Assembly (NCBI GenBank): GCA_023249375.1
Contig: JAHFCT010000027.1
Coordinates: 1-44,071 of the forward strand
Source of the DNA: Gemmatimonadota bacterium
Lineage (GTDB): Bacteria; Gemmatimonadota; Gemmatimonadetes; Gemmatimonadales; Gemmatimonadaceae
Length of the DNA stretch: 44,071 bases
Direction: 5' to 3'
Shown: in pieces, positions 1 through 44,071 of the stretch
Numbering within the stretch: position 1 is the stretch's first letter
How the letters are laid out: every line of letters starts with the position of its first letter
The notes under the pieces: generated by a model
What the model was told of the DNA's origin: nothing
Database searches by the model: none
Seen by the model: only the letters and a program-made list of their open reading frames with translations
Position numbers and translations under genes: made by a program

Positions 1-749
1 CGGAGCGCATCATCGACGAGGCGCTTGTACATGGCCGTCGGGCTGCGCACCGCGTGGTGCCAGTAGACGTTGCGGTACATCTGGTACTTGGCGAAGAGCA
101 GCGACTCGAGCGCGCTCAGTGCCTTTTCGAGCACGCCGACGGCGGCGTGGCCGAGGTGCGGATCGTCGACGATGACGAGGGCGTGCAGCAGGCGGTCGAC
201 GTCGATCTCGCCGTACGGCACGCCGCACATCAGCGCGTCGCGCTTGAGGTAGTCGGTCTTGTCGAGGTCGAGGGAACCGCTGATGAGCCCCTGCAGGGGC
301 GAATCGCTTTCGCCGCGCATCAGCGCATAGATGCGCTCCGGCGCATCCTGGGCGATTTCGGTGCGCAGGATCTTTGCCACTTCGCCGCCGGTGATCATCG
401 GCTCGGCGACCGCCTCGTGGTGCATGGCGCCGATTTCTTCGAGCGCGTGCGAGAAGGGATAGTGGCCGACGTCGTGGAGCAGCGCGGCCGCGGCGACCAC
501 TTCGGCTTCATCGGGCGCGACGCGGTCGAGCATTCCCGCTTCGTCGAGCCGCGCCAGCGTGCGATTGGCGAGATGGAACGCGCCCAGCGCATGCTCAAAC
601 CGCGAGTGGGTGGCGCCGGGATAGACGAGATGGGCGAGGCCGAGCTGGCGCACGTAGCGCAGCCGCTGGACGACCGCGGTGTCGACGAGCCGAAGAAACG
701 GACCGTCGATGCGGATGTTGTTGTAGAGCGGATCCCGAATGAAGCTCAT
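1..749 (-). CDS. HD-domain phosphohydrolase (COG1078-like), partial
   Basis: The gene starts at ATG 749 and runs off the left edge of the window, so the C-terminus is missing; 249 codons are visible. The protein begins MSFIRDPLYNNIRIDG and has the ordered HD-superfamily metal motifs: H53 in HSRFEH, the H92-D93 pair in LLHDVGHYPFSH, and a later DLDKTDYLKRD stretch. This arrangement is typical of the SAMHD1/dGTPase-like branch of HD proteins, which hydrolyse nucleotide phosphates using a bound divalent metal. The substrate cannot be read from the sequence; dNTP triphosphohydrolase is the family's best-known activity. It is transcribed divergently from the small HEXXH protein at 956. No convincing ribosome-binding site precedes the ATG, but the N-terminus matches the family start well. 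Confidence 0.87.
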   Translation of the reverse strand, partial: MSFIRDPLYNNIRIDGPFLRLVDTAVVQRLRYVRQLGLAHLVYPGATHSRFEHALGAFHLANRTLARLDEAGMLDRVAPDEAEVVAAAALLHDVGHYPFSHALEEIGAMHHEAVAEPMITGGEVAKILRTEIAQDAPERIYALMRGESDSPLQGLISGSLDLDKTDYLKRDALMCGVPYGEIDVDRLLHALVIVDDPHLGHAAVGVLEKALSALESLLFAKYQMYRNVYWHHAVRSPTAMYKRLVDDAL

Positions 750-955
750 GCAGGAAGACTCGCTGAGTGAACGCCGGCCGGCAAACGACGATGTGCGTCG
801 TGGCTGACGGAAAGGTCGCCTGCGCACAGGCACTCGGCCAGCGGCGAAATGCCGCGCACGAGGGCCCGCGAACGGCTGGGGTCGTCACGTCACCGTTGCG
901 CTGCGGAGTCGGGAGGCTCCAGTATTCAGCCTTCGTTCGCTTCCCGGAGCTGTCC

Positions 956-1519
956 GTGCGCCCACGCTCGGCCGCACTACGTCGTCAACTCTTCTGCGCG
1001 CTCACCGGGATGACGGTGACGGCGGCGTGCGCGCGGCCGCGCGTGGCGGTGGCGCCGCAGCCCGCGGTGGGCGCCTCGACGGCGACGGTGGCGATGGCTG
1101 AGGCGCCCGCCTCCTGCAGGGGCTGCACGGCCGTTCCGTTTGGCGACGAGGTGATTCGCGCCGTTTCGCGGCGCGTGGCGGACCTCACGGCGCGCGGCGG
1201 TGCCTGTGCGGCGTATGCCTCGGTGCTCGAGCAATCACTCGCCAGCCAGCGCATCGTCGTGCGACCGTTCATGTGGCGAGTTGGGACAAACCTCGCGTCA
1301 GCGCAGGCGCTGTCCACGGGCGAGATTGACGTCGCGCGAGAGATCGACGCGCTGAACGTCGGCGTGCGCTCACTCGACGACGTGGTGCACAGCGTGGAGC
1401 ACGAGGCCGCGCACATCGCCTTTGCCATTCCGTCGGGGCAGCGGTGGACGGAGATGATCGTCGACGAGCGCGTCGGCGAGTGCCGCTCGCGCAGCACGGG
1501 TGTGGGCGCGATGCCCTAG
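956..1519 (+). CDS. Small exported HEXXH-motif protein, possible metalloprotease
   Basis: I start this 187-residue protein at GTG 956 because GGAG at 946-949 lies six bases upstream; the frame stays open further upstream but without a comparable site. Residues 1-28 look like a signal sequence (basic start, then FCALTGMTVTAAC). Cys25 could be a lipidated cysteine, although the lipobox is imperfect. A CRGC motif (C54, C57) follows. Near the C-terminus HEAAH (H149, E150, H153) is a zincin-type motif, with E171 downstream as a possible third ligand. I do not recognise the family, and protease activity is inferred from the motif alone. It converges with pckA; a hairpin at 1561-1585 separates them. 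Confidence 0.6.
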   Translation: MRPRSAALRRQLFCALTGMTVTAACARPRVAVAPQPAVGASTATVAMAEAPASCRGCTAVPFGDEVIRAVSRRVADLTARGGACAAYASVLEQSLASQRIVVRPFMWRVGTNLASAQALSTGEIDVAREIDALNVGVRSLDDVVHSVEHEAAHIAFAIPSGQRWTEMIVDERVGECRSRSTGVGAMP

Positions 1520-1560
1520 CGGCCCAGGGCGGCGCTCGCCGTTGCGAGCGATGCCGGGCG

Positions 1561-1585
1561 CCCCACGGCGCTGAGCGCCGTGGGG
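1561..1585. terminator. Bidirectional hairpin between convergent genes
   Basis: CCCCACGGCGC (1561-1571) and GCGCCGTGGGG (1575-1585) are exact complements around a 3-base TGA loop. The hairpin lies in the 78-bp gap between the stop of the HEXXH gene (1519) and the stop of pckA (1598), where a shared terminator is expected. There is no clear T-run on either side, so termination may be weak or need other factors. Confidence 0.6.
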
Positions 1586-1597
1586 TCGGGCCGTGGG

Positions 1598-3217
1598 TTA
1601 GCCCTTTGGCCCCGCGGCGGCGATGGCCGCATCGACGCTGCCGAACTTCTCAAAGTTCTTGCGGAACATCGCGGCGAGTTTCTTGGCCTGCGTATCGTAC
1701 GCATGTGGGTCGTCCCACGTCTTGCGCGGCGTCAGCAGTTCGCCGGGAATGCCCTTGATATCGGTCGGCACATGCAGGCCGAAGATCGGATCGGTGTCCG
1801 TGGGCAGCTCGTGCAGGTGGCCGGAGAGCGCGGCGTGCACCATGGCGCGCGTGTACGACAACTTCATGCGCTTGCCCACGCCGTACGGTCCGCCGCTCCA
1901 ACCGGTGTTCACCAGCCAGACATCGGCGCTGTGTTCCTTGAGCAGCCGGCCGAGCATCTCCGCGTACTTGGTGGGATGCCAGACGAGGAAAACGGCGCCA
2001 AAGCACGCCGAGAACGTGGCCTGCGGCTCGGTGACACCGCGTTCCGTGCCGGCCACCTTCGCCGTGTAGCCCGACAGGAAGTAGTACATCGCCTGTTCAC
2101 GCGTGAGCTTGGCGATGGGCGGGAGCACACCGAACGCATCGGCCGTGAGGAAGACGACGTTCTTGGGATGACCGCCGCGGCCGCTGGGCACGTGATTGCG
2201 GATGTACGGCAGCGGATACGAGGCGCGCGTGTTCTCGGTGATCGACTGATTCTCGAACTCCACGCGGCGGCCATTCGGCTCGAGCACCACATTCTCGAGA
2301 ATCGTGCCGAACATCTGCGTGGTCTGGAAGATGTCGGGCTCGCCCTCGGCGGAGAGGTTGATCACCTTGGCGTAACAGCCGCCCTCGAAATTGAACGTGC
2401 CGTCCGCGCTCCAGCCGTGTTCGTCGTCGCCGATGAGTTCGCGCTCCGGGTCGGCGGAGAGCGTCGTTTTGCCGGTGCCCGAGAGGCCGAAGAAGAGCGC
2501 CGTGTCACCCGCGTCGCCAATGTTCGCCGAGCAGTGCATCGAGAGCACGCCCGCCTTCGGGAGCAGGTAGTTCATCACGGTGAACATCGCCTTCTTGAGC
2601 TCGCCGGCGTAGCGGGTGCCGCCAATGATGATGGTGCGCGCCGCGAGGTTGAGCACGATGAAGGTGCTGGTACGCGTGCCGTGGCGTTTGGGGTCGGCCT
2701 GATACTCGGGCGCGTGGTACACCGTGAAGTTCGGCGCGAACGTTTCCAGCTCGGCTTGCTCGGGGCGGATGAACATGTTCCGCACGAACGCCGCGTGCCA
2801 TGCGTTGGGCAGGACGTAGCGGACGCTGAGCCGGTGCGCCGGATCGGCGCCGCAGTACAGATCCTGCACGAAGAGTTCCGGCACGCCGTTGAGATACTGC
2901 TTCACATCGGCCAGCAGCGTCGCGAAGTGCTCGAGCGAGATCGGCTGGTTGACCTTGCCCCAGTCGACGTCCTTCTCCGAACTCGATTCCTTCACGACGA
3001 ACTTGTCGTTTGGCGAGCGGCCGGTGTGCGGCGACGTGACGGCCACAAACGGCCCCATGTCGGCCAAGCGGCCTTCGCCGCGGCGAATCGCCGCCTCGAT
3101 GAGCTCCGGCGACACGAGGTTCCATTGTACCGTGCCCGAGGGCGCGAGATCCTGACCGGACAGGCCGGCAGCGCCGGAGCGCACAATAGCGGGAGCGATC
3201 GGGGTCGCGTCGGGCAT
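1598..3217 (-). CDS. pckA: Phosphoenolpyruvate carboxykinase (ATP)
   Basis: This 539-residue enzyme decarboxylates and phosphorylates oxaloacetate to PEP using ATP, the entry step of gluconeogenesis in the cytosol. The frame is open further upstream, but ATG 3217 (MPDATPIAP) is preferred because GAGGA lies seven bases upstream and the length then matches the family (about 530-540). Visible motifs are K209 and H228 (metal/substrate ligands), the P-loop GLSGTGKTT at 244-252, LIGDDEHGW at 261-269, and the ENTRASYP and ADAFGVLPP stretches. All active-site segments appear intact. It lies 67 bp downstream of maeB on the same strand, so the two may be co-transcribed and together control flux between C4 acids and PEP/pyruvate. 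Confidence 0.97.
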   Translation of the reverse strand: MPDATPIAPAIVRSGAAGLSGQDLAPSGTVQWNLVSPELIEAAIRRGEGRLADMGPFVAVTSPHTGRSPNDKFVVKESSSEKDVDWGKVNQPISLEHFATLLADVKQYLNGVPELFVQDLYCGADPAHRLSVRYVLPNAWHAAFVRNMFIRPEQAELETFAPNFTVYHAPEYQADPKRHGTRTSTFIVLNLAARTIIIGGTRYAGELKKAMFTVMNYLLPKAGVLSMHCSANIGDAGDTALFFGLSGTGKTTLSADPERELIGDDEHGWSADGTFNFEGGCYAKVINLSAEGEPDIFQTTQMFGTILENVVLEPNGRRVEFENQSITENTRASYPLPYIRNHVPSGRGGHPKNVVFLTADAFGVLPPIAKLTREQAMYYFLSGYTAKVAGTERGVTEPQATFSACFGAVFLVWHPTKYAEMLGRLLKEHSADVWLVNTGWSGGPYGVGKRMKLSYTRAMVHAALSGHLHELPTDTDPIFGLHVPTDIKGIPGELLTPRKTWDDPHAYDTQAKKLAAMFRKNFEKFGSVDAAIAAAGPKG

Positions 3218-3284
3218 GACGATTCCTCGGGAGGAGAACGACGCGGGCCCCACGCGGGGGCCCGCGAAACTGGTTCGCGGTGGA

Positions 3285-5534
3285 TCAGCGCGTGCGTTCC
3301 TGCGCGTCAATGACGGCGACGGCCGCCATGTTGACGATGTCCTGCACTTCTGCGCCCTGCTCGAGCACGTGCACGGGGTGGTTCATGCCCACGAGAATCG
3401 GGCCGATGGCCGTGGCGCCGCCGAGCCGCTGCAGCAGCTTGTACGACGTGTTGCCGGCGCTGAGCATCGGGAAAATGAGCACGTTGGCTTCCTGCTTCAG
3501 CCGGCTGAACGGATAGCGCATGGCGAGCACGTTCTCGTCAAACGCCGTGTCGGCGTGCATTTCGCCGTCGACGATCAGGTCGGGTTCGCGCTCACGCAGG
3601 AGCTTGACGGCCTCAGCCACCTTGGCCGCCTCGGGATGCTTGACCGAGCCGAAATTGGAGAATGAGAGCATCGCGATGCGCGGCTCGATGCCGAACGTGC
3701 GCACGAGGCGCGCCGCCGACTGCGCAATAGACGCCAGCTGCTCGGCCGTCGGGTCGATGTTGACCGTCGTGTCACCGAAGAAGATGGCGCGGTTGTTGAT
3801 GACCATCATGTACAAGCCGGCGACGAGCCCCGTCTTGGGATCGGCGCCGACGACTTCGAGCGACGGGCGAATGGTTTCTGGGTAGTGCTTGTTGAGGCCG
3901 GCCACCACGGCGTCCGCGTCACCGCTGTTGACCATCTGGCACGCGAAGTAGATGCCGCGGCCCATCAGCGACTGTGCTTCGTCCCGCGAGAGGCCGCGCC
4001 GCTGGCGTTTGTTCCACAGCTCCTCGGCGTAGCGCTCGCGCTCCGGCGATGCGTTGGGGTCGATGATGGTGCAGCCGTTCAGCGTCATCCCCAGCTCGTC
4101 CAGCCGCTGTTTCATCTGCGCGGGGCGCCCGAGCAGAATGGGATTGGCGATGCCTTCTTCCTGAAGGATGTACGCCGCGCGAATGACCTTGGGATCCTCA
4201 CCCTCGGGGAAGACGACGCGCTTGGGATTGCGGTGCGCGCGCATCTGGATGCCGCGCATGACGCTGCGCGACTGCCCGAGACGGCCTTCGAGCTGCTCGC
4301 GGTATGCCTCGACCTCGATGAACTCCTTGGCCACGCCGCTCGCGATTGCCGCCCAGGCGACCGCCGGCGCCACATAGAGCAGCACGCGCGGATCGAACGG
4401 AAACGGGATGATGTACTCGGGGCCGAACTGCACCTTGGACAGCCCGTAGAGGGCCGCCACGGATTCCGGCACCGGTTCGCGCGCCAGCTCGGCGAGTGCG
4501 CGCGTGGCCGCCATCTTCATCTCTTCGTTGATCGTCGTGGCGCGCACGTCGAGCGCGCCGCGGAAGATGAACGGGAAGCAGAGGACGTTGTTGATCTGGT
4601 TGGGATAGTCGCTGCGCCCCGTGGCGGTGATCGCCTCCGGGCGCACGGCCTTCACTTCGTCGGGCAGAATCTCCGGCGTCGGGTTGGCGAGCGCGAAGAC
4701 GATGGGGCTGGGGCCCATCGATTTCACCATGTCCTGCGTGCACGCACCCGCCGCCGACAGCCCGACGAACACATCAGCGCCGGCGATCGCGTCGGCCAGC
4801 GTCCGGTTCTTGGTCTCGTGCGCAAACTTGGCCTTGTGCGACTCCATGTCCTTCTCGCGCCCCGCGTAGATGACTCCTTTGCGGTCGCACATCGTGACGT
4901 TCTTGCGGTCAACGCCGAGGCGGACGTAATGCTCCGCCACCGAGATGGCCGAGGCCCCCGCGCCGCTGAAGACGATCTTCACTTCAGCGAGCTTCTTGCC
5001 GACGATCTCCACGGCATTGATCAGCGCGGCGCCAGAGATGATGGCGGTGCCGTGCTGGTCATCGTGGAAGACCGGGATGTTCATCGTGGCCTTGAGCTTC
5101 TCCTCGATGTAGAAGCACTCGGGCGCCTTGATGTCTTCGAGATTGATGCCGCCCAGCGTCGGCTCGACGAGCTGACAGAAGCGGATGATCTCTTCGGGGT
5201 CCTCGGAGGCGATTTCGAGATCGAAGACGTCGATGTCGGCAAACGTCTTGAACAGGTTGCCCTTGCCTTCCATCACCGGCTTGCCGGCCAGCGCGCCGAT
5301 GTTGCCGAGGCCGAGCACGGCCGTGCCGTTGGAGATCACGGCGACGAGATTTCCCTTGGCCGTGTACTTGTACGCGTCGTCGGGGTTCTTCTCAATGTCC
5401 AGGCAGGGCTCGGCCACGCCGGGGGAGTAGGCGAGCGCGAGATCGCGCTGATTGGCGAGCGGCTTGGTGGCTACAACCGCGATCTTCCCGGCGCGTCCAC
5501 GGGAGTGGTAGTCGAGGGCGTCTTGGCGTTTCAT
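3285..5534 (-). CDS. maeB: Malic enzyme with C-terminal phosphotransacetylase-like domain
   Basis: This 749-residue protein oxidatively decarboxylates malate to pyruvate, probably with NADP as in other MaeB-type enzymes. The N-terminal half has the malic-enzyme core, with the SPGVAEPC segment, [10 protein letters not shown] around 157-166 and the dinucleotide-binding GAGASA at 191-196. From about residue 430 to the end is a phosphotransacetylase-like domain ([18 protein letters not shown]), which in this family is regulatory and not catalytic. I chose ATG 5534 ([13 protein letters not shown]), the usual family start; a TTG 18 codons upstream is also open. No strong Shine-Dalgarno sequence is visible. 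The enzyme is followed by pckA, forming an anaplerotic/gluconeogenic pair. Confidence 0.96.
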
Positions 5535-5607
5535 GATAGTCGTGAAAGATAATCGTGGACGGTCGGGCACGGTCAGGGGAACGGCCAAAATATGGACGGA
5601 ATTCCCC

Positions 5608-6264
5608 CTACAAACGGATCGCGATCGGCTGTCGCACGAGCCAGCGCAGGGTGCTGATGTCGCGCGCGCTTGGGACGGTCACGGAGGGCGTTCCGAACAT
5701 CACGTCGAGCGCGATGGTGCTGTGTCCGCCGATGCCGACCGCGTGCCCGAGCTCGTGCGTGACGACGGAGAGCAGCGAGTTGGACGCGCTGGTGGCCGCC
5801 GGATTGATGGCGATGTCGATCTTTACGTGGCCGGGCTGCGACCCGGTGAGCGGCAGGGTGAGCGCGCTGTCGCTCGCCGGGCAGAAGAACGTCACACCGC
5901 CCGTGAAGGCCGGCGGATCCGCGCATCCGGCGAGCCCCACCAGGCGCGGCGCCGTGCTGACGTGAATCACGACGTCGGCGTCGGCGGGGAAGGCCGCTGT
6001 GCGAAAGGAGAACTCGCTGCCGCCGAGCGCAATCTTCCAGGCGGCCATGCCCGCGGCGGTGGCGCCGCTCAGGTCGACGCCTGTGGTCACCGCCGTTGGG
6101 TCAATGTAGACGGCGATCGTCTTGCCCGTCGGCCACCGATACAGCATGCCGCCCGAGAGCTGCGTGGGGTCGTACGCTGGCGGGTCAACGCGCGGCGCCG
6201 CGGCGTCGGTGCAGGCGGCGAGCGTGATGACGGCGAGGGCGGCGAACGATCGGGCGGGATGCAC
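5608..6264 (-). CDS. Metzincin-like zinc metalloprotease, probable lipoprotein
   Basis: This is a 218-residue protein. Residues 1-18 form a lipoprotein signal ending in LAAC, with Cys18 the likely lipidated residue. The rest resembles matrixin-type proteases: HELGHAVGIGGHS at 170-182, followed by a DVMFG segment that could be the Met-turn. The third histidine is displaced by one position compared with the classic HExxHxxGxxH, because there is an extra Gly. A cysteine pair (C114, C128) may form a disulfide. The likely role is an extracytoplasmic protease anchored to a membrane; the substrate is unknown. The gene is monocistronic between the maeB start and the metal-transport operon. The fold is assigned with moderate certainty, activity less so because of the altered motif spacing. 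Confidence 0.75.
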   Translation of the reverse strand: MHPARSFAALAVITLAACTDAAAPRVDPPAYDPTQLSGGMLYRWPTGKTIAVYIDPTAVTTGVDLSGATAAGMAAWKIALGGSEFSFRTAAFPADADVVIHVSTAPRLVGLAGCADPPAFTGGVTFFCPASDSALTLPLTGSQPGHVKIDIAINPAATSASNSLLSVVTHELGHAVGIGGHSTIALDVMFGTPSVTVPSARDISTLRWLVRQPIAIRL

Positions 6265-6275
6265 AGGAGAAAGGT

Positions 6276-6317
6276 AGGGCGGAGCGTCCGCACGGCCAGC
6301 GTGAGACGTTCCGCCCT
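6276..6317. repeat. Imperfect inverted repeat upstream of the metzincin gene
   Basis: AGGGCGGAGCGTC (6276-6288) pairs with GACGTTCCGCCCT (6305-6317) at 12 of 13 positions across a 16-base loop. It lies just upstream of the lipoprotein start at 6264. It could be an operator or part of the terminator region of the znuB-like gene; nothing in the sequence decides between them. Confidence 0.4.
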
Positions 6318-6322
6318 GTTTT

Positions 6323-6345
6323 GTCGGCCGGTGTTCACGGCCGAC
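6323..6345 (-). terminator. Possible terminator after the znuB-like gene
   Basis: GTCGGCCG (6323-6330) and CGGCCGAC (6338-6345) are exact complements around a 7-base loop, ending 10 bases beyond the stop of the permease gene at 6356. No T-run follows on the minus strand (it reads AAAAC), so this is a hairpin without the classical tail. Confidence 0.4.
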
Positions 6346-6355
6346 GCACGACAGC

Positions 6356-7198
6356 CTACGCGGCGCGCGGCTTCAGCGATGCATACACGTTAACGAGCGC
6401 CAGCAGCAGCCCGCACGCCACCACGACCGACGCGCCGGTGGGCAGATCGAGCCGGTACGACGCGTACAATCCGAGGAAGCTCGCGATCGCCGCGATAATA
6501 CCGCCGACGATGAGCCGCATCTGCCAGTCCTTGGCGAGCATCACCGCACAGACCGCTGGGACGATGAGATACGCAAACGTGAGCAGCACGCCCGCGATGT
6601 GCACGAAGCTCACGACGACGAGGGCAAACGCGGCGTAGAACAGGAAGTCCCAGAAGCGCACCTTCACGCCTTGCTGCTGCGCCGCTTCGGGGTCGGTGGA
6701 GATGAGCGCGAATCGCTTGTGGAACGCGCCGTAGAATGCGGCGATGGCGAGGAAGAGAATCGCGCGCTGGCCCACGTCATCCGCCTGCACGTTCAGAATA
6801 TCGCCCGTGAGCAGGTGCTCCAGTTCTTCCTTGCCGCCCGCGACACGGCTCAGCAGCAAGATGACGCCCGCGGCCGCGACGACAAACGTGATACCAATGA
6901 TCGCCTCCTGCGGCACCTGGAACTTGCGGCTGCTGCGCGACCAGCTGAAGAGCGCCGCGCCGAGGAACGTGACGCCGAGCGACAGCCAAAAGGTGATGCG
7001 ATCTTCAAAGTGATTGCCCATCAGCAGCGATACGCAGGTGCCGAGCGCGGCGACCTGCGCGAGCGCGAGGTCGACGAAGATGACCTCACGCTTCACGACG
7101 TGCAGGCCCATATACACGAGAAGCGGCGGGAAGATGAGGCACGCGGCGAGCGGCCACTTCATCACTTCCCAGAGGACATGGAGTTCATTCGGGTTCAC
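6356..7198 (-). CDS. znuB: Metal ABC transporter permease, ZnuB/TroC family
   Basis: This 280-residue inner-membrane protein should form the channel of a zinc- or manganese-type ABC importer. It is hydrophobic with about eight or nine membrane segments and carries family-typical stretches (PPLLVYMGLHVVKREVIFVDLALAQVA is split across the first two helices; FVHIAGVLLTFAYLIVP is late). GTG 7198 is the start: AAGGAGG sits just upstream and the codon overlaps the stop of the binding-protein gene (GTGA). The open frame further upstream is read-through into that gene. It follows the ZnuA-type gene in an apparent operon, but no ATP-binding subunit gene is present in this window. The metal specificity cannot be fixed from sequence. 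Confidence 0.88.
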   Translation of the reverse strand: MNPNELHVLWEVMKWPLAACLIFPPLLVYMGLHVVKREVIFVDLALAQVAALGTCVSLLMGNHFEDRITFWLSLGVTFLGAALFSWSRSSRKFQVPQEAIIGITFVVAAAGVILLLSRVAGGKEELEHLLTGDILNVQADDVGQRAILFLAIAAFYGAFHKRFALISTDPEAAQQQGVKVRFWDFLFYAAFALVVVSFVHIAGVLLTFAYLIVPAVCAVMLAKDWQMRLIVGGIIAAIASFLGLYASYRLDLPTGASVVVACGLLLALVNVYASLKPRAA

Positions 7199-8121
7199 TT
7201 GCCCTCCTTGAGTGCGTTGGCGAGCGACCCAATGAGATTGTCCATCAGGGCCGCGTAGGTATCGGTGTTCTTGTAGGTGCCCGGCTGCTGCGAGACGTCG
7301 ACCACCACCGCGCCGGTCTGCCGCGCCACGGTCTCGGCGGTCTTCCGGTTCTGGAACGGCTGCACGAGGATGACGTGCACTTTCTGCGCCTGCATCAGCG
7401 TGATGACCGCGGCGACGTGCGCCGGCGACGGCGCGATGCCCGGCTTCGGCTCGAGGTTCTCGACGATGTTCAGGCCGAAGCGCTCGGCGAGGTACGGAAA
7501 GTCCTTGTGGTACGTGACGATCTTGGCGCCCTTGAACGGCGCGAGCAGCTTCTGCCATTCCGCCATCTTGGCGTCGATCGTCGCGTTGAACTTCTTCAGG
7601 TTGGCGGCGTAGAGCGCCGCCGACTTCGGATCAACTTGCGAGAGATGCTCGGCGATGTTCGCGGCGAGGATCTTCGCGTTGAGCGGATCGGTAAGGAAGT
7701 GCGGATTGCCGAGCGAGTGCACATCGCCCTTGGCGCGGTCGAAGGACGTCGGGATCTCGAGCATGCGGATGCCCTGTGATCCGACGACGAGCCCCGGCGC
7801 GCCAGCGGCGATCTTCGCATTGCGAGCGGTCTCGAGGAGCGGCGGCAGCCAGCCCATCTCGAGTTCCGCGCCGCCCTCGATGAGCACGTCGGCGCGATTG
7901 AGCGTCACGACGTGACTGGGTTTGGCGTCCACGAAGTGCGGATCTTCCGTTGGCTTGGCGAGCGCCTTCACGTCCACGGCATCTCCGCCGATCTCGCGCG
8001 CGATGGCGGCGAGGTCCGGCGTGGTGGCGACGACGTTGAGCTTGCCGGCGGGCGTGGGTGCTGCGCCCGGCACGACAAGCGCGGCGACAGCCGCGGCCTT
8101 GATCAGAGAGAGAATGTTCAT
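7195..8121 (-). CDS. znuA: Metal ABC transporter substrate-binding protein, ZnuA/TroA family
   Basis: This 308-residue periplasmic protein should capture Zn2+ or Mn2+ and deliver it to the permease encoded next. Residues 1-24 look like a signal peptide without a lipobox. Cluster A-1 features follow: VVATTPDLAAIAREIGG, then the candidate metal ligands H62 (DPHFVD), H141 (GNPHFLTDP), H205 (TYHKDFPYLAERFG) and D275 (VVVDVSQQPG). The His-rich loop seen in many dedicated zinc-binding ZnuA proteins is absent, so manganese or mixed specificity remains possible. The stop overlaps the permease GTG by four bases. The outer-membrane protein gene ends 18 bp upstream, so all belong to one transcription unit. 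Confidence 0.9.
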   Translation of the reverse strand: MNILSLIKAAAVAALVVPGAAPTPAGKLNVVATTPDLAAIAREIGGDAVDVKALAKPTEDPHFVDAKPSHVVTLNRADVLIEGGAELEMGWLPPLLETARNAKIAAGAPGLVVGSQGIRMLEIPTSFDRAKGDVHSLGNPHFLTDPLNAKILAANIAEHLSQVDPKSAALYAANLKKFNATIDAKMAEWQKLLAPFKGAKIVTYHKDFPYLAERFGLNIVENLEPKPGIAPSPAHVAAVITLMQAQKVHVILVQPFQNRKTAETVARQTGAVVVDVSQQPGTYKNTDTYAALMDNLIGSLANALKEGK

Positions 8122-8139
8122 GAGTTGGTCGTGAGTGGC

Positions 8140-9456
8140 TTAGAACTTGTGAGCGGCGTGGGCGCCGAGCAGGAACTCGAATTGCACGAGCAGGGTGTGG
8201 TCGGCGCCGAGGCCGCGGCGATCGTCGTGGTTGTACTGAAGGCGGAACTTCGAGAACTCGGTGGGGAACCACGTCAGGTTCGGTGAGACGCGGGTGCGGT
8301 GCTGGCGGTCGAGCACGACAAACGCGGCCGGGTCTCCATCCACGAACTCGCCGCGCAGGCCGGCGATGATGCGCGGCTTGATGCCCCAGCTCACCTGGGC
8401 GTAGGCACCGTTGTCGCGCAGCGTTTCGCTCGGCAGGACGGCCGTCGCATTCTCGACCGAGTAGCGCCGCGCCGCATCGTAGTTGCGCAGCATGTACTCG
8501 CTCTGCACGGCGACAAACGGAAAGCCGGCACTTGCCGTCGGCGATTTCCATTTCCAGTACAGGTCGGCGCCGTAGATCGACGTGCGCGCCCGCGGCCCCG
8601 AGTTGTTCGGGCCGAATGCGCCGGAAGCGCCGAGCAGCAGCGTCTGCGTGTCGTTGAGGTCAAACGACGCCGTGACGCGAGGGATGTAGAGCATGTCGCC
8701 GGCGCCGCTGACCGCGCGGTCAATCGGCACGCCGCCGTGAATGCTGCCCGACTCATCAGCGCGGAAACTCGCGGTGGTTGCCCCCGCGCTGTTCATCACG
8801 CTCACCATCGCCTCGGCGTAGAACGGCGTGGGCAGCAGCCACGAGAGGCGGGCGCCCTGGCTGCGAAGACCGTCAGATCCGAGCAGCCGCGTGGCAACGA
8901 GCGGCGCGTCGGCGAAGGCCCAGGCGTGCGGATGCTGGTTGTTGCCCCGTCCGAACTCCGCGAAGTACTGGCCGAGCTTCAGCTGCAGGTTGGCGGGAAG
9001 CGACGTCGTGATGAAGTACGCTTCCTCGAGCTCGACATTGGTTTCGCCCTTGGCGTCGAGCTGATAGACGATATTGGCGAACGCCTTGAGGTACGGATCC
9101 ACCGCGCCGTCGAGCGCCAGCTCGGCGTTGGGAATCGAGAAGCCGCGCACCTTGGGTTCGTGACCGCCGGCCTGCAATGAGCCGATGTCCGCCTTGGACG
9201 ACCAGGCGAAATCCGTGAGGCCGACAAAGCTGACGTTCATGTACGCGCCGGATGTGCGGGTCGGAGCTGGGGCGGGGGGCGGCGCATGCTCGAGGCTGTC
9301 GACGCGCGCTTGGAGCGAGCGCGTGGCCGCGGCCAGTGAATCAATGGCCGCCTGCTGCCGGCGCGCGGTGCTGTCAGCGGATTGTTGGGCGCCAAGCGGA
9401 ATTCCGCTCAGCACGACGGTCGCGGCGGTGGCCGCGACGACGGAGAACATGCGCAT
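8140..9456 (-). CDS. Outer-membrane beta-barrel protein of the metal-uptake operon
   Basis: This is a 438-residue exported protein. Residues 1-24 are a signal peptide ending near PLGAQQ, about 25-58 a short helix predicted to be coiled coil (ARRQQAAIDSLAAATRSLQARVDSLE), then a Pro/Ala linker. From about residue 70 to the end there are alternating amphipathic strands typical of a porin-like barrel, and the final residue is Phe, as expected for a BAM-inserted protein. The N-terminal coiled coil may tether the barrel or drive trimerisation, as in phosphate-selective porin-like proteins. Its position directly ahead of the metal-binding protein suggests it passes the metal or a metal complex across the outer membrane. 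No TonB box or plug domain is visible. The specific family is not identified. Confidence 0.78.
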   Translation of the reverse strand: MRMFSVVAATAATVVLSGIPLGAQQSADSTARRQQAAIDSLAAATRSLQARVDSLEHAPPPAPAPTRTSGAYMNVSFVGLTDFAWSSKADIGSLQAGGHEPKVRGFSIPNAELALDGAVDPYLKAFANIVYQLDAKGETNVELEEAYFITTSLPANLQLKLGQYFAEFGRGNNQHPHAWAFADAPLVATRLLGSDGLRSQGARLSWLLPTPFYAEAMVSVMNSAGATTASFRADESGSIHGGVPIDRAVSGAGDMLYIPRVTASFDLNDTQTLLLGASGAFGPNNSGPRARTSIYGADLYWKWKSPTASAGFPFVAVQSEYMLRNYDAARRYSVENATAVLPSETLRDNGAYAQVSWGIKPRIIAGLRGEFVDGDPAAFVVLDRQHRTRVSPNLTWFPTEFSKFRLQYNHDDRRGLGADHTLLVQFEFLLGAHAAHKF

Positions 9457-9510
9457 GTAGTGTGCGATCCCTGGCTGGGCTCGCGCGCCGCAGTGTACGA
9501 CGCGCGTCGG

Positions 9511-9867
9511 TCAGACGGATCGCGTCGGTGGCGCTCGGGATTTGCGGCTGGATCGCTCGATGACCGCTGGGGTGACGCGGCGGTCCTGCGTCGCAACGTC
9601 GACGTGGCCGGTGAGGGCAAACGGCGGCTCTGCCGCGGTCGGCATCGAGACCTGCGTGCGCGCCGAGCAGAGGGCGCACGTGTCTTCGTTGTGCATCCCG
9701 GCGTGCTGCGCGTCCTTCTGCTCCGCGTGCACGCGCGGCACGTCAGCCACATGCCGCGGCTCCAGCAGCGGGCCGGCAGCAACGAGTCCCTGCAGGACGA
9801 GCAGCAGGAACGCGATGACGCGGACGCGACGAGGTGTCGGGGAGCGGAGCGGAGGGGGCCGATGCAT
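9511..9867 (-). CDS. Small His/Cys-containing membrane or exported protein (DUF2946-like)
   Basis: This is a 118-residue protein starting at ATG 9867 (MHRPPPLRSP). The open frame extends 16 codons further but without support. Residues 17-33 form one hydrophobic segment (signal anchor or signal peptide). It is followed by a stretch with H39, H47, H55, H59 and a C64-x-x-C67 pair (EDTCALC). This His/Cys layout resembles the small DUF2946-type proteins found near copper or zinc genes. It is the first gene of the apparent operon with the barrel, ZnuA-type and ZnuB-type genes, 54 bp upstream of the barrel. A periplasmic metal-binding or metal-sensing role is inferred from context only. The C-terminal third is basic and low in complexity. 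Confidence 0.6.
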   Translation of the reverse strand: MHRPPPLRSPTPRRVRVIAFLLLVLQGLVAAGPLLEPRHVADVPRVHAEQKDAQHAGMHNEDTCALCSARTQVSMPTAAEPPFALTGHVDVATQDRRVTPAVIERSSRKSRAPPTRSV

Positions 9868-9951
9868 TCGGTTGAGATTACCCACGTGAGGTCGTACGCG
9901 CCAGCATCCGTACACCGGAGGCCGGCTCGGGTGCCCTGCCGTCAGGCGCCG

Positions 9952-11151
9952 CTACCGCCCGTACGCGAAACGGCGCAGCAGGCGCAGCATCCGCCGGTCG
10001 TTGGTCACCATGTCATCGCCCTTGGGCGTCTCGAGCACCTTCGGGACGTCGGCGAAGCGCAAGTCGGTCATGATGCGCCGGAATGCCGCCTCGCCGATGC
10101 GGCCCAGCCCGATGAGTTCATGCCGGTCTTTCTTCGAACCGAGCGGCTCCTTGGAATCATTGAGGTGCCAGAGCCCGAGCCTTTCGAAGCCGAGCACGTC
10201 GGCAAAGCGCGACATCACGCCGTCAAAATCGCAGGCGAGGTCGTATCCCGCGGCATAGACGTGCGCCGTGTCGAAGCAGACGCCAACGCGCGACTGCAGA
10301 GCGGCCGGAATGCGCCCGAGCAACTCGGCCATTTCCTCGAACGTCGAGCCGATGACGGTGCCTTGCCCGGCGGTGAGCTCCATGAGCAGCCGCGTGGGGC
10401 CATCGACGCGCTCGAGCACTTCGGTGATGGCGTCGGCGTTGCGCGCGATGCCGCTCGCGCGATCGTCCATGAAGTTGCCCGGGTGCGACACCACCGCGTT
10501 GAGGCCGAGCAGGTTGCTGCGTCGCAGCTCGTACTCGAACGATTCAATGGACTTGGCGCGCAGCGCGGCGTTGGGCGACGCGAGGTTGATGAGATAGCTG
10601 TCGTGCGCGTTCGTGAAGCCCACCGGCGTCCCCGCCAGCGCGGTGCGGAACGTCTGCACTTCGGCGGCCGTGAACACCTTCTCCTTCCACTGGCTGGCCT
10701 GCTTGGTAAAGAGCTGAATGGCGGTCGCGCCAATATCGACGGCGCGAGGCGGCCCGTTGGCCACGCCGCCCGCCGTGCTGACGTGCGCGCCGAGGGGGGC
10801 GCCGATGTATGGCGTGTCGTAGGGCGATGCGCCCGCGGACTGAGGGACGGTACCCGGCTTGGGCACATCAACGGCGCGCGTGGATGACGGACGCGGCGGC
10901 GCGGCGGGTTTGACGCCGACCGGCGTCTTGAGGGCGGGCGGCTTCGGCGCAGGCTTACTGCGTGCGGCCACGGTTGGCGCCGGTTTCTTGGGCGCTGGTT
11001 TCTTCGGCGCTGGTTTCTTGAGCGCGGCTTTCTTCTTTGCGGTCTGCTTGATGGCGGCCTTGGTAGTCGCGGCCTTCTTCGCCGCGGATTTGCCGGACTG
11101 AGCCTTCGTGGGCGCGGTCTTCTTCACGCGCGCTGGCGTCCTGCGAGCCAT
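9952..11151 (-). CDS. nfo: Endonuclease IV with a long basic N-terminal tail
   Basis: The 399-residue protein has a catalytic TIM barrel from about 114 to 399 that repairs abasic sites by cutting the DNA backbone 5' to the lesion. All nine trinuclear zinc ligands of the family can be matched: H183, H223, E258, D294, H297, H329, D342, H344 and E374. Residues 1-112 are an added low-complexity tail rich in Lys, Ala and Pro, with KKPAP units repeated around 45-60; it resembles histone-H1-like tails. Tail-less family members are about 280 residues, so the tail is an extension. It probably increases non-specific DNA binding (inference). It is the last gene of the minus-strand cluster, separated from the zinc-ribbon gene by a repeat-filled gap. 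Confidence 0.93.
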   Translation of the reverse strand: MARRTPARVKKTAPTKAQSGKSAAKKAATTKAAIKQTAKKKAALKKPAPKKPAPKKPAPTVAARSKPAPKPPALKTPVGVKPAAPPRPSSTRAVDVPKPGTVPQSAGASPYDTPYIGAPLGAHVSTAGGVANGPPRAVDIGATAIQLFTKQASQWKEKVFTAAEVQTFRTALAGTPVGFTNAHDSYLINLASPNAALRAKSIESFEYELRRSNLLGLNAVVSHPGNFMDDRASGIARNADAITEVLERVDGPTRLLMELTAGQGTVIGSTFEEMAELLGRIPAALQSRVGVCFDTAHVYAAGYDLACDFDGVMSRFADVLGFERLGLWHLNDSKEPLGSKKDRHELIGLGRIGEAAFRRIMTDLRFADVPKVLETPKGDDMVTNDRRMLRLLRRFAYGR

Positions 11152-11175
11152 AGATGCCTCAATGAGTCACCGTGA

Positions 11176-11227
11176 GTCGATATCCCGAATCGTAATCAGT
11201 TTTCGCGATCCGTGATCCGAATCCTTC
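11176..11227 (+). repeat. Degenerate 13-bp tandem repeat, locus 1
   Basis: Four units in register fill the gap between nfo and the zinc-ribbon gene: GTCGATATCCCGA, ATCGTAATCAGTT, TTCGCGATCCGTG and ATCCGAATCCTTC. TC occurs at positions 2-3 and 8-9 of every unit, giving an alternating 7/6-base rhythm of ATC. The last two bases run into the end of the zinc-ribbon gene. The same unit in the same plus-strand orientation occurs at 34364-34415. No function is known to me. Confidence 0.75.
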
Positions 11228-11432
11228 AGTCGTACTCTCCGTCCCGTCCCCGCAAACGCTTGCCGCACCGTGGGCAGTGCAGCAAGTCGCCCGTCTCGTG
11301 CAGCGCATACTCGTAGCCGCGGCCGCACGTGCACGCCGACTCAAGCGCTTCGGACCCGCAGACGATGCAGAAGAGATCCTCGTCCTCATAGGCGCGGATG
11401 CGGCTGCAGACGGCGCAACGTTTGGTGATCAT
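11226..11432 (-). CDS. Small double zinc-ribbon protein
   Basis: This is a 68-residue protein with eight cysteines in four pairs: C6/C9, C22/C25, C34/C36 and C53/C56, enough for two zinc ribbons. I start it at ATG 11432 because that codon overlaps the TGA stop of the envC-like gene (ATGA), a pattern repeated along this cluster. An upstream GTG at 11450 would lie inside that gene. The C-terminus is acidic. Such small ribbons can be nucleic-acid or protein adaptors, but nothing shows its partner. It is likely translated by coupling to the upstream gene. The function is unknown. Confidence 0.72.
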   Translation of the reverse strand: MITKRCAVCSRIRAYEDEDLFCIVCGSEALESACTCGRGYEYALHETGDLLHCPRCGKRLRGRDGEYD

Positions 11433-12655
11433 CGGCGGCCGCGCAGCCACTCGAGCGGGTCCACGGCGCGTCCCTTGGGACGCATTTCAAAATGCAGATG
11501 CGCGTCGAGGTCGGGGTCGGTGCGTCCCACGGTGCCAATCACCTGACCCTTCTGAATGGTCTGTCCCTTGCGCACATCGAGGCGCGCGAGCGACCCATAC
11601 ACGGAGAAGTCGCCGTCGCCGTGGCTCACGATCACGGTCTGTCCGTAGGTGCCAAACGCCTCGGCCAGCACCACCGAACCACCGGCCACCGCCTTGACCG
11701 ACGTCCCCGCCGGCGCGCCGATACCGACGCCGTTCCAGCGCGTTGTCGTGTTGTTGGCGTTCACGACGCGCCCAAAGCGATAGAGGATCGTTCCTTCCAC
11801 CGGCCAGTCGAGCCGGCCGAGGTCGCTGGTGCGCAGGGTGCTCGACGCGGCCGGCGCATTGGGGCGCGCTGCGATCGCACGCCGCCGCTCGGCTTCAAAC
11901 GTGGCGAGCAGGTCGGCCAGCTTCTTCTCGTCGCGCTGGATCTGCTGCAGCCGCACCTCGGTTTGCCGCGCCGACTGCTGCACCTTGGCGAGCGACTTGC
12001 CGCGGGCGTCCTCCAGTTCGCGCAGGCGGCGTTCCTCCTCCGTCTTCTGTTCGCGGTTGAGCTCCATTTCGCCCTGCAGCCGCACGAGCTGCGTGCGGGT
12101 GCCGGAGATCTGGTCGTTGAGCAACTCCACACGCCGCACGAGCGCGCGGTCGCGCTGGGCGACGAGATGCAGATACTTGTAGCGCGCGACGAGCGCGCCA
12201 AACGACTGCGCCGAGAGGAGCGCCTCGAGCGAATAGAGGGCGCCGCGCTTGTAGATCTCGCGGACGCGGCGCTGCAGCATCGAGCGCTTGATGACGAGTT
12301 CGTCCTGCGCCAGCACGAGGCTGGCCGAGGCGTTGGTCACCTCGCCCTCGAGCGCGCCGATCTGCGCGTCGAGCGAGCGGACCACGCGCGCCGTGGCGTC
12401 GGCCTGGCGCTCGATGTTGGTGCGCTCCTCACTGATGTCGTGCGCCGTGCTCTGCAGCTGGCGCATGCGCTGCTCCAGGCGCTCGCGCTCGGCGCGCATG
12501 CGGTCGAGCTCTTCGCGCTGGGCCTTGGCGCGGTCGGCGGAAGATGGCGGGGCAGGCTGTTGCGCCGCGAGCGGCGCGATGGTAGACGGTAGAAGGTAGA
12601 TGGTAGAGAGGACGGCGACGGCGGACATCGCGCGCCGCAGCCCGTATGCCACCAT
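11429..12655 (-). CDS. envC: EnvC-like murein hydrolase activator (coiled coil plus degenerate LytM domain)
   Basis: This 408-residue exported protein follows ftsE and ftsX. Residues about 8-32 form a signal peptide ending near APLAAQQ. A long coiled coil follows (about 40-270), then a LytM/M23 domain to the end. The first zinc position and its Asp partner are replaced (WNGVGIGAP where active enzymes have HxGxD), while the later HLHFE is kept. This suggests a catalytically dead domain that activates amidases, as known for EnvC in the FtsEX system. The start is uncertain: ATG 12655 is used, ATG 12628 also gives a signal peptide, and ATG 12718 overlaps the ftsX stop (TGATG) but gives an odd N-terminus. 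Heptamer repeats lie within this 5' region. Confidence 0.85.
   Translation of the reverse strand: MVAYGLRRAMSAVAVLSTIYLLPSTIAPLAAQQPAPPSSADRAKAQREELDRMRAERERLEQRMRQLQSTAHDISEERTNIERQADATARVVRSLDAQIGALEGEVTNASASLVLAQDELVIKRSMLQRRVREIYKRGALYSLEALLSAQSFGALVARYKYLHLVAQRDRALVRRVELLNDQISGTRTQLVRLQGEMELNREQKTEEERRLRELEDARGKSLAKVQQSARQTEVRLQQIQRDEKKLADLLATFEAERRRAIAARPNAPAASSTLRTSDLGRLDWPVEGTILYRFGRVVNANNTTTRWNGVGIGAPAGTSVKAVAGGSVVLAEAFGTYGQTVIVSHGDGDFSVYGSLARLDVRKGQTIQKGQVIGTVGRTDPDLDAHLHFEMRPKGRAVDPLEWLRGRR
12579..12607. repeat. Heptamer tandem repeat, arm 1 of an inverted pair
   Basis: Starting at 12581 the plus strand reads GGTAGAC, GGTAGAA, GGTAGAT, GGTAGAG: four perfect 7-base spacings of GGTAGAN. 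The tract codes for the signal peptide of the envC-like protein on the minus strand. The 29 bases 12579-12607 match the reverse complement of 12684-12712 at 25 positions. Because 7 is not a multiple of 3, a change in copy number would shift the reading frame. Confidence 0.75.
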
Positions 12656-12683
12656 TCGTGCGCGATCGCACATCCACGCGCGA

Positions 12684-12712
12684 TCTACCATCCACCCTCT
12701 ACCCTCGACCAT
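12684..12712. repeat. Heptamer tandem repeat, arm 2 of an inverted pair
   Basis: The plus strand reads TCTACCA, TCCACCC, TCTACCC, TCGACCA in 7-base register, the same heptamer as arm 1 but in the opposite orientation and more diverged. It lies between the ftsX stop (12718) and ATG 12655, the start chosen for the envC-like gene. With 76 bases between the arms, a transcript could fold into a long hairpin around the candidate start codons. Confidence 0.7.
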
Positions 12713-12717
12713 CTGCA

Positions 12718-13566
12718 TCACACCCGCCTGAGATGGCGCCCCACACTCAGCGCCGACCCCACCAGACCAATGGACGCCCCTGCGAGCACGCCCCCGGCTT
12801 CCATCCACGGCTCGAAGAACGAGGCTTGCACGACGAAGCGATTGATGACGGCCAGCGCCACCCACGCGAGCACGAGCGCGAGCATCCCGCCGAGCGTGCC
12901 CTTGAGGAAGCCCTCGATGAGGAAGGGCGCGCGAATGAAGCCGTTGGTGGCGCCGACGAGGCGCATGATGGAGATCTCGCGCGAACGCGCCATCACCGCC
13001 ATGCGGATGGTCGAGCCAATGATGATGATGGCGACAATCGCAAAGGTCAGCCCGAGTGCCACGCCGGCCAGCGTGGCGATGTTGCGCAGGCGGTGCAGCT
13101 TCTCCACCCACTCTTCGCCAAACCGGATGTCATCGATGAAATCGTAGACTTCAATGCGCTTGGCGACGGCGCGGACGGTGGCGGGGTCGCGGAAGCCCGG
13201 CTTGAGGCGCACTTCGATGGACGCCGGAAGAATGCCTTCCTCGAAGACGTCGCTGAACTCGCCCAGCTCGCGGCGCGCGCGGTCGAGCGCCTGCGTCTGC
13301 GTGACGAGCCGCACCGACGCCGCTTCGGGGAACGCGCCGATATCGCCGAGCGCGGCGGCGGTCGCCTCGGTGCCGGTGCCGTCGGCAATGAACGCGCGGA
13401 TCTCCACGCGGTCTTCCACGGTGCGCAGGGCGTTGCGGATGTTCAGCGCGACGAGGCCGAAGAGACCGAACGCGAAGAGCGAGAACGCGATGGTCGTGAT
13501 CGAGAGCGCGCTGAGCATCGGCGCGCGGCGGAAGGCGAGGAGCGCCTCGCGGATGGCGAGTCTCAC
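12718..13566 (-). CDS. ftsX: Cell-division permease-like protein FtsX
   Basis: This 282-residue inner-membrane partner of FtsE forms an ABC-type complex that relays ATP hydrolysis to periplasmic cell-wall hydrolase activators at the division site. One membrane helix lies at about 18-42, then a periplasmic domain of about 120 residues, then three helices (about 164-187, 216-242 and 256-276). The MRLVGATNGFIRAPFLIEG loop between helices 2 and 3 is typical of the family. The GTG start at 13566 overlaps the ftsE stop (GTGA). The longer open frame upstream lies within ftsE and is not coding. The gene order ftsE-ftsX-envC-like supports the assignment strongly. Confidence 0.95.
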   Translation of the reverse strand: MRLAIREALLAFRRAPMLSALSITTIAFSLFAFGLFGLVALNIRNALRTVEDRVEIRAFIADGTGTEATAAALGDIGAFPEAASVRLVTQTQALDRARRELGEFSDVFEEGILPASIEVRLKPGFRDPATVRAVAKRIEVYDFIDDIRFGEEWVEKLHRLRNIATLAGVALGLTFAIVAIIIIGSTIRMAVMARSREISIMRLVGATNGFIRAPFLIEGFLKGTLGGMLALVLAWVALAVINRFVVQASFFEPWMEAGGVLAGASIGLVGSALSVGRHLRRV

Positions 13567-14279
13567 TCGTCCGTCTCCACTTCGGGTGACGCGCCGGACG
13601 TGCGGAAGCCGCCGTCGGCCGCCGAATCGAACACCACCTGGCCCCGGTTCACTTCGATGGTGCGGCATCCCGAACGGCGCACCAGGTCGAGGTCGTGCGT
13701 GGCCATCAGCACCGCGGTGCCGCTGGCGTTGATGTCGCGGAAGAGCTGGAAGATGCCGCGCGTGGCGCGCTCGTCGAGATTGCCGGTGGGTTCGTCGGCG
13801 ATGAGCGCCACCGGATCATTGGCCAGCGCGCGCGCGACGGCCACGCGCTGCTGCTCGCCGCCGGAGAGTTCGCGGGGCAGGGCGGTGGCTTTGGCCGACA
13901 GTCCCACCTGGCTCAGCAAGCGCATGACGCGCGGCCCAATCTGCGTCGACGGCGTGCCGGTGACCTCGAGCGCGAAGGCGACGTTCGCCTCGACGTTGCG
14001 GTCCTCGAGCAGGCGAAAATCCTGGAAGACGACGCCGAGCCGGCGCCGCAGCTTGGGAACGTCGGCTTCGCGGTACGTCGCGGAGCTGGTGCCGTACACC
14101 TTGACTTCGCCCTGCGAAGGACGCTCGTCAAAGAAACAGAGCTTCAGAATCGTGCTCTTCCCAGCGCCACTCGGCCCGGTGATAAAGACGAACTCGCCCT
14201 TGTTCACCTGGAACGAGACGTCCTGCAACGCCGCGCCGGTGCGCGCGAACAGCTTGTGCACGTGCGAAAATCGAATCAT
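13563..14279 (-). CDS. ftsE: Cell-division ATP-binding protein FtsE
   Basis: This 238-residue cytoplasmic ABC ATPase pairs with FtsX. It has a complete nucleotide-binding domain: Walker A GPSGAGKS at 35-42, the Q-loop in VVFQDFRLL, the LSGGEQQR signature, Walker B ALIADEPTGNLD and the switch His in MATHD. The C-terminal 25 residues are acidic and extend slightly beyond the core domain. It starts at ATG 14279, three bases after the stop of the PLP enzyme gene, and its stop overlaps the ftsX start. That spacing implies translation from a shared message with the metabolic and regulatory genes upstream. Confidence 0.96.
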   Translation of the reverse strand: MIRFSHVHKLFARTGAALQDVSFQVNKGEFVFITGPSGAGKSTILKLCFFDERPSQGEVKVYGTSSATYREADVPKLRRRLGVVFQDFRLLEDRNVEANVAFALEVTGTPSTQIGPRVMRLLSQVGLSAKATALPRELSGGEQQRVAVARALANDPVALIADEPTGNLDERATRGIFQLFRDINASGTAVLMATHDLDLVRRSGCRTIEVNRGQVVFDSAADGGFRTSGASPEVETDE

Positions 14280-14282
14280 CGG

Positions 14283-15446
14283 CTAGCGCAGCGCCTGCTC
14301 GAGGTCGGCGATGATGTCGTTCACCGCCTCGAGGCCAACGCTGAGGCGAATGAAGCCATCCGGAATGCCGATGGTCGCGCGCTGATCGGCCGACATGCGC
14401 GCGTGCGAGGAGAAGCGCGGTTCGCTGACCAGCGTGTCGACGCCGCCAAGGCTGGCCGCGTAGCGGGCGAGCTTCAGCCGCTTGGCGAAGCGGTCGGCGG
14501 CGCGCGCGCCGCCCGCGAGTTCAAAGGCGATCATGCCGCCAAAGCCGTCGAGCTGGTCCTTGGCCACGGCGTGATCGGGATGGCTGGTGAGGCCCGGGTA
14601 GTGGCAGCGGCGGACTTCCTTGCGTGCCTCGAGCCACTGCGCGATTTCCATCGCCGACTCATTCTGCCGCTGCACGCGCACGTCGAGCGTCTTGAGTCCA
14701 CGTTCGAGCAGCCAGCAGGCGAATGGATCGGGTGTCTGTCCCCAGACGATTTCCTTCTGACGCACTTCGTCGATGTACGGCGACGTGCCGCAGACGACGC
14801 CGCCGAGCACATCGTGATGGCCGTTGAGGAACTTGGTCGCCGAGTGAATGACGACGTCGGCGCCGTGTTCGAGCGGACGGAAGTTCACCGGGCTGGCGAA
14901 CGTGCTGTCGACGACGAGCGCGATACCCAGTTCCTTGGTGAGCAGCGAGACGCCGCGCATGTCGAGCACGCGGCAGGTGGGGTTCACCGGCGACTCGATG
15001 AAGATGGCGCGCGTTTCCTTGCGGAGGCGGCGGCGCCAGGCGCGGGGCTCGAACGGCTCGACGAGCGTGACGTCGATGCCCATCTGCGTGAACTCCTCGG
15101 TGAGGAGCCGGTGGGTGCCGCCGTAGATGTACTGGCTGGCGAGCAGATGGTCGCCGGGGCGGAGCAGGGCGAGCAATCCGCACGCGGTGGCGCCCATGCC
15201 GCTGGAGAGCACGAGCGCCTCCTCGGCCCCTTCGAGCGCGGCGATCCGCTTCTGGATGCGCTCGGCGTTGGGCGTGTTGCCGTAGCGCGTGTACATCAGC
15301 TCGTCGCTGCCCGGCTCCTGCACGTAGTTCACAGACTGCACCAGCGGCGGCACGACGGGATCGCCGGGCGCATGCGGTGCGTCGCCGGCGTGCAGCACCA
15401 GCGTGGCGAGAGCGTGCGGACGGGCGGACTTCTTGGAAGGGGACAT
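14283..15446 (-). CDS. Cys/Met metabolism PLP enzyme (cystathionine gamma-synthase/lyase type)
   Basis: This 387-residue enzyme belongs to fold-type I PLP enzymes of trans-sulfuration. Seen directly are the substrate/PLP residues YTRYGNTPN around 52-60, SSGMGATA at 81-88, D180 (VVDSTF) and the PLP lysine K205 in HSATKFLNGH. Members interconvert cysteine, homocysteine and cystathionine, or cleave methionine. Separating cystathionine gamma-synthase, gamma-lyase and O-acetylhomoserine sulfhydrylase would need phylogeny, so I give no symbol. It starts at ATG 15446, two bases beyond the stop of the preceding small gene, and is followed after three bases by ftsE. Nothing in the immediate neighbourhood is otherwise sulfur-related. 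Confidence 0.92.
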   Translation of the reverse strand: MSPSKKSARPHALATLVLHAGDAPHAPGDPVVPPLVQSVNYVQEPGSDELMYTRYGNTPNAERIQKRIAALEGAEEALVLSSGMGATACGLLALLRPGDHLLASQYIYGGTHRLLTEEFTQMGIDVTLVEPFEPRAWRRRLRKETRAIFIESPVNPTCRVLDMRGVSLLTKELGIALVVDSTFASPVNFRPLEHGADVVIHSATKFLNGHHDVLGGVVCGTSPYIDEVRQKEIVWGQTPDPFACWLLERGLKTLDVRVQRQNESAMEIAQWLEARKEVRRCHYPGLTSHPDHAVAKDQLDGFGGMIAFELAGGARAADRFAKRLKLARYAASLGGVDTLVSEPRFSSHARMSADQRATIGIPDGFIRLSVGLEAVNDIIADLEQALR

Positions 15447-15448
15447 GG

Positions 15449-15754
15449 TCAGACCGGCTTGGGATTCAGCAACGGACGGTCGGCGTCGGTGCGCACGAGC
15501 CGGATAATCTCGGTGGGTGCGGTTCCCGCGACGTCGCGCACCACGACTTCACCACGCTTCAGCGTGTCGTCGATGATCACCGTCGCGAGATCGTGGCGGC
15601 GCGGCCCGTAGATCCAGACCACTTCGCCGTCGCGCACGCCGCGCAGCGACGCGTCATCGCCGCGGACGCGCACGGCCGGGCCGCGCTCGGCGTCACCCTT
15701 GCGCGTGGCAATGAAGCCGGCGACCTGCAGCGGCGGGTTGTAGCCGTCGGCCAT
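15449..15754 (-). CDS. Small protein with a possible double-psi beta-barrel-like fold
   Basis: This is a 101-residue protein starting at ATG 15754, which overlaps the upstream TAA by one base (TAATG). The core (VRVRGDDASLRGVRDGEVVWIYGP, then DTLKRGEVVVRD) has the pattern of short strands and glycine-aspartate turns seen in the C-terminal domains of molybdopterin-dependent enzymes, where such a barrel binds the cofactor. Here it stands alone, so cofactor binding is only a guess. No signal peptide or membrane segment is present. Tight coupling to the STAS-like/wHTH gene suggests it works with that regulator. The function is unknown. Confidence 0.65.
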   Translation of the reverse strand: MADGYNPPLQVAGFIATRKGDAERGPAVRVRGDDASLRGVRDGEVVWIYGPRRHDLATVIIDDTLKRGEVVVRDVAGTAPTEIIRLVRTDADRPLLNPKPV

Positions 15755-16320
15755 TACTGCACCATCAGGCTGGCGTCGAGCGCCATGAAGCCGCGGTCGA
15801 GGCGGCGCACGAGGCGGCGGCGCGACAGGTCGTCGAGCACGCGCGCCACAATCTCCTCGCCGAACCCGAACTCATCGGCCAGCTCGGCCGGCACGGCCTG
15901 CCCGCGCACGCGGACCATGTCCCACGCGCGGCGTTCGGCTTCCGTCACGCGCCCGATCAGCCGTGCGATGCCGTCCTCGCAGAGGCAGACCAGCGCGAGT
16001 CCGTGGTGCTTGAGCACCGATTCCACCAGTTCCAGATGTTCCTCGCCGATCCCGCGAAAGACCACGTAGCCGCCGCGCGTGAGGTCGTCGTTCTGCAGCA
16101 GCACGAGCAGCTTGGCCACGACTTCGTCGGCGCAGGAGTAGTCCATCATCCCGATGCTCGAGAAGTCGAGCGAAGTGATGCCGCCCTCGCGGTTGGAGGC
16201 CAGCTCGCGCTCGATCTGATGGCGCACCGCCATCCCCGTGTCGCGGGTCAGCAGGTTGCCATAGTTCTGGTTGACGGTGCTGCGCAGCACCTGGCAGACA
16301 TCGATGGTGTGTGGGGCCAT
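15754..16320 (-). CDS. STAS-like domain protein with C-terminal winged helix
   Basis: About residues 1-110 of this 188-residue protein resemble a STAS-like domain (DUF4325 type): GGITSLDFSSIGMMDYSCADEVVAKLL carries the beta-alpha core and the conserved serine/aspartate region of anti-anti-sigma proteins. Residues about 120-188 look like a winged-helix domain (VPAELADEFGFGEEIVARVLDDLSRRRLVRRL). ATG 16320 is used; a GTG at 16326 overlaps the upstream stop (GTGA) and would add two residues. The upstream gene is a HATPase protein, so the pair could form a switch in which the kinase-like partner controls the STAS domain and the wing binds DNA. That combination is inferred; no target is visible. 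Confidence 0.75.
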   Translation of the reverse strand: MAPHTIDVCQVLRSTVNQNYGNLLTRDTGMAVRHQIERELASNREGGITSLDFSSIGMMDYSCADEVVAKLLVLLQNDDLTRGGYVVFRGIGEEHLELVESVLKHHGLALVCLCEDGIARLIGRVTEAERRAWDMVRVRGQAVPAELADEFGFGEEIVARVLDDLSRRRLVRRLDRGFMALDASLMVQ

Positions 16321-16322
16321 GG

Positions 16323-17204
16323 TCACCGATCGACTTTTTCCGGAATCATGATGAGAAGTTGGGTCCCCGGCATCGGGGAGATCTTGTCGCGTCGTGCCAC
16401 ATCGTCATCCCACGCCGGCACAATGGCCACGCGCGAGGTGCCGCTGCGCACCACCAACTTGCCCTGCCATTTGTTCAGGTACCCGCGAATGCCCTTGAAG
16501 CCCTGGCCGCGGCCATGCTCCGGAAAGCGGCTCGTGGCCTGAATCACCGCCGCCTCGAGCGCGACGCCGTCGTCCCAGCGTTCGGTGAGCGGGCGGCGGT
16601 TGCCGCTCTCAAGCGACTGCCGAATGCCGACGCCCGCGTCGCAGACGGCAATCTGTACGACGTGGCGCCCCATGCGCTTGCGATAGTTGTAGTTCTGCAC
16701 CGCCACCCAGCCGCCGCGCCCCGCATGCTCCACGATGTTCTGGCAGGCCTCGGACAGCGTCATCGCAAACCCCATCACGGCGCGCGACTCGAGATGGAGA
16801 TTCTGCGTGATGATGGCCGCGGCCTTGTCCTTGATGCGCTCCACCACCGTGTGCACATCATCGCTGCGCGACACGGGCGTCAGCTCGAGCAGTGTCCCCG
16901 ACTCGCGCTCCGTGCGCGGACTGGGCACCCGTCCTTTGATGTCAAACAGGTCGTCGGCGTACTCGAAAAACCGGGCGCGCGACCAGTACGACGCGGTGTC
17001 GTCCTTTTCGGGCGGGAAGAACTGCGGCTTCTCCTGGCGGGTCTGCGCCAGCGTCAGCAGGGCCGTCAGGCCGAACGGCGACGCCCACGTCGTGTTGCGC
17101 GCGTCGATGAGGACGCGCTCGTCCGCAGGCAGCGGCGCAAGCTGGTCGAGCACCTGCTCGAAGGTCTGGTCGTCCAGCGACGACGGGACATTGATGACGT
17201 TCAC
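16323..17204 (-). CDS. STAS + HATPase (anti-sigma-factor-like kinase) protein
   Basis: This is a 293-residue cytoplasmic protein. Residues 1-70 look like a STAS-type beta-alpha domain (DERVLIDARNTTWASPFGLTALL). About 110-293 is a GHKL ATPase of the RsbW/SpoIIAB type: the N-box MTLSEACQNIVEHAG at 148-162 and the G1 box DAGVGI at 189-194, then HGRGQGFKGI as the lid/G2 region. Such ATPases phosphorylate STAS proteins or sequester partners. There are no sensor or receiver domains, so the input is unclear. The GTG start at 17204 overlaps the PfkB stop (GTGA), and its own stop overlaps the next gene. It is encoded with a STAS-like/wHTH protein, its likely partner. Confidence 0.85.
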   Translation of the reverse strand: MNVINVPSSLDDQTFEQVLDQLAPLPADERVLIDARNTTWASPFGLTALLTLAQTRQEKPQFFPPEKDDTASYWSRARFFEYADDLFDIKGRVPSPRTERESGTLLELTPVSRSDDVHTVVERIKDKAAAIITQNLHLESRAVMGFAMTLSEACQNIVEHAGRGGWVAVQNYNYRKRMGRHVVQIAVCDAGVGIRQSLESGNRRPLTERWDDGVALEAAVIQATSRFPEHGRGQGFKGIRGYLNKWQGKLVVRSGTSRVAIVPAWDDDVARRDKISPMPGTQLLIMIPEKVDR

Positions 17205-18181
17205 GAGGGACTTAGTTCTCCACGGAGAAAATGTGCGAGTCCGGTGGCGCCCCGGTGCTCCACATTGCGGGCGGCGGCGGCAATCGCCGCGCGTAGCGCA
17301 TCGGTGATTATATCACCCGCGAGCAGTCGCGAGTAATAGGTAGCGCCGAACACGTCACCGCATCCGGTGGGATCCCCCTTGACGTGAACCTGTCCGGGCG
17401 CTGGCGCAAGGAGCGCAGTGCGCAGCGCGCCGCTTGACAACCTGATCGGCGGCGCTCCGCGCGCGCGGTCCCTGAGCCGCTCGAAGTGTGACGGCGCGAA
17501 ATACACCGCGCCGCGCGGCCCGAGCGTGACCACCAGCGCCTGCACACCGGCCGCCAGCGCCGTCGCCGCCAGCGCCATGCCATCGCTCGCGAGCATCGAC
17601 AGCTCGTCCTCGTTCACCTGCAGCACATCAAAACAGCGGCACCAGTCGGCCACGCGCGGTATCGGCTGCAGCGTGCGGAGCCCCGAGGGCTGCACGGCCA
17701 GCACGAGCGAATGCAAGTCGCAGTAGATGGGGCCGCCAAAGTGCTGGCGCAGCAGCATCGCGGTCTCGAGATCGAGCTCGAAGCCGGAGATGAGATTCAC
17801 ATAGAGTGCATCGAGATTGCCGAGGAGCGGCTGCAGTCCCTGCCAGGTCCATCCGGGGACGCCGCCGCTCAGCACCTCGCTGCGGCGCTCGTCGTCGAGG
17901 TACCGCAACTCCACGCGATTGTTGGGATAGGGCACCGCGACCGCCGCGGCGTCGGGCGCGATCCGCTTGAGCGACGCGAGGAAGCCGCGCGCCTCGCGCG
18001 CCAGATCATCACCGACCTTGATGATCGGCACGATCTCCCAATCGTCGGGGAGCGCGGCGTCAAAGCCCGCCAGCGCGTACGTGATGCCGCCCCATTCCTG
18101 CACGGGGACGGTCCGCACGTCCCGGCCATGGATGACGTCCCAGACGAACGTGCCGAGAACGCCAACCCGGCGTTTGGTCAC
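17201..18181 (-). CDS. PfkB-family carbohydrate kinase
   Basis: This 326-residue kinase belongs to the ribokinase/PfkB family. It has the N-terminal sheet (RRVGVLGTFVWDVIHG), the QVNEDEL segment at 188-194, and the C-terminal signature KGDPTGCGDVFGATYY at 268-283, with D276 the likely catalytic base and the GCGD anion hole. The substrate is unknown; a sugar, sugar phosphate or nucleoside are all possible. GTG 18181 overlaps the ROK gene stop (GTGA); the longer frame upstream lies inside that gene. Its neighbours, a ROK sugar kinase and a heptosyltransferase-like enzyme, make a role in activated-sugar supply for the envelope plausible but unproven. Confidence 0.9.
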   Translation of the reverse strand: MTKRRVGVLGTFVWDVIHGRDVRTVPVQEWGGITYALAGFDAALPDDWEIVPIIKVGDDLAREARGFLASLKRIAPDAAAVAVPYPNNRVELRYLDDERRSEVLSGGVPGWTWQGLQPLLGNLDALYVNLISGFELDLETAMLLRQHFGGPIYCDLHSLVLAVQPSGLRTLQPIPRVADWCRCFDVLQVNEDELSMLASDGMALAATALAAGVQALVVTLGPRGAVYFAPSHFERLRDRARGAPPIRLSSGALRTALLAPAPGQVHVKGDPTGCGDVFGATYYSRLLAGDIITDALRAAIAAAARNVEHRGATGLAHFLRGELSPS

Positions 18182-19170
18182 GCCACCGGATGCTCGGCCA
18201 GGAATGCCGCGACGGCCCCCACCATCCCCGCGCTGCCGCCGAGCGCGCCCGGGACAATGCGGCACGCGTCTACCGCGGGTTTGAACGCACGGCGACGCAC
18301 TTCGGCGCGCAGCGGCACGAACAACGAGTCGCCCGCCTGCGCGACACCGCCGGCGAGCACCACGACATCGGGGTTGAAGATGTTGAGGATGTTGGCGACG
18401 CCGATGCCAAGAAACCGCGCCGTCTCCTTCACCACTTCGGCGGCAATCGCGTCGCCCTGGCCCGACGCCTTGTACACGATGGCGGCGGTGATCTTCTCGA
18501 GGTCGCCGTCCACGAGATCGCGCAGCATGGACGGTTCGCCGTTGGACAGCGCTTCGCGGGCGCGCATCGCGATGGCCGGCCCCGACGCATAGGCCTCCAG
18601 GCAGCCGTAGTTGCCGCAGCCGCACCGCCGGCCATTGGCCTCAATGGTCGTGTGGCCGATCTCGCCAGCCACGTCACTCGCGCCGTGGAGCAGCCGCCCG
18701 CCGAGAATGAGTCCGCCGCCGATACCGGTGCCGAGCGTGAAGCCCACGACGTCACGGCCGCCCTTCGCGGCGCCCAGCCACCACTCGCCAAGCGTGGCGC
18801 AGTTGGCGTCGTTGTCGAGCACCACGGGAAGTCCGACCTTGCCGGACACGAGATCGCGCAGCGGGAAGTCGGTCCATCCAAGATTGGGCGTGAGGATGAC
18901 GAGTCCCTTCTCACGATCGAGCGGTCCCGGACAGCCAATGCCAACACCGGCGAATTGGCTGCGCGTGGCGCCCGTTTCGCGCATCACGGTGGCAATGGTC
19001 GTGTCGATCATCTCGCAGATGCGAGCGACCACCGCATCGGCACCCTGCTTGGCGAGCGTCGGCAAGTGGATGACACCGAGCTCGCGGCTGCCGTCGCCCG
19101 GCATCGCGCCGACGACGAGGTTGGTGCCGCCGATATCGACGCCGATTACGTATTGGGAGGAGACTGTCAT
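18178..19170 (-). CDS. ROK-family sugar kinase (glucokinase-like)
   Basis: This 330-residue cytosolic kinase has the phosphate-binding DIGGTN at 12-17, the catalytic Asp in LDNDAN (D121), the LGTGIGGG loop at 146-153 and the ROK zinc site: H173 followed by C183, C185 and C190 in RCGCGNYGCLEA. This combination is typical of ROK glucokinases rather than ROK repressors, and no DNA-binding domain is present. It likely phosphorylates glucose or an N-acyl hexosamine. ATG 19170 overlaps the stop of the glycosyltransferase gene (ATGA), and its stop overlaps the PfkB start. The 40-codon upstream extension of the frame lies inside that gene and is rejected. Confidence 0.92.
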   Translation of the reverse strand: MTVSSQYVIGVDIGGTNLVVGAMPGDGSRELGVIHLPTLAKQGADAVVARICEMIDTTIATVMRETGATRSQFAGVGIGCPGPLDREKGLVILTPNLGWTDFPLRDLVSGKVGLPVVLDNDANCATLGEWWLGAAKGGRDVVGFTLGTGIGGGLILGGRLLHGASDVAGEIGHTTIEANGRRCGCGNYGCLEAYASGPAIAMRAREALSNGEPSMLRDLVDGDLEKITAAIVYKASGQGDAIAAEVVKETARFLGIGVANILNIFNPDVVVLAGGVAQAGDSLFVPLRAEVRRRAFKPAVDACRIVPGALGGSAGMVGAVAAFLAEHPVA

Positions 19171-20183
19171 CGTGGTGCGGAGGAAGGTCCCAGCAAATTG
19201 CGCACGTGGACGGCTACTTGCGAGGGCGCAAGCGAGCGCATGCAGAGAAAATGTCCCAGCGGGCACTCGCGCGGCCCGTGCGGATGGCACGGACGGCAGG
19301 CAAGCCCGTCCACGCCGATCGATTGCGACCGTGGCGCGAGCGGTCCAAACCCAAAAGCAGGCACCGTCGGTCCGAATATGGTGAGCGTCGGCGTACCCAT
19401 GCCCGAGGCGAGATGCGTCGGGGCTGAATCGTTGGCCACGAGCACGGCACAGCGGCCAATCAGCTCCGCGCTGGCGAGCAGCGACAGCCGACCGGTGGCG
19501 TCGAGCACGCGTCCGGGTGCCGCGGCCGCCGCGGTCTCGGCGAGTGCCGAGTCCTCGGGGCTGCCGATCACCGCGAAGCGCGCTTCGCTCAGGGTCGACA
19601 CCAATCCCGCGATGTGCGGCCAGCGCTTCGTTCCCCAGATACTGCCCGGCGCAATCCCGATCAGCGGCCCGCCGTCTGGCAGCTCCGTCAGCAGCGCGTC
19701 GACCGCGGACTGCTCCTCCGCGCCAGGATAGAGATGAGGACGAATCGCCTCAGCGTCAGGCGACGGCGCACCATTACCGGCCGCCAGCCGCCACAGTCGC
19801 TCGGCGTGATGCACGTCGCGCCGATAGCGCACGCGCTCGGTGTAGAGCGCCCGCCCGGTGGAGGTGTCAAAGCCGACGCGTCGCGCAATCCGTGCGCCGC
19901 GCGCGAGCACCGCGCTGCGCATCGAGCCCTGCGCCAGGTACACGGCGTCGTACCCGCTGCCGCGCAGCCGCTGCGCGAGGCGGCGCAGACCGAGCAGCCC
20001 CGCATCTCGCCCGCGTTTGTCGTAGACGATGAGCTCGCGCACCGACGGATTGCCCTGCAGAATCGTCGCGCCGAGCGGCGTGACCACGACATCCACCGGC
20101 CCGCGCGCGGCGAGCGCAGCCAGCAACGGCGTTGAGAGAATCGTGTCGCCGAGGAAGGACGTCTGGATGACGAGGGAAGCCAC
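19167..20183 (-). CDS. Glycosyltransferase family 9 (ADP-heptose:LPS heptosyltransferase-like)
   Basis: This is a 338-residue GT-B glycosyltransferase. It begins with VASLVIQTSFLGDTIL, the usual GT9 start in which the Asp of the GD pair is catalytic, and the C-terminal half has GIAPGSIWGTKRWP and NDSAPTHLASGMGTPTLTIFG, the nucleotide-sugar-binding stretches of WaaF/WaaC/RfaF-type enzymes. It probably adds heptose or a related sugar to lipopolysaccharide core at the inner face of the inner membrane. GTG 20183 is chosen because the protein then begins at the conserved strand. It lies 68 bp after lepA, with a hairpin between, so the downstream cluster may have its own promoter. Confidence 0.9.
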   Translation of the reverse strand: MASLVIQTSFLGDTILSTPLLAALAARGPVDVVVTPLGATILQGNPSVRELIVYDKRGRDAGLLGLRRLAQRLRGSGYDAVYLAQGSMRSAVLARGARIARRVGFDTSTGRALYTERVRYRRDVHHAERLWRLAAGNGAPSPDAEAIRPHLYPGAEEQSAVDALLTELPDGGPLIGIAPGSIWGTKRWPHIAGLVSTLSEARFAVIGSPEDSALAETAAAAAPGRVLDATGRLSLLASAELIGRCAVLVANDSAPTHLASGMGTPTLTIFGPTVPAFGFGPLAPRSQSIGVDGLACRPCHPHGPRECPLGHFLCMRSLAPSQVAVHVRNLLGPSSAPR

Positions 20184-20198
20184 GGTACAACAGTAACG

Positions 20199-20220
20199 AT
20201 TCCCGTCGTGCGACGGGAAT
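20199..20220 (-). terminator. Hairpin after lepA
   Basis: ATTCCCGTC (20199-20207) and GACGGGAAT (20212-20220) are exact complements around GTGC. It lies 32 bases past the lepA stop at 20252 and 16 bases before the glycosyltransferase GTG. On the minus strand it is followed by CGTTACTGTT, a poor T-tract. It could terminate or attenuate transcription, or protect the 3' end of the lepA message. Confidence 0.55.
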
Positions 20221-20251
20221 GAGCGTCGCATGCCGTGTCGTGGAAGCTCCG

Positions 20252-22048
<1,797 letters not shown>

Positions 22049-22156
22049 GGCGGGTGTTGCTAAGGGTCAGCCTATAAAGTTAGCCCGGCTCGCACCGCCA
22101 TCCAACTGCCGGGGGTCCGCGTTCTGGCGGTCCCGTGCGTACAATTACATCGCTCC
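22049..22156. promoter_or_regulatory. Divergent promoter region between lepA and the DUF58 gene
   Basis: This 108-bp gap separates divergent genes. For the plus strand, TACAAT (22140-22145) matches the sigma-70 -10 hexamer at five of six positions and would place the transcript start a few bases before ATG 22157, giving a very short leader. No convincing -35 hexamer is found at normal spacing. For the minus strand, a TATAGG-like element occurs around 22069-22074. Confidence 0.4.
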
Positions 22157-23074
22157 ATGACCAGTCCGGCCAACGCGCAGCGCCCCGAACTCCTTGATCC
22201 CGCCCAGCTCAACGCGCTTGGCGGGCTGGAGATTCGTGCGCGCTGGGTCGTGGAAGGCTTCCTCACCGGACTGCACCGCTCGCGCAAGAAGGGCTTCTCG
22301 GTCGAGTTCGCCGAGCACCGCGCCTACCAGCCAGGCGACGACTTGCGGTACATGGACTGGAAGATGGCTGCCCGCGCCGACAAGTGGCTGATCAAGCTCT
22401 TCGAGGAAGAGACCAACCTGCGCGCCACGGTGGTCCTCGACGTCTCCAAATCGATGCACTGGACAGGCGCGCCGTCCCGGCTCACCAAGCTGGCCTACGC
22501 CGAAACGCTCGTCGCGGCCGTGTCGCTGCTGCTCCTCAAGCAGCGCGACGCCGTGGGGCTCATTCGTTTTGACGACGAAGTGCGCACGGTGCTGCCGCCG
22601 CGCTCGCGCGACCTGCACTTCCGCCGCATTCTCGCCGCGCTCTCCGAGCCCGGCGCGGGGATGGGCAGCGACGCGCCGGGCGCACTGATGCGCGCCGCAC
22701 GGCTGGTGCCGCGGGCCGGCATGGTCATTGTCGTCTCGGACTTGCTGCTCGATCCCGCCGAAACCGTCGAGGCCATTCAGGCGCTCCGCGGCGCGGGGCA
22801 TCAGGTGACGGTGCTCCACCTGCTCGATCCCGCCGAGCGCGATCTCTCGGTGCAGGGCGCCGAGCTGGTCTTCGTCGATACGGAGAGCGGCACCGAGGTG
22901 GAAGCCTCCGTCGGCGACGTGCGCGCTGCCTATCGCGCAACGGTACTCGAGGCGATCGAAGAATGGCGGTCGCGTCTCGCCGGCGTCGGCGCGGCGTACG
23001 AACCGATCTTCACCGACGCGCCCTTCGTGGTGCCGGTGCGCCGCGCTTTCCTCTCGCGCCAGCGTCTGCCGTGA
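22157..23074 (+). CDS. DUF58-domain protein (BatA/MoxR-system type)
   Basis: This 305-residue protein has the DUF58 hallmark EHRAYQPGDDLRYMDWKMAARADKWLIKLFEEE at about 53-85, followed by a von Willebrand A-like region with an intact MIDAS triad DVSKS (D95, S97, S99). It has no signal peptide or clear membrane segment, so it should be cytosolic. Such proteins usually accompany a MoxR AAA+ ATPase and Bat-type membrane proteins in maturation or stress systems. Here the Bat-type gene follows directly (GTGA overlap), but the ATPase gene is not in the window; it may be elsewhere. ATG 22157 has no strong Shine-Dalgarno sequence. Confidence 0.9.
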   Translation: MTSPANAQRPELLDPAQLNALGGLEIRARWVVEGFLTGLHRSRKKGFSVEFAEHRAYQPGDDLRYMDWKMAARADKWLIKLFEEETNLRATVVLDVSKSMHWTGAPSRLTKLAYAETLVAAVSLLLLKQRDAVGLIRFDDEVRTVLPPRSRDLHFRRILAALSEPGAGMGSDAPGALMRAARLVPRAGMVIVVSDLLLDPAETVEAIQALRGAGHQVTVLHLLDPAERDLSVQGAELVFVDTESGTEVEASVGDVRAAYRATVLEAIEEWRSRLAGVGAAYEPIFTDAPFVVPVRRAFLSRQRLP

Positions 23075-24876
23075 GCTTGCTCGCGCCCTTAGCGCTGCTG
23101 CTCGGCCTGACCGCGGCAGTGCCACTCTGGCTGCACCTGCGCCGCCGCAAAGTCGAAATGCGCATCGACTTTCCCGCGGTTCGCTATTTGCTGCGCGCCG
23201 AGCAGGAGCACGCGCGCGAGCTGAAGGTGCGCAACGTGCTGCTGATGGTGCTGCGTGTCGCCATCGTGCTGCTCATCGCGCTCGCCGCGTCGCGGCCGTT
23301 GGCTCGGCTCGGCGTGACCGGCCATGGCCCCACCGGATTAGTGGTGGTGCTCGACAACTCGATGAGCACGGGGGCCGTGGCGGACGGCCGCTCGGTGCTG
23401 GCGGCGCTGCAAGGCGTGGCGCATGAGCTGCTCGCCCGCGCGCGGTCGAGCGACCGGGTTTGGCTGGTCACGGCCGATGGCGCGGTGATTGGTGGAGCGG
23501 CGTCGAACGTTGCGGCGGCTGTCGACCGCGCCGTGCCGCTCGCCGGCGCGGGAGATCTCGCGGCGGCCGTGCGCACTGCCGCCGCACTGGCCAGCGGTGC
23601 CGCGTTGCCATCGTCGCGCGTCGTCGTGGTCACCGACGGTCAGGCAAGCGCATGGCCGGCGCAGCTCGCGGCGCCCTCGGCGCCGGTGCTCGTCTACGCG
23701 CCGAGCACGCCGCCGCCGGCAAATCGCGCCGTGACGCGCGTCGTCACTGACCCGCCGCATTGGGCGCCGCGCGGCGTGCTGCGCGCATCGGTGCTTGCCA
23801 AGTCGAGCGTGACGTGGCGCGCCGCACTCGGCGGGATGACGCTCGCTCGCGGTACGGTCGCGGGGGGCGGCACCATCGAGGCGGGCGCAGCGCCGGCCGC
23901 GCACGGCTGGACCGCGGGCGTGGTCGAACTCCCGCCCGATGAACTGCGTGCCGACGACGTGCGTCCGTTCGCGCTGCATGTTGGCCCTGCGCCCGCCGCG
24001 CACGCCGATGCCGCGTCGGGCGCGTTTGCGCGCACGGCCATCGCGGCGCTCGCCGCGGATGGCCGTGTGCGCGAGGGCGGCGGCGTGGCGCTCACGAGCG
24101 CCGAGAATGTGAACGCGCTCCCCGCGCTCATCACCGCGCCGTCCGATCCGGCGCGTGTTGCGCTGGCCAATCGCGCGCTCGAGCGCGCACGCATTCCGTG
24201 GCGATTCGGCGAACGCCGCGCCGGTCCCGTGCAACTGCACGGTGACGGACTCGACGGTGCGACGGCGCAGCGCTTCTACACGCTGCAGCGACAGGGTGAC
24301 GCGCTCTCCGATACGTTGGTGAAAGCGGGCGCCGAGCCGGCGATCGTCGCCGGGGACGGGTGGGTCGTCACCGCGTTTTCACTTGACCCGGCCGACACGG
24401 ACATTCCGTTGCGCGCCGCGTTCCTGCCGTGGATCGAGCGCACCATCACGCGACGGCTCGCCGCCGACGCGGGGCCGGTCATAGAGGTCGCGCCTCTGGC
24501 GTGGGTTGCCCGGCCCTCGTGGGCCACGGGACTCGAAGGCACCGATGGAACGGTGCAGTCGCTGCAAGGCGCGCGCTTCCGCGCGCCGGCCACAACCGGT
24601 GTGTATTTCCTGCGACGCGGCGCCGAACGCGCCGGCGCCGTGGTGGTCGCGCCGGAGAGCGCCGAGTCGGTGCTTGATCGCGTCAGCGCCGCGGCCATCG
24701 CCGCGCGTTTCGGCGGACGCGACGCGTCGGGCGTTGACGATGCGGCACGGCTCACCGCGGCCGCGTGGTCGGACACGTCGCCGCGTCCAATCCTCGCCGG
24801 CCTCGTGCTCGGCGCGCTGCTGCTGCTCGCCGCCGAGACGTGGGTCTCGCGCCGCGACGACGCCGACGCGGCCTGA
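23071..24876 (+). CDS. BatA-type membrane protein with vWA-like domain
   Basis: This is a 601-residue protein. Two helices at about 3-20 and 55-75 flank the BatA N-terminal motif (PLALLLGLTAAVPLWLHLRRRK), then a vWA-like domain with a MIDAS-like DNSMST (D95, S97, S99). A long Ala-rich periplasmic or extracytoplasmic region follows, and a C-terminal helix at about 574-592 (ILAGLVLGALLLLAAETW) ends in a short basic/acidic tail. GTG 23071 overlaps the DUF58 stop. Proteins of this type occur in Bat operons and in Gemmatimonadota- and Bacteroidota-like genomes; the exact role is unknown. The gene ends three bases before mfd, so mfd may be read from the same transcript. Confidence 0.85.
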   Translation: MSLLAPLALLLGLTAAVPLWLHLRRRKVEMRIDFPAVRYLLRAEQEHARELKVRNVLLMVLRVAIVLLIALAASRPLARLGVTGHGPTGLVVVLDNSMSTGAVADGRSVLAALQGVAHELLARARSSDRVWLVTADGAVIGGAASNVAAAVDRAVPLAGAGDLAAAVRTAAALASGAALPSSRVVVVTDGQASAWPAQLAAPSAPVLVYAPSTPPPANRAVTRVVTDPPHWAPRGVLRASVLAKSSVTWRAALGGMTLARGTVAGGGTIEAGAAPAAHGWTAGVVELPPDELRADDVRPFALHVGPAPAAHADAASGAFARTAIAALAADGRVREGGGVALTSAENVNALPALITAPSDPARVALANRALERARIPWRFGERRAGPVQLHGDGLDGATAQRFYTLQRQGDALSDTLVKAGAEPAIVAGDGWVVTAFSLDPADTDIPLRAAFLPWIERTITRRLAADAGPVIEVAPLAWVARPSWATGLEGTDGTVQSLQGARFRAPATTGVYFLRRGAERAGAVVVAPESAESVLDRVSAAAIAARFGGRDASGVDDAARLTAAAWSDTSPRPILAGLVLGALLLLAAETWVSRRDDADAA

Positions 24877-24879
24877 CCG

Positions 24880-27800
24880 ATGCCGCTGCCGCTTCTCCTC
24901 GAACGCTTTGCCGCGCTGCCCCAGTTTCAGTCGCTGCGCGCACGCACGCCGCGCGCCGGCGAGTCGCTGGGAGTTGCCGGACTCGCCGGCTCGGGTGACG
25001 CGCTCCTGGTGGCGGCGCTCGCTGACGAGTCGCCCAACCGGCTTCACGTGGTCATCGCCGATCAGGTGCCAGAGGCCGAGCGTTGGCTCGCGGACCTCGA
25101 GGCGATTCTTGGTGAGGGATTTGTCGCGCTCTATCCGTCGCGCGAAGGGTTCGGCGAGGTGGAGCCGCACGCCGAGGTCGCGGGCGAACGTGTCGAGACG
25201 CTTGAGCGGCTGACCCGCGGCCACGTGCGCGTGCTGGTGACGACGGTGCGTGCCACGCAGGAACGCACGCGGCTGCCGCAGGCACTGGCCGACGCGCGCC
25301 TCGAACTCGCGCGCGGCGCCACGTGGCGGCTCGAGGAGCTGGCGGATCATCTCGCGCGCATCGGCTTCGAGCGCGCCGAGATGGTGGAGGACGTGGCGCA
25401 GTTCTCCGTGCGCGGCGGCATCGTGGACGTCTACGGCTTTGGCATGGCCGCGCCGGTGCGCCTCGAGTTCTGGGGCGATGAGCTGGTGGAGCTGCGCGAG
25501 TTCGACCTGTCGTCACAACGCACCACGCGCTCGGTTGAACGGGTGGTGGTGCTGCCGGTGGATGTGGTCGTCGCAACGCAAGGCGACGAGCCGCGGCCGC
25601 GGAGTGCGGACGGCGTGCCGGTTCGCGAAGGAGCACTTGGCGACCACGGCAATGACGTTCGCGCGACCGCGCGCACGTCCCTCGCCGCCCTCTGGCCGCC
25701 CGATTCGCTCGTCATCGTTCCCGAGGGCGTGCACGTCGATCCCGAGCTGCACCGCACGTGGGACGAGGCCGCGCATCATCTGGAACTCGCGCGCCGCCGC
25801 GGCGAGGACGTGGCGCCGCGTGACGAGCTGCTGCAGCCGCCCGAGGTCGCCGCCGGCGCGCTTCGCCGCTTCGCGACGCTCGAGATCGTCGCCGGCTTCG
25901 AGGGAGATGCGGGCGTGATGTTCCCGCTCCGTCCCCCGGAACCCATCGAACGCGACATGGCGCGGCTGCGCGCCACGGTCTCTGACGGCACGCCGACGGT
26001 AATTCTCTGCGATAACAGCGGACAAGCCGAGCGACTCGAGGAACTGCTCTCGGCCACCGGGCGCGAGTTGCTGCCGGCGCTGACCATCGGCGTGCTCGGC
26101 GGCGGCTTCGTGATTCCGCCGCGGGCGCATCCCGACGGCCTGCGCGTCCTCACCGATCACGAGATCTTCCGCCGCGACCGCCGCATCCGGCGCGCGCGGC
26201 GCTACGCGGCGGGCACCGCGCTCGAGTTGGTGGGCGCGCTCAAGCCGGGCGACTTCGTGGTGCATCTCGAGCACGGCGTCGGCATCTACCGCGGCATGGA
26301 GACGATCTTCGTCGCCGAGAGCACCATCGAAGTCGTCGTCATCGAGTACGAGGGCGGCGACCGGCTCAACGTGCCACTGTATCGCATCGATCAGGTGGAG
26401 CGCTTCCGCCACTCCGGCGACACCTCGGAGGATGCGCCGCCGCCGCGGCTGCACCGGCTGGGAGGCAAGAAGTGGGCGCAGCAGCGCGACAAGACGCGCG
26501 CCGCCATCCACGAAATGACGCACGAACTGCTCGACCTGTACGCACGGCGACACATCGCCCACCGACCGGCGCATTTTCCCGATGGCGCGTGGCAGAAGCA
26601 GCTCGAAAGCTCATTCCTCTTCGAGGACACCCCCGATCAGCTGCGCGCCACGCAGGACGTCAAGCGCGACATGGAAGGTGAGCGCCCGATGGACCGCCTG
26701 CTCGTGGGCGACGTGGGCTACGGCAAGACGGAGATCGCGGTGCGCGCCGCGTTCAAGGCGGTGCAGAGCGGACGGCAGGTGGCCGTGCTCGTGCCGACCA
26801 CGATTCTCGCCGAGCAGCACGGGCGCACCTTTGGCGAACGGCTGGCCGACTTCCCGATCCGCATCGCGGTGCTCTCGCGCTTCCAGTCGGCCAAGGAGCA
26901 AAAAGCCGAGCTGGCCGAACTCAAGGCGGGCACGGTCGACATCGTCATCGGCACCCACCGCCTGCTTTCGCCGGACGTGGAGTTCAAGCAGCTCGGCCTG
27001 ATGGTGGTCGATGAAGAGCACCGCTTTGGCGTCAAGCACAAGGAGCGGCTCAAGCAGGTGCGCCTCGAGACCGACGTGCTCACGCTCACGGCCACGCCGA
27101 TTCCTCGCACGTTGCACCAGGCGCTGGCCGGGCTGCGCGACCTCACCATCATGCAGACAGCGCCGCGCGACCGATCGCCCGTGCTGACCTTTGTCGAGCC
27201 GTGGGACGACGGCCTGCTCGAGGAAGGCATTGCCCGTGAACTCGACCGCGGTGGCCAGGTGTTCGTCGTGCACAATCGCATCGAGACCATCGAGGCGGTC
27301 GCCGACCACGTCCGCCGCCTGATGCCGCGCGCCCGTGTGGCCGTGGGCCACGGGCAAATGCGTGAACGCGACCTCGAGCACGTGATGGCGCAGTTCGTTC
27401 ACGGCGAGATCGACGTGCTCGTCAGCACGATGATTGTCGAGAGCGGACTCGACGTGCCGAACGCCAACACGATGTTCGTCAGCCGCGCCGATCGTTTTGG
27501 CCTCGCCCAGCTCTACCAGCTGCGCGGCCGCGTGGGACGGTCGCACCGTCGCGCCTACTGTTACCTGCTCGTCCCCGACACCCAGGTGGATCTCGAGGCC
27601 GAGCGTCGCCTCAAGGTGCTGGAGCACCACACGGAACTTGGGGCCGGCTACCACGTCGCGCTGAAAGACATGGAGTTGCGCGGCGCTGGCAACCTGCTGG
27701 GGCCCGAGCAGTCGGGCTTCGTGCACGCGGTCGGCTTCGATCTCTACCTGCGCATGCTGGAGGAGACGGTGCAGCGCGTGCAGCGAGGCGCCGCCGCGCC

Positions 27801-28254
27801 GCCCCCGCCGCCGGCCGATGTCTCCATGGACCTGCCGTGCTTCCTGCCCGATGATTTCATCGCCTCCCCGGACGCCAAGCTCGACCTCTATCGGCGGCTC
27901 GCCAACGCCCACTCCGTGGCGGCCATCGAGTCGTTGCGCGATGAGGTGCGTGACCGGTTCGGCCCGCTGCCGCCGGCGGCCGAGGCGTATGTGGCGTCGG
28001 CCACACTTCGGCTCGTGGGGGGGTGGCTGGGAATCGAGGGCATTCAGGTGCGCGGCGGGGAGGCCCGTGTTAACTTCCGTGCCGATGCGCTGCCGCGCAT
28101 GAAGCCCTTGGCCACCGCCTTCCGGGACGTGCAGTTCCAGGTGGATGTCCGGCGAGTGCAGCCCTTGTCGTTGAAGCTGACGCGCTTGGGTGTTGCAACG
28201 ATGCTCGAGGGGCTCGTGCGCGCGCTGCGAACAATTGGGCCCGAGCCGAAGTAA
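24880..28254 (+). CDS. mfd: Transcription-repair coupling factor Mfd
   Basis: This 1124-residue translocase removes stalled RNA polymerase and recruits UvrA to lesions. The UvrB-like N-terminal module spans about 1-330. The RNA-polymerase interaction domain follows (GDFVVHLEHGVGIYRGM, near 455-470). The RecG-like translocase has Walker A GDVGYGKT near 609-616, DEEH near 711-714 and the motif VI region QLRGRVGRSHRRAYCYL. The C-terminal autoinhibitory domain closes the protein (LPDDFIASPDAKLDLYRRL). Length and order are standard for the family. ATG 24880 lies three bases after the preceding stop; no clear Shine-Dalgarno sequence is seen, so translation may be coupled. Confidence 0.98.
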   Translation: MPLPLLLERFAALPQFQSLRARTPRAGESLGVAGLAGSGDALLVAALADESPNRLHVVIADQVPEAERWLADLEAILGEGFVALYPSREGFGEVEPHAEVAGERVETLERLTRGHVRVLVTTVRATQERTRLPQALADARLELARGATWRLEELADHLARIGFERAEMVEDVAQFSVRGGIVDVYGFGMAAPVRLEFWGDELVELREFDLSSQRTTRSVERVVVLPVDVVVATQGDEPRPRSADGVPVREGALGDHGNDVRATARTSLAALWPPDSLVIVPEGVHVDPELHRTWDEAAHHLELARRRGEDVAPRDELLQPPEVAAGALRRFATLEIVAGFEGDAGVMFPLRPPEPIERDMARLRATVSDGTPTVILCDNSGQAERLEELLSATGRELLPALTIGVLGGGFVIPPRAHPDGLRVLTDHEIFRRDRRIRRARRYAAGTALELVGALKPGDFVVHLEHGVGIYRGMETIFVAESTIEVVVIEYEGGDRLNVPLYRIDQVERFRHSGDTSEDAPPPRLHRLGGKKWAQQRDKTRAAIHEMTHELLDLYARRHIAHRPAHFPDGAWQKQLESSFLFEDTPDQLRATQDVKRDMEGERPMDRLLVGDVGYGKTEIAVRAAFKAVQSGRQVAVLVPTTILAEQHGRTFGERLADFPIRIAVLSRFQSAKEQKAELAELKAGTVDIVIGTHRLLSPDVEFKQLGLMVVDEEHRFGVKHKERLKQVRLETDVLTLTATPIPRTLHQALAGLRDLTIMQTAPRDRSPVLTFVEPWDDGLLEEGIARELDRGGQVFVVHNRIETIEAVADHVRRLMPRARVAVGHGQMRERDLEHVMAQFVHGEIDVLVSTMIVESGLDVPNANTMFVSRADRFGLAQLYQLRGRVGRSHRRAYCYLLVPDTQVDLEAERRLKVLEHHTELGAGYHVALKDMELRGAGNLLGPEQSGFVHAVGFDLYLRMLEETVQRVQRGAAAPPPPPADVSMDLPCFLPDDFIASPDAKLDLYRRLANAHSVAAIESLRDEVRDRFGPLPPAAEAYVASATLRLVGGWLGIEGIQVRGGEARVNFRADALPRMKPLATAFRDVQFQVDVRRVQPLSLKLTRLGVATMLEGLVRALRTIGPEPK

Positions 28255-28329
28255 CACATCACTTACGGGACTGTAGGTCGCCGGCGCTTTCGCCGCGCGG
28301 CCGAGCAATGCCCGCCTTCCCATCTCTCG

Positions 28330-29832
28330 ATGAAGCGCAACGTAATCCTCGCCACCACCCTGGCCGCTACCCTTGGCATCGCCGCGTGCGACGGCTTCAA
28401 GGAAGCGCTGACCGCCCACGTCGATGTGGTGGCCCGCGCCGGTTCGCAGGAGCTCTCCGTCACCCGGCTCGCTGATCTGCTTGGCAATGCCAAGGTGCCG
28501 CTGCGCAAGGACGTGGCCAACGCCGTGGCCGACATCTGGATTTCGTACCAGCTCCTCGGTTACGCCGCGGCGCACGACGACACGCTGCGCGACGCCAAGA
28601 TCGCCGATGCCGCGATGTGGTCGGCCGTGGCCCAGGAAAAGTCCAAGGCCTTCTACGACAAGGTGTCGAAGGAGTGGACCAAGGTGGACACCGCGTCGCT
28701 CCCGGCCAAGTACGCGGCCGGCGACATGTATGCGGCGCGCCACATCCTGCTGATGTCGGCCCGCCAGGGGTCGACGGAGAAGCAGCGTGATTCCGTGCGC
28801 AAGGAACTCGAGAAGATCCGCAAGACGGTGACGGCCGCGAACTTTGCCGACGTCGCCAAGGCCAAGTCGCAGGATGGCTCCAAGTCCAACGGCGGCTCGC
28901 TCGGCATCTTCCCGCCGGGAGCGATGGTCCCCGAGTTCGATGCCGCTGTCAAGGCGCTCAAGCCGGGCGAGGTGTCGGGCATCGTCGAGACGCAGTTCGG
29001 CTACCACATCATCATGCGACAGACGTACGCGGAAGTGGCGGCGGAGTTTGCCAAGGCCTACGGCCAGATCGCGACGCAGAAGGCCGAAAGCATCTACATG
29101 GCCAACATGGAGAAGAGCGCCGGCGTCGAAGTGAAGTCGGGCGCGGCGAAGAGCGTGAAGGCGTTGGCGCAGGATCTCGACGCGCACCGCGAGGACAACG
29201 CGACGCTCGCGACGTGGAAGGGTGGCAGCCTCACCGCCGCGCGCCTCGTCCAGTGGATGGGCGCGATGCCGCCGCAGGCCCGCATTCGCGAGCAGCTGGC
29301 GCAGGCGCCGGATTCGGCCATTCCGCTCTTCCTCAAGCAGGTCGCCCGCAACGAACTCGTGCTGCATGCCGCCGACAGCGCCAAGACGGTGCCCGATTCG
29401 GCCGCCATGGCGAACATTCGCGGCATGTTCTTCACGCAGGTGACCGGCGCGATGTCGGAACTCAAGATCGCGCCCATCTTCCTCAAGGATTCGGCGAAGA
29501 CGACGTCCGAGCGTGAGCGCCTCGCGGCCTCGCGCATCGATGCGTACTTCGAGCGGCTCCTCAGCGAGAAGGCGCAGTTCGTGAACGTCGCCGAGCCGGT
29601 GTCCTCGGCGCTGCGCAAGAAGTACGAATCGCGCATTGTGACCGCCGGCATCGAGCGTGCGCTCGAGCGGGCCACGAAGATCCGTCAGGTGGCCGATTCG
29701 ACGCGCGCCGCCCAGCAGCCGGCGTCCGCCGTGCCGATGCCCGGCGCCATGACGCCGCCGGCCGCGGCGCCCGTTGCCCCAGCCCCCAAGCCGGCGGACG
29801 CAAAGCCGGCTGCACCCGCCAAGAAGCCCTAA
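28330..29832 (+). CDS. Parvulin-type peptidyl-prolyl isomerase lipoprotein
   Basis: This 500-residue protein begins with a lipoprotein signal (residues 1-20, LGIAAC with Cys20). A helical chaperone region covers about 21-130, one parvulin domain about 134-231 (ARHILLMSAR to QFGYHIIMRQ), a second helical region about 232-445, and a Pro/Ala-rich C-terminal tail from about 450. This is the PrsA/SurA arrangement: a foldase that helps exported proteins fold. The tail repeats of Pro, Ala and Lys could contact peptidoglycan. The next gene, a SurA homologue, begins immediately after the stop, so the two foldases are co-expressed. Unlike SurA it has a single parvulin domain. Confidence 0.9.
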   Translation: MKRNVILATTLAATLGIAACDGFKEALTAHVDVVARAGSQELSVTRLADLLGNAKVPLRKDVANAVADIWISYQLLGYAAAHDDTLRDAKIADAAMWSAVAQEKSKAFYDKVSKEWTKVDTASLPAKYAAGDMYAARHILLMSARQGSTEKQRDSVRKELEKIRKTVTAANFADVAKAKSQDGSKSNGGSLGIFPPGAMVPEFDAAVKALKPGEVSGIVETQFGYHIIMRQTYAEVAAEFAKAYGQIATQKAESIYMANMEKSAGVEVKSGAAKSVKALAQDLDAHREDNATLATWKGGSLTAARLVQWMGAMPPQARIREQLAQAPDSAIPLFLKQVARNELVLHAADSAKTVPDSAAMANIRGMFFTQVTGAMSELKIAPIFLKDSAKTTSERERLAASRIDAYFERLLSEKAQFVNVAEPVSSALRKKYESRIVTAGIERALERATKIRQVADSTRAAQQPASAVPMPGAMTPPAAAPVAPAPKPADAKPAAPAKKP

Positions 29833-31164
29833 GTGAACTTTCGCATGCTCTTCCGCGCGGTGTGGCTCTGCGCCGCCGCTGCCGTGCCGGTCCTCGGCCA
29901 GCAGCCGGCGGCCGCCGCGCCGCGTGATCTCCCCGTCGATCGCATCATCGCGCTCGTCGGCACCAAGCCGATCATGTGGAGCGAGGTGCAGGAGACGATC
30001 AACTACCAGAAGCAGCAGGGCGCGCAGATTCCGGACGATTCGGCCGCGTTCGTCACCTTCGCGCGCGGCGTGATCAGCGACCTCGTGGACCAGGAAGTCC
30101 TGATCGCGACGGCCAAGAAATACAAGATCGAGATCAACGACGCCGAAGTGCTGTCGCAGGTCGAAGCCGAGATGAAGCGCATCCGCGACCAGTTCAAGAC
30201 GGAGCAGGAGTACCGCGACGCCCTCAAGGGCGAGGGCTTCGGCAACGCCGAGGAACTGCGCAAGGTCCGCGTGGACCGTGCGAAGCGCGATCTCTACCAG
30301 CAGCGCGCCATCGACTCGCTGAAGGCCAAGGGACGCATGCCGTCCGTGGCCATCTCCGAGTCGGAGATCACCGAAGCGTTTGCCAAAGCCAAAGACAGGC
30401 TCCCCAAGCGCCCGGCGACGGTCACGTTCCGGCAGATCATCATAAGCCCCAAGCCCAGCGCCAAGAGCCGCGCCGCGACGCTCGCCAAGATGGATTCGCT
30501 GCGCGCCGAGATTGCCAAGGGCGCCGACTTCGACGTCGTGGCCAAGCGCGAGTCGCAGGACCCGAGCTCCAAGGACCTCGGCGGCGATCTCGGCTGGGCA
30601 CGGCGCGGCATGATGGTGCCCGCGTTCGATCAGATGATGTTCTCGCTTCCGCCGAATGTCGTGAGCCCCACGGTCGAAACGGTCTTCGGCGCGCACATCA
30701 TCAAGGTGGACCGCGTTCGTCCGGCCGAAGTGAAGGCGAAGCACATCCTGCTGCGCTGGAGCATGGACTCCACCGATGTCGCCCGCGCCAGGCTTGAGGC
30801 CGACACGACCATCGCCGCGTGGAAGAAAGGCGCATCGTTCGACTCGCTCGTGACCAAGCATCACGACGAAGCCGAGCTGAAGCTGATGGCCGATCCCGTG
30901 CCGCAGGATTCGCTGCCGCCCGAGTACCGCGAAGCGATCAAGGGGCTCAAGGCCGGCGATTTCGCCGGGCCGTTTGCCATCCCCAATCCGCAGAACGGGC
31001 TCAGCAAGGTGGTAGTGCTGCAGCTCACGTCTGCCGAGGAAGGCGGCGAGATGAAGATGTCCGATGTGCGCGAGCGGATCCGTTCGCAGCTCGCGCAGGA
31101 GAAGACCGTGCGCCGTGTGCTCGACCAACTGCGCAAGGAACTCTACGTTTCCATCCGGATGTGA
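29833..31164 (+). CDS. surA: SurA-type periplasmic chaperone with two parvulin domains
   Basis: This is a 443-residue periplasmic protein with a signal peptide at about 1-23 (cleavage near LGQQ), a SurA N-terminal helical domain (about 34-190) and two parvulin domains: about 197-293 (TVTFRQIII to GAHIIKVD) and about 301-398 (KAKHILLRW to KVVVLQL). It should escort outer-membrane proteins to the BAM complex. GTG 29833 directly abuts the previous stop (TAA then GTG); ATG 29845 four codons later is an alternative start. Neither has a clear Shine-Dalgarno sequence, which fits translational coupling. The stop overlaps the pdxA start, echoing the surA-pdxA linkage known in other bacteria. Confidence 0.92.
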   Translation: MNFRMLFRAVWLCAAAAVPVLGQQPAAAAPRDLPVDRIIALVGTKPIMWSEVQETINYQKQQGAQIPDDSAAFVTFARGVISDLVDQEVLIATAKKYKIEINDAEVLSQVEAEMKRIRDQFKTEQEYRDALKGEGFGNAEELRKVRVDRAKRDLYQQRAIDSLKAKGRMPSVAISESEITEAFAKAKDRLPKRPATVTFRQIIISPKPSAKSRAATLAKMDSLRAEIAKGADFDVVAKRESQDPSSKDLGGDLGWARRGMMVPAFDQMMFSLPPNVVSPTVETVFGAHIIKVDRVRPAEVKAKHILLRWSMDSTDVARARLEADTTIAAWKKGASFDSLVTKHHDEAELKLMADPVPQDSLPPEYREAIKGLKAGDFAGPFAIPNPQNGLSKVVVLQLTSAEEGGEMKMSDVRERIRSQLAQEKTVRRVLDQLRKELYVSIRM

Positions 31165-32042
31165 CGCCGCCGACGCTCGCGATCACGCTCGGCGACCCGC
31201 GCGGTATCGGCGCGGAGGTCGTACGCAAAGCGCTCGCCGACCCCCGGGTGGCGGGCGCTTGCCGTTGGGTGGTGGTCGGTCCGTCGGGTCTCGAGTGCCC
31301 GGCGGACGACGTGATCGGCAAGTGGCACGCGCGGCAGAGCGCGGCAAATGCCGGGCGACTCGCTGGCAAGGCGATCGCGCGCGCGGTGGCGATGTGCCAG
31401 CGCGGCGAGGCCGCGGCGATGGTCACGGCGCCCATCGACAAGCACGCGCTGCTCGCCGGCGGCTACGATTATCCCGGCCACACCGAGATGCTTGCCGCGC
31501 TCACCGGATGCGACGTCGCGATGATGCTGGCGAGCGACCGCCTGCGCGTGGTGCTCGCCACGACGCACGTGCCGCTTCGCGACGTGCCGGCGCTGCTCAC
31601 CGCCGATGTCATTGCAAGGATCGCGCGCGTCACGCGCGACGGGCTGCGCTCGGCGTTCGGCATCGCCGAGCCGCGCATCGCGCTCTGCGCGCTCAACCCG
31701 CACGCCGGCGACGGTGGCCGGTTCGGCAGCGACGATGACACGCGGCTCGCGCCCGCCGCGCGCGCCAACGGACTGCTCGGCCCATTCCCCGCCGACACCG
31801 TGTTCGTGCGCGCCATCCGCGGCGAGTTCGACGCGGTGATTGCGCCATATCACGACGTCGGCATGACCGCCATCAAGGTGGCGTCGTTCGGATCGGCGGT
31901 GAATGTCACGCTTGGGCTTCCGTTCCCGCGCACCTCGCCCGACCACGGGACTGCGCTCGACATTGCGGGGCAAGACAAGGCCGACGCGTCATCGATGATC
32001 GAGGCGATCCTGCTCGCCGCGCGGCTCGCCGCGCGCTCCTAG
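31161..32042 (+). CDS. pdxA: 4-hydroxythreonine-4-phosphate dehydrogenase (short form)
   Basis: This 293-residue enzyme oxidises 4-phosphohydroxythreonine in the DXP-dependent route to pyridoxal phosphate. Motifs seen are GDPRGIGAEVV near the start, TAPIDKHAL, GHTEMLA (first metal His), LNPHAGDGGRFG, PYHDVG (second His) and SPDHGTALDIAG (third His). The metal and substrate residues are complete. It is about 30-40 residues shorter than typical PdxA, with the loss in the N-terminal third between GPSG and WHARQ. GTG 31161 overlaps the surA stop (GTGA). It converges with the CorC-type gene with only 18 bp between. Confidence 0.92.
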   Translation: MTPPTLAITLGDPRGIGAEVVRKALADPRVAGACRWVVVGPSGLECPADDVIGKWHARQSAANAGRLAGKAIARAVAMCQRGEAAAMVTAPIDKHALLAGGYDYPGHTEMLAALTGCDVAMMLASDRLRVVLATTHVPLRDVPALLTADVIARIARVTRDGLRSAFGIAEPRIALCALNPHAGDGGRFGSDDDTRLAPAARANGLLGPFPADTVFVRAIRGEFDAVIAPYHDVGMTAIKVASFGSAVNVTLGLPFPRTSPDHGTALDIAGQDKADASSMIEAILLAARLAARS

Positions 32043-32060
32043 TATTCGCCGCGGTGCCGC

Positions 32061-33350
32061 TCAGTCGCGCTTCATCTCGAGAATCGCAATTCGGCGGCCG
32101 TCCATTTCGCGCACCGTCCACGCCGCACCGCCGCCACTCACGTGGTCGCCCACCTGCGGCAGGCGTCCCAGCAGGCCGAAGACAAACCCGCCCACCGTCG
32201 TGTAGTCGTCCTCCGGCACCTGCAGTCCGTGCTGCTCGTTGACGTCAGCAATCTCCGCCTGACCCGGCACCAGCGCGTCGCCTGATTTCGAATGCTGCGC
32301 GGCGGCGATTCCCTCGTCGTGTTCATCAAGAATTTCGCCGACGAGTTCCTCGAGCAGATCCTCCATCGTCACCAGCCCGGCCGTGCCGCCGTACTCGTCG
32401 AGCACGATCGCCAGGTGCTCCTTGAGCCGCTTGAAGTCGGCGAGCACCTCTTCCACCTCGCGCGAGCCCGGCACGGCGTGCACGTCGCGCATCACGCTCG
32501 CCATCGAGAACGTCGCCGGCCGATAGCGCAGCACCCGCAGCAGATCCTTGGCGTGCACCATCCCGACGATGTTGTCCAAAGAATCTTCGAAGACGGGATA
32601 GCGCGAGAACCCAGCTTCCACCACAATCGCCAGCGCCTCGTCGAGCGTCGACTCGGCGTCAATCGCGACGATGGCCGTGCGCGGCGTCATGACTTCGCGC
32701 GCATTCTTCTCCGAGAACTCAAAGACGGCACCAATGAGATCGGCGTCCTGCTGCTCGATTTCACCCTCGCGCTGGCTCTGTTCGACGATGACCTTCAGCT
32801 CCTCGGGCGAGTGCACGCCGTCATGCGCCGAATCCAGCCGCACGCCGAACAGGTGCAGCACGCCAGCCGCGGACGCGCTGAGCAGCATCGTGAACGGCCG
32901 CACCACCCAGGCAAACCCAAGCAACGGCGGGGCAAGCCACTTGGCCCACGCCTCGGGGTGCTGGAGGGCGGCGTTCTTGGGCGCCAGCTCGCCAAAAACC
33001 ACGTGGAGGTAGGTCACGATGAGCAGCGCAAACGCGGCGCCGAGGCTCACACGAACCCCCGCCTCGATAGCGAACGGCAACTGCGCAAACCACCGCTCGA
33101 AGAAATGCCCGACCGATTCCTCTGCCACCCAGCCGAGTCCCAGCGACGCCGCCGTGATTCCCAACTGGCTCGCCGAGAGCACACGCGCCAGATTGTCGGT
33201 AGCGTGCAGGGCGAACCGCGCAATCGGGTCGCCGGCACGGACCATCGCCTGCAGGCGTGTGCGTCGCGCGCGCACCAGCGCGAACTCCGCCGCGACGAAG
33301 TACCCGTTCAGGAGAAGCAGCAGGACAATGATTCCGATGCGAGAGAGCAC
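32061..33350 (-). CDS. CNNM/CorC-type transporter protein (hemolysin C family)
   Basis: This is a 429-residue inner-membrane protein. Residues 1-175 form the CNNM membrane domain (three or four helices, starting RIGIIVLLLLLNGYFVAAEFALVRARRTRL), about 195-320 a pair of CBS domains (REVMTPRTAIVAI and a second repeat), and about 345-425 the CorC/HlyC domain (DDYTTVGGFVFGLLGRLPQVGD). Members transport or regulate transport of Mg2+ or Co2+, with nucleotide sensing by the CBS pair. It starts at GTG 33350; the signal-anchor helix follows directly. It is divergent from the CDF zinc exporter, with 51 bp between, so their promoters lie in that gap. Confidence 0.92.
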   Translation of the reverse strand: MLSRIGIIVLLLLLNGYFVAAEFALVRARRTRLQAMVRAGDPIARFALHATDNLARVLSASQLGITAASLGLGWVAEESVGHFFERWFAQLPFAIEAGVRVSLGAAFALLIVTYLHVVFGELAPKNAALQHPEAWAKWLAPPLLGFAWVVRPFTMLLSASAAGVLHLFGVRLDSAHDGVHSPEELKVIVEQSQREGEIEQQDADLIGAVFEFSEKNAREVMTPRTAIVAIDAESTLDEALAIVVEAGFSRYPVFEDSLDNIVGMVHAKDLLRVLRYRPATFSMASVMRDVHAVPGSREVEEVLADFKRLKEHLAIVLDEYGGTAGLVTMEDLLEELVGEILDEHDEGIAAAQHSKSGDALVPGQAEIADVNEQHGLQVPEDDYTTVGGFVFGLLGRLPQVGDHVSGGGAAWTVREMDGRRIAILEMKRD

Positions 33351-33401
33351 GAATCAAACGTACCGACGGCGTCTCTCGCGACGCCAGCGCCGGGCGCGCG
33401 C

Positions 33402-34364
33402 GTGAGCGCCGTCGTCGCCAAGACCGACTGCGCCCCGCTGGCCAATGGCCGTGCCGGTGGCGCTCCGCTCACGCACGGTGACGAGGGCCACAGCCATCAT
33501 CATCACGATCAGGCGACGGCCGGCCTCAAGGCCGCGCTTTGGCTTACGCTCCTCTTCTTCTTCGCCGAAGTCATCGGCGGCTTTCTCGCCAACTCGCTCG
33601 CGCTGCTCGCCGACGCGGGCCACATGCTCACCGACGTCGGCGCGCTGGGTCTGACGCTCTTCGTCGCCTGGTTCAGCCGGCAGCCGGGCAACGCGAGCAA
33701 GACGTACGGATATCTGCGCTGGGAAATTCTCGCCGCGTTTCTGAATGGCTCGGTGCTGTTGCTCGTGAGCGCCGGCATCGTGTGGGAGGCCATCGGACGG
33801 CTGCGCCATCCCCAGCCGATCGAGAGCGGCGTGATGCTGATTGTCGCCACCGGCGGGCTCGTGGTGAACATTGCCGCCGCGCGGCTGCTGCACGCCGGCG
33901 CGACGCACTCGCTCAACATGCGCGGCGCCTACCTGCACGTGGTCAGCGATCTTCTGGGCTCGGTGGCCGCCATCATCGCGGGCCTCGCCGTGCGCTACCA
34001 GGGATGGACGATTGCCGACCCCGTGGCCTCCATCGTGATGACGGCGCTCATCGTGCGCGGCGCGTGGCAGTTGGTGCGCGAGAGCGTGGATGTGCTGCTC
34101 GAAGCCGTGCCGCCGCATATCCAGCTCGACGCCGTGCGCGCCGCCATCGCCGCGGTGCCCGGCGTCGGATCGGTGCACGACCTGCACATCTGGACGGTGA
34201 CGAGCGGCATGATCGCCATGAGCGTGCACGTCGTCGTGCCGGAACCCGCCGCGCACCAAAGCGCACTCGAACAAATCCACGCCAACATGGCCGCCTTCGG
34301 CATCGGCCACGTCACGGTACAAGTGGAAGGGCAGGCCCTCGCCGAGTGCGTTCCCGCTCGCTAA
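33402..34364 (+). CDS. Cation-diffusion-facilitator zinc exporter (ZitB/CzcD type)
   Basis: This 320-residue inner-membrane antiporter exports Zn2+, Cd2+ or Co2+ in exchange for protons. After a His-rich N-terminal segment (HGDEGHSHHHHDQ) come six membrane helices. The two metal-site pairs are DAGHMLTD in helix 2 and HVVSDLLG in helix 5, each with the His-x3-Asp spacing expected for zinc specificity. The cytosolic C-terminal domain starts near VLLEAVPPHIQ and ends with the HVTVQVE strand. GTG 33402 is the only reasonable start after the divergent CorC gene; no Shine-Dalgarno sequence is evident. It ends in the first unit of a 13-bp repeat tract. Confidence 0.9.
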   Translation: MSAVVAKTDCAPLANGRAGGAPLTHGDEGHSHHHHDQATAGLKAALWLTLLFFFAEVIGGFLANSLALLADAGHMLTDVGALGLTLFVAWFSRQPGNASKTYGYLRWEILAAFLNGSVLLLVSAGIVWEAIGRLRHPQPIESGVMLIVATGGLVVNIAAARLLHAGATHSLNMRGAYLHVVSDLLGSVAAIIAGLAVRYQGWTIADPVASIVMTALIVRGAWQLVRESVDVLLEAVPPHIQLDAVRAAIAAVPGVGSVHDLHIWTVTSGMIAMSVHVVVPEPAAHQSALEQIHANMAAFGIGHVTVQVEGQALAECVPAR

Positions 34365-34415
34365 TCGCTATCCGAAATCGCAATCCTGAATCATTATCCG
34401 TGATCCCTGTCCGGA
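34364..34415 (+). repeat. Degenerate 13-bp tandem repeat, locus 2
   Basis: Four units in register lie between the CDF exporter and the PilT-like gene: ATCGCTATCCGAA, ATCGCAATCCTGA, ATCATTATCCGTG and ATCCCTGTCCGGA. They match locus 1 (11176-11227) in unit length, orientation and the TC pairs at positions 2-3 and 8-9. The remaining nine bases before ATG 34425 begin a fifth partial unit (ATCTCCGTT). The tract replaces any normal leader, and no strong Shine-Dalgarno sequence is seen. Confidence 0.75.
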
Positions 34416-34424
34416 ATCTCCGTT

Positions 34425-36011
34425 ATGGCTCAGCTCGATAAGCTCCTTCAGGTCATGATCCAGAAGAGCGCCGAGGCGCTCGAGATGGACGAAGACGCCG
34501 CCGCCATCCTGCGGCTCGAGGGACACGACACGCCGGTCACCAAGCCGCTGAATGGGGCGCAGGTGGTGGGCCTGCTCAAGGAGATTGCGCCGCCGCAGGC
34601 CGCGGCCAGTCTGGATCAGAAGTCGCCGGTGAAGTTCCAGTACACCAACGCCGACGGTGTCTTCCTCGTCCGGGCGATGCTGCAGGGGAACAAGTGGCAT
34701 TGCCAGCTCTCGGTGGACGACAAGGGCGAGTTCGAGCGGCGCACGGGGATGTTTCGCGCCGTCGACCTCGAATCCGGCGTCGTGTCCACCACGGCGCAGG
34801 CCGCGCCGCCCGTAGCCGACTCCGCCGCGCTCAGCGATCCGGCCAAGGCCAAGGGCGAAATGGAGCGTCTCCTTCGCCTGCTGGTGGACGTGGGCGGCTC
34901 CGACCTGCACCTGCGCGTTGGCGAGCCGCCGATCATTCGCAAGAGCGGCGAGATGACGCGCGTCGAGGGCGTGACGATGACGGGCGCCGCGCTCGACGCG
35001 ATGCTGCAGGCGATCATGCCCGACCGCAACAAGAAGGAGTTCGCCGAGCACAACGACACCGATTTCGCGTACGAAATCGAGAACGTCGCGCGCTATCGCG
35101 CCAACGCACTCAAGGACCGTAAGGGGCCGGCCGCCGTCTTCCGCATCATTCCCACCACCATCGTCACCGCCGACCAGCTCGGCGTCACCCCCGAGGTGCA
35201 GAAGCTCTGCTACCTCACCAAGGGACTGGTGCTCGTCACGGGACCCACGGGCTCCGGCAAGTCCACGACGCTCTGCGCGCTCATCGACCTCGTCAACCGA
35301 TCGCGCTCTGACCACGTCATCACCATCGAAGACCCCATCGAGTTCGTGCACGAGAACAAGAGCTGCATCATCACGCAGCGGCAGGTGGGCGTGCACACCG
35401 ATTCGTTCAAGAGCGCGCTGCGTGCCGCGCTGCGCGAGGATCCGGATATCATCCTCGTCGGCGAGCTGCGCGACCTCGAAACGGTCGCCATCGCCATCGA
35501 GACGGCCGAGACGGGGCACTTGGTCTTTGGCACGTTGCACACGACGACGGCACCCAGCACCATCGACCGCCTTATCGACCAGTTCCCGGCCGACCGTCAG
35601 GAGCAGGTGCGTACGATGCTCTCCGAGTCGCTCAAGGGCGTCGTGTCGCAGGTGCTCTGCAAGAAGATCGGCGGCGGCCGCGTGGCCGCGCGCGAGATCC
35701 TGCTCGTCACCTCCGCCGTGTCGAACCTCATTCGCGAGGGCAAGACGTTCCAGATTCCCAGCATCATGCAGACGTCCAAGCGCATCGGCATGGTCACGAT
35801 GAACGACACGCTCATCGGACTCGTCGAGCAGAAATTGGTCGAGCCGAAGGAAGCCTGGATGAAGTCGGTGGAAAAGCCCGCCTTCGTCGCCTCACTGAAG
35901 GTCAAGGGCTTCGACGTGTCGTTCGCCGAGTCGGAGATGCAAAAGGAGCAGGAGGCGGCGGCGGGCGGTGCGGGAGCTGGAAAACCCGGCCCGGGCGGGG
36001 TGCGGCGGTAG
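34425..36011 (+). CDS. PilT/PilU-type pilus retraction ATPase with a duplicated N-domain
   Basis: This is a 528-residue secretion ATPase. The canonical part covers about 146-500: PAS-like N-domain (MERLLRLLVDVGGSDLHLRVGEPP), Walker A GPTGSGKS at 273-280, the Asp box TIEDPIEF, Walker B DPDIILVGELRD at 339-350 and the His box GHLVFGTLHT at 364-373. It should power type IV pilus retraction in the cytosol. Residues about 1-115 are extra and resemble a degenerate second copy of the N-domain. The C-terminus ends in a Gly/Ala-rich tail. No pilin or other pilus gene is nearby. It ends directly against the convergent membrane-protein gene, with no gap. Confidence 0.92.
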   Translation: MAQLDKLLQVMIQKSAEALEMDEDAAAILRLEGHDTPVTKPLNGAQVVGLLKEIAPPQAAASLDQKSPVKFQYTNADGVFLVRAMLQGNKWHCQLSVDDKGEFERRTGMFRAVDLESGVVSTTAQAAPPVADSAALSDPAKAKGEMERLLRLLVDVGGSDLHLRVGEPPIIRKSGEMTRVEGVTMTGAALDAMLQAIMPDRNKKEFAEHNDTDFAYEIENVARYRANALKDRKGPAAVFRIIPTTIVTADQLGVTPEVQKLCYLTKGLVLVTGPTGSGKSTTLCALIDLVNRSRSDHVITIEDPIEFVHENKSCIITQRQVGVHTDSFKSALRAALREDPDIILVGELRDLETVAIAIETAETGHLVFGTLHTTTAPSTIDRLIDQFPADRQEQVRTMLSESLKGVVSQVLCKKIGGGRVAAREILLVTSAVSNLIREGKTFQIPSIMQTSKRIGMVTMNDTLIGLVEQKLVEPKEAWMKSVEKPAFVASLKVKGFDVSFAESEMQKEQEAAAGGAGAGKPGPGGVRR

Positions 36012-36827
36012 TTAGCTCGTCGGTCTATGCCGCTCGTCGAGCGCGCCGAGTTCGGGATGGTGCTCGGCGATGCAATTCGGGCACATGCCGTGCGAGAAGT
36101 CCGCGTCGGTGCGCTCGCGAACATAGTGGTCCAGCTTGGTCCACGCGCCGGCTTCGGTGCGCACTTGATGACAGTATGAACAGATGGGGATGATGCCTTC
36201 GAGCGAGCGGAGCGCCGCGGCGGCGCGTTCGCGCTCCTCGATGGCCGCGCGTTCACGATCGAGTGATTCCGAGAGGTCTTCTTCGAGTGATCCGCGGTTG
36301 TGCGAGACCACCGCGCCAAGCATTGCCGCAAACACGAGATTTGACGCGGCCGAGTACAAATCGGTGCCCGACGCTCGATTGTACCACTGCAGCAACGAGA
36401 GCGATCCCGCCATCATGACCGCGGCCGGCGCCGCTTGCAGGGCGAGTCGATTGGGATAGATGACGAACAGGAAGAAGGTGACCAGCACCTCGGCGCGCAC
36501 GATGAGCGTGTTATCCGGCGGGCGCGCCGCGTGCAGCGCGAGGGTGAACAGCACGAGGCCCAGTGACAGGCCCACGACCAGACGACGCACCTGCTCGTGC
36601 GTCGTCAGCGGCCGGAGCACGAGCAGTCCACCAGCCCACAACACGAGGAGTGCCGCCCGCAGCGCGTAGAGGCGCATCAGATGTGCGGCGTCCGGCGCCA
36701 GCAGCCGGTCGGTAACGGCAAATGCCACGCTCGGCAGGACGAACAGCGTGGTGCACCATCTGACAAGTCGCTTCTCGCTCTCCAGGCGGACTTGCCTGAC
36801 GCGCTCAGTATGTGGGGTCGAGTCCAT
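36012..36827 (-). CDS. Six-TM protein with C-terminal CxxC/HGMCPxC cluster, paralogue B
   Basis: This is a 271-residue protein with five or six membrane helices in about 25-178, a short helical linker rich in Glu/Arg (about 180-208) and a C-terminal motif: CSYC (C216, C219), then H246 and C249/C252 in HGMCPNC. The sequence around it (EGIIPICSYCHQVRTEAGAWTKLDHYVRER) matches a tail known from many sensor and PAS proteins, but no kinase or cyclase domain is attached here. ATG 36827 gives MDSTPHTERV, aligned with the paralogue at 37720. It is encoded in tandem with that gene and separated by 59 bp. The cluster could bind zinc or another metal; the function is unknown. Confidence 0.75.
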   Translation of the reverse strand: MDSTPHTERVRQVRLESEKRLVRWCTTLFVLPSVAFAVTDRLLAPDAAHLMRLYALRAALLVLWAGGLLVLRPLTTHEQVRRLVVGLSLGLVLFTLALHAARPPDNTLIVRAEVLVTFFLFVIYPNRLALQAAPAAVMMAGSLSLLQWYNRASGTDLYSAASNLVFAAMLGAVVSHNRGSLEEDLSESLDRERAAIEERERAAAALRSLEGIIPICSYCHQVRTEAGAWTKLDHYVRERTDADFSHGMCPNCIAEHHPELGALDERHRPTS

Positions 36828-36886
36828 GACCGTGCCAATATCCCGCTTGGTGGGGATGGCGACAAGCGGAGCGTGCCGACCGACCG

Positions 36887-37720
36887 CTACTCCGTTTGCG
36901 TCTTCGTTCGCGACGGGAGGGCGGGATAATGCTCTGCCGTGCACTTCGGGCACATGCCGTGCGAGAAATCCGCCTCGGTGCGTTCGCGGACGTAATGGTC
37001 CAGCCGCTTCCACGCCCCCGCTTCGGTGCGCACCTCGTGGCAGTACGAGCAGATCGGAATAATCCCCTCGAGCGTGCGCAGTGCCGCGGCGGATCGCTCG
37101 CGGGCCTCGATGGCCCGCTGCTCTCGCTCCAGCGAGACGTCGAGGTCGTCGTCGAGGGCGCGGCGGTTATTGGAGATCAGCATGCCGAGCACGCCGGCCA
37201 ACAGGAAGTTGGTCAGCGACGAATAGCGTTCCACTGCCGACATGTCCGTGTAGTGCCACCAGAGCATCGCGACCGTGCCCGCGGCCAAGATCAGCCACGG
37301 AATCATCTGGTGGCGCAGCGTGTTGGGATAGCCCACGAACAGGCCGAGCGATACAAGGAGCATCGTGCGCAGCGGCATGTAATTGTCCGCCGGTCGCAGC
37401 CAGGAGATGGCGATGATGAACAGCACCATGCCCACGGAGATTGCGTACGCCGTCTGGCGCACCTGCGAGCGCTCAGTCGAGCGCCGAAACGCGACGATGC
37501 CGGCCGCATACATAAAGAGCATGCCGAGACGCAGCGAATAGAGCGCCGTCAGCTTGACCGGGTCGCGCACTAGCGCCCGATCGGTGATGGCCCACATCAC
37601 GATGGGGACGGCAATCAGCGACGTCACCACGATCCCGAGCCTCCGCTCACTCTCCAGGCGCACTTGCGCCACCGGCCGGGCGTCGGGCGGTGTGGAGGCG
37701 GGCTGGGCGGCGGTCGTCAT
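36887..37720 (-). CDS. Six-TM protein with C-terminal CxxC/HGMCPxC cluster, paralogue A
   Basis: This 277-residue protein has the same architecture as its neighbour: a basic/amphipathic N-terminus, five or six membrane helices (about 30-185), a Glu/Arg helical linker (about 187-215), then C224/C227 and H254, C257, C260. About 43 of the last 52 comparable residues are identical between the two, while the membrane parts have diverged more. This points to a tandem duplication in which the cytosolic tail is conserved. It is divergent from typA with 90 bp between. A MASE-like membrane sensor role is plausible, but no output domain is present. Confidence 0.75.
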   Translation of the reverse strand: MTTAAQPASTPPDARPVAQVRLESERRLGIVVTSLIAVPIVMWAITDRALVRDPVKLTALYSLRLGMLFMYAAGIVAFRRSTERSQVRQTAYAISVGMVLFIIAISWLRPADNYMPLRTMLLVSLGLFVGYPNTLRHQMIPWLILAAGTVAMLWWHYTDMSAVERYSSLTNFLLAGVLGMLISNNRRALDDDLDVSLEREQRAIEARERSAAALRTLEGIIPICSYCHEVRTEAGAWKRLDHYVRERTEADFSHGMCPKCTAEHYPALPSRTKTQTE

Positions 37721-37810
37721 GGGGCGTACGATAAGGGACGTGGCGCGGGGTCCCCAAACTGGGGGTCCAACAGGTGAATTTACGCCCGTTCCCCGCTATC
37801 TTGAAAGGCT

Positions 37811-39646
<1,836 letters not shown>

Positions 39647-39677
39647 GCCATCCACGCAGGAAACGGAGCTCAGCACC

Positions 39678-40070
39678 ATGTCGGGCATGTTGGCGTCGTC
39701 GGCGGCGGAAGCGCCGCTCGGCACGGACCTCGAGTTCCTCGGGATGGTCGCCGCGGCGGCGCTCGAGGAAGACGATGATGTCTTTGGAGCGGAACTCGAC
39801 GACGGTGACGAGATTGAGGACGACGAAGACGATGATGACGAAGACGATGATGATGATGACGACGCGGACGACGAGGACGCGGACGGCGACGAGGACGAGA
39901 CGGTGGAGGACGACGACGGGCTTGGGCTGGATGATGACGTCGAGCTTGACGACGACCTGATCGAGGATGATGAACTGGAAGAGCTGGACGACGATCTCAT
40001 CGACCTCGACGACGAGTATGACGCGTTGGATGAGGACGACGAGCCAGGGCGCGGGGATTTTGACGGGTAA
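39678..40070 (+). CDS. Very acidic Asp/Glu-rich protein
   Basis: This is a 130-residue protein. The first 30 residues are ordinary (MSGMLASSAAEAPLGTDLEFLGM), and from about residue 32 to the end most residues are Asp or Glu, with few basic ones. I chose ATG 39678 because GGAG at 39665-39668 precedes it at a suitable spacing; the frame stays open 28 codons upstream without a site. The acidic run is coded by near-repeats of GAC/GAT/GAG, prone to slippage. Such tails occur in RNA-polymerase delta-like or nucleic-acid-mimicking proteins, but I do not recognise this one. It follows typA and precedes tRNA-Ile. Confidence 0.7.
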   Translation: MSGMLASSAAEAPLGTDLEFLGMVAAAALEEDDDVFGAELDDGDEIEDDEDDDDEDDDDDDDADDEDADGDEDETVEDDDGLGLDDDVELDDDLIEDDELEELDDDLIDLDDEYDALDEDDEPGRGDFDG

Positions 40071-40127
40071 GTTGTTCGCGGGCGAGGTTGACCCGTGCCG
40101 CCCGAATTGGCGAGATTTAGAGGTTCA

Positions 40128-40203
<76 letters not shown>

Positions 40204-40212
40204 CTGTAACGG

Positions 40213-40248
40213 AATGCCCTGCATGGCTTTGCTGCCGTGCGGGGCATT
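40213..40248 (+). terminator. Terminator-like hairpin after tRNA-Ile
   Basis: AATGCCCTGCATGG (40213-40226) can pair with CCGTGCGGGGCATT (40235-40248) using two G-T pairs, around an 8-base loop, 11 bases past the tRNA. The tail TTGCGCTTCTC is only moderately T-rich. Confidence 0.55.
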
Positions 40249-40350
40249 TGCGCTTCTCGGATCCCGTTCTGGCGGTGTCTCCCACGGTGTCAGGACGCAG
40301 CGCGTGGCAGAGCTCGGGCGCGGTGCCCGCTGCACGGCCGCAGCATTGCC

Positions 40351-40386
40351 TTGTCCAGCCACGCAGGTTGTATTACAATGTATGAC
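40351..40386 (+). promoter_or_regulatory. Promoter and possible operator of the toxin-antitoxin operon
   Basis: TTGTCC (40351-40356) and TACAAT (40374-40379) are sigma-70-like hexamers 17 bp apart. A start six to eight bases downstream would fall at 40385-40387, so the message could be leaderless from ATG 40387. TGTA-T-TACA (40369-40377) is a perfect 4-1-4 inverted repeat overlapping the -10, where an RHH antitoxin could bind for autorepression. TGTAT also recurs directly 10 bp further on (40379-40383). Confidence 0.55.
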
Positions 40387-40608
40387 ATGAAGACCGCCGT
40401 GTTGACGATTCGTCTGGATCCGACCCTCGAGCGCCAGCTGCGCAGCCTCGCCAAGCGCACCGGACGCAGTCGGAGCGACCTCGCGCGCGACGCCTTGCGC
40501 CGTCAGTTGGCCGTGACACAGTTCGACGAGATCCGTCGTCGTGTCCTGCCGCTGGCGGGAGCTCGCGGCTATCTCACCGACGAGGACGTGTTCCGCGACG
40601 TCTCGTGA
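40387..40608 (+). CDS. Ribbon-helix-helix antitoxin
   Basis: This 73-residue protein has the RHH_1/CopG pattern: a short strand (TAVLTIRLD), then helix-turn-helix (PTLERQLRSLAKRTGRSRSDLARDALRRQL). The C-terminal part (about 45-73) would wrap the toxin. I use ATG 40387 because the upstream promoter places the transcript start there; ATG 40378 would add three residues. The stop overlaps the PIN gene GTG (GTGA), the usual coupling of antitoxin before toxin. It likely binds its own promoter and neutralises the PIN RNase. Confidence 0.87.
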   Translation: MKTAVLTIRLDPTLERQLRSLAKRTGRSRSDLARDALRRQLAVTQFDEIRRRVLPLAGARGYLTDEDVFRDVS

Positions 40609-41009
40609 GAGTCGCGCTGGACACCAACGTGCTGGCGAGCGCGATCGGCACCCGAGGCCTCTGCACCGACGTGATGCGCCTGGTCCTGCTCGAACACGAA
40701 CTGGTGATCGGCGAGCGCGTGTTGGAGGAGTTGCGCCGTAACCTGTCGAAGAAGTTCCGGCTGCCCGCGGACTTGATCGACGAGACCGAGGTGCTGCTCC
40801 GGGCGCAGGCGATCGTCAGCACCACTGCCGCCGTGGTGAAAGCCACGACGCTCGATGCCGCGGACGCTCGCGTTCTCGGCGAGGCCGTTGCGGCCGAGGC
40901 GGATGTCTTCGTGACCGGCGACCTCGAACTTCAGGAACTGGGTGAACGCGCACCGCTCCCTATTCTCAGTCCGCGACAGTTCTGGGAGCTCGTCCACCGC
41001 GGACGCTGA
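40605..41009 (+). CDS. PIN-domain toxin (VapC-like RNase)
   Basis: This 134-residue protein begins VALDTNVLASAIGTRG, the usual first strand of PIN nucleases. The acidic metal-binding residues are D6, E42 (VLEELRRNL), D87 (DAADARVLGEAV) and D106 (VFVTGDLELQ), all in expected places. Such toxins cut RNA, often tRNA or rRNA, when the antitoxin is lost. GTG 40605 overlaps the antitoxin stop. Its closest type appears to be the COG2402-like putative-toxin PIN group. It sits inside the repeat-bounded segment next to tRNA-Ile, consistent with carriage on a mobile island. Confidence 0.9.
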   Translation: MRVALDTNVLASAIGTRGLCTDVMRLVLLEHELVIGERVLEELRRNLSKKFRLPADLIDETEVLLRAQAIVSTTAAVVKATTLDAADARVLGEAVAAEADVFVTGDLELQELGERAPLPILSPRQFWELVHRGR

Positions 41010-41241
41010 GCCCGGGCCGCGTCGCTGCCGCCTGCTTCCGGGCTGGAGATCGTCCGGCCGCGAGCAGCCTCGCCCAGCTGATCGGAGCGAAGGAAGTTCG
41101 CTGTCCGTGGTGTCCATTCGCTCGCGCAGGATGTTCGTGACGCCGCGCAGCCTGCACACCGTCGCGCGCGAAGCTGAGTAGAGTGTGCGTTTAGCACCTA
41201 GCAACTGGACATTCGCGCACCAATCATGCGCAGCTGCAGGG

Positions 41242-41285
41242 TCCTCATAGGCGTGAGGTCCGAGCTCAACCCTCGATGGCCCATT
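41242..41285 (+). repeat. Decayed tRNA-Ile 3' half, attachment copy 2
   Basis: These 44 bases align with 40158-40203 of tRNA-Ile: CCTCATAGGCGTGAGGTC is near-identical to the anticodon-loop region, followed by CGAG-CTCAAC-CCTCGATGG and GCCCATT. There are two single-base deletions and a few substitutions. No 5' half precedes it, so it cannot be a functional tRNA. It marks the right end of the toxin-antitoxin segment. Confidence 0.8.
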
Positions 41286-41293
41286 GGGAAAGA

Positions 41294-41331
41294 GCAAGAC
41301 CCGCAACGACTTCGGTCGTGGCGGGTCTTGC
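41294..41331. terminator. Long UUCG hairpin after attachment copy 2
   Basis: GCAAGACCCGCAACGAC (41294-41310) pairs with GTCGTGGCGGGTCTTGC (41315-41331) with one mismatch around a TTCG tetraloop closed by C-G. On the minus strand it is followed by TCTTTCCC, so it likely terminates the two-TM gene that stops at 41359. Confidence 0.75.
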
Positions 41332-41358
41332 TGGCGTCACGGCGGAGCAGCTCAGCGC

Positions 41359-41742
41359 CTAAGGAGAGTCAGGTTCGGCCATGGACACCGGTGACGCGGC
41401 CGCCACGGCGGCTACTGCGCCTGCCGCATCCAGTGCGCCCTTGTCGGGAATCGTATCGAGCGCAACCCGGGAGACTCGATAATCCTCTGCGTGCAGGCGG
41501 TTCGGATCGTGACGGGCCCAATAGCCATAGGCGACGAGCAGCCCCAACACTGGAAGTGAGCCGACGCCGAGCATCGCAAACTGCAGCAAGCCCGCCTTCA
41601 TCGGCGCCAGTCCGTACAGTGGCACGGTCACGACTCCGCAGGCCCACAACAAAGGATGGACGACGCTGCGCACCCGCACGCGCGTGAGTGCGTCGTTCGT
41701 CGGCTCGCGTACTCTCGACAGGAAGTCGCGGTCAGGGGGCAT
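41359..41742 (-). CDS. Small two-TM membrane protein of unknown function
   Basis: This is a 127-residue protein. A basic cytosolic N-terminus (MPPDRDFLSRVREPTNDAL) is followed by two hydrophobic helices at about 28-45 and 52-72. After them comes WARHDPNRLHAEDYRVSRVALD, reminiscent of the NPxxLRSExY-type tail I associate with small two-TM proteins found as cargo in accessory regions. The C-terminus is Ala-rich and acidic. ATG 41742 is chosen because the frame upstream is arginine-rich and noncoding in character. It lies between the second and third tRNA-end copies, on the opposite strand to the toxin pair. The function is unknown. Confidence 0.6.
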   Translation of the reverse strand: MPPDRDFLSRVREPTNDALTRVRVRSVVHPLLWACGVVTVPLYGLAPMKAGLLQFAMLGVGSLPVLGLLVAYGYWARHDPNRLHAEDYRVSRVALDTIPDKGALDAAGAVAAVAAASPVSMAEPDSP

Positions 41743-41914
41743 GCTTCGTACTCTAGCGTCGGCTGACTGGGACCGCCAGAAGGATCTCTGGCGTCGCCGA
41801 CGGTACGGCTGGTCTTGCGAAGCCAGTCGAGAATCCCACTGGGCAGATTTGCGACCAGTAGGTACGCCGCCGGACAGCCGCTCGGCAGCGGCCGCGAACG
41901 TCTCGCAAGACGCT

Positions 41915-41924
41915 GATGGCCCAT
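41915..41924 (+). repeat. Third copy of the tRNA-Ile terminal bases
   Basis: GATGGCCCAT is an exact 10-base match to the acceptor end of tRNA-Ile and the base after it. On its own it could be chance; its position just before a terminator, as with the other two copies, makes a relic attachment site plausible. Confidence 0.4.
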
Positions 41925-41930
41925 GAGTGT

Positions 41931-41958
41931 CCCCGCCACGGTGTCTACCGTGGCGGGG
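41931..41958 (+). terminator. Strong intrinsic terminator after the third tRNA-end copy
   Basis: CCCCGCCACGG (41931-41941) and CCGTGGCGGGG (41948-41958) are exact complements around TGTCTA, followed by ATTCTTCATC. With no gene upstream on the plus strand that needs it, it may be the original terminator of tRNA-Ile displaced by insertions. Confidence 0.75.
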
Positions 41959-42121
41959 ATTCTTCATCTGCGACGCGCCACGCCCGTCCGTTCGATTCGC
42001 GCCACACACCGCGCCCTTGCCGCCGCTCCCAGTCCGCCGGATGATTATCGGCTAGACCGTTTACCACGTCTCCCTCGCGGCGCAGCGGCCTGCGCTGCCG
42101 TGCGTTCGTCGTGGAGGAATC

Positions 42122-43582
42122 ATGGGCCGGACCGAATTTCCGCTTGCCGTGGAGCGCGTCGTCGGCCTTTGCATCGGCCTCGCCGATTATGATGCGGGCG
42201 ACGAAGAGCGCGACCTCGCGGTCGATCTGCTGAACAAGTGGAACCCCCACGTCGCTTCGGCGCTTCTCCGGCGCGTCCCGAAATCGCAGGTTCGCGTCGT
42301 GACGGGCAGCACGGCCAAGGCGATCATCGAGCAACTCAAGGCGCTGCACGACCGGGAGTTCACGCGCTGCGACACGATTGTCCAGCACGGCGCCTTCGAC
42401 CTGCTGCGTCGCTCGACGGGCGCCATGGACAAAGTCGCCGTGGTGCTCGGCGTCTTCTGCGAATCGGACGGGGAACCGCATGTCGTCGTCGGCGCCGGGC
42501 TGGACATGACGCTTGTCGCGCGCGCGGATGCCGCGCCGGGAGATGCGGCGCAGGCACGGTCGGACGCGCAGGCGGATGCCGCGGTCGCTCGGCTCTTGCG
42601 TCTCATCCCCCGCGACGCGGTCACCAAACTCGCAACGCTGGGCGCCCAAGTGCGGAGCCTCGCGCTGACTGAACGGTCGCACGCCCTCACCGAACTCGAT
42701 GCGCACAACGCCGCGAGACGCACGGTGTGGGGCACGCAGGCGATGATCATTCCCGTGATGGCGGGCACCGCCGACAGCGTCATGTACGCGCTGCTCAACT
42801 GCATCGCGAACGATTTTCATGGCCGGCAAGCGCGCTCGGTGGAGATCGAGGGAGTCGAGGCGATCGCATCAGGGCCGCCGCGACCGTCGGGAGAGGTCGC
42901 CGGCGCGAGTGCCATCCGCAAGCTGGTGATCACCGTGTACTTCCCCGGTGCGTTCGGGAAACACGAAATCATGCGCGTCGGCGACGATGAATATGTGGGG
43001 ATGCCCTGCACGCTCGAACCGGGCGCCGCCGCCGATCTCGGGCGCACCCGCGACGTGCATGTCCCCGCGCCGTTTCCGCATGGCATAGCCGCGCCGCGGA
43101 CCGCTGAGACGCCCGCATGGTTGGAGCGTGCCATTCTCGCCATAAAGCGCCGCCCGGCGCGCACGCTGACGCTCGGCTGTCTCGCGCTGTTTGCCGCGAG
43201 CACGCTGCTAACTACCGTGATTTCGCTGCTCGGCTCACACCGCACTGTCGCGAGCACCGAGAGAATGCCGCAGCAGGTTCTGTACTCCGCCACCCTCGAC
43301 GGACGGCCAGGCGTCTACGGCGCCCTCGTGCATCCGGTCGGATTCCAGGAGGCGCGCCTCCGGCTCGTGGCCGGCCGGTTTCTCGCTGCCGGGGATTTCG
43401 AGCCGTCAGCTTTGCCGATCATGGTCGTTTCCGACCGTCTGGTACAGAGTCTCTTCAATGGCGATCGTGCGCTGGTCGGTCGCCGAGTGACCTTGAACGG
43501 CCAGGCGACGACGATTGTTGGCGTGGTGGCACTGCAGGATCCGACAGGCACTCTCATCGACTTCTGGATTCCAGCGAGATAA
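42122..43582 (+). CDS. Unrecognised N-terminal domain fused to a MacB-like periplasmic domain
   Basis: This is a 486-residue protein with a good Shine-Dalgarno sequence (GGAGG, five bases before ATG). Residues 1-330 have no signal peptide and match nothing I recognise; they are Ala/Asp-rich and look globular and cytosolic. One membrane helix lies at about 351-370, after a basic stretch. The C-terminal part (about 402-470) resembles the MacB_PCD domain of ABC permeases: GRFLAAGDF, then VVSDRLVQSLFNGDRALVGRRVTLNG and TTIVGVV. There are no further helices, so it is not a permease. The predicted topology puts the MacB-like part outside the inner membrane. The next gene, a membrane protein, follows closely. 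Confidence 0.65.
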   Translation: MGRTEFPLAVERVVGLCIGLADYDAGDEERDLAVDLLNKWNPHVASALLRRVPKSQVRVVTGSTAKAIIEQLKALHDREFTRCDTIVQHGAFDLLRRSTGAMDKVAVVLGVFCESDGEPHVVVGAGLDMTLVARADAAPGDAAQARSDAQADAAVARLLRLIPRDAVTKLATLGAQVRSLALTERSHALTELDAHNAARRTVWGTQAMIIPVMAGTADSVMYALLNCIANDFHGRQARSVEIEGVEAIASGPPRPSGEVAGASAIRKLVITVYFPGAFGKHEIMRVGDDEYVGMPCTLEPGAAADLGRTRDVHVPAPFPHGIAAPRTAETPAWLERAILAIKRRPARTLTLGCLALFAASTLLTTVISLLGSHRTVASTERMPQQVLYSATLDGRPGVYGALVHPVGFQEARLRLVAGRFLAAGDFEPSALPIMVVSDRLVQSLFNGDRALVGRRVTLNGQATTIVGVVALQDPTGTLIDFWIPAR

Positions 43583-43621
43583 TCGGCGCGCCGTCTTCAG
43601 CTCTGTCAGGGGGGAATGGTC

Positions 43622-44071
43622 ATGTTTCGTTTGGCACTCGGCGCACTGCTGATAGTGCTAGCGATCGCAGTCATTGCCGCGGGCTTCAGCGATGGACGCA
43701 CGGCGGCGGCGGTGTTCGAGAACATCGTGTTTTCCATCGCATTCTTCATCGTGCCGGCAGCCGAGTTCGCTTACTTCGGTTGGCACGCCCGCGCCGCCAA
43801 GTCGCGGTTGGTCACGCGGCGACACGCGGCACTCCCGATCGGGCTGGGACTCGCGGTGTCGTACGCGCTGGTCGTCGCGGCCTTCCTGCTCTCCAAGACG
43901 GGAGATCGCGGAGCGTCCGTGGGAGGAGCGACACTGCTGTTCGCGCTGCCAGCCGCGATTCTGATTCTCGTCGGATGGCGTGGCGGCCTGGTCGAGATGG
44001 CGCCGGAAGGCATGCTGCCGCGCGCCGCGGAGCGGTCGGTGCGCGACGCGGCGTCGAGTCCCGATTGCGCC
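43622..44071 (+). CDS. Four-TM membrane protein, partial
   Basis: The gene starts at ATG 43622, with AGGGGGGA just upstream at the right distance; ATG 43616 in the same frame overlaps that site. It runs off the right edge with 150 codons visible. Four hydrophobic stretches are seen (about 3-22, 33-51, 72-91 and 101-117), followed by a mixed region. No known family is recognised. It lies 39 bp after the MacB-like fusion gene, so the two are probably co-expressed. Confidence 0.7.
   Translation, partial: MFRLALGALLIVLAIAVIAAGFSDGRTAAAVFENIVFSIAFFIVPAAEFAYFGWHARAAKSRLVTRRHAALPIGLGLAVSYALVVAAFLLSKTGDRGASVGGATLLFALPAAILILVGWRGGLVEMAPEGMLPRAAERSVRDAASSPDCA

Follow-up and report, generated by a model that had tools for sequence, protein, structure and literature searches.

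The window analysed here is the whole 44,071-nt stretch, contig C68 of the host genome (G000), which is a 120-contig draft of 3.81 Mb and about 96% complete. It holds two repeat loci, which an earlier note, made from the sequence alone, had placed in unrelated intergenic gaps. Both adjoin gene boundaries. The repeat loci and the genes around them are as follows.

9952–11151, (−): gene downstream of locus 1, AP_endonuc_2/TIM barrel, with a Lys/Ala-rich N-terminus
~11168–11230, (−): full arm of locus 1, single and diverged; E = 4.6e-10 with a profile partly built from both loci
11176–11227, (+): locus 1 as delimited in the earlier note, arm interior and core
11208–11224, (−): core of locus 1, GGATTCGGATCACGGAT, 3 mismatches
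11226–11432, (−): 68-aa ORF resembling a CxxC zinc ribbon, its end within the locus 1 arm
32292–34364, (+): gene upstream of locus 2, cation-efflux family with ZT_dimer
~34356–34418, (−): full arm of locus 2, single and intact; E = 8.4e-15 with the same profile, partly built from both loci
34364–34415, (+): locus 2 as delimited in the earlier note, arm interior and core
34396–34412, (−): core of locus 2, 17 bp, species-specific, exact GGACAGGGATCACGGAT
34425–36011, (+): T2SSE-family ATPase gene adjoining locus 2

Repeat loci and neighbouring genes in the window

The locus 2 arm takes up the whole 60-bp intergenic spacer. A distance of 6 bp separates its outer end from the ATG (34425) of the T2SSE-family ATPase gene, and its inner end overlaps the stop codon of the cation-efflux gene (34364). 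At locus 1, the outer box, here GACTGA, includes the TGA stop (11226–11228) of the 68-aa ORF, for which a weak Zn_Ribbon_1 match was obtained, below the cut-off.

The eight 13-mers of the two loci all carry TC at positions 2–3 and 8–9; seven have A at position 7 (the odd one is ATCCCTGTCCGGA) and seven have C at position 10 (the odd one is ATCGTAATCAGTT). This description, given earlier, is exact on re-reading; the coordinates given with it covered most of each arm but missed the ends. The most conserved section of both arms is the core. Tandem Repeats Finder returned locus 2 as a 13-bp array (34363–34418, 4.3 copies, 67% matches) and did not detect locus 1. A periodic pattern of 31 positions learnt from the family matched 30 positions at 34418(−) and 25 at 11230(−), compared with a maximum of 22 in 200 Markov-1 windows; as this pattern is family-derived, the genome-wide controls given below are the fairer test. 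Neither locus is a product of chance; each represents a single arm of an element that is dispersed in the genome.

Among the Rfam families searched for in the window, tRNA-Ile alone matched, and the repeat loci matched no RNA family. The 3′ end of this tRNA gene (CCTCGATGGCCCATT) lies at 40189–40203 and is found a second time at 41271–41285, 1.08 kb downstream, a doubling such as the integration of an element leaves behind. Another array family, comparable in style, is present at 12581–12714, where an inverted pair of degenerate heptamer arrays (four copies of GGTAGAN and 4.6 copies of ATCTACC) surrounds the start of a (−) gene at 11429–12655.

Size, anatomy and placement of the family in the host genome

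BLAST with locus 2 found 53 places in the host genome. The core GGACAGGGATCACGGAT, allowing up to two mismatches, is present in 109 genomic copies, and its reversed control in none; this is a strong excess in the kind of genome scan by which the earlier note had proposed to refute its repeat. A profile based on sequence alone and trained on 30 arms, both window loci among them, identified 131 arms at E ≤0.01, bearing out the suggestion of a dispersed element.

From its outer end inward, an arm consists of GATTGA - GGACAGGGATCACGGAT - nnCGATTnn - GGATnnCGATTnn - GGAnnnnGATnGCGAT and measures about 62 bp. Within it, GA recurs in about ten steps alternating between 6 and 7 bp (mean 6.5), which agrees with the 7/6 rhythm seen before. 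The arms are nevertheless not the free-running 13-bp tandem repeat first described, since the number of units is largely fixed, a near-invariant core sits at one end and many arms form inverted pairs. Information content is 1.2–2.0 bits in the core columns, mostly 0.9–1.7 bits in the GA columns and about 0–0.5 bits in the n columns. Among 112 arms, chosen by core match for the counts of pairing and placement, 68 belong to inverted pairs in extragenic gaps with the cores facing outward; the remainder are single. The inner gap of the 32 inverted pairs is mostly shorter than 40 bp.

When the variable columns of 110 arms were compared, the copies were nearly independent of each other, apart from one near-identical pair due to local duplication, and groups of near-identical copies, a trait of recent MITEs, were absent from this set. 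With the n columns near-independent, the invariance of the core is not explained by shared recent ancestry, which suggests that every copy is under selection, at the level of the host or of the element. In L099, an identical arm plus flank occurs at positions 2174 and 3299, about 1.1 kb apart, as a local duplication. Minimal elements that have lost their interior and consist of inverted outer cores only were seen in L089 (2014–2051) and L096 (2087–2132).

For the placement relative to genes we relied on our own simple codon-usage gene caller. Of the outer ends, 67 point towards a stop codon, 79% of them from no more than 15 bp away, and 44 towards a start codon, 50% of them from within that distance; 75 of the 112 arms have their outer end at most 15 bp from a gene boundary. 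In some instances, locus 1 among them, the stop codon of the gene itself overlaps the TGA in the GATTGA box. Divergent gaps are under-used, with 8 of 111 arms compared with 12 of 52 gaps in a small background of gaps ≥55 bp from the same caller (Fisher P = 0.009). Because divergent gaps are avoided, promoter-type regulation is disfavoured, and the earlier proposal of a regulatory or structural element is weakened in its promoter-sense part. Avoidance of divergent gaps and abutment on genes could also mean no more than that additional DNA is tolerated in such places. Among single arms in codirectional gaps, 18 have the GA strand in the sense direction and 15 have the TC strand; the signal is thus not strand-specific, which argues for a feature at the DNA level.

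Genus restriction, core dialects and orthologous gaps

G000 and eight of ten congeners carry the interior pattern GGATnnCGATTnnGGATnnCGATT (at most one mismatch), which was absent from all 30 genomes scanned from outside the genus. Likewise, a generic array pattern was present in seven of eight genomes of the genus, compared with 0 of 241 others sampled across the phylum. The profile scan yielded 45–131 arms in each genome of the genus except G003, which has 2. Among the genomes scanned, the family is confined to one Gemmatimonadota genus. Viral contigs, searched with two dialects, gave no match.

Within the genus, the core differs between species. Its consensus is GGACAGGGATCAC in G000, GGATnTGGACtnA in G005 and G004, and GGATntGGAATcC in G001, and many matches in G008 read GGATTGGGAGCTC. 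The G005-type core occurs 87 times in G005, 57 times in G004 and not at all in G000, and the G000-type core is absent from G004 and G005; more than one core type is present in G005 and in G002. A search of about 85,000 species genomes found the G000 core only in the MAG nzgw229. The G009 contig with most nzgw229 copies is at least 99.9% identical to the host genome where the two overlap; these copies therefore probably come from the same population binned elsewhere and not from an independent species. The G009 contigs C17, C27 and C76 correspond to L109–L111, L109 being the stretch with at least 99.9% identity to the host genome, and L110 bears the same arms with flanks as L048.

In the gap orthologous to locus 2, a diverged array is also found in G005, G001 and G002, where TC every 6–7 bp is retained and other bases have changed. 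We further drew 20 arms at random from those abutting stop codons and inspected their gaps in G005, G004 and G001, with flanks mostly 69–93% identical. An orthologous gap was available for 18, and 12 of these have an arm in at least one species; read by eye, 25 of 44 orthologous-gap comparisons were occupied. Six of the 18 testable arms lack a counterpart in any examined relative, so that many sites appear dispensable.

Orthologous arms whose flanks are 81–86% identical agree in the GA columns at 0.85–0.94 and in the n columns at 0.40–0.56, and their cores are kept at just 0.15–0.35 outside the G004–G005 pair. Relatives do keep the repeat while its units change, a point raised in the earlier note: the GA columns are kept, the n columns are not, nor is the core outside G004–G005. 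Random arms from the same two species scored about equal to orthologous ones; as orthologues resemble each other no more closely than random arms do, repeated replacement in place is possible. Occupied gaps of the relatives retain the GA steps, show randomised n positions and carry the dialect of the species in place of the host core; constraint lies on the core and the GA columns and none on the n columns. Replacement of the core from species to species requires either that it co-evolves with a protein that is itself changing or that turnover goes on. A joint switch of the core at more than 100 sites seems hard to achieve by point mutation alone and seems to require turnover or copying.

Further array families were seen alongside. 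For L083 and L036, the orthologous gap of a relative holds a different short-period array family. A heptamer-like array (GGGTGCAGGGGAAGAGGCAG...), forming an inverted pair with a GC hairpin in its middle, occurs in L113 (13448–13629), L208 and L192; in G004 and G001 it fills the gap that is occupied in G000 by the 13-mer element (L083). Convergent gaps of G001 contain inverted pairs of a TTCACCACGGAGGCACGGAGGA...GAGGGCCACGGAGGA family (L215, 9877–10105; L217, 15925–16209; L218, 3194–3392 and 18454–18666), and AGAGACAACAG inverted-pair arrays with a period of 11 are found in the same genome (L216, 7006–7135; L220, 10511–10815). Another family is represented by an inverted pair of CCACGGATGACACGGATTGAACGGATGGACACGGAT in L109 (2050–2282).

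Candidate binding arrays, alternative explanations and known systems

We tentatively favour the interpretation that the arms are selected, DNA-level binding arrays for a putative cooperative protein at the edges of transcription units, although our confidence stays somewhat below even. The constrained core and GA columns, the balanced orientation, the placement at gene edges, the avoidance of divergent gaps, the dialects and an Omega-type analogue support it; the joint core change at more than 100 sites, the dispensable sites and a placement due to tolerance only count against it. We infer that such a protein imposes the constraint, binds cooperatively and acts at gene edges. Each arm would be a DNA platform on which this sequence-specific protein assembles, with the outer core as a high-affinity or nucleating word and the GGA/GA steps every 6–7 bp (about ten over ~62 bp) seating successive subunits inward from the gene edge. 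Arms, single or paired, occupy spacers between transcription units as well as inside operons, mostly outside promoter gaps, and there the assembled complex may mark or insulate the edge of the transcribed unit as a roadblock, or as a topological or nucleoid-packing boundary. Protein specificity and core word would drift jointly in each species, yielding the dialects. With more reserve, we consider it possible that this amounts to one genus-specific system, in which a single putative cooperative protein serves about 100 polar, fixed-length edge arrays and its specificity and sites co-drift into dialects.

The main rival, which we regard as rather unlikely, is REPIN-like selfish DNA. An inverted pair would then be a small element without autonomy, mobilised in trans by a putative transposase and tolerated in extragenic non-promoter DNA only, with the singles as remnants and the dialects as a result of lineage turnover. 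REPINs and REP-BIMEs are the nearest relatives by look, being dispersed, extragenic and located at gene ends, with inverted doublets that have conserved outer ends and a variable middle. The strong RNA fold of the pairs (z −6.6 to −11.7), the copies missing from orthologous gaps of relatives and the mixture of dialects within G005 and G002 also fit. However, a search for RAYT (PF01797, Y1_Tnp) gave no match in G000 and one among ten genus genomes searched, recent copies are lacking, and positions are largely common to species (25 of the 44 comparisons). REP singlets decay and doublets are better conserved (PMC3116915), whereas single arms here are conserved like pairs (mean core mismatches 0.57 and 0.68, respectively; P = 0.40). 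A REP is described in PMC3733652 as a small (20–40 bp) imperfect palindrome with a GTAG-type tag. The arms are longer (~62 bp), stepped at 6/7 bp and not self-palindromic, the fold of single arms being no stronger than that of shuffled sequences (z −0.91 to 0.39), and the arm consensus has no GTAG-type tag.

We consider it improbable that the arms act at the RNA level, as a 3′-UTR- or terminator-associated element working via stability, CsrA-like GGA binding or Rho loading on the TC strand. Many arms do begin directly after stop codons, 19 of the 32 inverted pairs have a central hairpin between the arms, and arms in the GA-sense orientation show a GGA roughly every 13 nt, with TC every 6–7 nt on the opposite strand. 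Yet many arms adjoin start codons, isolated arms lack an unusual fold, and the two arms of a pair match in their variable columns at 0.40 compared with 0.36 by chance, a weak excess in this test of hairpin constraint. Terminator-like hairpins next to single arms were no commoner than random by a crude criterion in this GC-rich genome, and a 17-bp invariant core is unexpected for Rho. The Rho/YC and CsrA/GGA readings were set aside because of the balanced orientation in codirectional gaps and the long invariant core.

Neutral, functionless slippage debris of a satellite-like type is very improbable. Cyanobacterial STRR heptamers are short-period arrays in intergenic DNA as well, and other short-period inverted arrays occupy the same kinds of gap here. 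The arms differ in their fixed length and polarity, in the fixed number and order of units, the invariant core and the inverted pairs, and their GA columns are held while the n columns are randomised, both within and between species.

DNA uptake sequences (DUS) of Neisseriaceae also occur as inverted pairs near gene ends. Uptake- or recognition-signal-like words spread by biased uptake and recombination would provide one motif with species-specific dialects, as in Neisseria (PMC3630211), at shared positions, but we give this explanation hardly any credence, since the unit here is far longer (62 bp), has about 100 copies instead of thousands and is largely extragenic.

No named repeat of this form was met in the papers and Rfam families searched, in line with the earlier note. 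Literature searches, which included sequence words and Gemmatimonas intergenic repeats and covered few subscription papers, returned no description, and the family seems undescribed in the literature searched. It joins traits that are rarely combined, the look of a selfish repeat with constraint on each copy and species-specific words at conserved positions. This combination makes possible a concrete test between intergenic repeats as parasites and as working parts of the chromosome. Should a protein be found, it would establish boundary or nucleoid elements of a new kind in a phylum that has been little studied, together with a natural series of site dialects that evolved along with it.

For the preferred reading as binding arrays, the closest parallel is parS of pSM19035 with the ribbon-helix-helix (RHH) protein Omega, in which 7–10 unspaced 7-bp repeats are each bound by an RHH dimer (PMC9499535). 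Both systems have contiguous, short, non-palindromic repeats spaced by about 7 bp; with about ten GA steps, each arm has the at least four contiguous ~7-bp repeats of an RHH operator, and the arm core contains the word ATCAC, as do the parS heptads. The mean step is 6.5 bp here and exactly 7 bp there, and the pSM19035 sites belong to plasmid promoters and a centromere, whereas the arms lie in about 100 chromosomal gaps. As an analogy and not a matter of membership, Omega-type parS shows how such an array could be read.

Follow-up and report, generated by a model that had tools for sequence, protein, structure and literature searches.

The receptor status of the six-helix membrane domains of adenylyl cyclases has been debated. 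A receptor role was proposed for these domains (PMC9433096, PMC11606603, PMC12505454, PMC4821796), and they have been described as responding to lipids (PMC11606603, PMC12505454). Furthermore, the mycobacterial cyclase Rv1625c is reported to become ligand-regulated once its membrane part is exchanged for that of CqsS (PMC4821796). A six-helix arrangement is also found in ImcA, a diguanylate cyclase of Pseudomonas aeruginosa, the structure of which (8wcn) is given as a six-helix homodimer (PMC10904736).

In this paper we examine two adjacent genes in a 44,071-nucleotide stretch of DNA from a Gemmatimonadota bacterium (hereafter the window), the products of which, P0001 and P0002, share features with each of these systems. 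Like the membrane class III adenylyl cyclases (Rv1625c/Cya; mammalian AC5, AC8, AC9), P0001 has a sixth helix that passes into a signalling helix and the same predicted fold, but both proteins are devoid of a catalytic domain and end instead in a tail with four cysteines (Cys4 tail). ImcA possesses the six helices of the P0001 model together with a GGDEF domain and no Cys4 tail, whereas P0001 and P0002 display the reverse. Quorum-sensing hybrid histidine kinases of the CqsS type (six helices, HisKA, HATPase, receiver), likened here by layout, resemble P0001 in the order of receptor and output, and three family-mates of P0001 (L231, L237, L249) have the CqsS layout itself; unlike the CqsS type, P0001 and P0002 carry neither a kinase nor a receiver domain. 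Finally, uncharacterised zinc-ribbon-like outputs of response regulators, such as HalOD2 of haloarchaea, have terminal CxxC pairs behind a receiver and in this respect are similar to the tail, but by the motif description the pairs stand 20 to 25 residues apart as against 29 in the tail (PMC5847659).

The reading that we favour, with a probability of about 0.62 and on the basis of structure prediction and sequence comparison, is that the two genes encode tandem six-helix receptors, in which helix 6 would relay the signal to an output module of ~45 residues, the Cys4 tail, that replaces the cyclase or kinase domain and acts on a separate partner.

The two genes and their neighbourhood

The region 36012-37720 of the window consists of exactly two minus-strand open reading frames (ORFs), called as the longest ORFs and separated by 59 bases, with P0001 first and P0002 second. 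P0001 (36887-37720; 277 aa, ATG at 37720) is defined by its reading frame, by relatives in the genus and the phylum and by an AlphaFold model. P0002 (36012-36827; 271 aa, with an assumed ATG at 36827) is defined by its ORF and by 52% identity to P0001 across 260 aa; an alternative longer frame with a GTG start at 37013 would overlap P0001. Within P0001, residues 17-188 (37157-37672) comprise six predicted transmembrane helices, delimited by DSSP assignment of the model, Foldseek and VIA-align, residues 189-218 (37067-37156) continue helix 6 as a putative signalling helix, as suggested by the model and by the spacing in homologues, and residues 217-266 (36923-37072) form the Cys4 tail, the candidate output module, which was delimited by sequence alignments and profile hits. 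The translated frame places CSYC (Cys224, Cys227) at 37040-37051 and HGMCPKC (His254, Cys257, Cys260) at 36941-36961. By alignment, the counterpart of P0001 residues 17-188 in P0002 lies at 36288-36803 and its Cys4 tail (residues 209-258) at 36054-36203, with CSYC (Cys216, Cys219) at 36171-36182 and HGMCPNC at 36072-36092 in the translation; all these features are on the minus strand. The motif CSYC...HGMCPxC, which an earlier note on this DNA had pointed out as common to both proteins, thus spans residues 224-260 of P0001 and 216-252 of P0002, with the spacing C-x2-C-x29-C-P-x-C.

The same note had described nearly identical tails on divergent membrane parts, and this is borne out by the comparison of the two proteins, which are identical at 43 of 50 positions in the tail but at 60 of 160 in the membrane part (Fisher p 1.3e-9). 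Four-fold degenerate sites differ to a similar degree in both parts (7/21 in the tail, 21/45 in the membrane part, p 0.42), which indicates that selection on the protein preserves the tail; the stronger constraint on the tail that had been claimed is therefore a protein-level one. What had been overlooked is the homology, judged by sequence, that links the membrane parts of P0001 and P0002 with one another and with those of other receptors. Neither protein matched a Pfam or NCBIfam family above the cut-off, and no Guanylate_cyc (PF00211), HisKA, HATPase_c, receiver or GGDEF domain was found in either by the same scan. A search of PDB sequences with P0001 as sole query was likewise without a match.

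Full-length homologues of P0001 occur in the genus as tandem pairs (G001, G002) or as a single gene (G007, and G003 at a contig end). In both pairs, the second gene has lost the histidine of HGMCP (SAILCP, SPILCP) with the four cysteines intact, so that the cysteines are likelier metal ligands than the histidine. A tree built from 14 homologues brings the six copies of the genus together without settling the branching order of P0001, P0002 and the G007 copy. The pair is flanked by two conserved neighbours, a gene for a PilT-like ATPase (34425-36011) and one for TypA/BipA (37811-39646), and the order TypA - receptor gene(s) - PilT-like gene is present in G000, G001 and G007, while in G002 the PilT-like gene adjoins the receptor pair at a contig end. 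In G005 and G010, the PilT-like gene and TypA are immediate neighbours and the receptor gene is missing from between them, which suggests that the pair is an accessory insertion (or was lost there) and that the neighbours are not obligate partners. No match to P0001 was found among phages, and one typical tail (L040) matched a single plasmid. A role in defence was considered and dropped, as PADLOC returned no anti-phage family for P0001, P0002 and two other tails. Beyond typA, the window harbours a very acidic low-complexity frame composed mostly of Asp and Glu (39594-40070, plus strand; no Pfam match) immediately after that gene, and a ribbon-helix-helix gene and a PIN_3 gene overlapping by a few bases (40237-41009, plus strand), which have the appearance of a VapBC-like toxin-antitoxin pair.

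Predicted fold of the membrane part

The AlphaFold model of P0001, based on an alignment with 14 homologues, has a mean pLDDT of 84.4 and contains helices at residues 17-50, 54-80, 84-108, 115-130, 135-156 and 162-218 (DSSP). The last of these is one continuous helix of 57 residues, after which comes a small tail of strand and helix, modelled with lower confidence. The two best Foldseek matches of the model were ImcA (E 0.012, probability 1.00) and human AC5 (E 0.2, probability 1.00); these E-values are weak, none reaching 0.001, and long helical bundles match readily. Structural alignment with VIA-align yielded Z 18.9 for AC5 (221 residues, rmsd 4.9), 16.1 for ImcA (186 residues), 16.1 for AC9, 13.1 for AC8 and 10.3 for Rv1625c, while the best clearly unrelated rows (designed bundles, other helical proteins) were found at Z ~8 to 9. 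As helical bundles may score ~13 without meaning, the top rows weigh most, and the natural proteins among the first nine rows are all six-helix cyclases. Charge counts assign loop 2 and the C-terminal side to the interior, in agreement with six helices and an internal N-terminus. On these predictions, the membrane part is a six-helix receptor of the membrane adenylyl cyclase/ImcA type, a statement that forms part of the overall reading given above. Among the tail versions, an invariant glycine of helix 6 (Gly179 in P0001) precedes the first cysteine (Cys224) by 45 residues in 13 of the 14 homologues and by 44 in the remaining one, and such near-constancy is expected if the helix transmits a rotation or a shift.

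Domains fused to the membrane part

We searched for relatives of the membrane part with the profile A9, built solely from the membrane parts of tail-bearing proteins, and with a wider profile (A10). A9 matched 12 of 200 and A10 23 of 395 genomes of the phylum, and the matches were mostly tail proteins. Others bear different domains: in L249, L231 and L237 the six-helix part precedes HisKA, HATPase and receiver domains (A9 E 3.4e-22, 1.8e-16 and 6.6e-15), in L250 it is followed by HisKA, after which the frame leaves the contig (E 6.8e-13), and in L251 (genome G237) it precedes a GGDEF domain (E 3.5e-11), all of these E-values having been computed among 5456 open frames. A further protein with PAS, kinase and receiver domains (L252) scored more weakly (6e-7), and one genome (G055) contains both a tail version and a kinase version. 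A9 found no match among PDB sequences. The profile matches show predicted kinase domains (four proteins) and a predicted GGDEF domain (one protein) fused to a homologous six-helix part. Since they are joined at the same point, the tail occupies an output slot. The earlier note had called the tail 'sensor-type' and the proteins without an output domain; the exchange with kinase and GGDEF domains makes an output module the best reading instead, and the second description is misleading in that the tail itself would be the output domain. The gene of L251 lies ~0.6 kb from a tail match in the same contig, on the opposite strand (G237:C5:3343-4688; both are spanned by L052).

A fusion to class III cyclases is probable as well. 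One locus (L254, in genome G193) encodes two tandem class III cyclases (PF00211, E 2e-56 and 4e-57), each with a six-helix part. The link of this part to the family is weak in sequence: HMMER gave E 1.3 with A9 and 2e-5 with A10 (6.2e-6 in the A10 search of the phylum), and hhalign gave 94.5% with A9 over 184 columns and 97.2% with A10. The side-by-side position of the two cyclase genes (L254:874-3459 and L254:2121-3368, both on the minus strand) recalls the animal adenylyl cyclases with their two fused halves.

Spread and companion domains of the Cys4 tail

The tail is present in 118 of 298 genomes of the phylum, and a broader scan of genome contigs matched 585 stretches, of which at least 572 were confirmed; its recurrence is hence not due to chance. 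The best 80 of these at least 572 confirmed stretches were analysed, so that identities among them are biased upward, and according to the record titles they include Deltaproteobacteria, Nitrospirae, Spirochaetes, Bacteroidetes and Ignavibacteriae as well as Verrucomicrobia, Chloroflexi, Acidobacteria and other groups. Two or three tails in tandem or clustered in one locus were also seen in other phyla (L160, L191, L199, L141).

From the phylum we compiled 107 tail proteins, i.e. P0001, P0002 and 105 others picked by the motif (two duplicates of the window genes were dropped), and from 79 of the best 80 loci 84 further proteins (named loci; L200 failed the pattern). Within the 25 commonest of 39 Pfam families in the former set and of 50 in the latter, the domains that precede the tail are mainly PAS_4 (33), TPR_12 (24) and receiver (22) in the phylum and PAS (26), receiver (18) and HAMP (9) in the named loci, where GAF, Cache, SBP_bac_3, MASE3 or CHASE domains occur in fewer proteins. 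For example, a CheB-CheR-PAS protein (L158:2352-5216, plus strand) ends in a Cys4 tail, and in L196 a Reg_prop/Y_Y_Y front stands before it; both kinds of front commonly precede a kinase. No more than 37 residues separate the tail from the C-terminus in 106 of the 107 phylum proteins, and no more than 72 in all 84 named ones. Behind a receiver domain, such a position is the usual output place of a response regulator, which makes the tail an output domain by position.

The one protein without a C-terminal tail is L096, where a TPR-membrane-tail protein (L096:539-2455, minus strand) runs without a stop into a prepilin-like stretch, GFTMVELLVVIIVLGVLAAIA, as a result of fusion, read error or a missed stop. 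A prepilin-like motif is also located near the tail gene of L103.

It had been asserted that many histidine kinases and GGDEF proteins terminate in such tails. This found no support: none of 189 tail proteins has a kinase domain, although the same kinase profile detected 13 among 150 neighbours, and no GGDEF-like motif was seen in them; eight of the longest tail proteins, scanned singly, likewise lacked kinase, GGDEF and cyclase domains. Direct attachment to membrane helices, which had seemed special to the pair, is shared by others, with at least three predicted transmembrane helices in 21 of 105 phylum and 18 of 84 named tail proteins. The survey of fused domains and partners that had been proposed brought to light fused PAS, receiver, TPR and HAMP domains; a partner gene near the tails was not found.

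Indeed, kinase genes are not enriched beside tail genes (12 of 139 adjacent ORFs, compared with 23 of the 350 remaining ORFs in these loci; p 0.44), and receiver genes show a mild excess (18/139 against 22/350, p 0.027). Among same-strand neighbours within 200 bases of a tail gene, HATPase_c was present in 8 of 63 and a receiver in 11 of 63 (66 were found, from which two tail proteins and one masked stretch were removed). The idea of a partner kinase next door was abandoned, the excess having disappeared once other ORFs of the same loci served as the comparison.

Conservation and fold of the Cys4 tail

P0001 and P0002 fit a family pattern of C-x2-C-x~29-C-P-x-C with W, F and H in between and a C-terminal position. 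In four overlapping sets of loci, all four cysteines are kept in 32 of 33, 30 of 30, 57 of 61 and 87 of 88 distinct profile hits, as obtained with a profile itself built from the alignment A7; the conservation on which the proposed metal or redox module depended is thus present. The 57/61 set counts two fragments of one masked gene (L127), and its true losses are those of L135 (third cysteine to R) and L138 (first cysteine to S); elsewhere, losses occur in L013 (second cysteine to G) and L200 (third cysteine to R). In the alignments A2, A3 and A7 the invariance of the cysteines is partly built in, as rows were picked by a pattern that contains them. The L013 frame (L013:1480-1677, minus strand; contig C83 of the same genome as the window) has 66 residues and a degenerate tail from which the histidine is lost as well, and is likely a decayed or stand-alone copy.

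The positions conserved to at least 80% in 83 named-locus tails, PICA.CKKIRDD.GYW.Q.E.Y...H..A.FSHG.CP.C..LYP, far exceed the needs of four metal ligands, which suggests a conserved binding surface. To judge from the motif, the tail probably binds zinc through its four cysteines. Its model (pLDDT 83, pTM 0.53) matched no solved structure by Foldseek or a further fold search, a result that does not argue for a new fold. The best profile match in a PDB set was the N-terminal zinc finger of Stc1 (2luy; E 0.088), extending across both CxxC pairs, and the Foldseek search did not back it. No model in Pfam, NCBIfam or PADLOC, the three collections consulted, corresponds to the tail, and we found no description of it in the literature, which is weak evidence because motifs are seldom printed as text.

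Alternative explanations

Instead of an output, the tail could be an input, namely a redox or metal sensor in the form of a thiol switch or a rubredoxin-like iron site, with the membrane part acting mainly as an anchor. Rubredoxin shares the cysteine spacing of C-x2-C-x29-C-P-x-C, the four cysteines of the tail are nearly invariant, and many of the best 80 named hits come from anaerobes such as sulfate reducers. However, the homologous membrane parts bear kinase or GGDEF outputs at the very point where the tail is joined, and tails sit at the output end, after input domains such as PAS, Cache, SBP_bac_3, MASE3 and CHASE; moreover, Foldseek gave no rubredoxin-like match, which in itself does not exclude a site of that kind. 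We therefore regard a sensory tail as unlikely. Covalent binding of a c-type haem through CxxCH, present as CSYCH in the pair and in six other proteins of alignment A1, is scarcely credible: a K or R follows the second cysteine in 94 of the 105 other phylum tails and a K in all 84 named ones, so CxxCH is limited to the subfamily of P0001 and P0002 and a few others, and the predicted topology puts the tail in the cytoplasm, where attachment of haem c does not occur.

Two further alternatives concern the locus rather than the chemistry of the tail. The near-identity of the tails could reflect gene conversion between tandem copies and not function, as the two genes are adjacent and their tails 86% identical. 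This is very improbable in view of the similar four-fold differences in tail and membrane part, and because non-allelic tails are equally alike (41 of 50 positions between P0001 and G003, 42 of 50 between P0001 and G002). Alternatively, the pair may work with its PilT-like or TypA/BipA neighbours, e.g. in twitching motility or in the control of translation. The recurrent gene order in the genus, with the PilT-like gene by the pair in G002 as well, and the TPR-tail protein that reads on into a prepilin-like stretch speak for such a partnership, but the two neighbours also adjoin each other where receptors are missing, tail proteins elsewhere are without them, and a prepilin motif occurs in just two loci of all sets (L096 and L103), three other matches being helices of the tail proteins themselves. 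We consider this partnership improbable, and a link to pili through the prepilin-like fusion, for which that fusion and one nearby prepilin were the sole instances, was rejected.

Proposed mechanism and implications

Under the favoured reading of tandem receptors with a Cys4 output, the proteins would work as dimers, in keeping with the solved structures of relatives. Such a dimer would be shifted by a ligand borne in the membrane, possibly a lipid by analogy with Rv1625c and the mammalian cyclases, and helix 6 with its signalling helix of fixed length would reorient the two Cys4 modules. Each module would bind one zinc through its four cysteines, and the paired modules may dock, in a signal-dependent manner, on a conserved partner encoded elsewhere. 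With nearly the same tails and different membrane parts, P0001 and P0002 would probably convey different signals to the same partner; alternatively, they could form a heterodimer with one mixed signal, like the fused halves of mammalian cyclases. The suggestion in the earlier note that the tail is the part acting on a separate partner is thus probably correct, the partner being a prediction.

Receptor parts of this kind were known, and their transferability had already been proposed (PMC4821796). What appears to be new is the coupling of such a part to the Cys4 tail, together with the view of this tail as an output domain that is widespread and that no Pfam or NCBIfam model covers. More tentatively, and with the balance of our judgement somewhat against it, the tail could be a major unnamed output domain of signalling in bacteria, used in place of a histidine kinase, GGDEF, cyclase or DNA-binding domain. 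Through it, dozens of unrelated inputs, among them six-helix lipid receptors and PAS, Cache and receiver domains, would converge on one deeply conserved cytoplasmic partner.

A natural family whose related six-helix parts are coupled in some members to a kinase and in others to a GGDEF domain or a Cys4 tail provides independent evidence for transferable receptors, and the family of P0001 offers small proteins in which six-helix receptor function can be tested. Should the tail prove to be a general output domain, a testable function could be assigned to hundreds of bacterial proteins that at present bear the label 'PAS domain protein' or 'response regulator' without output, and a single partner could account for all of them.
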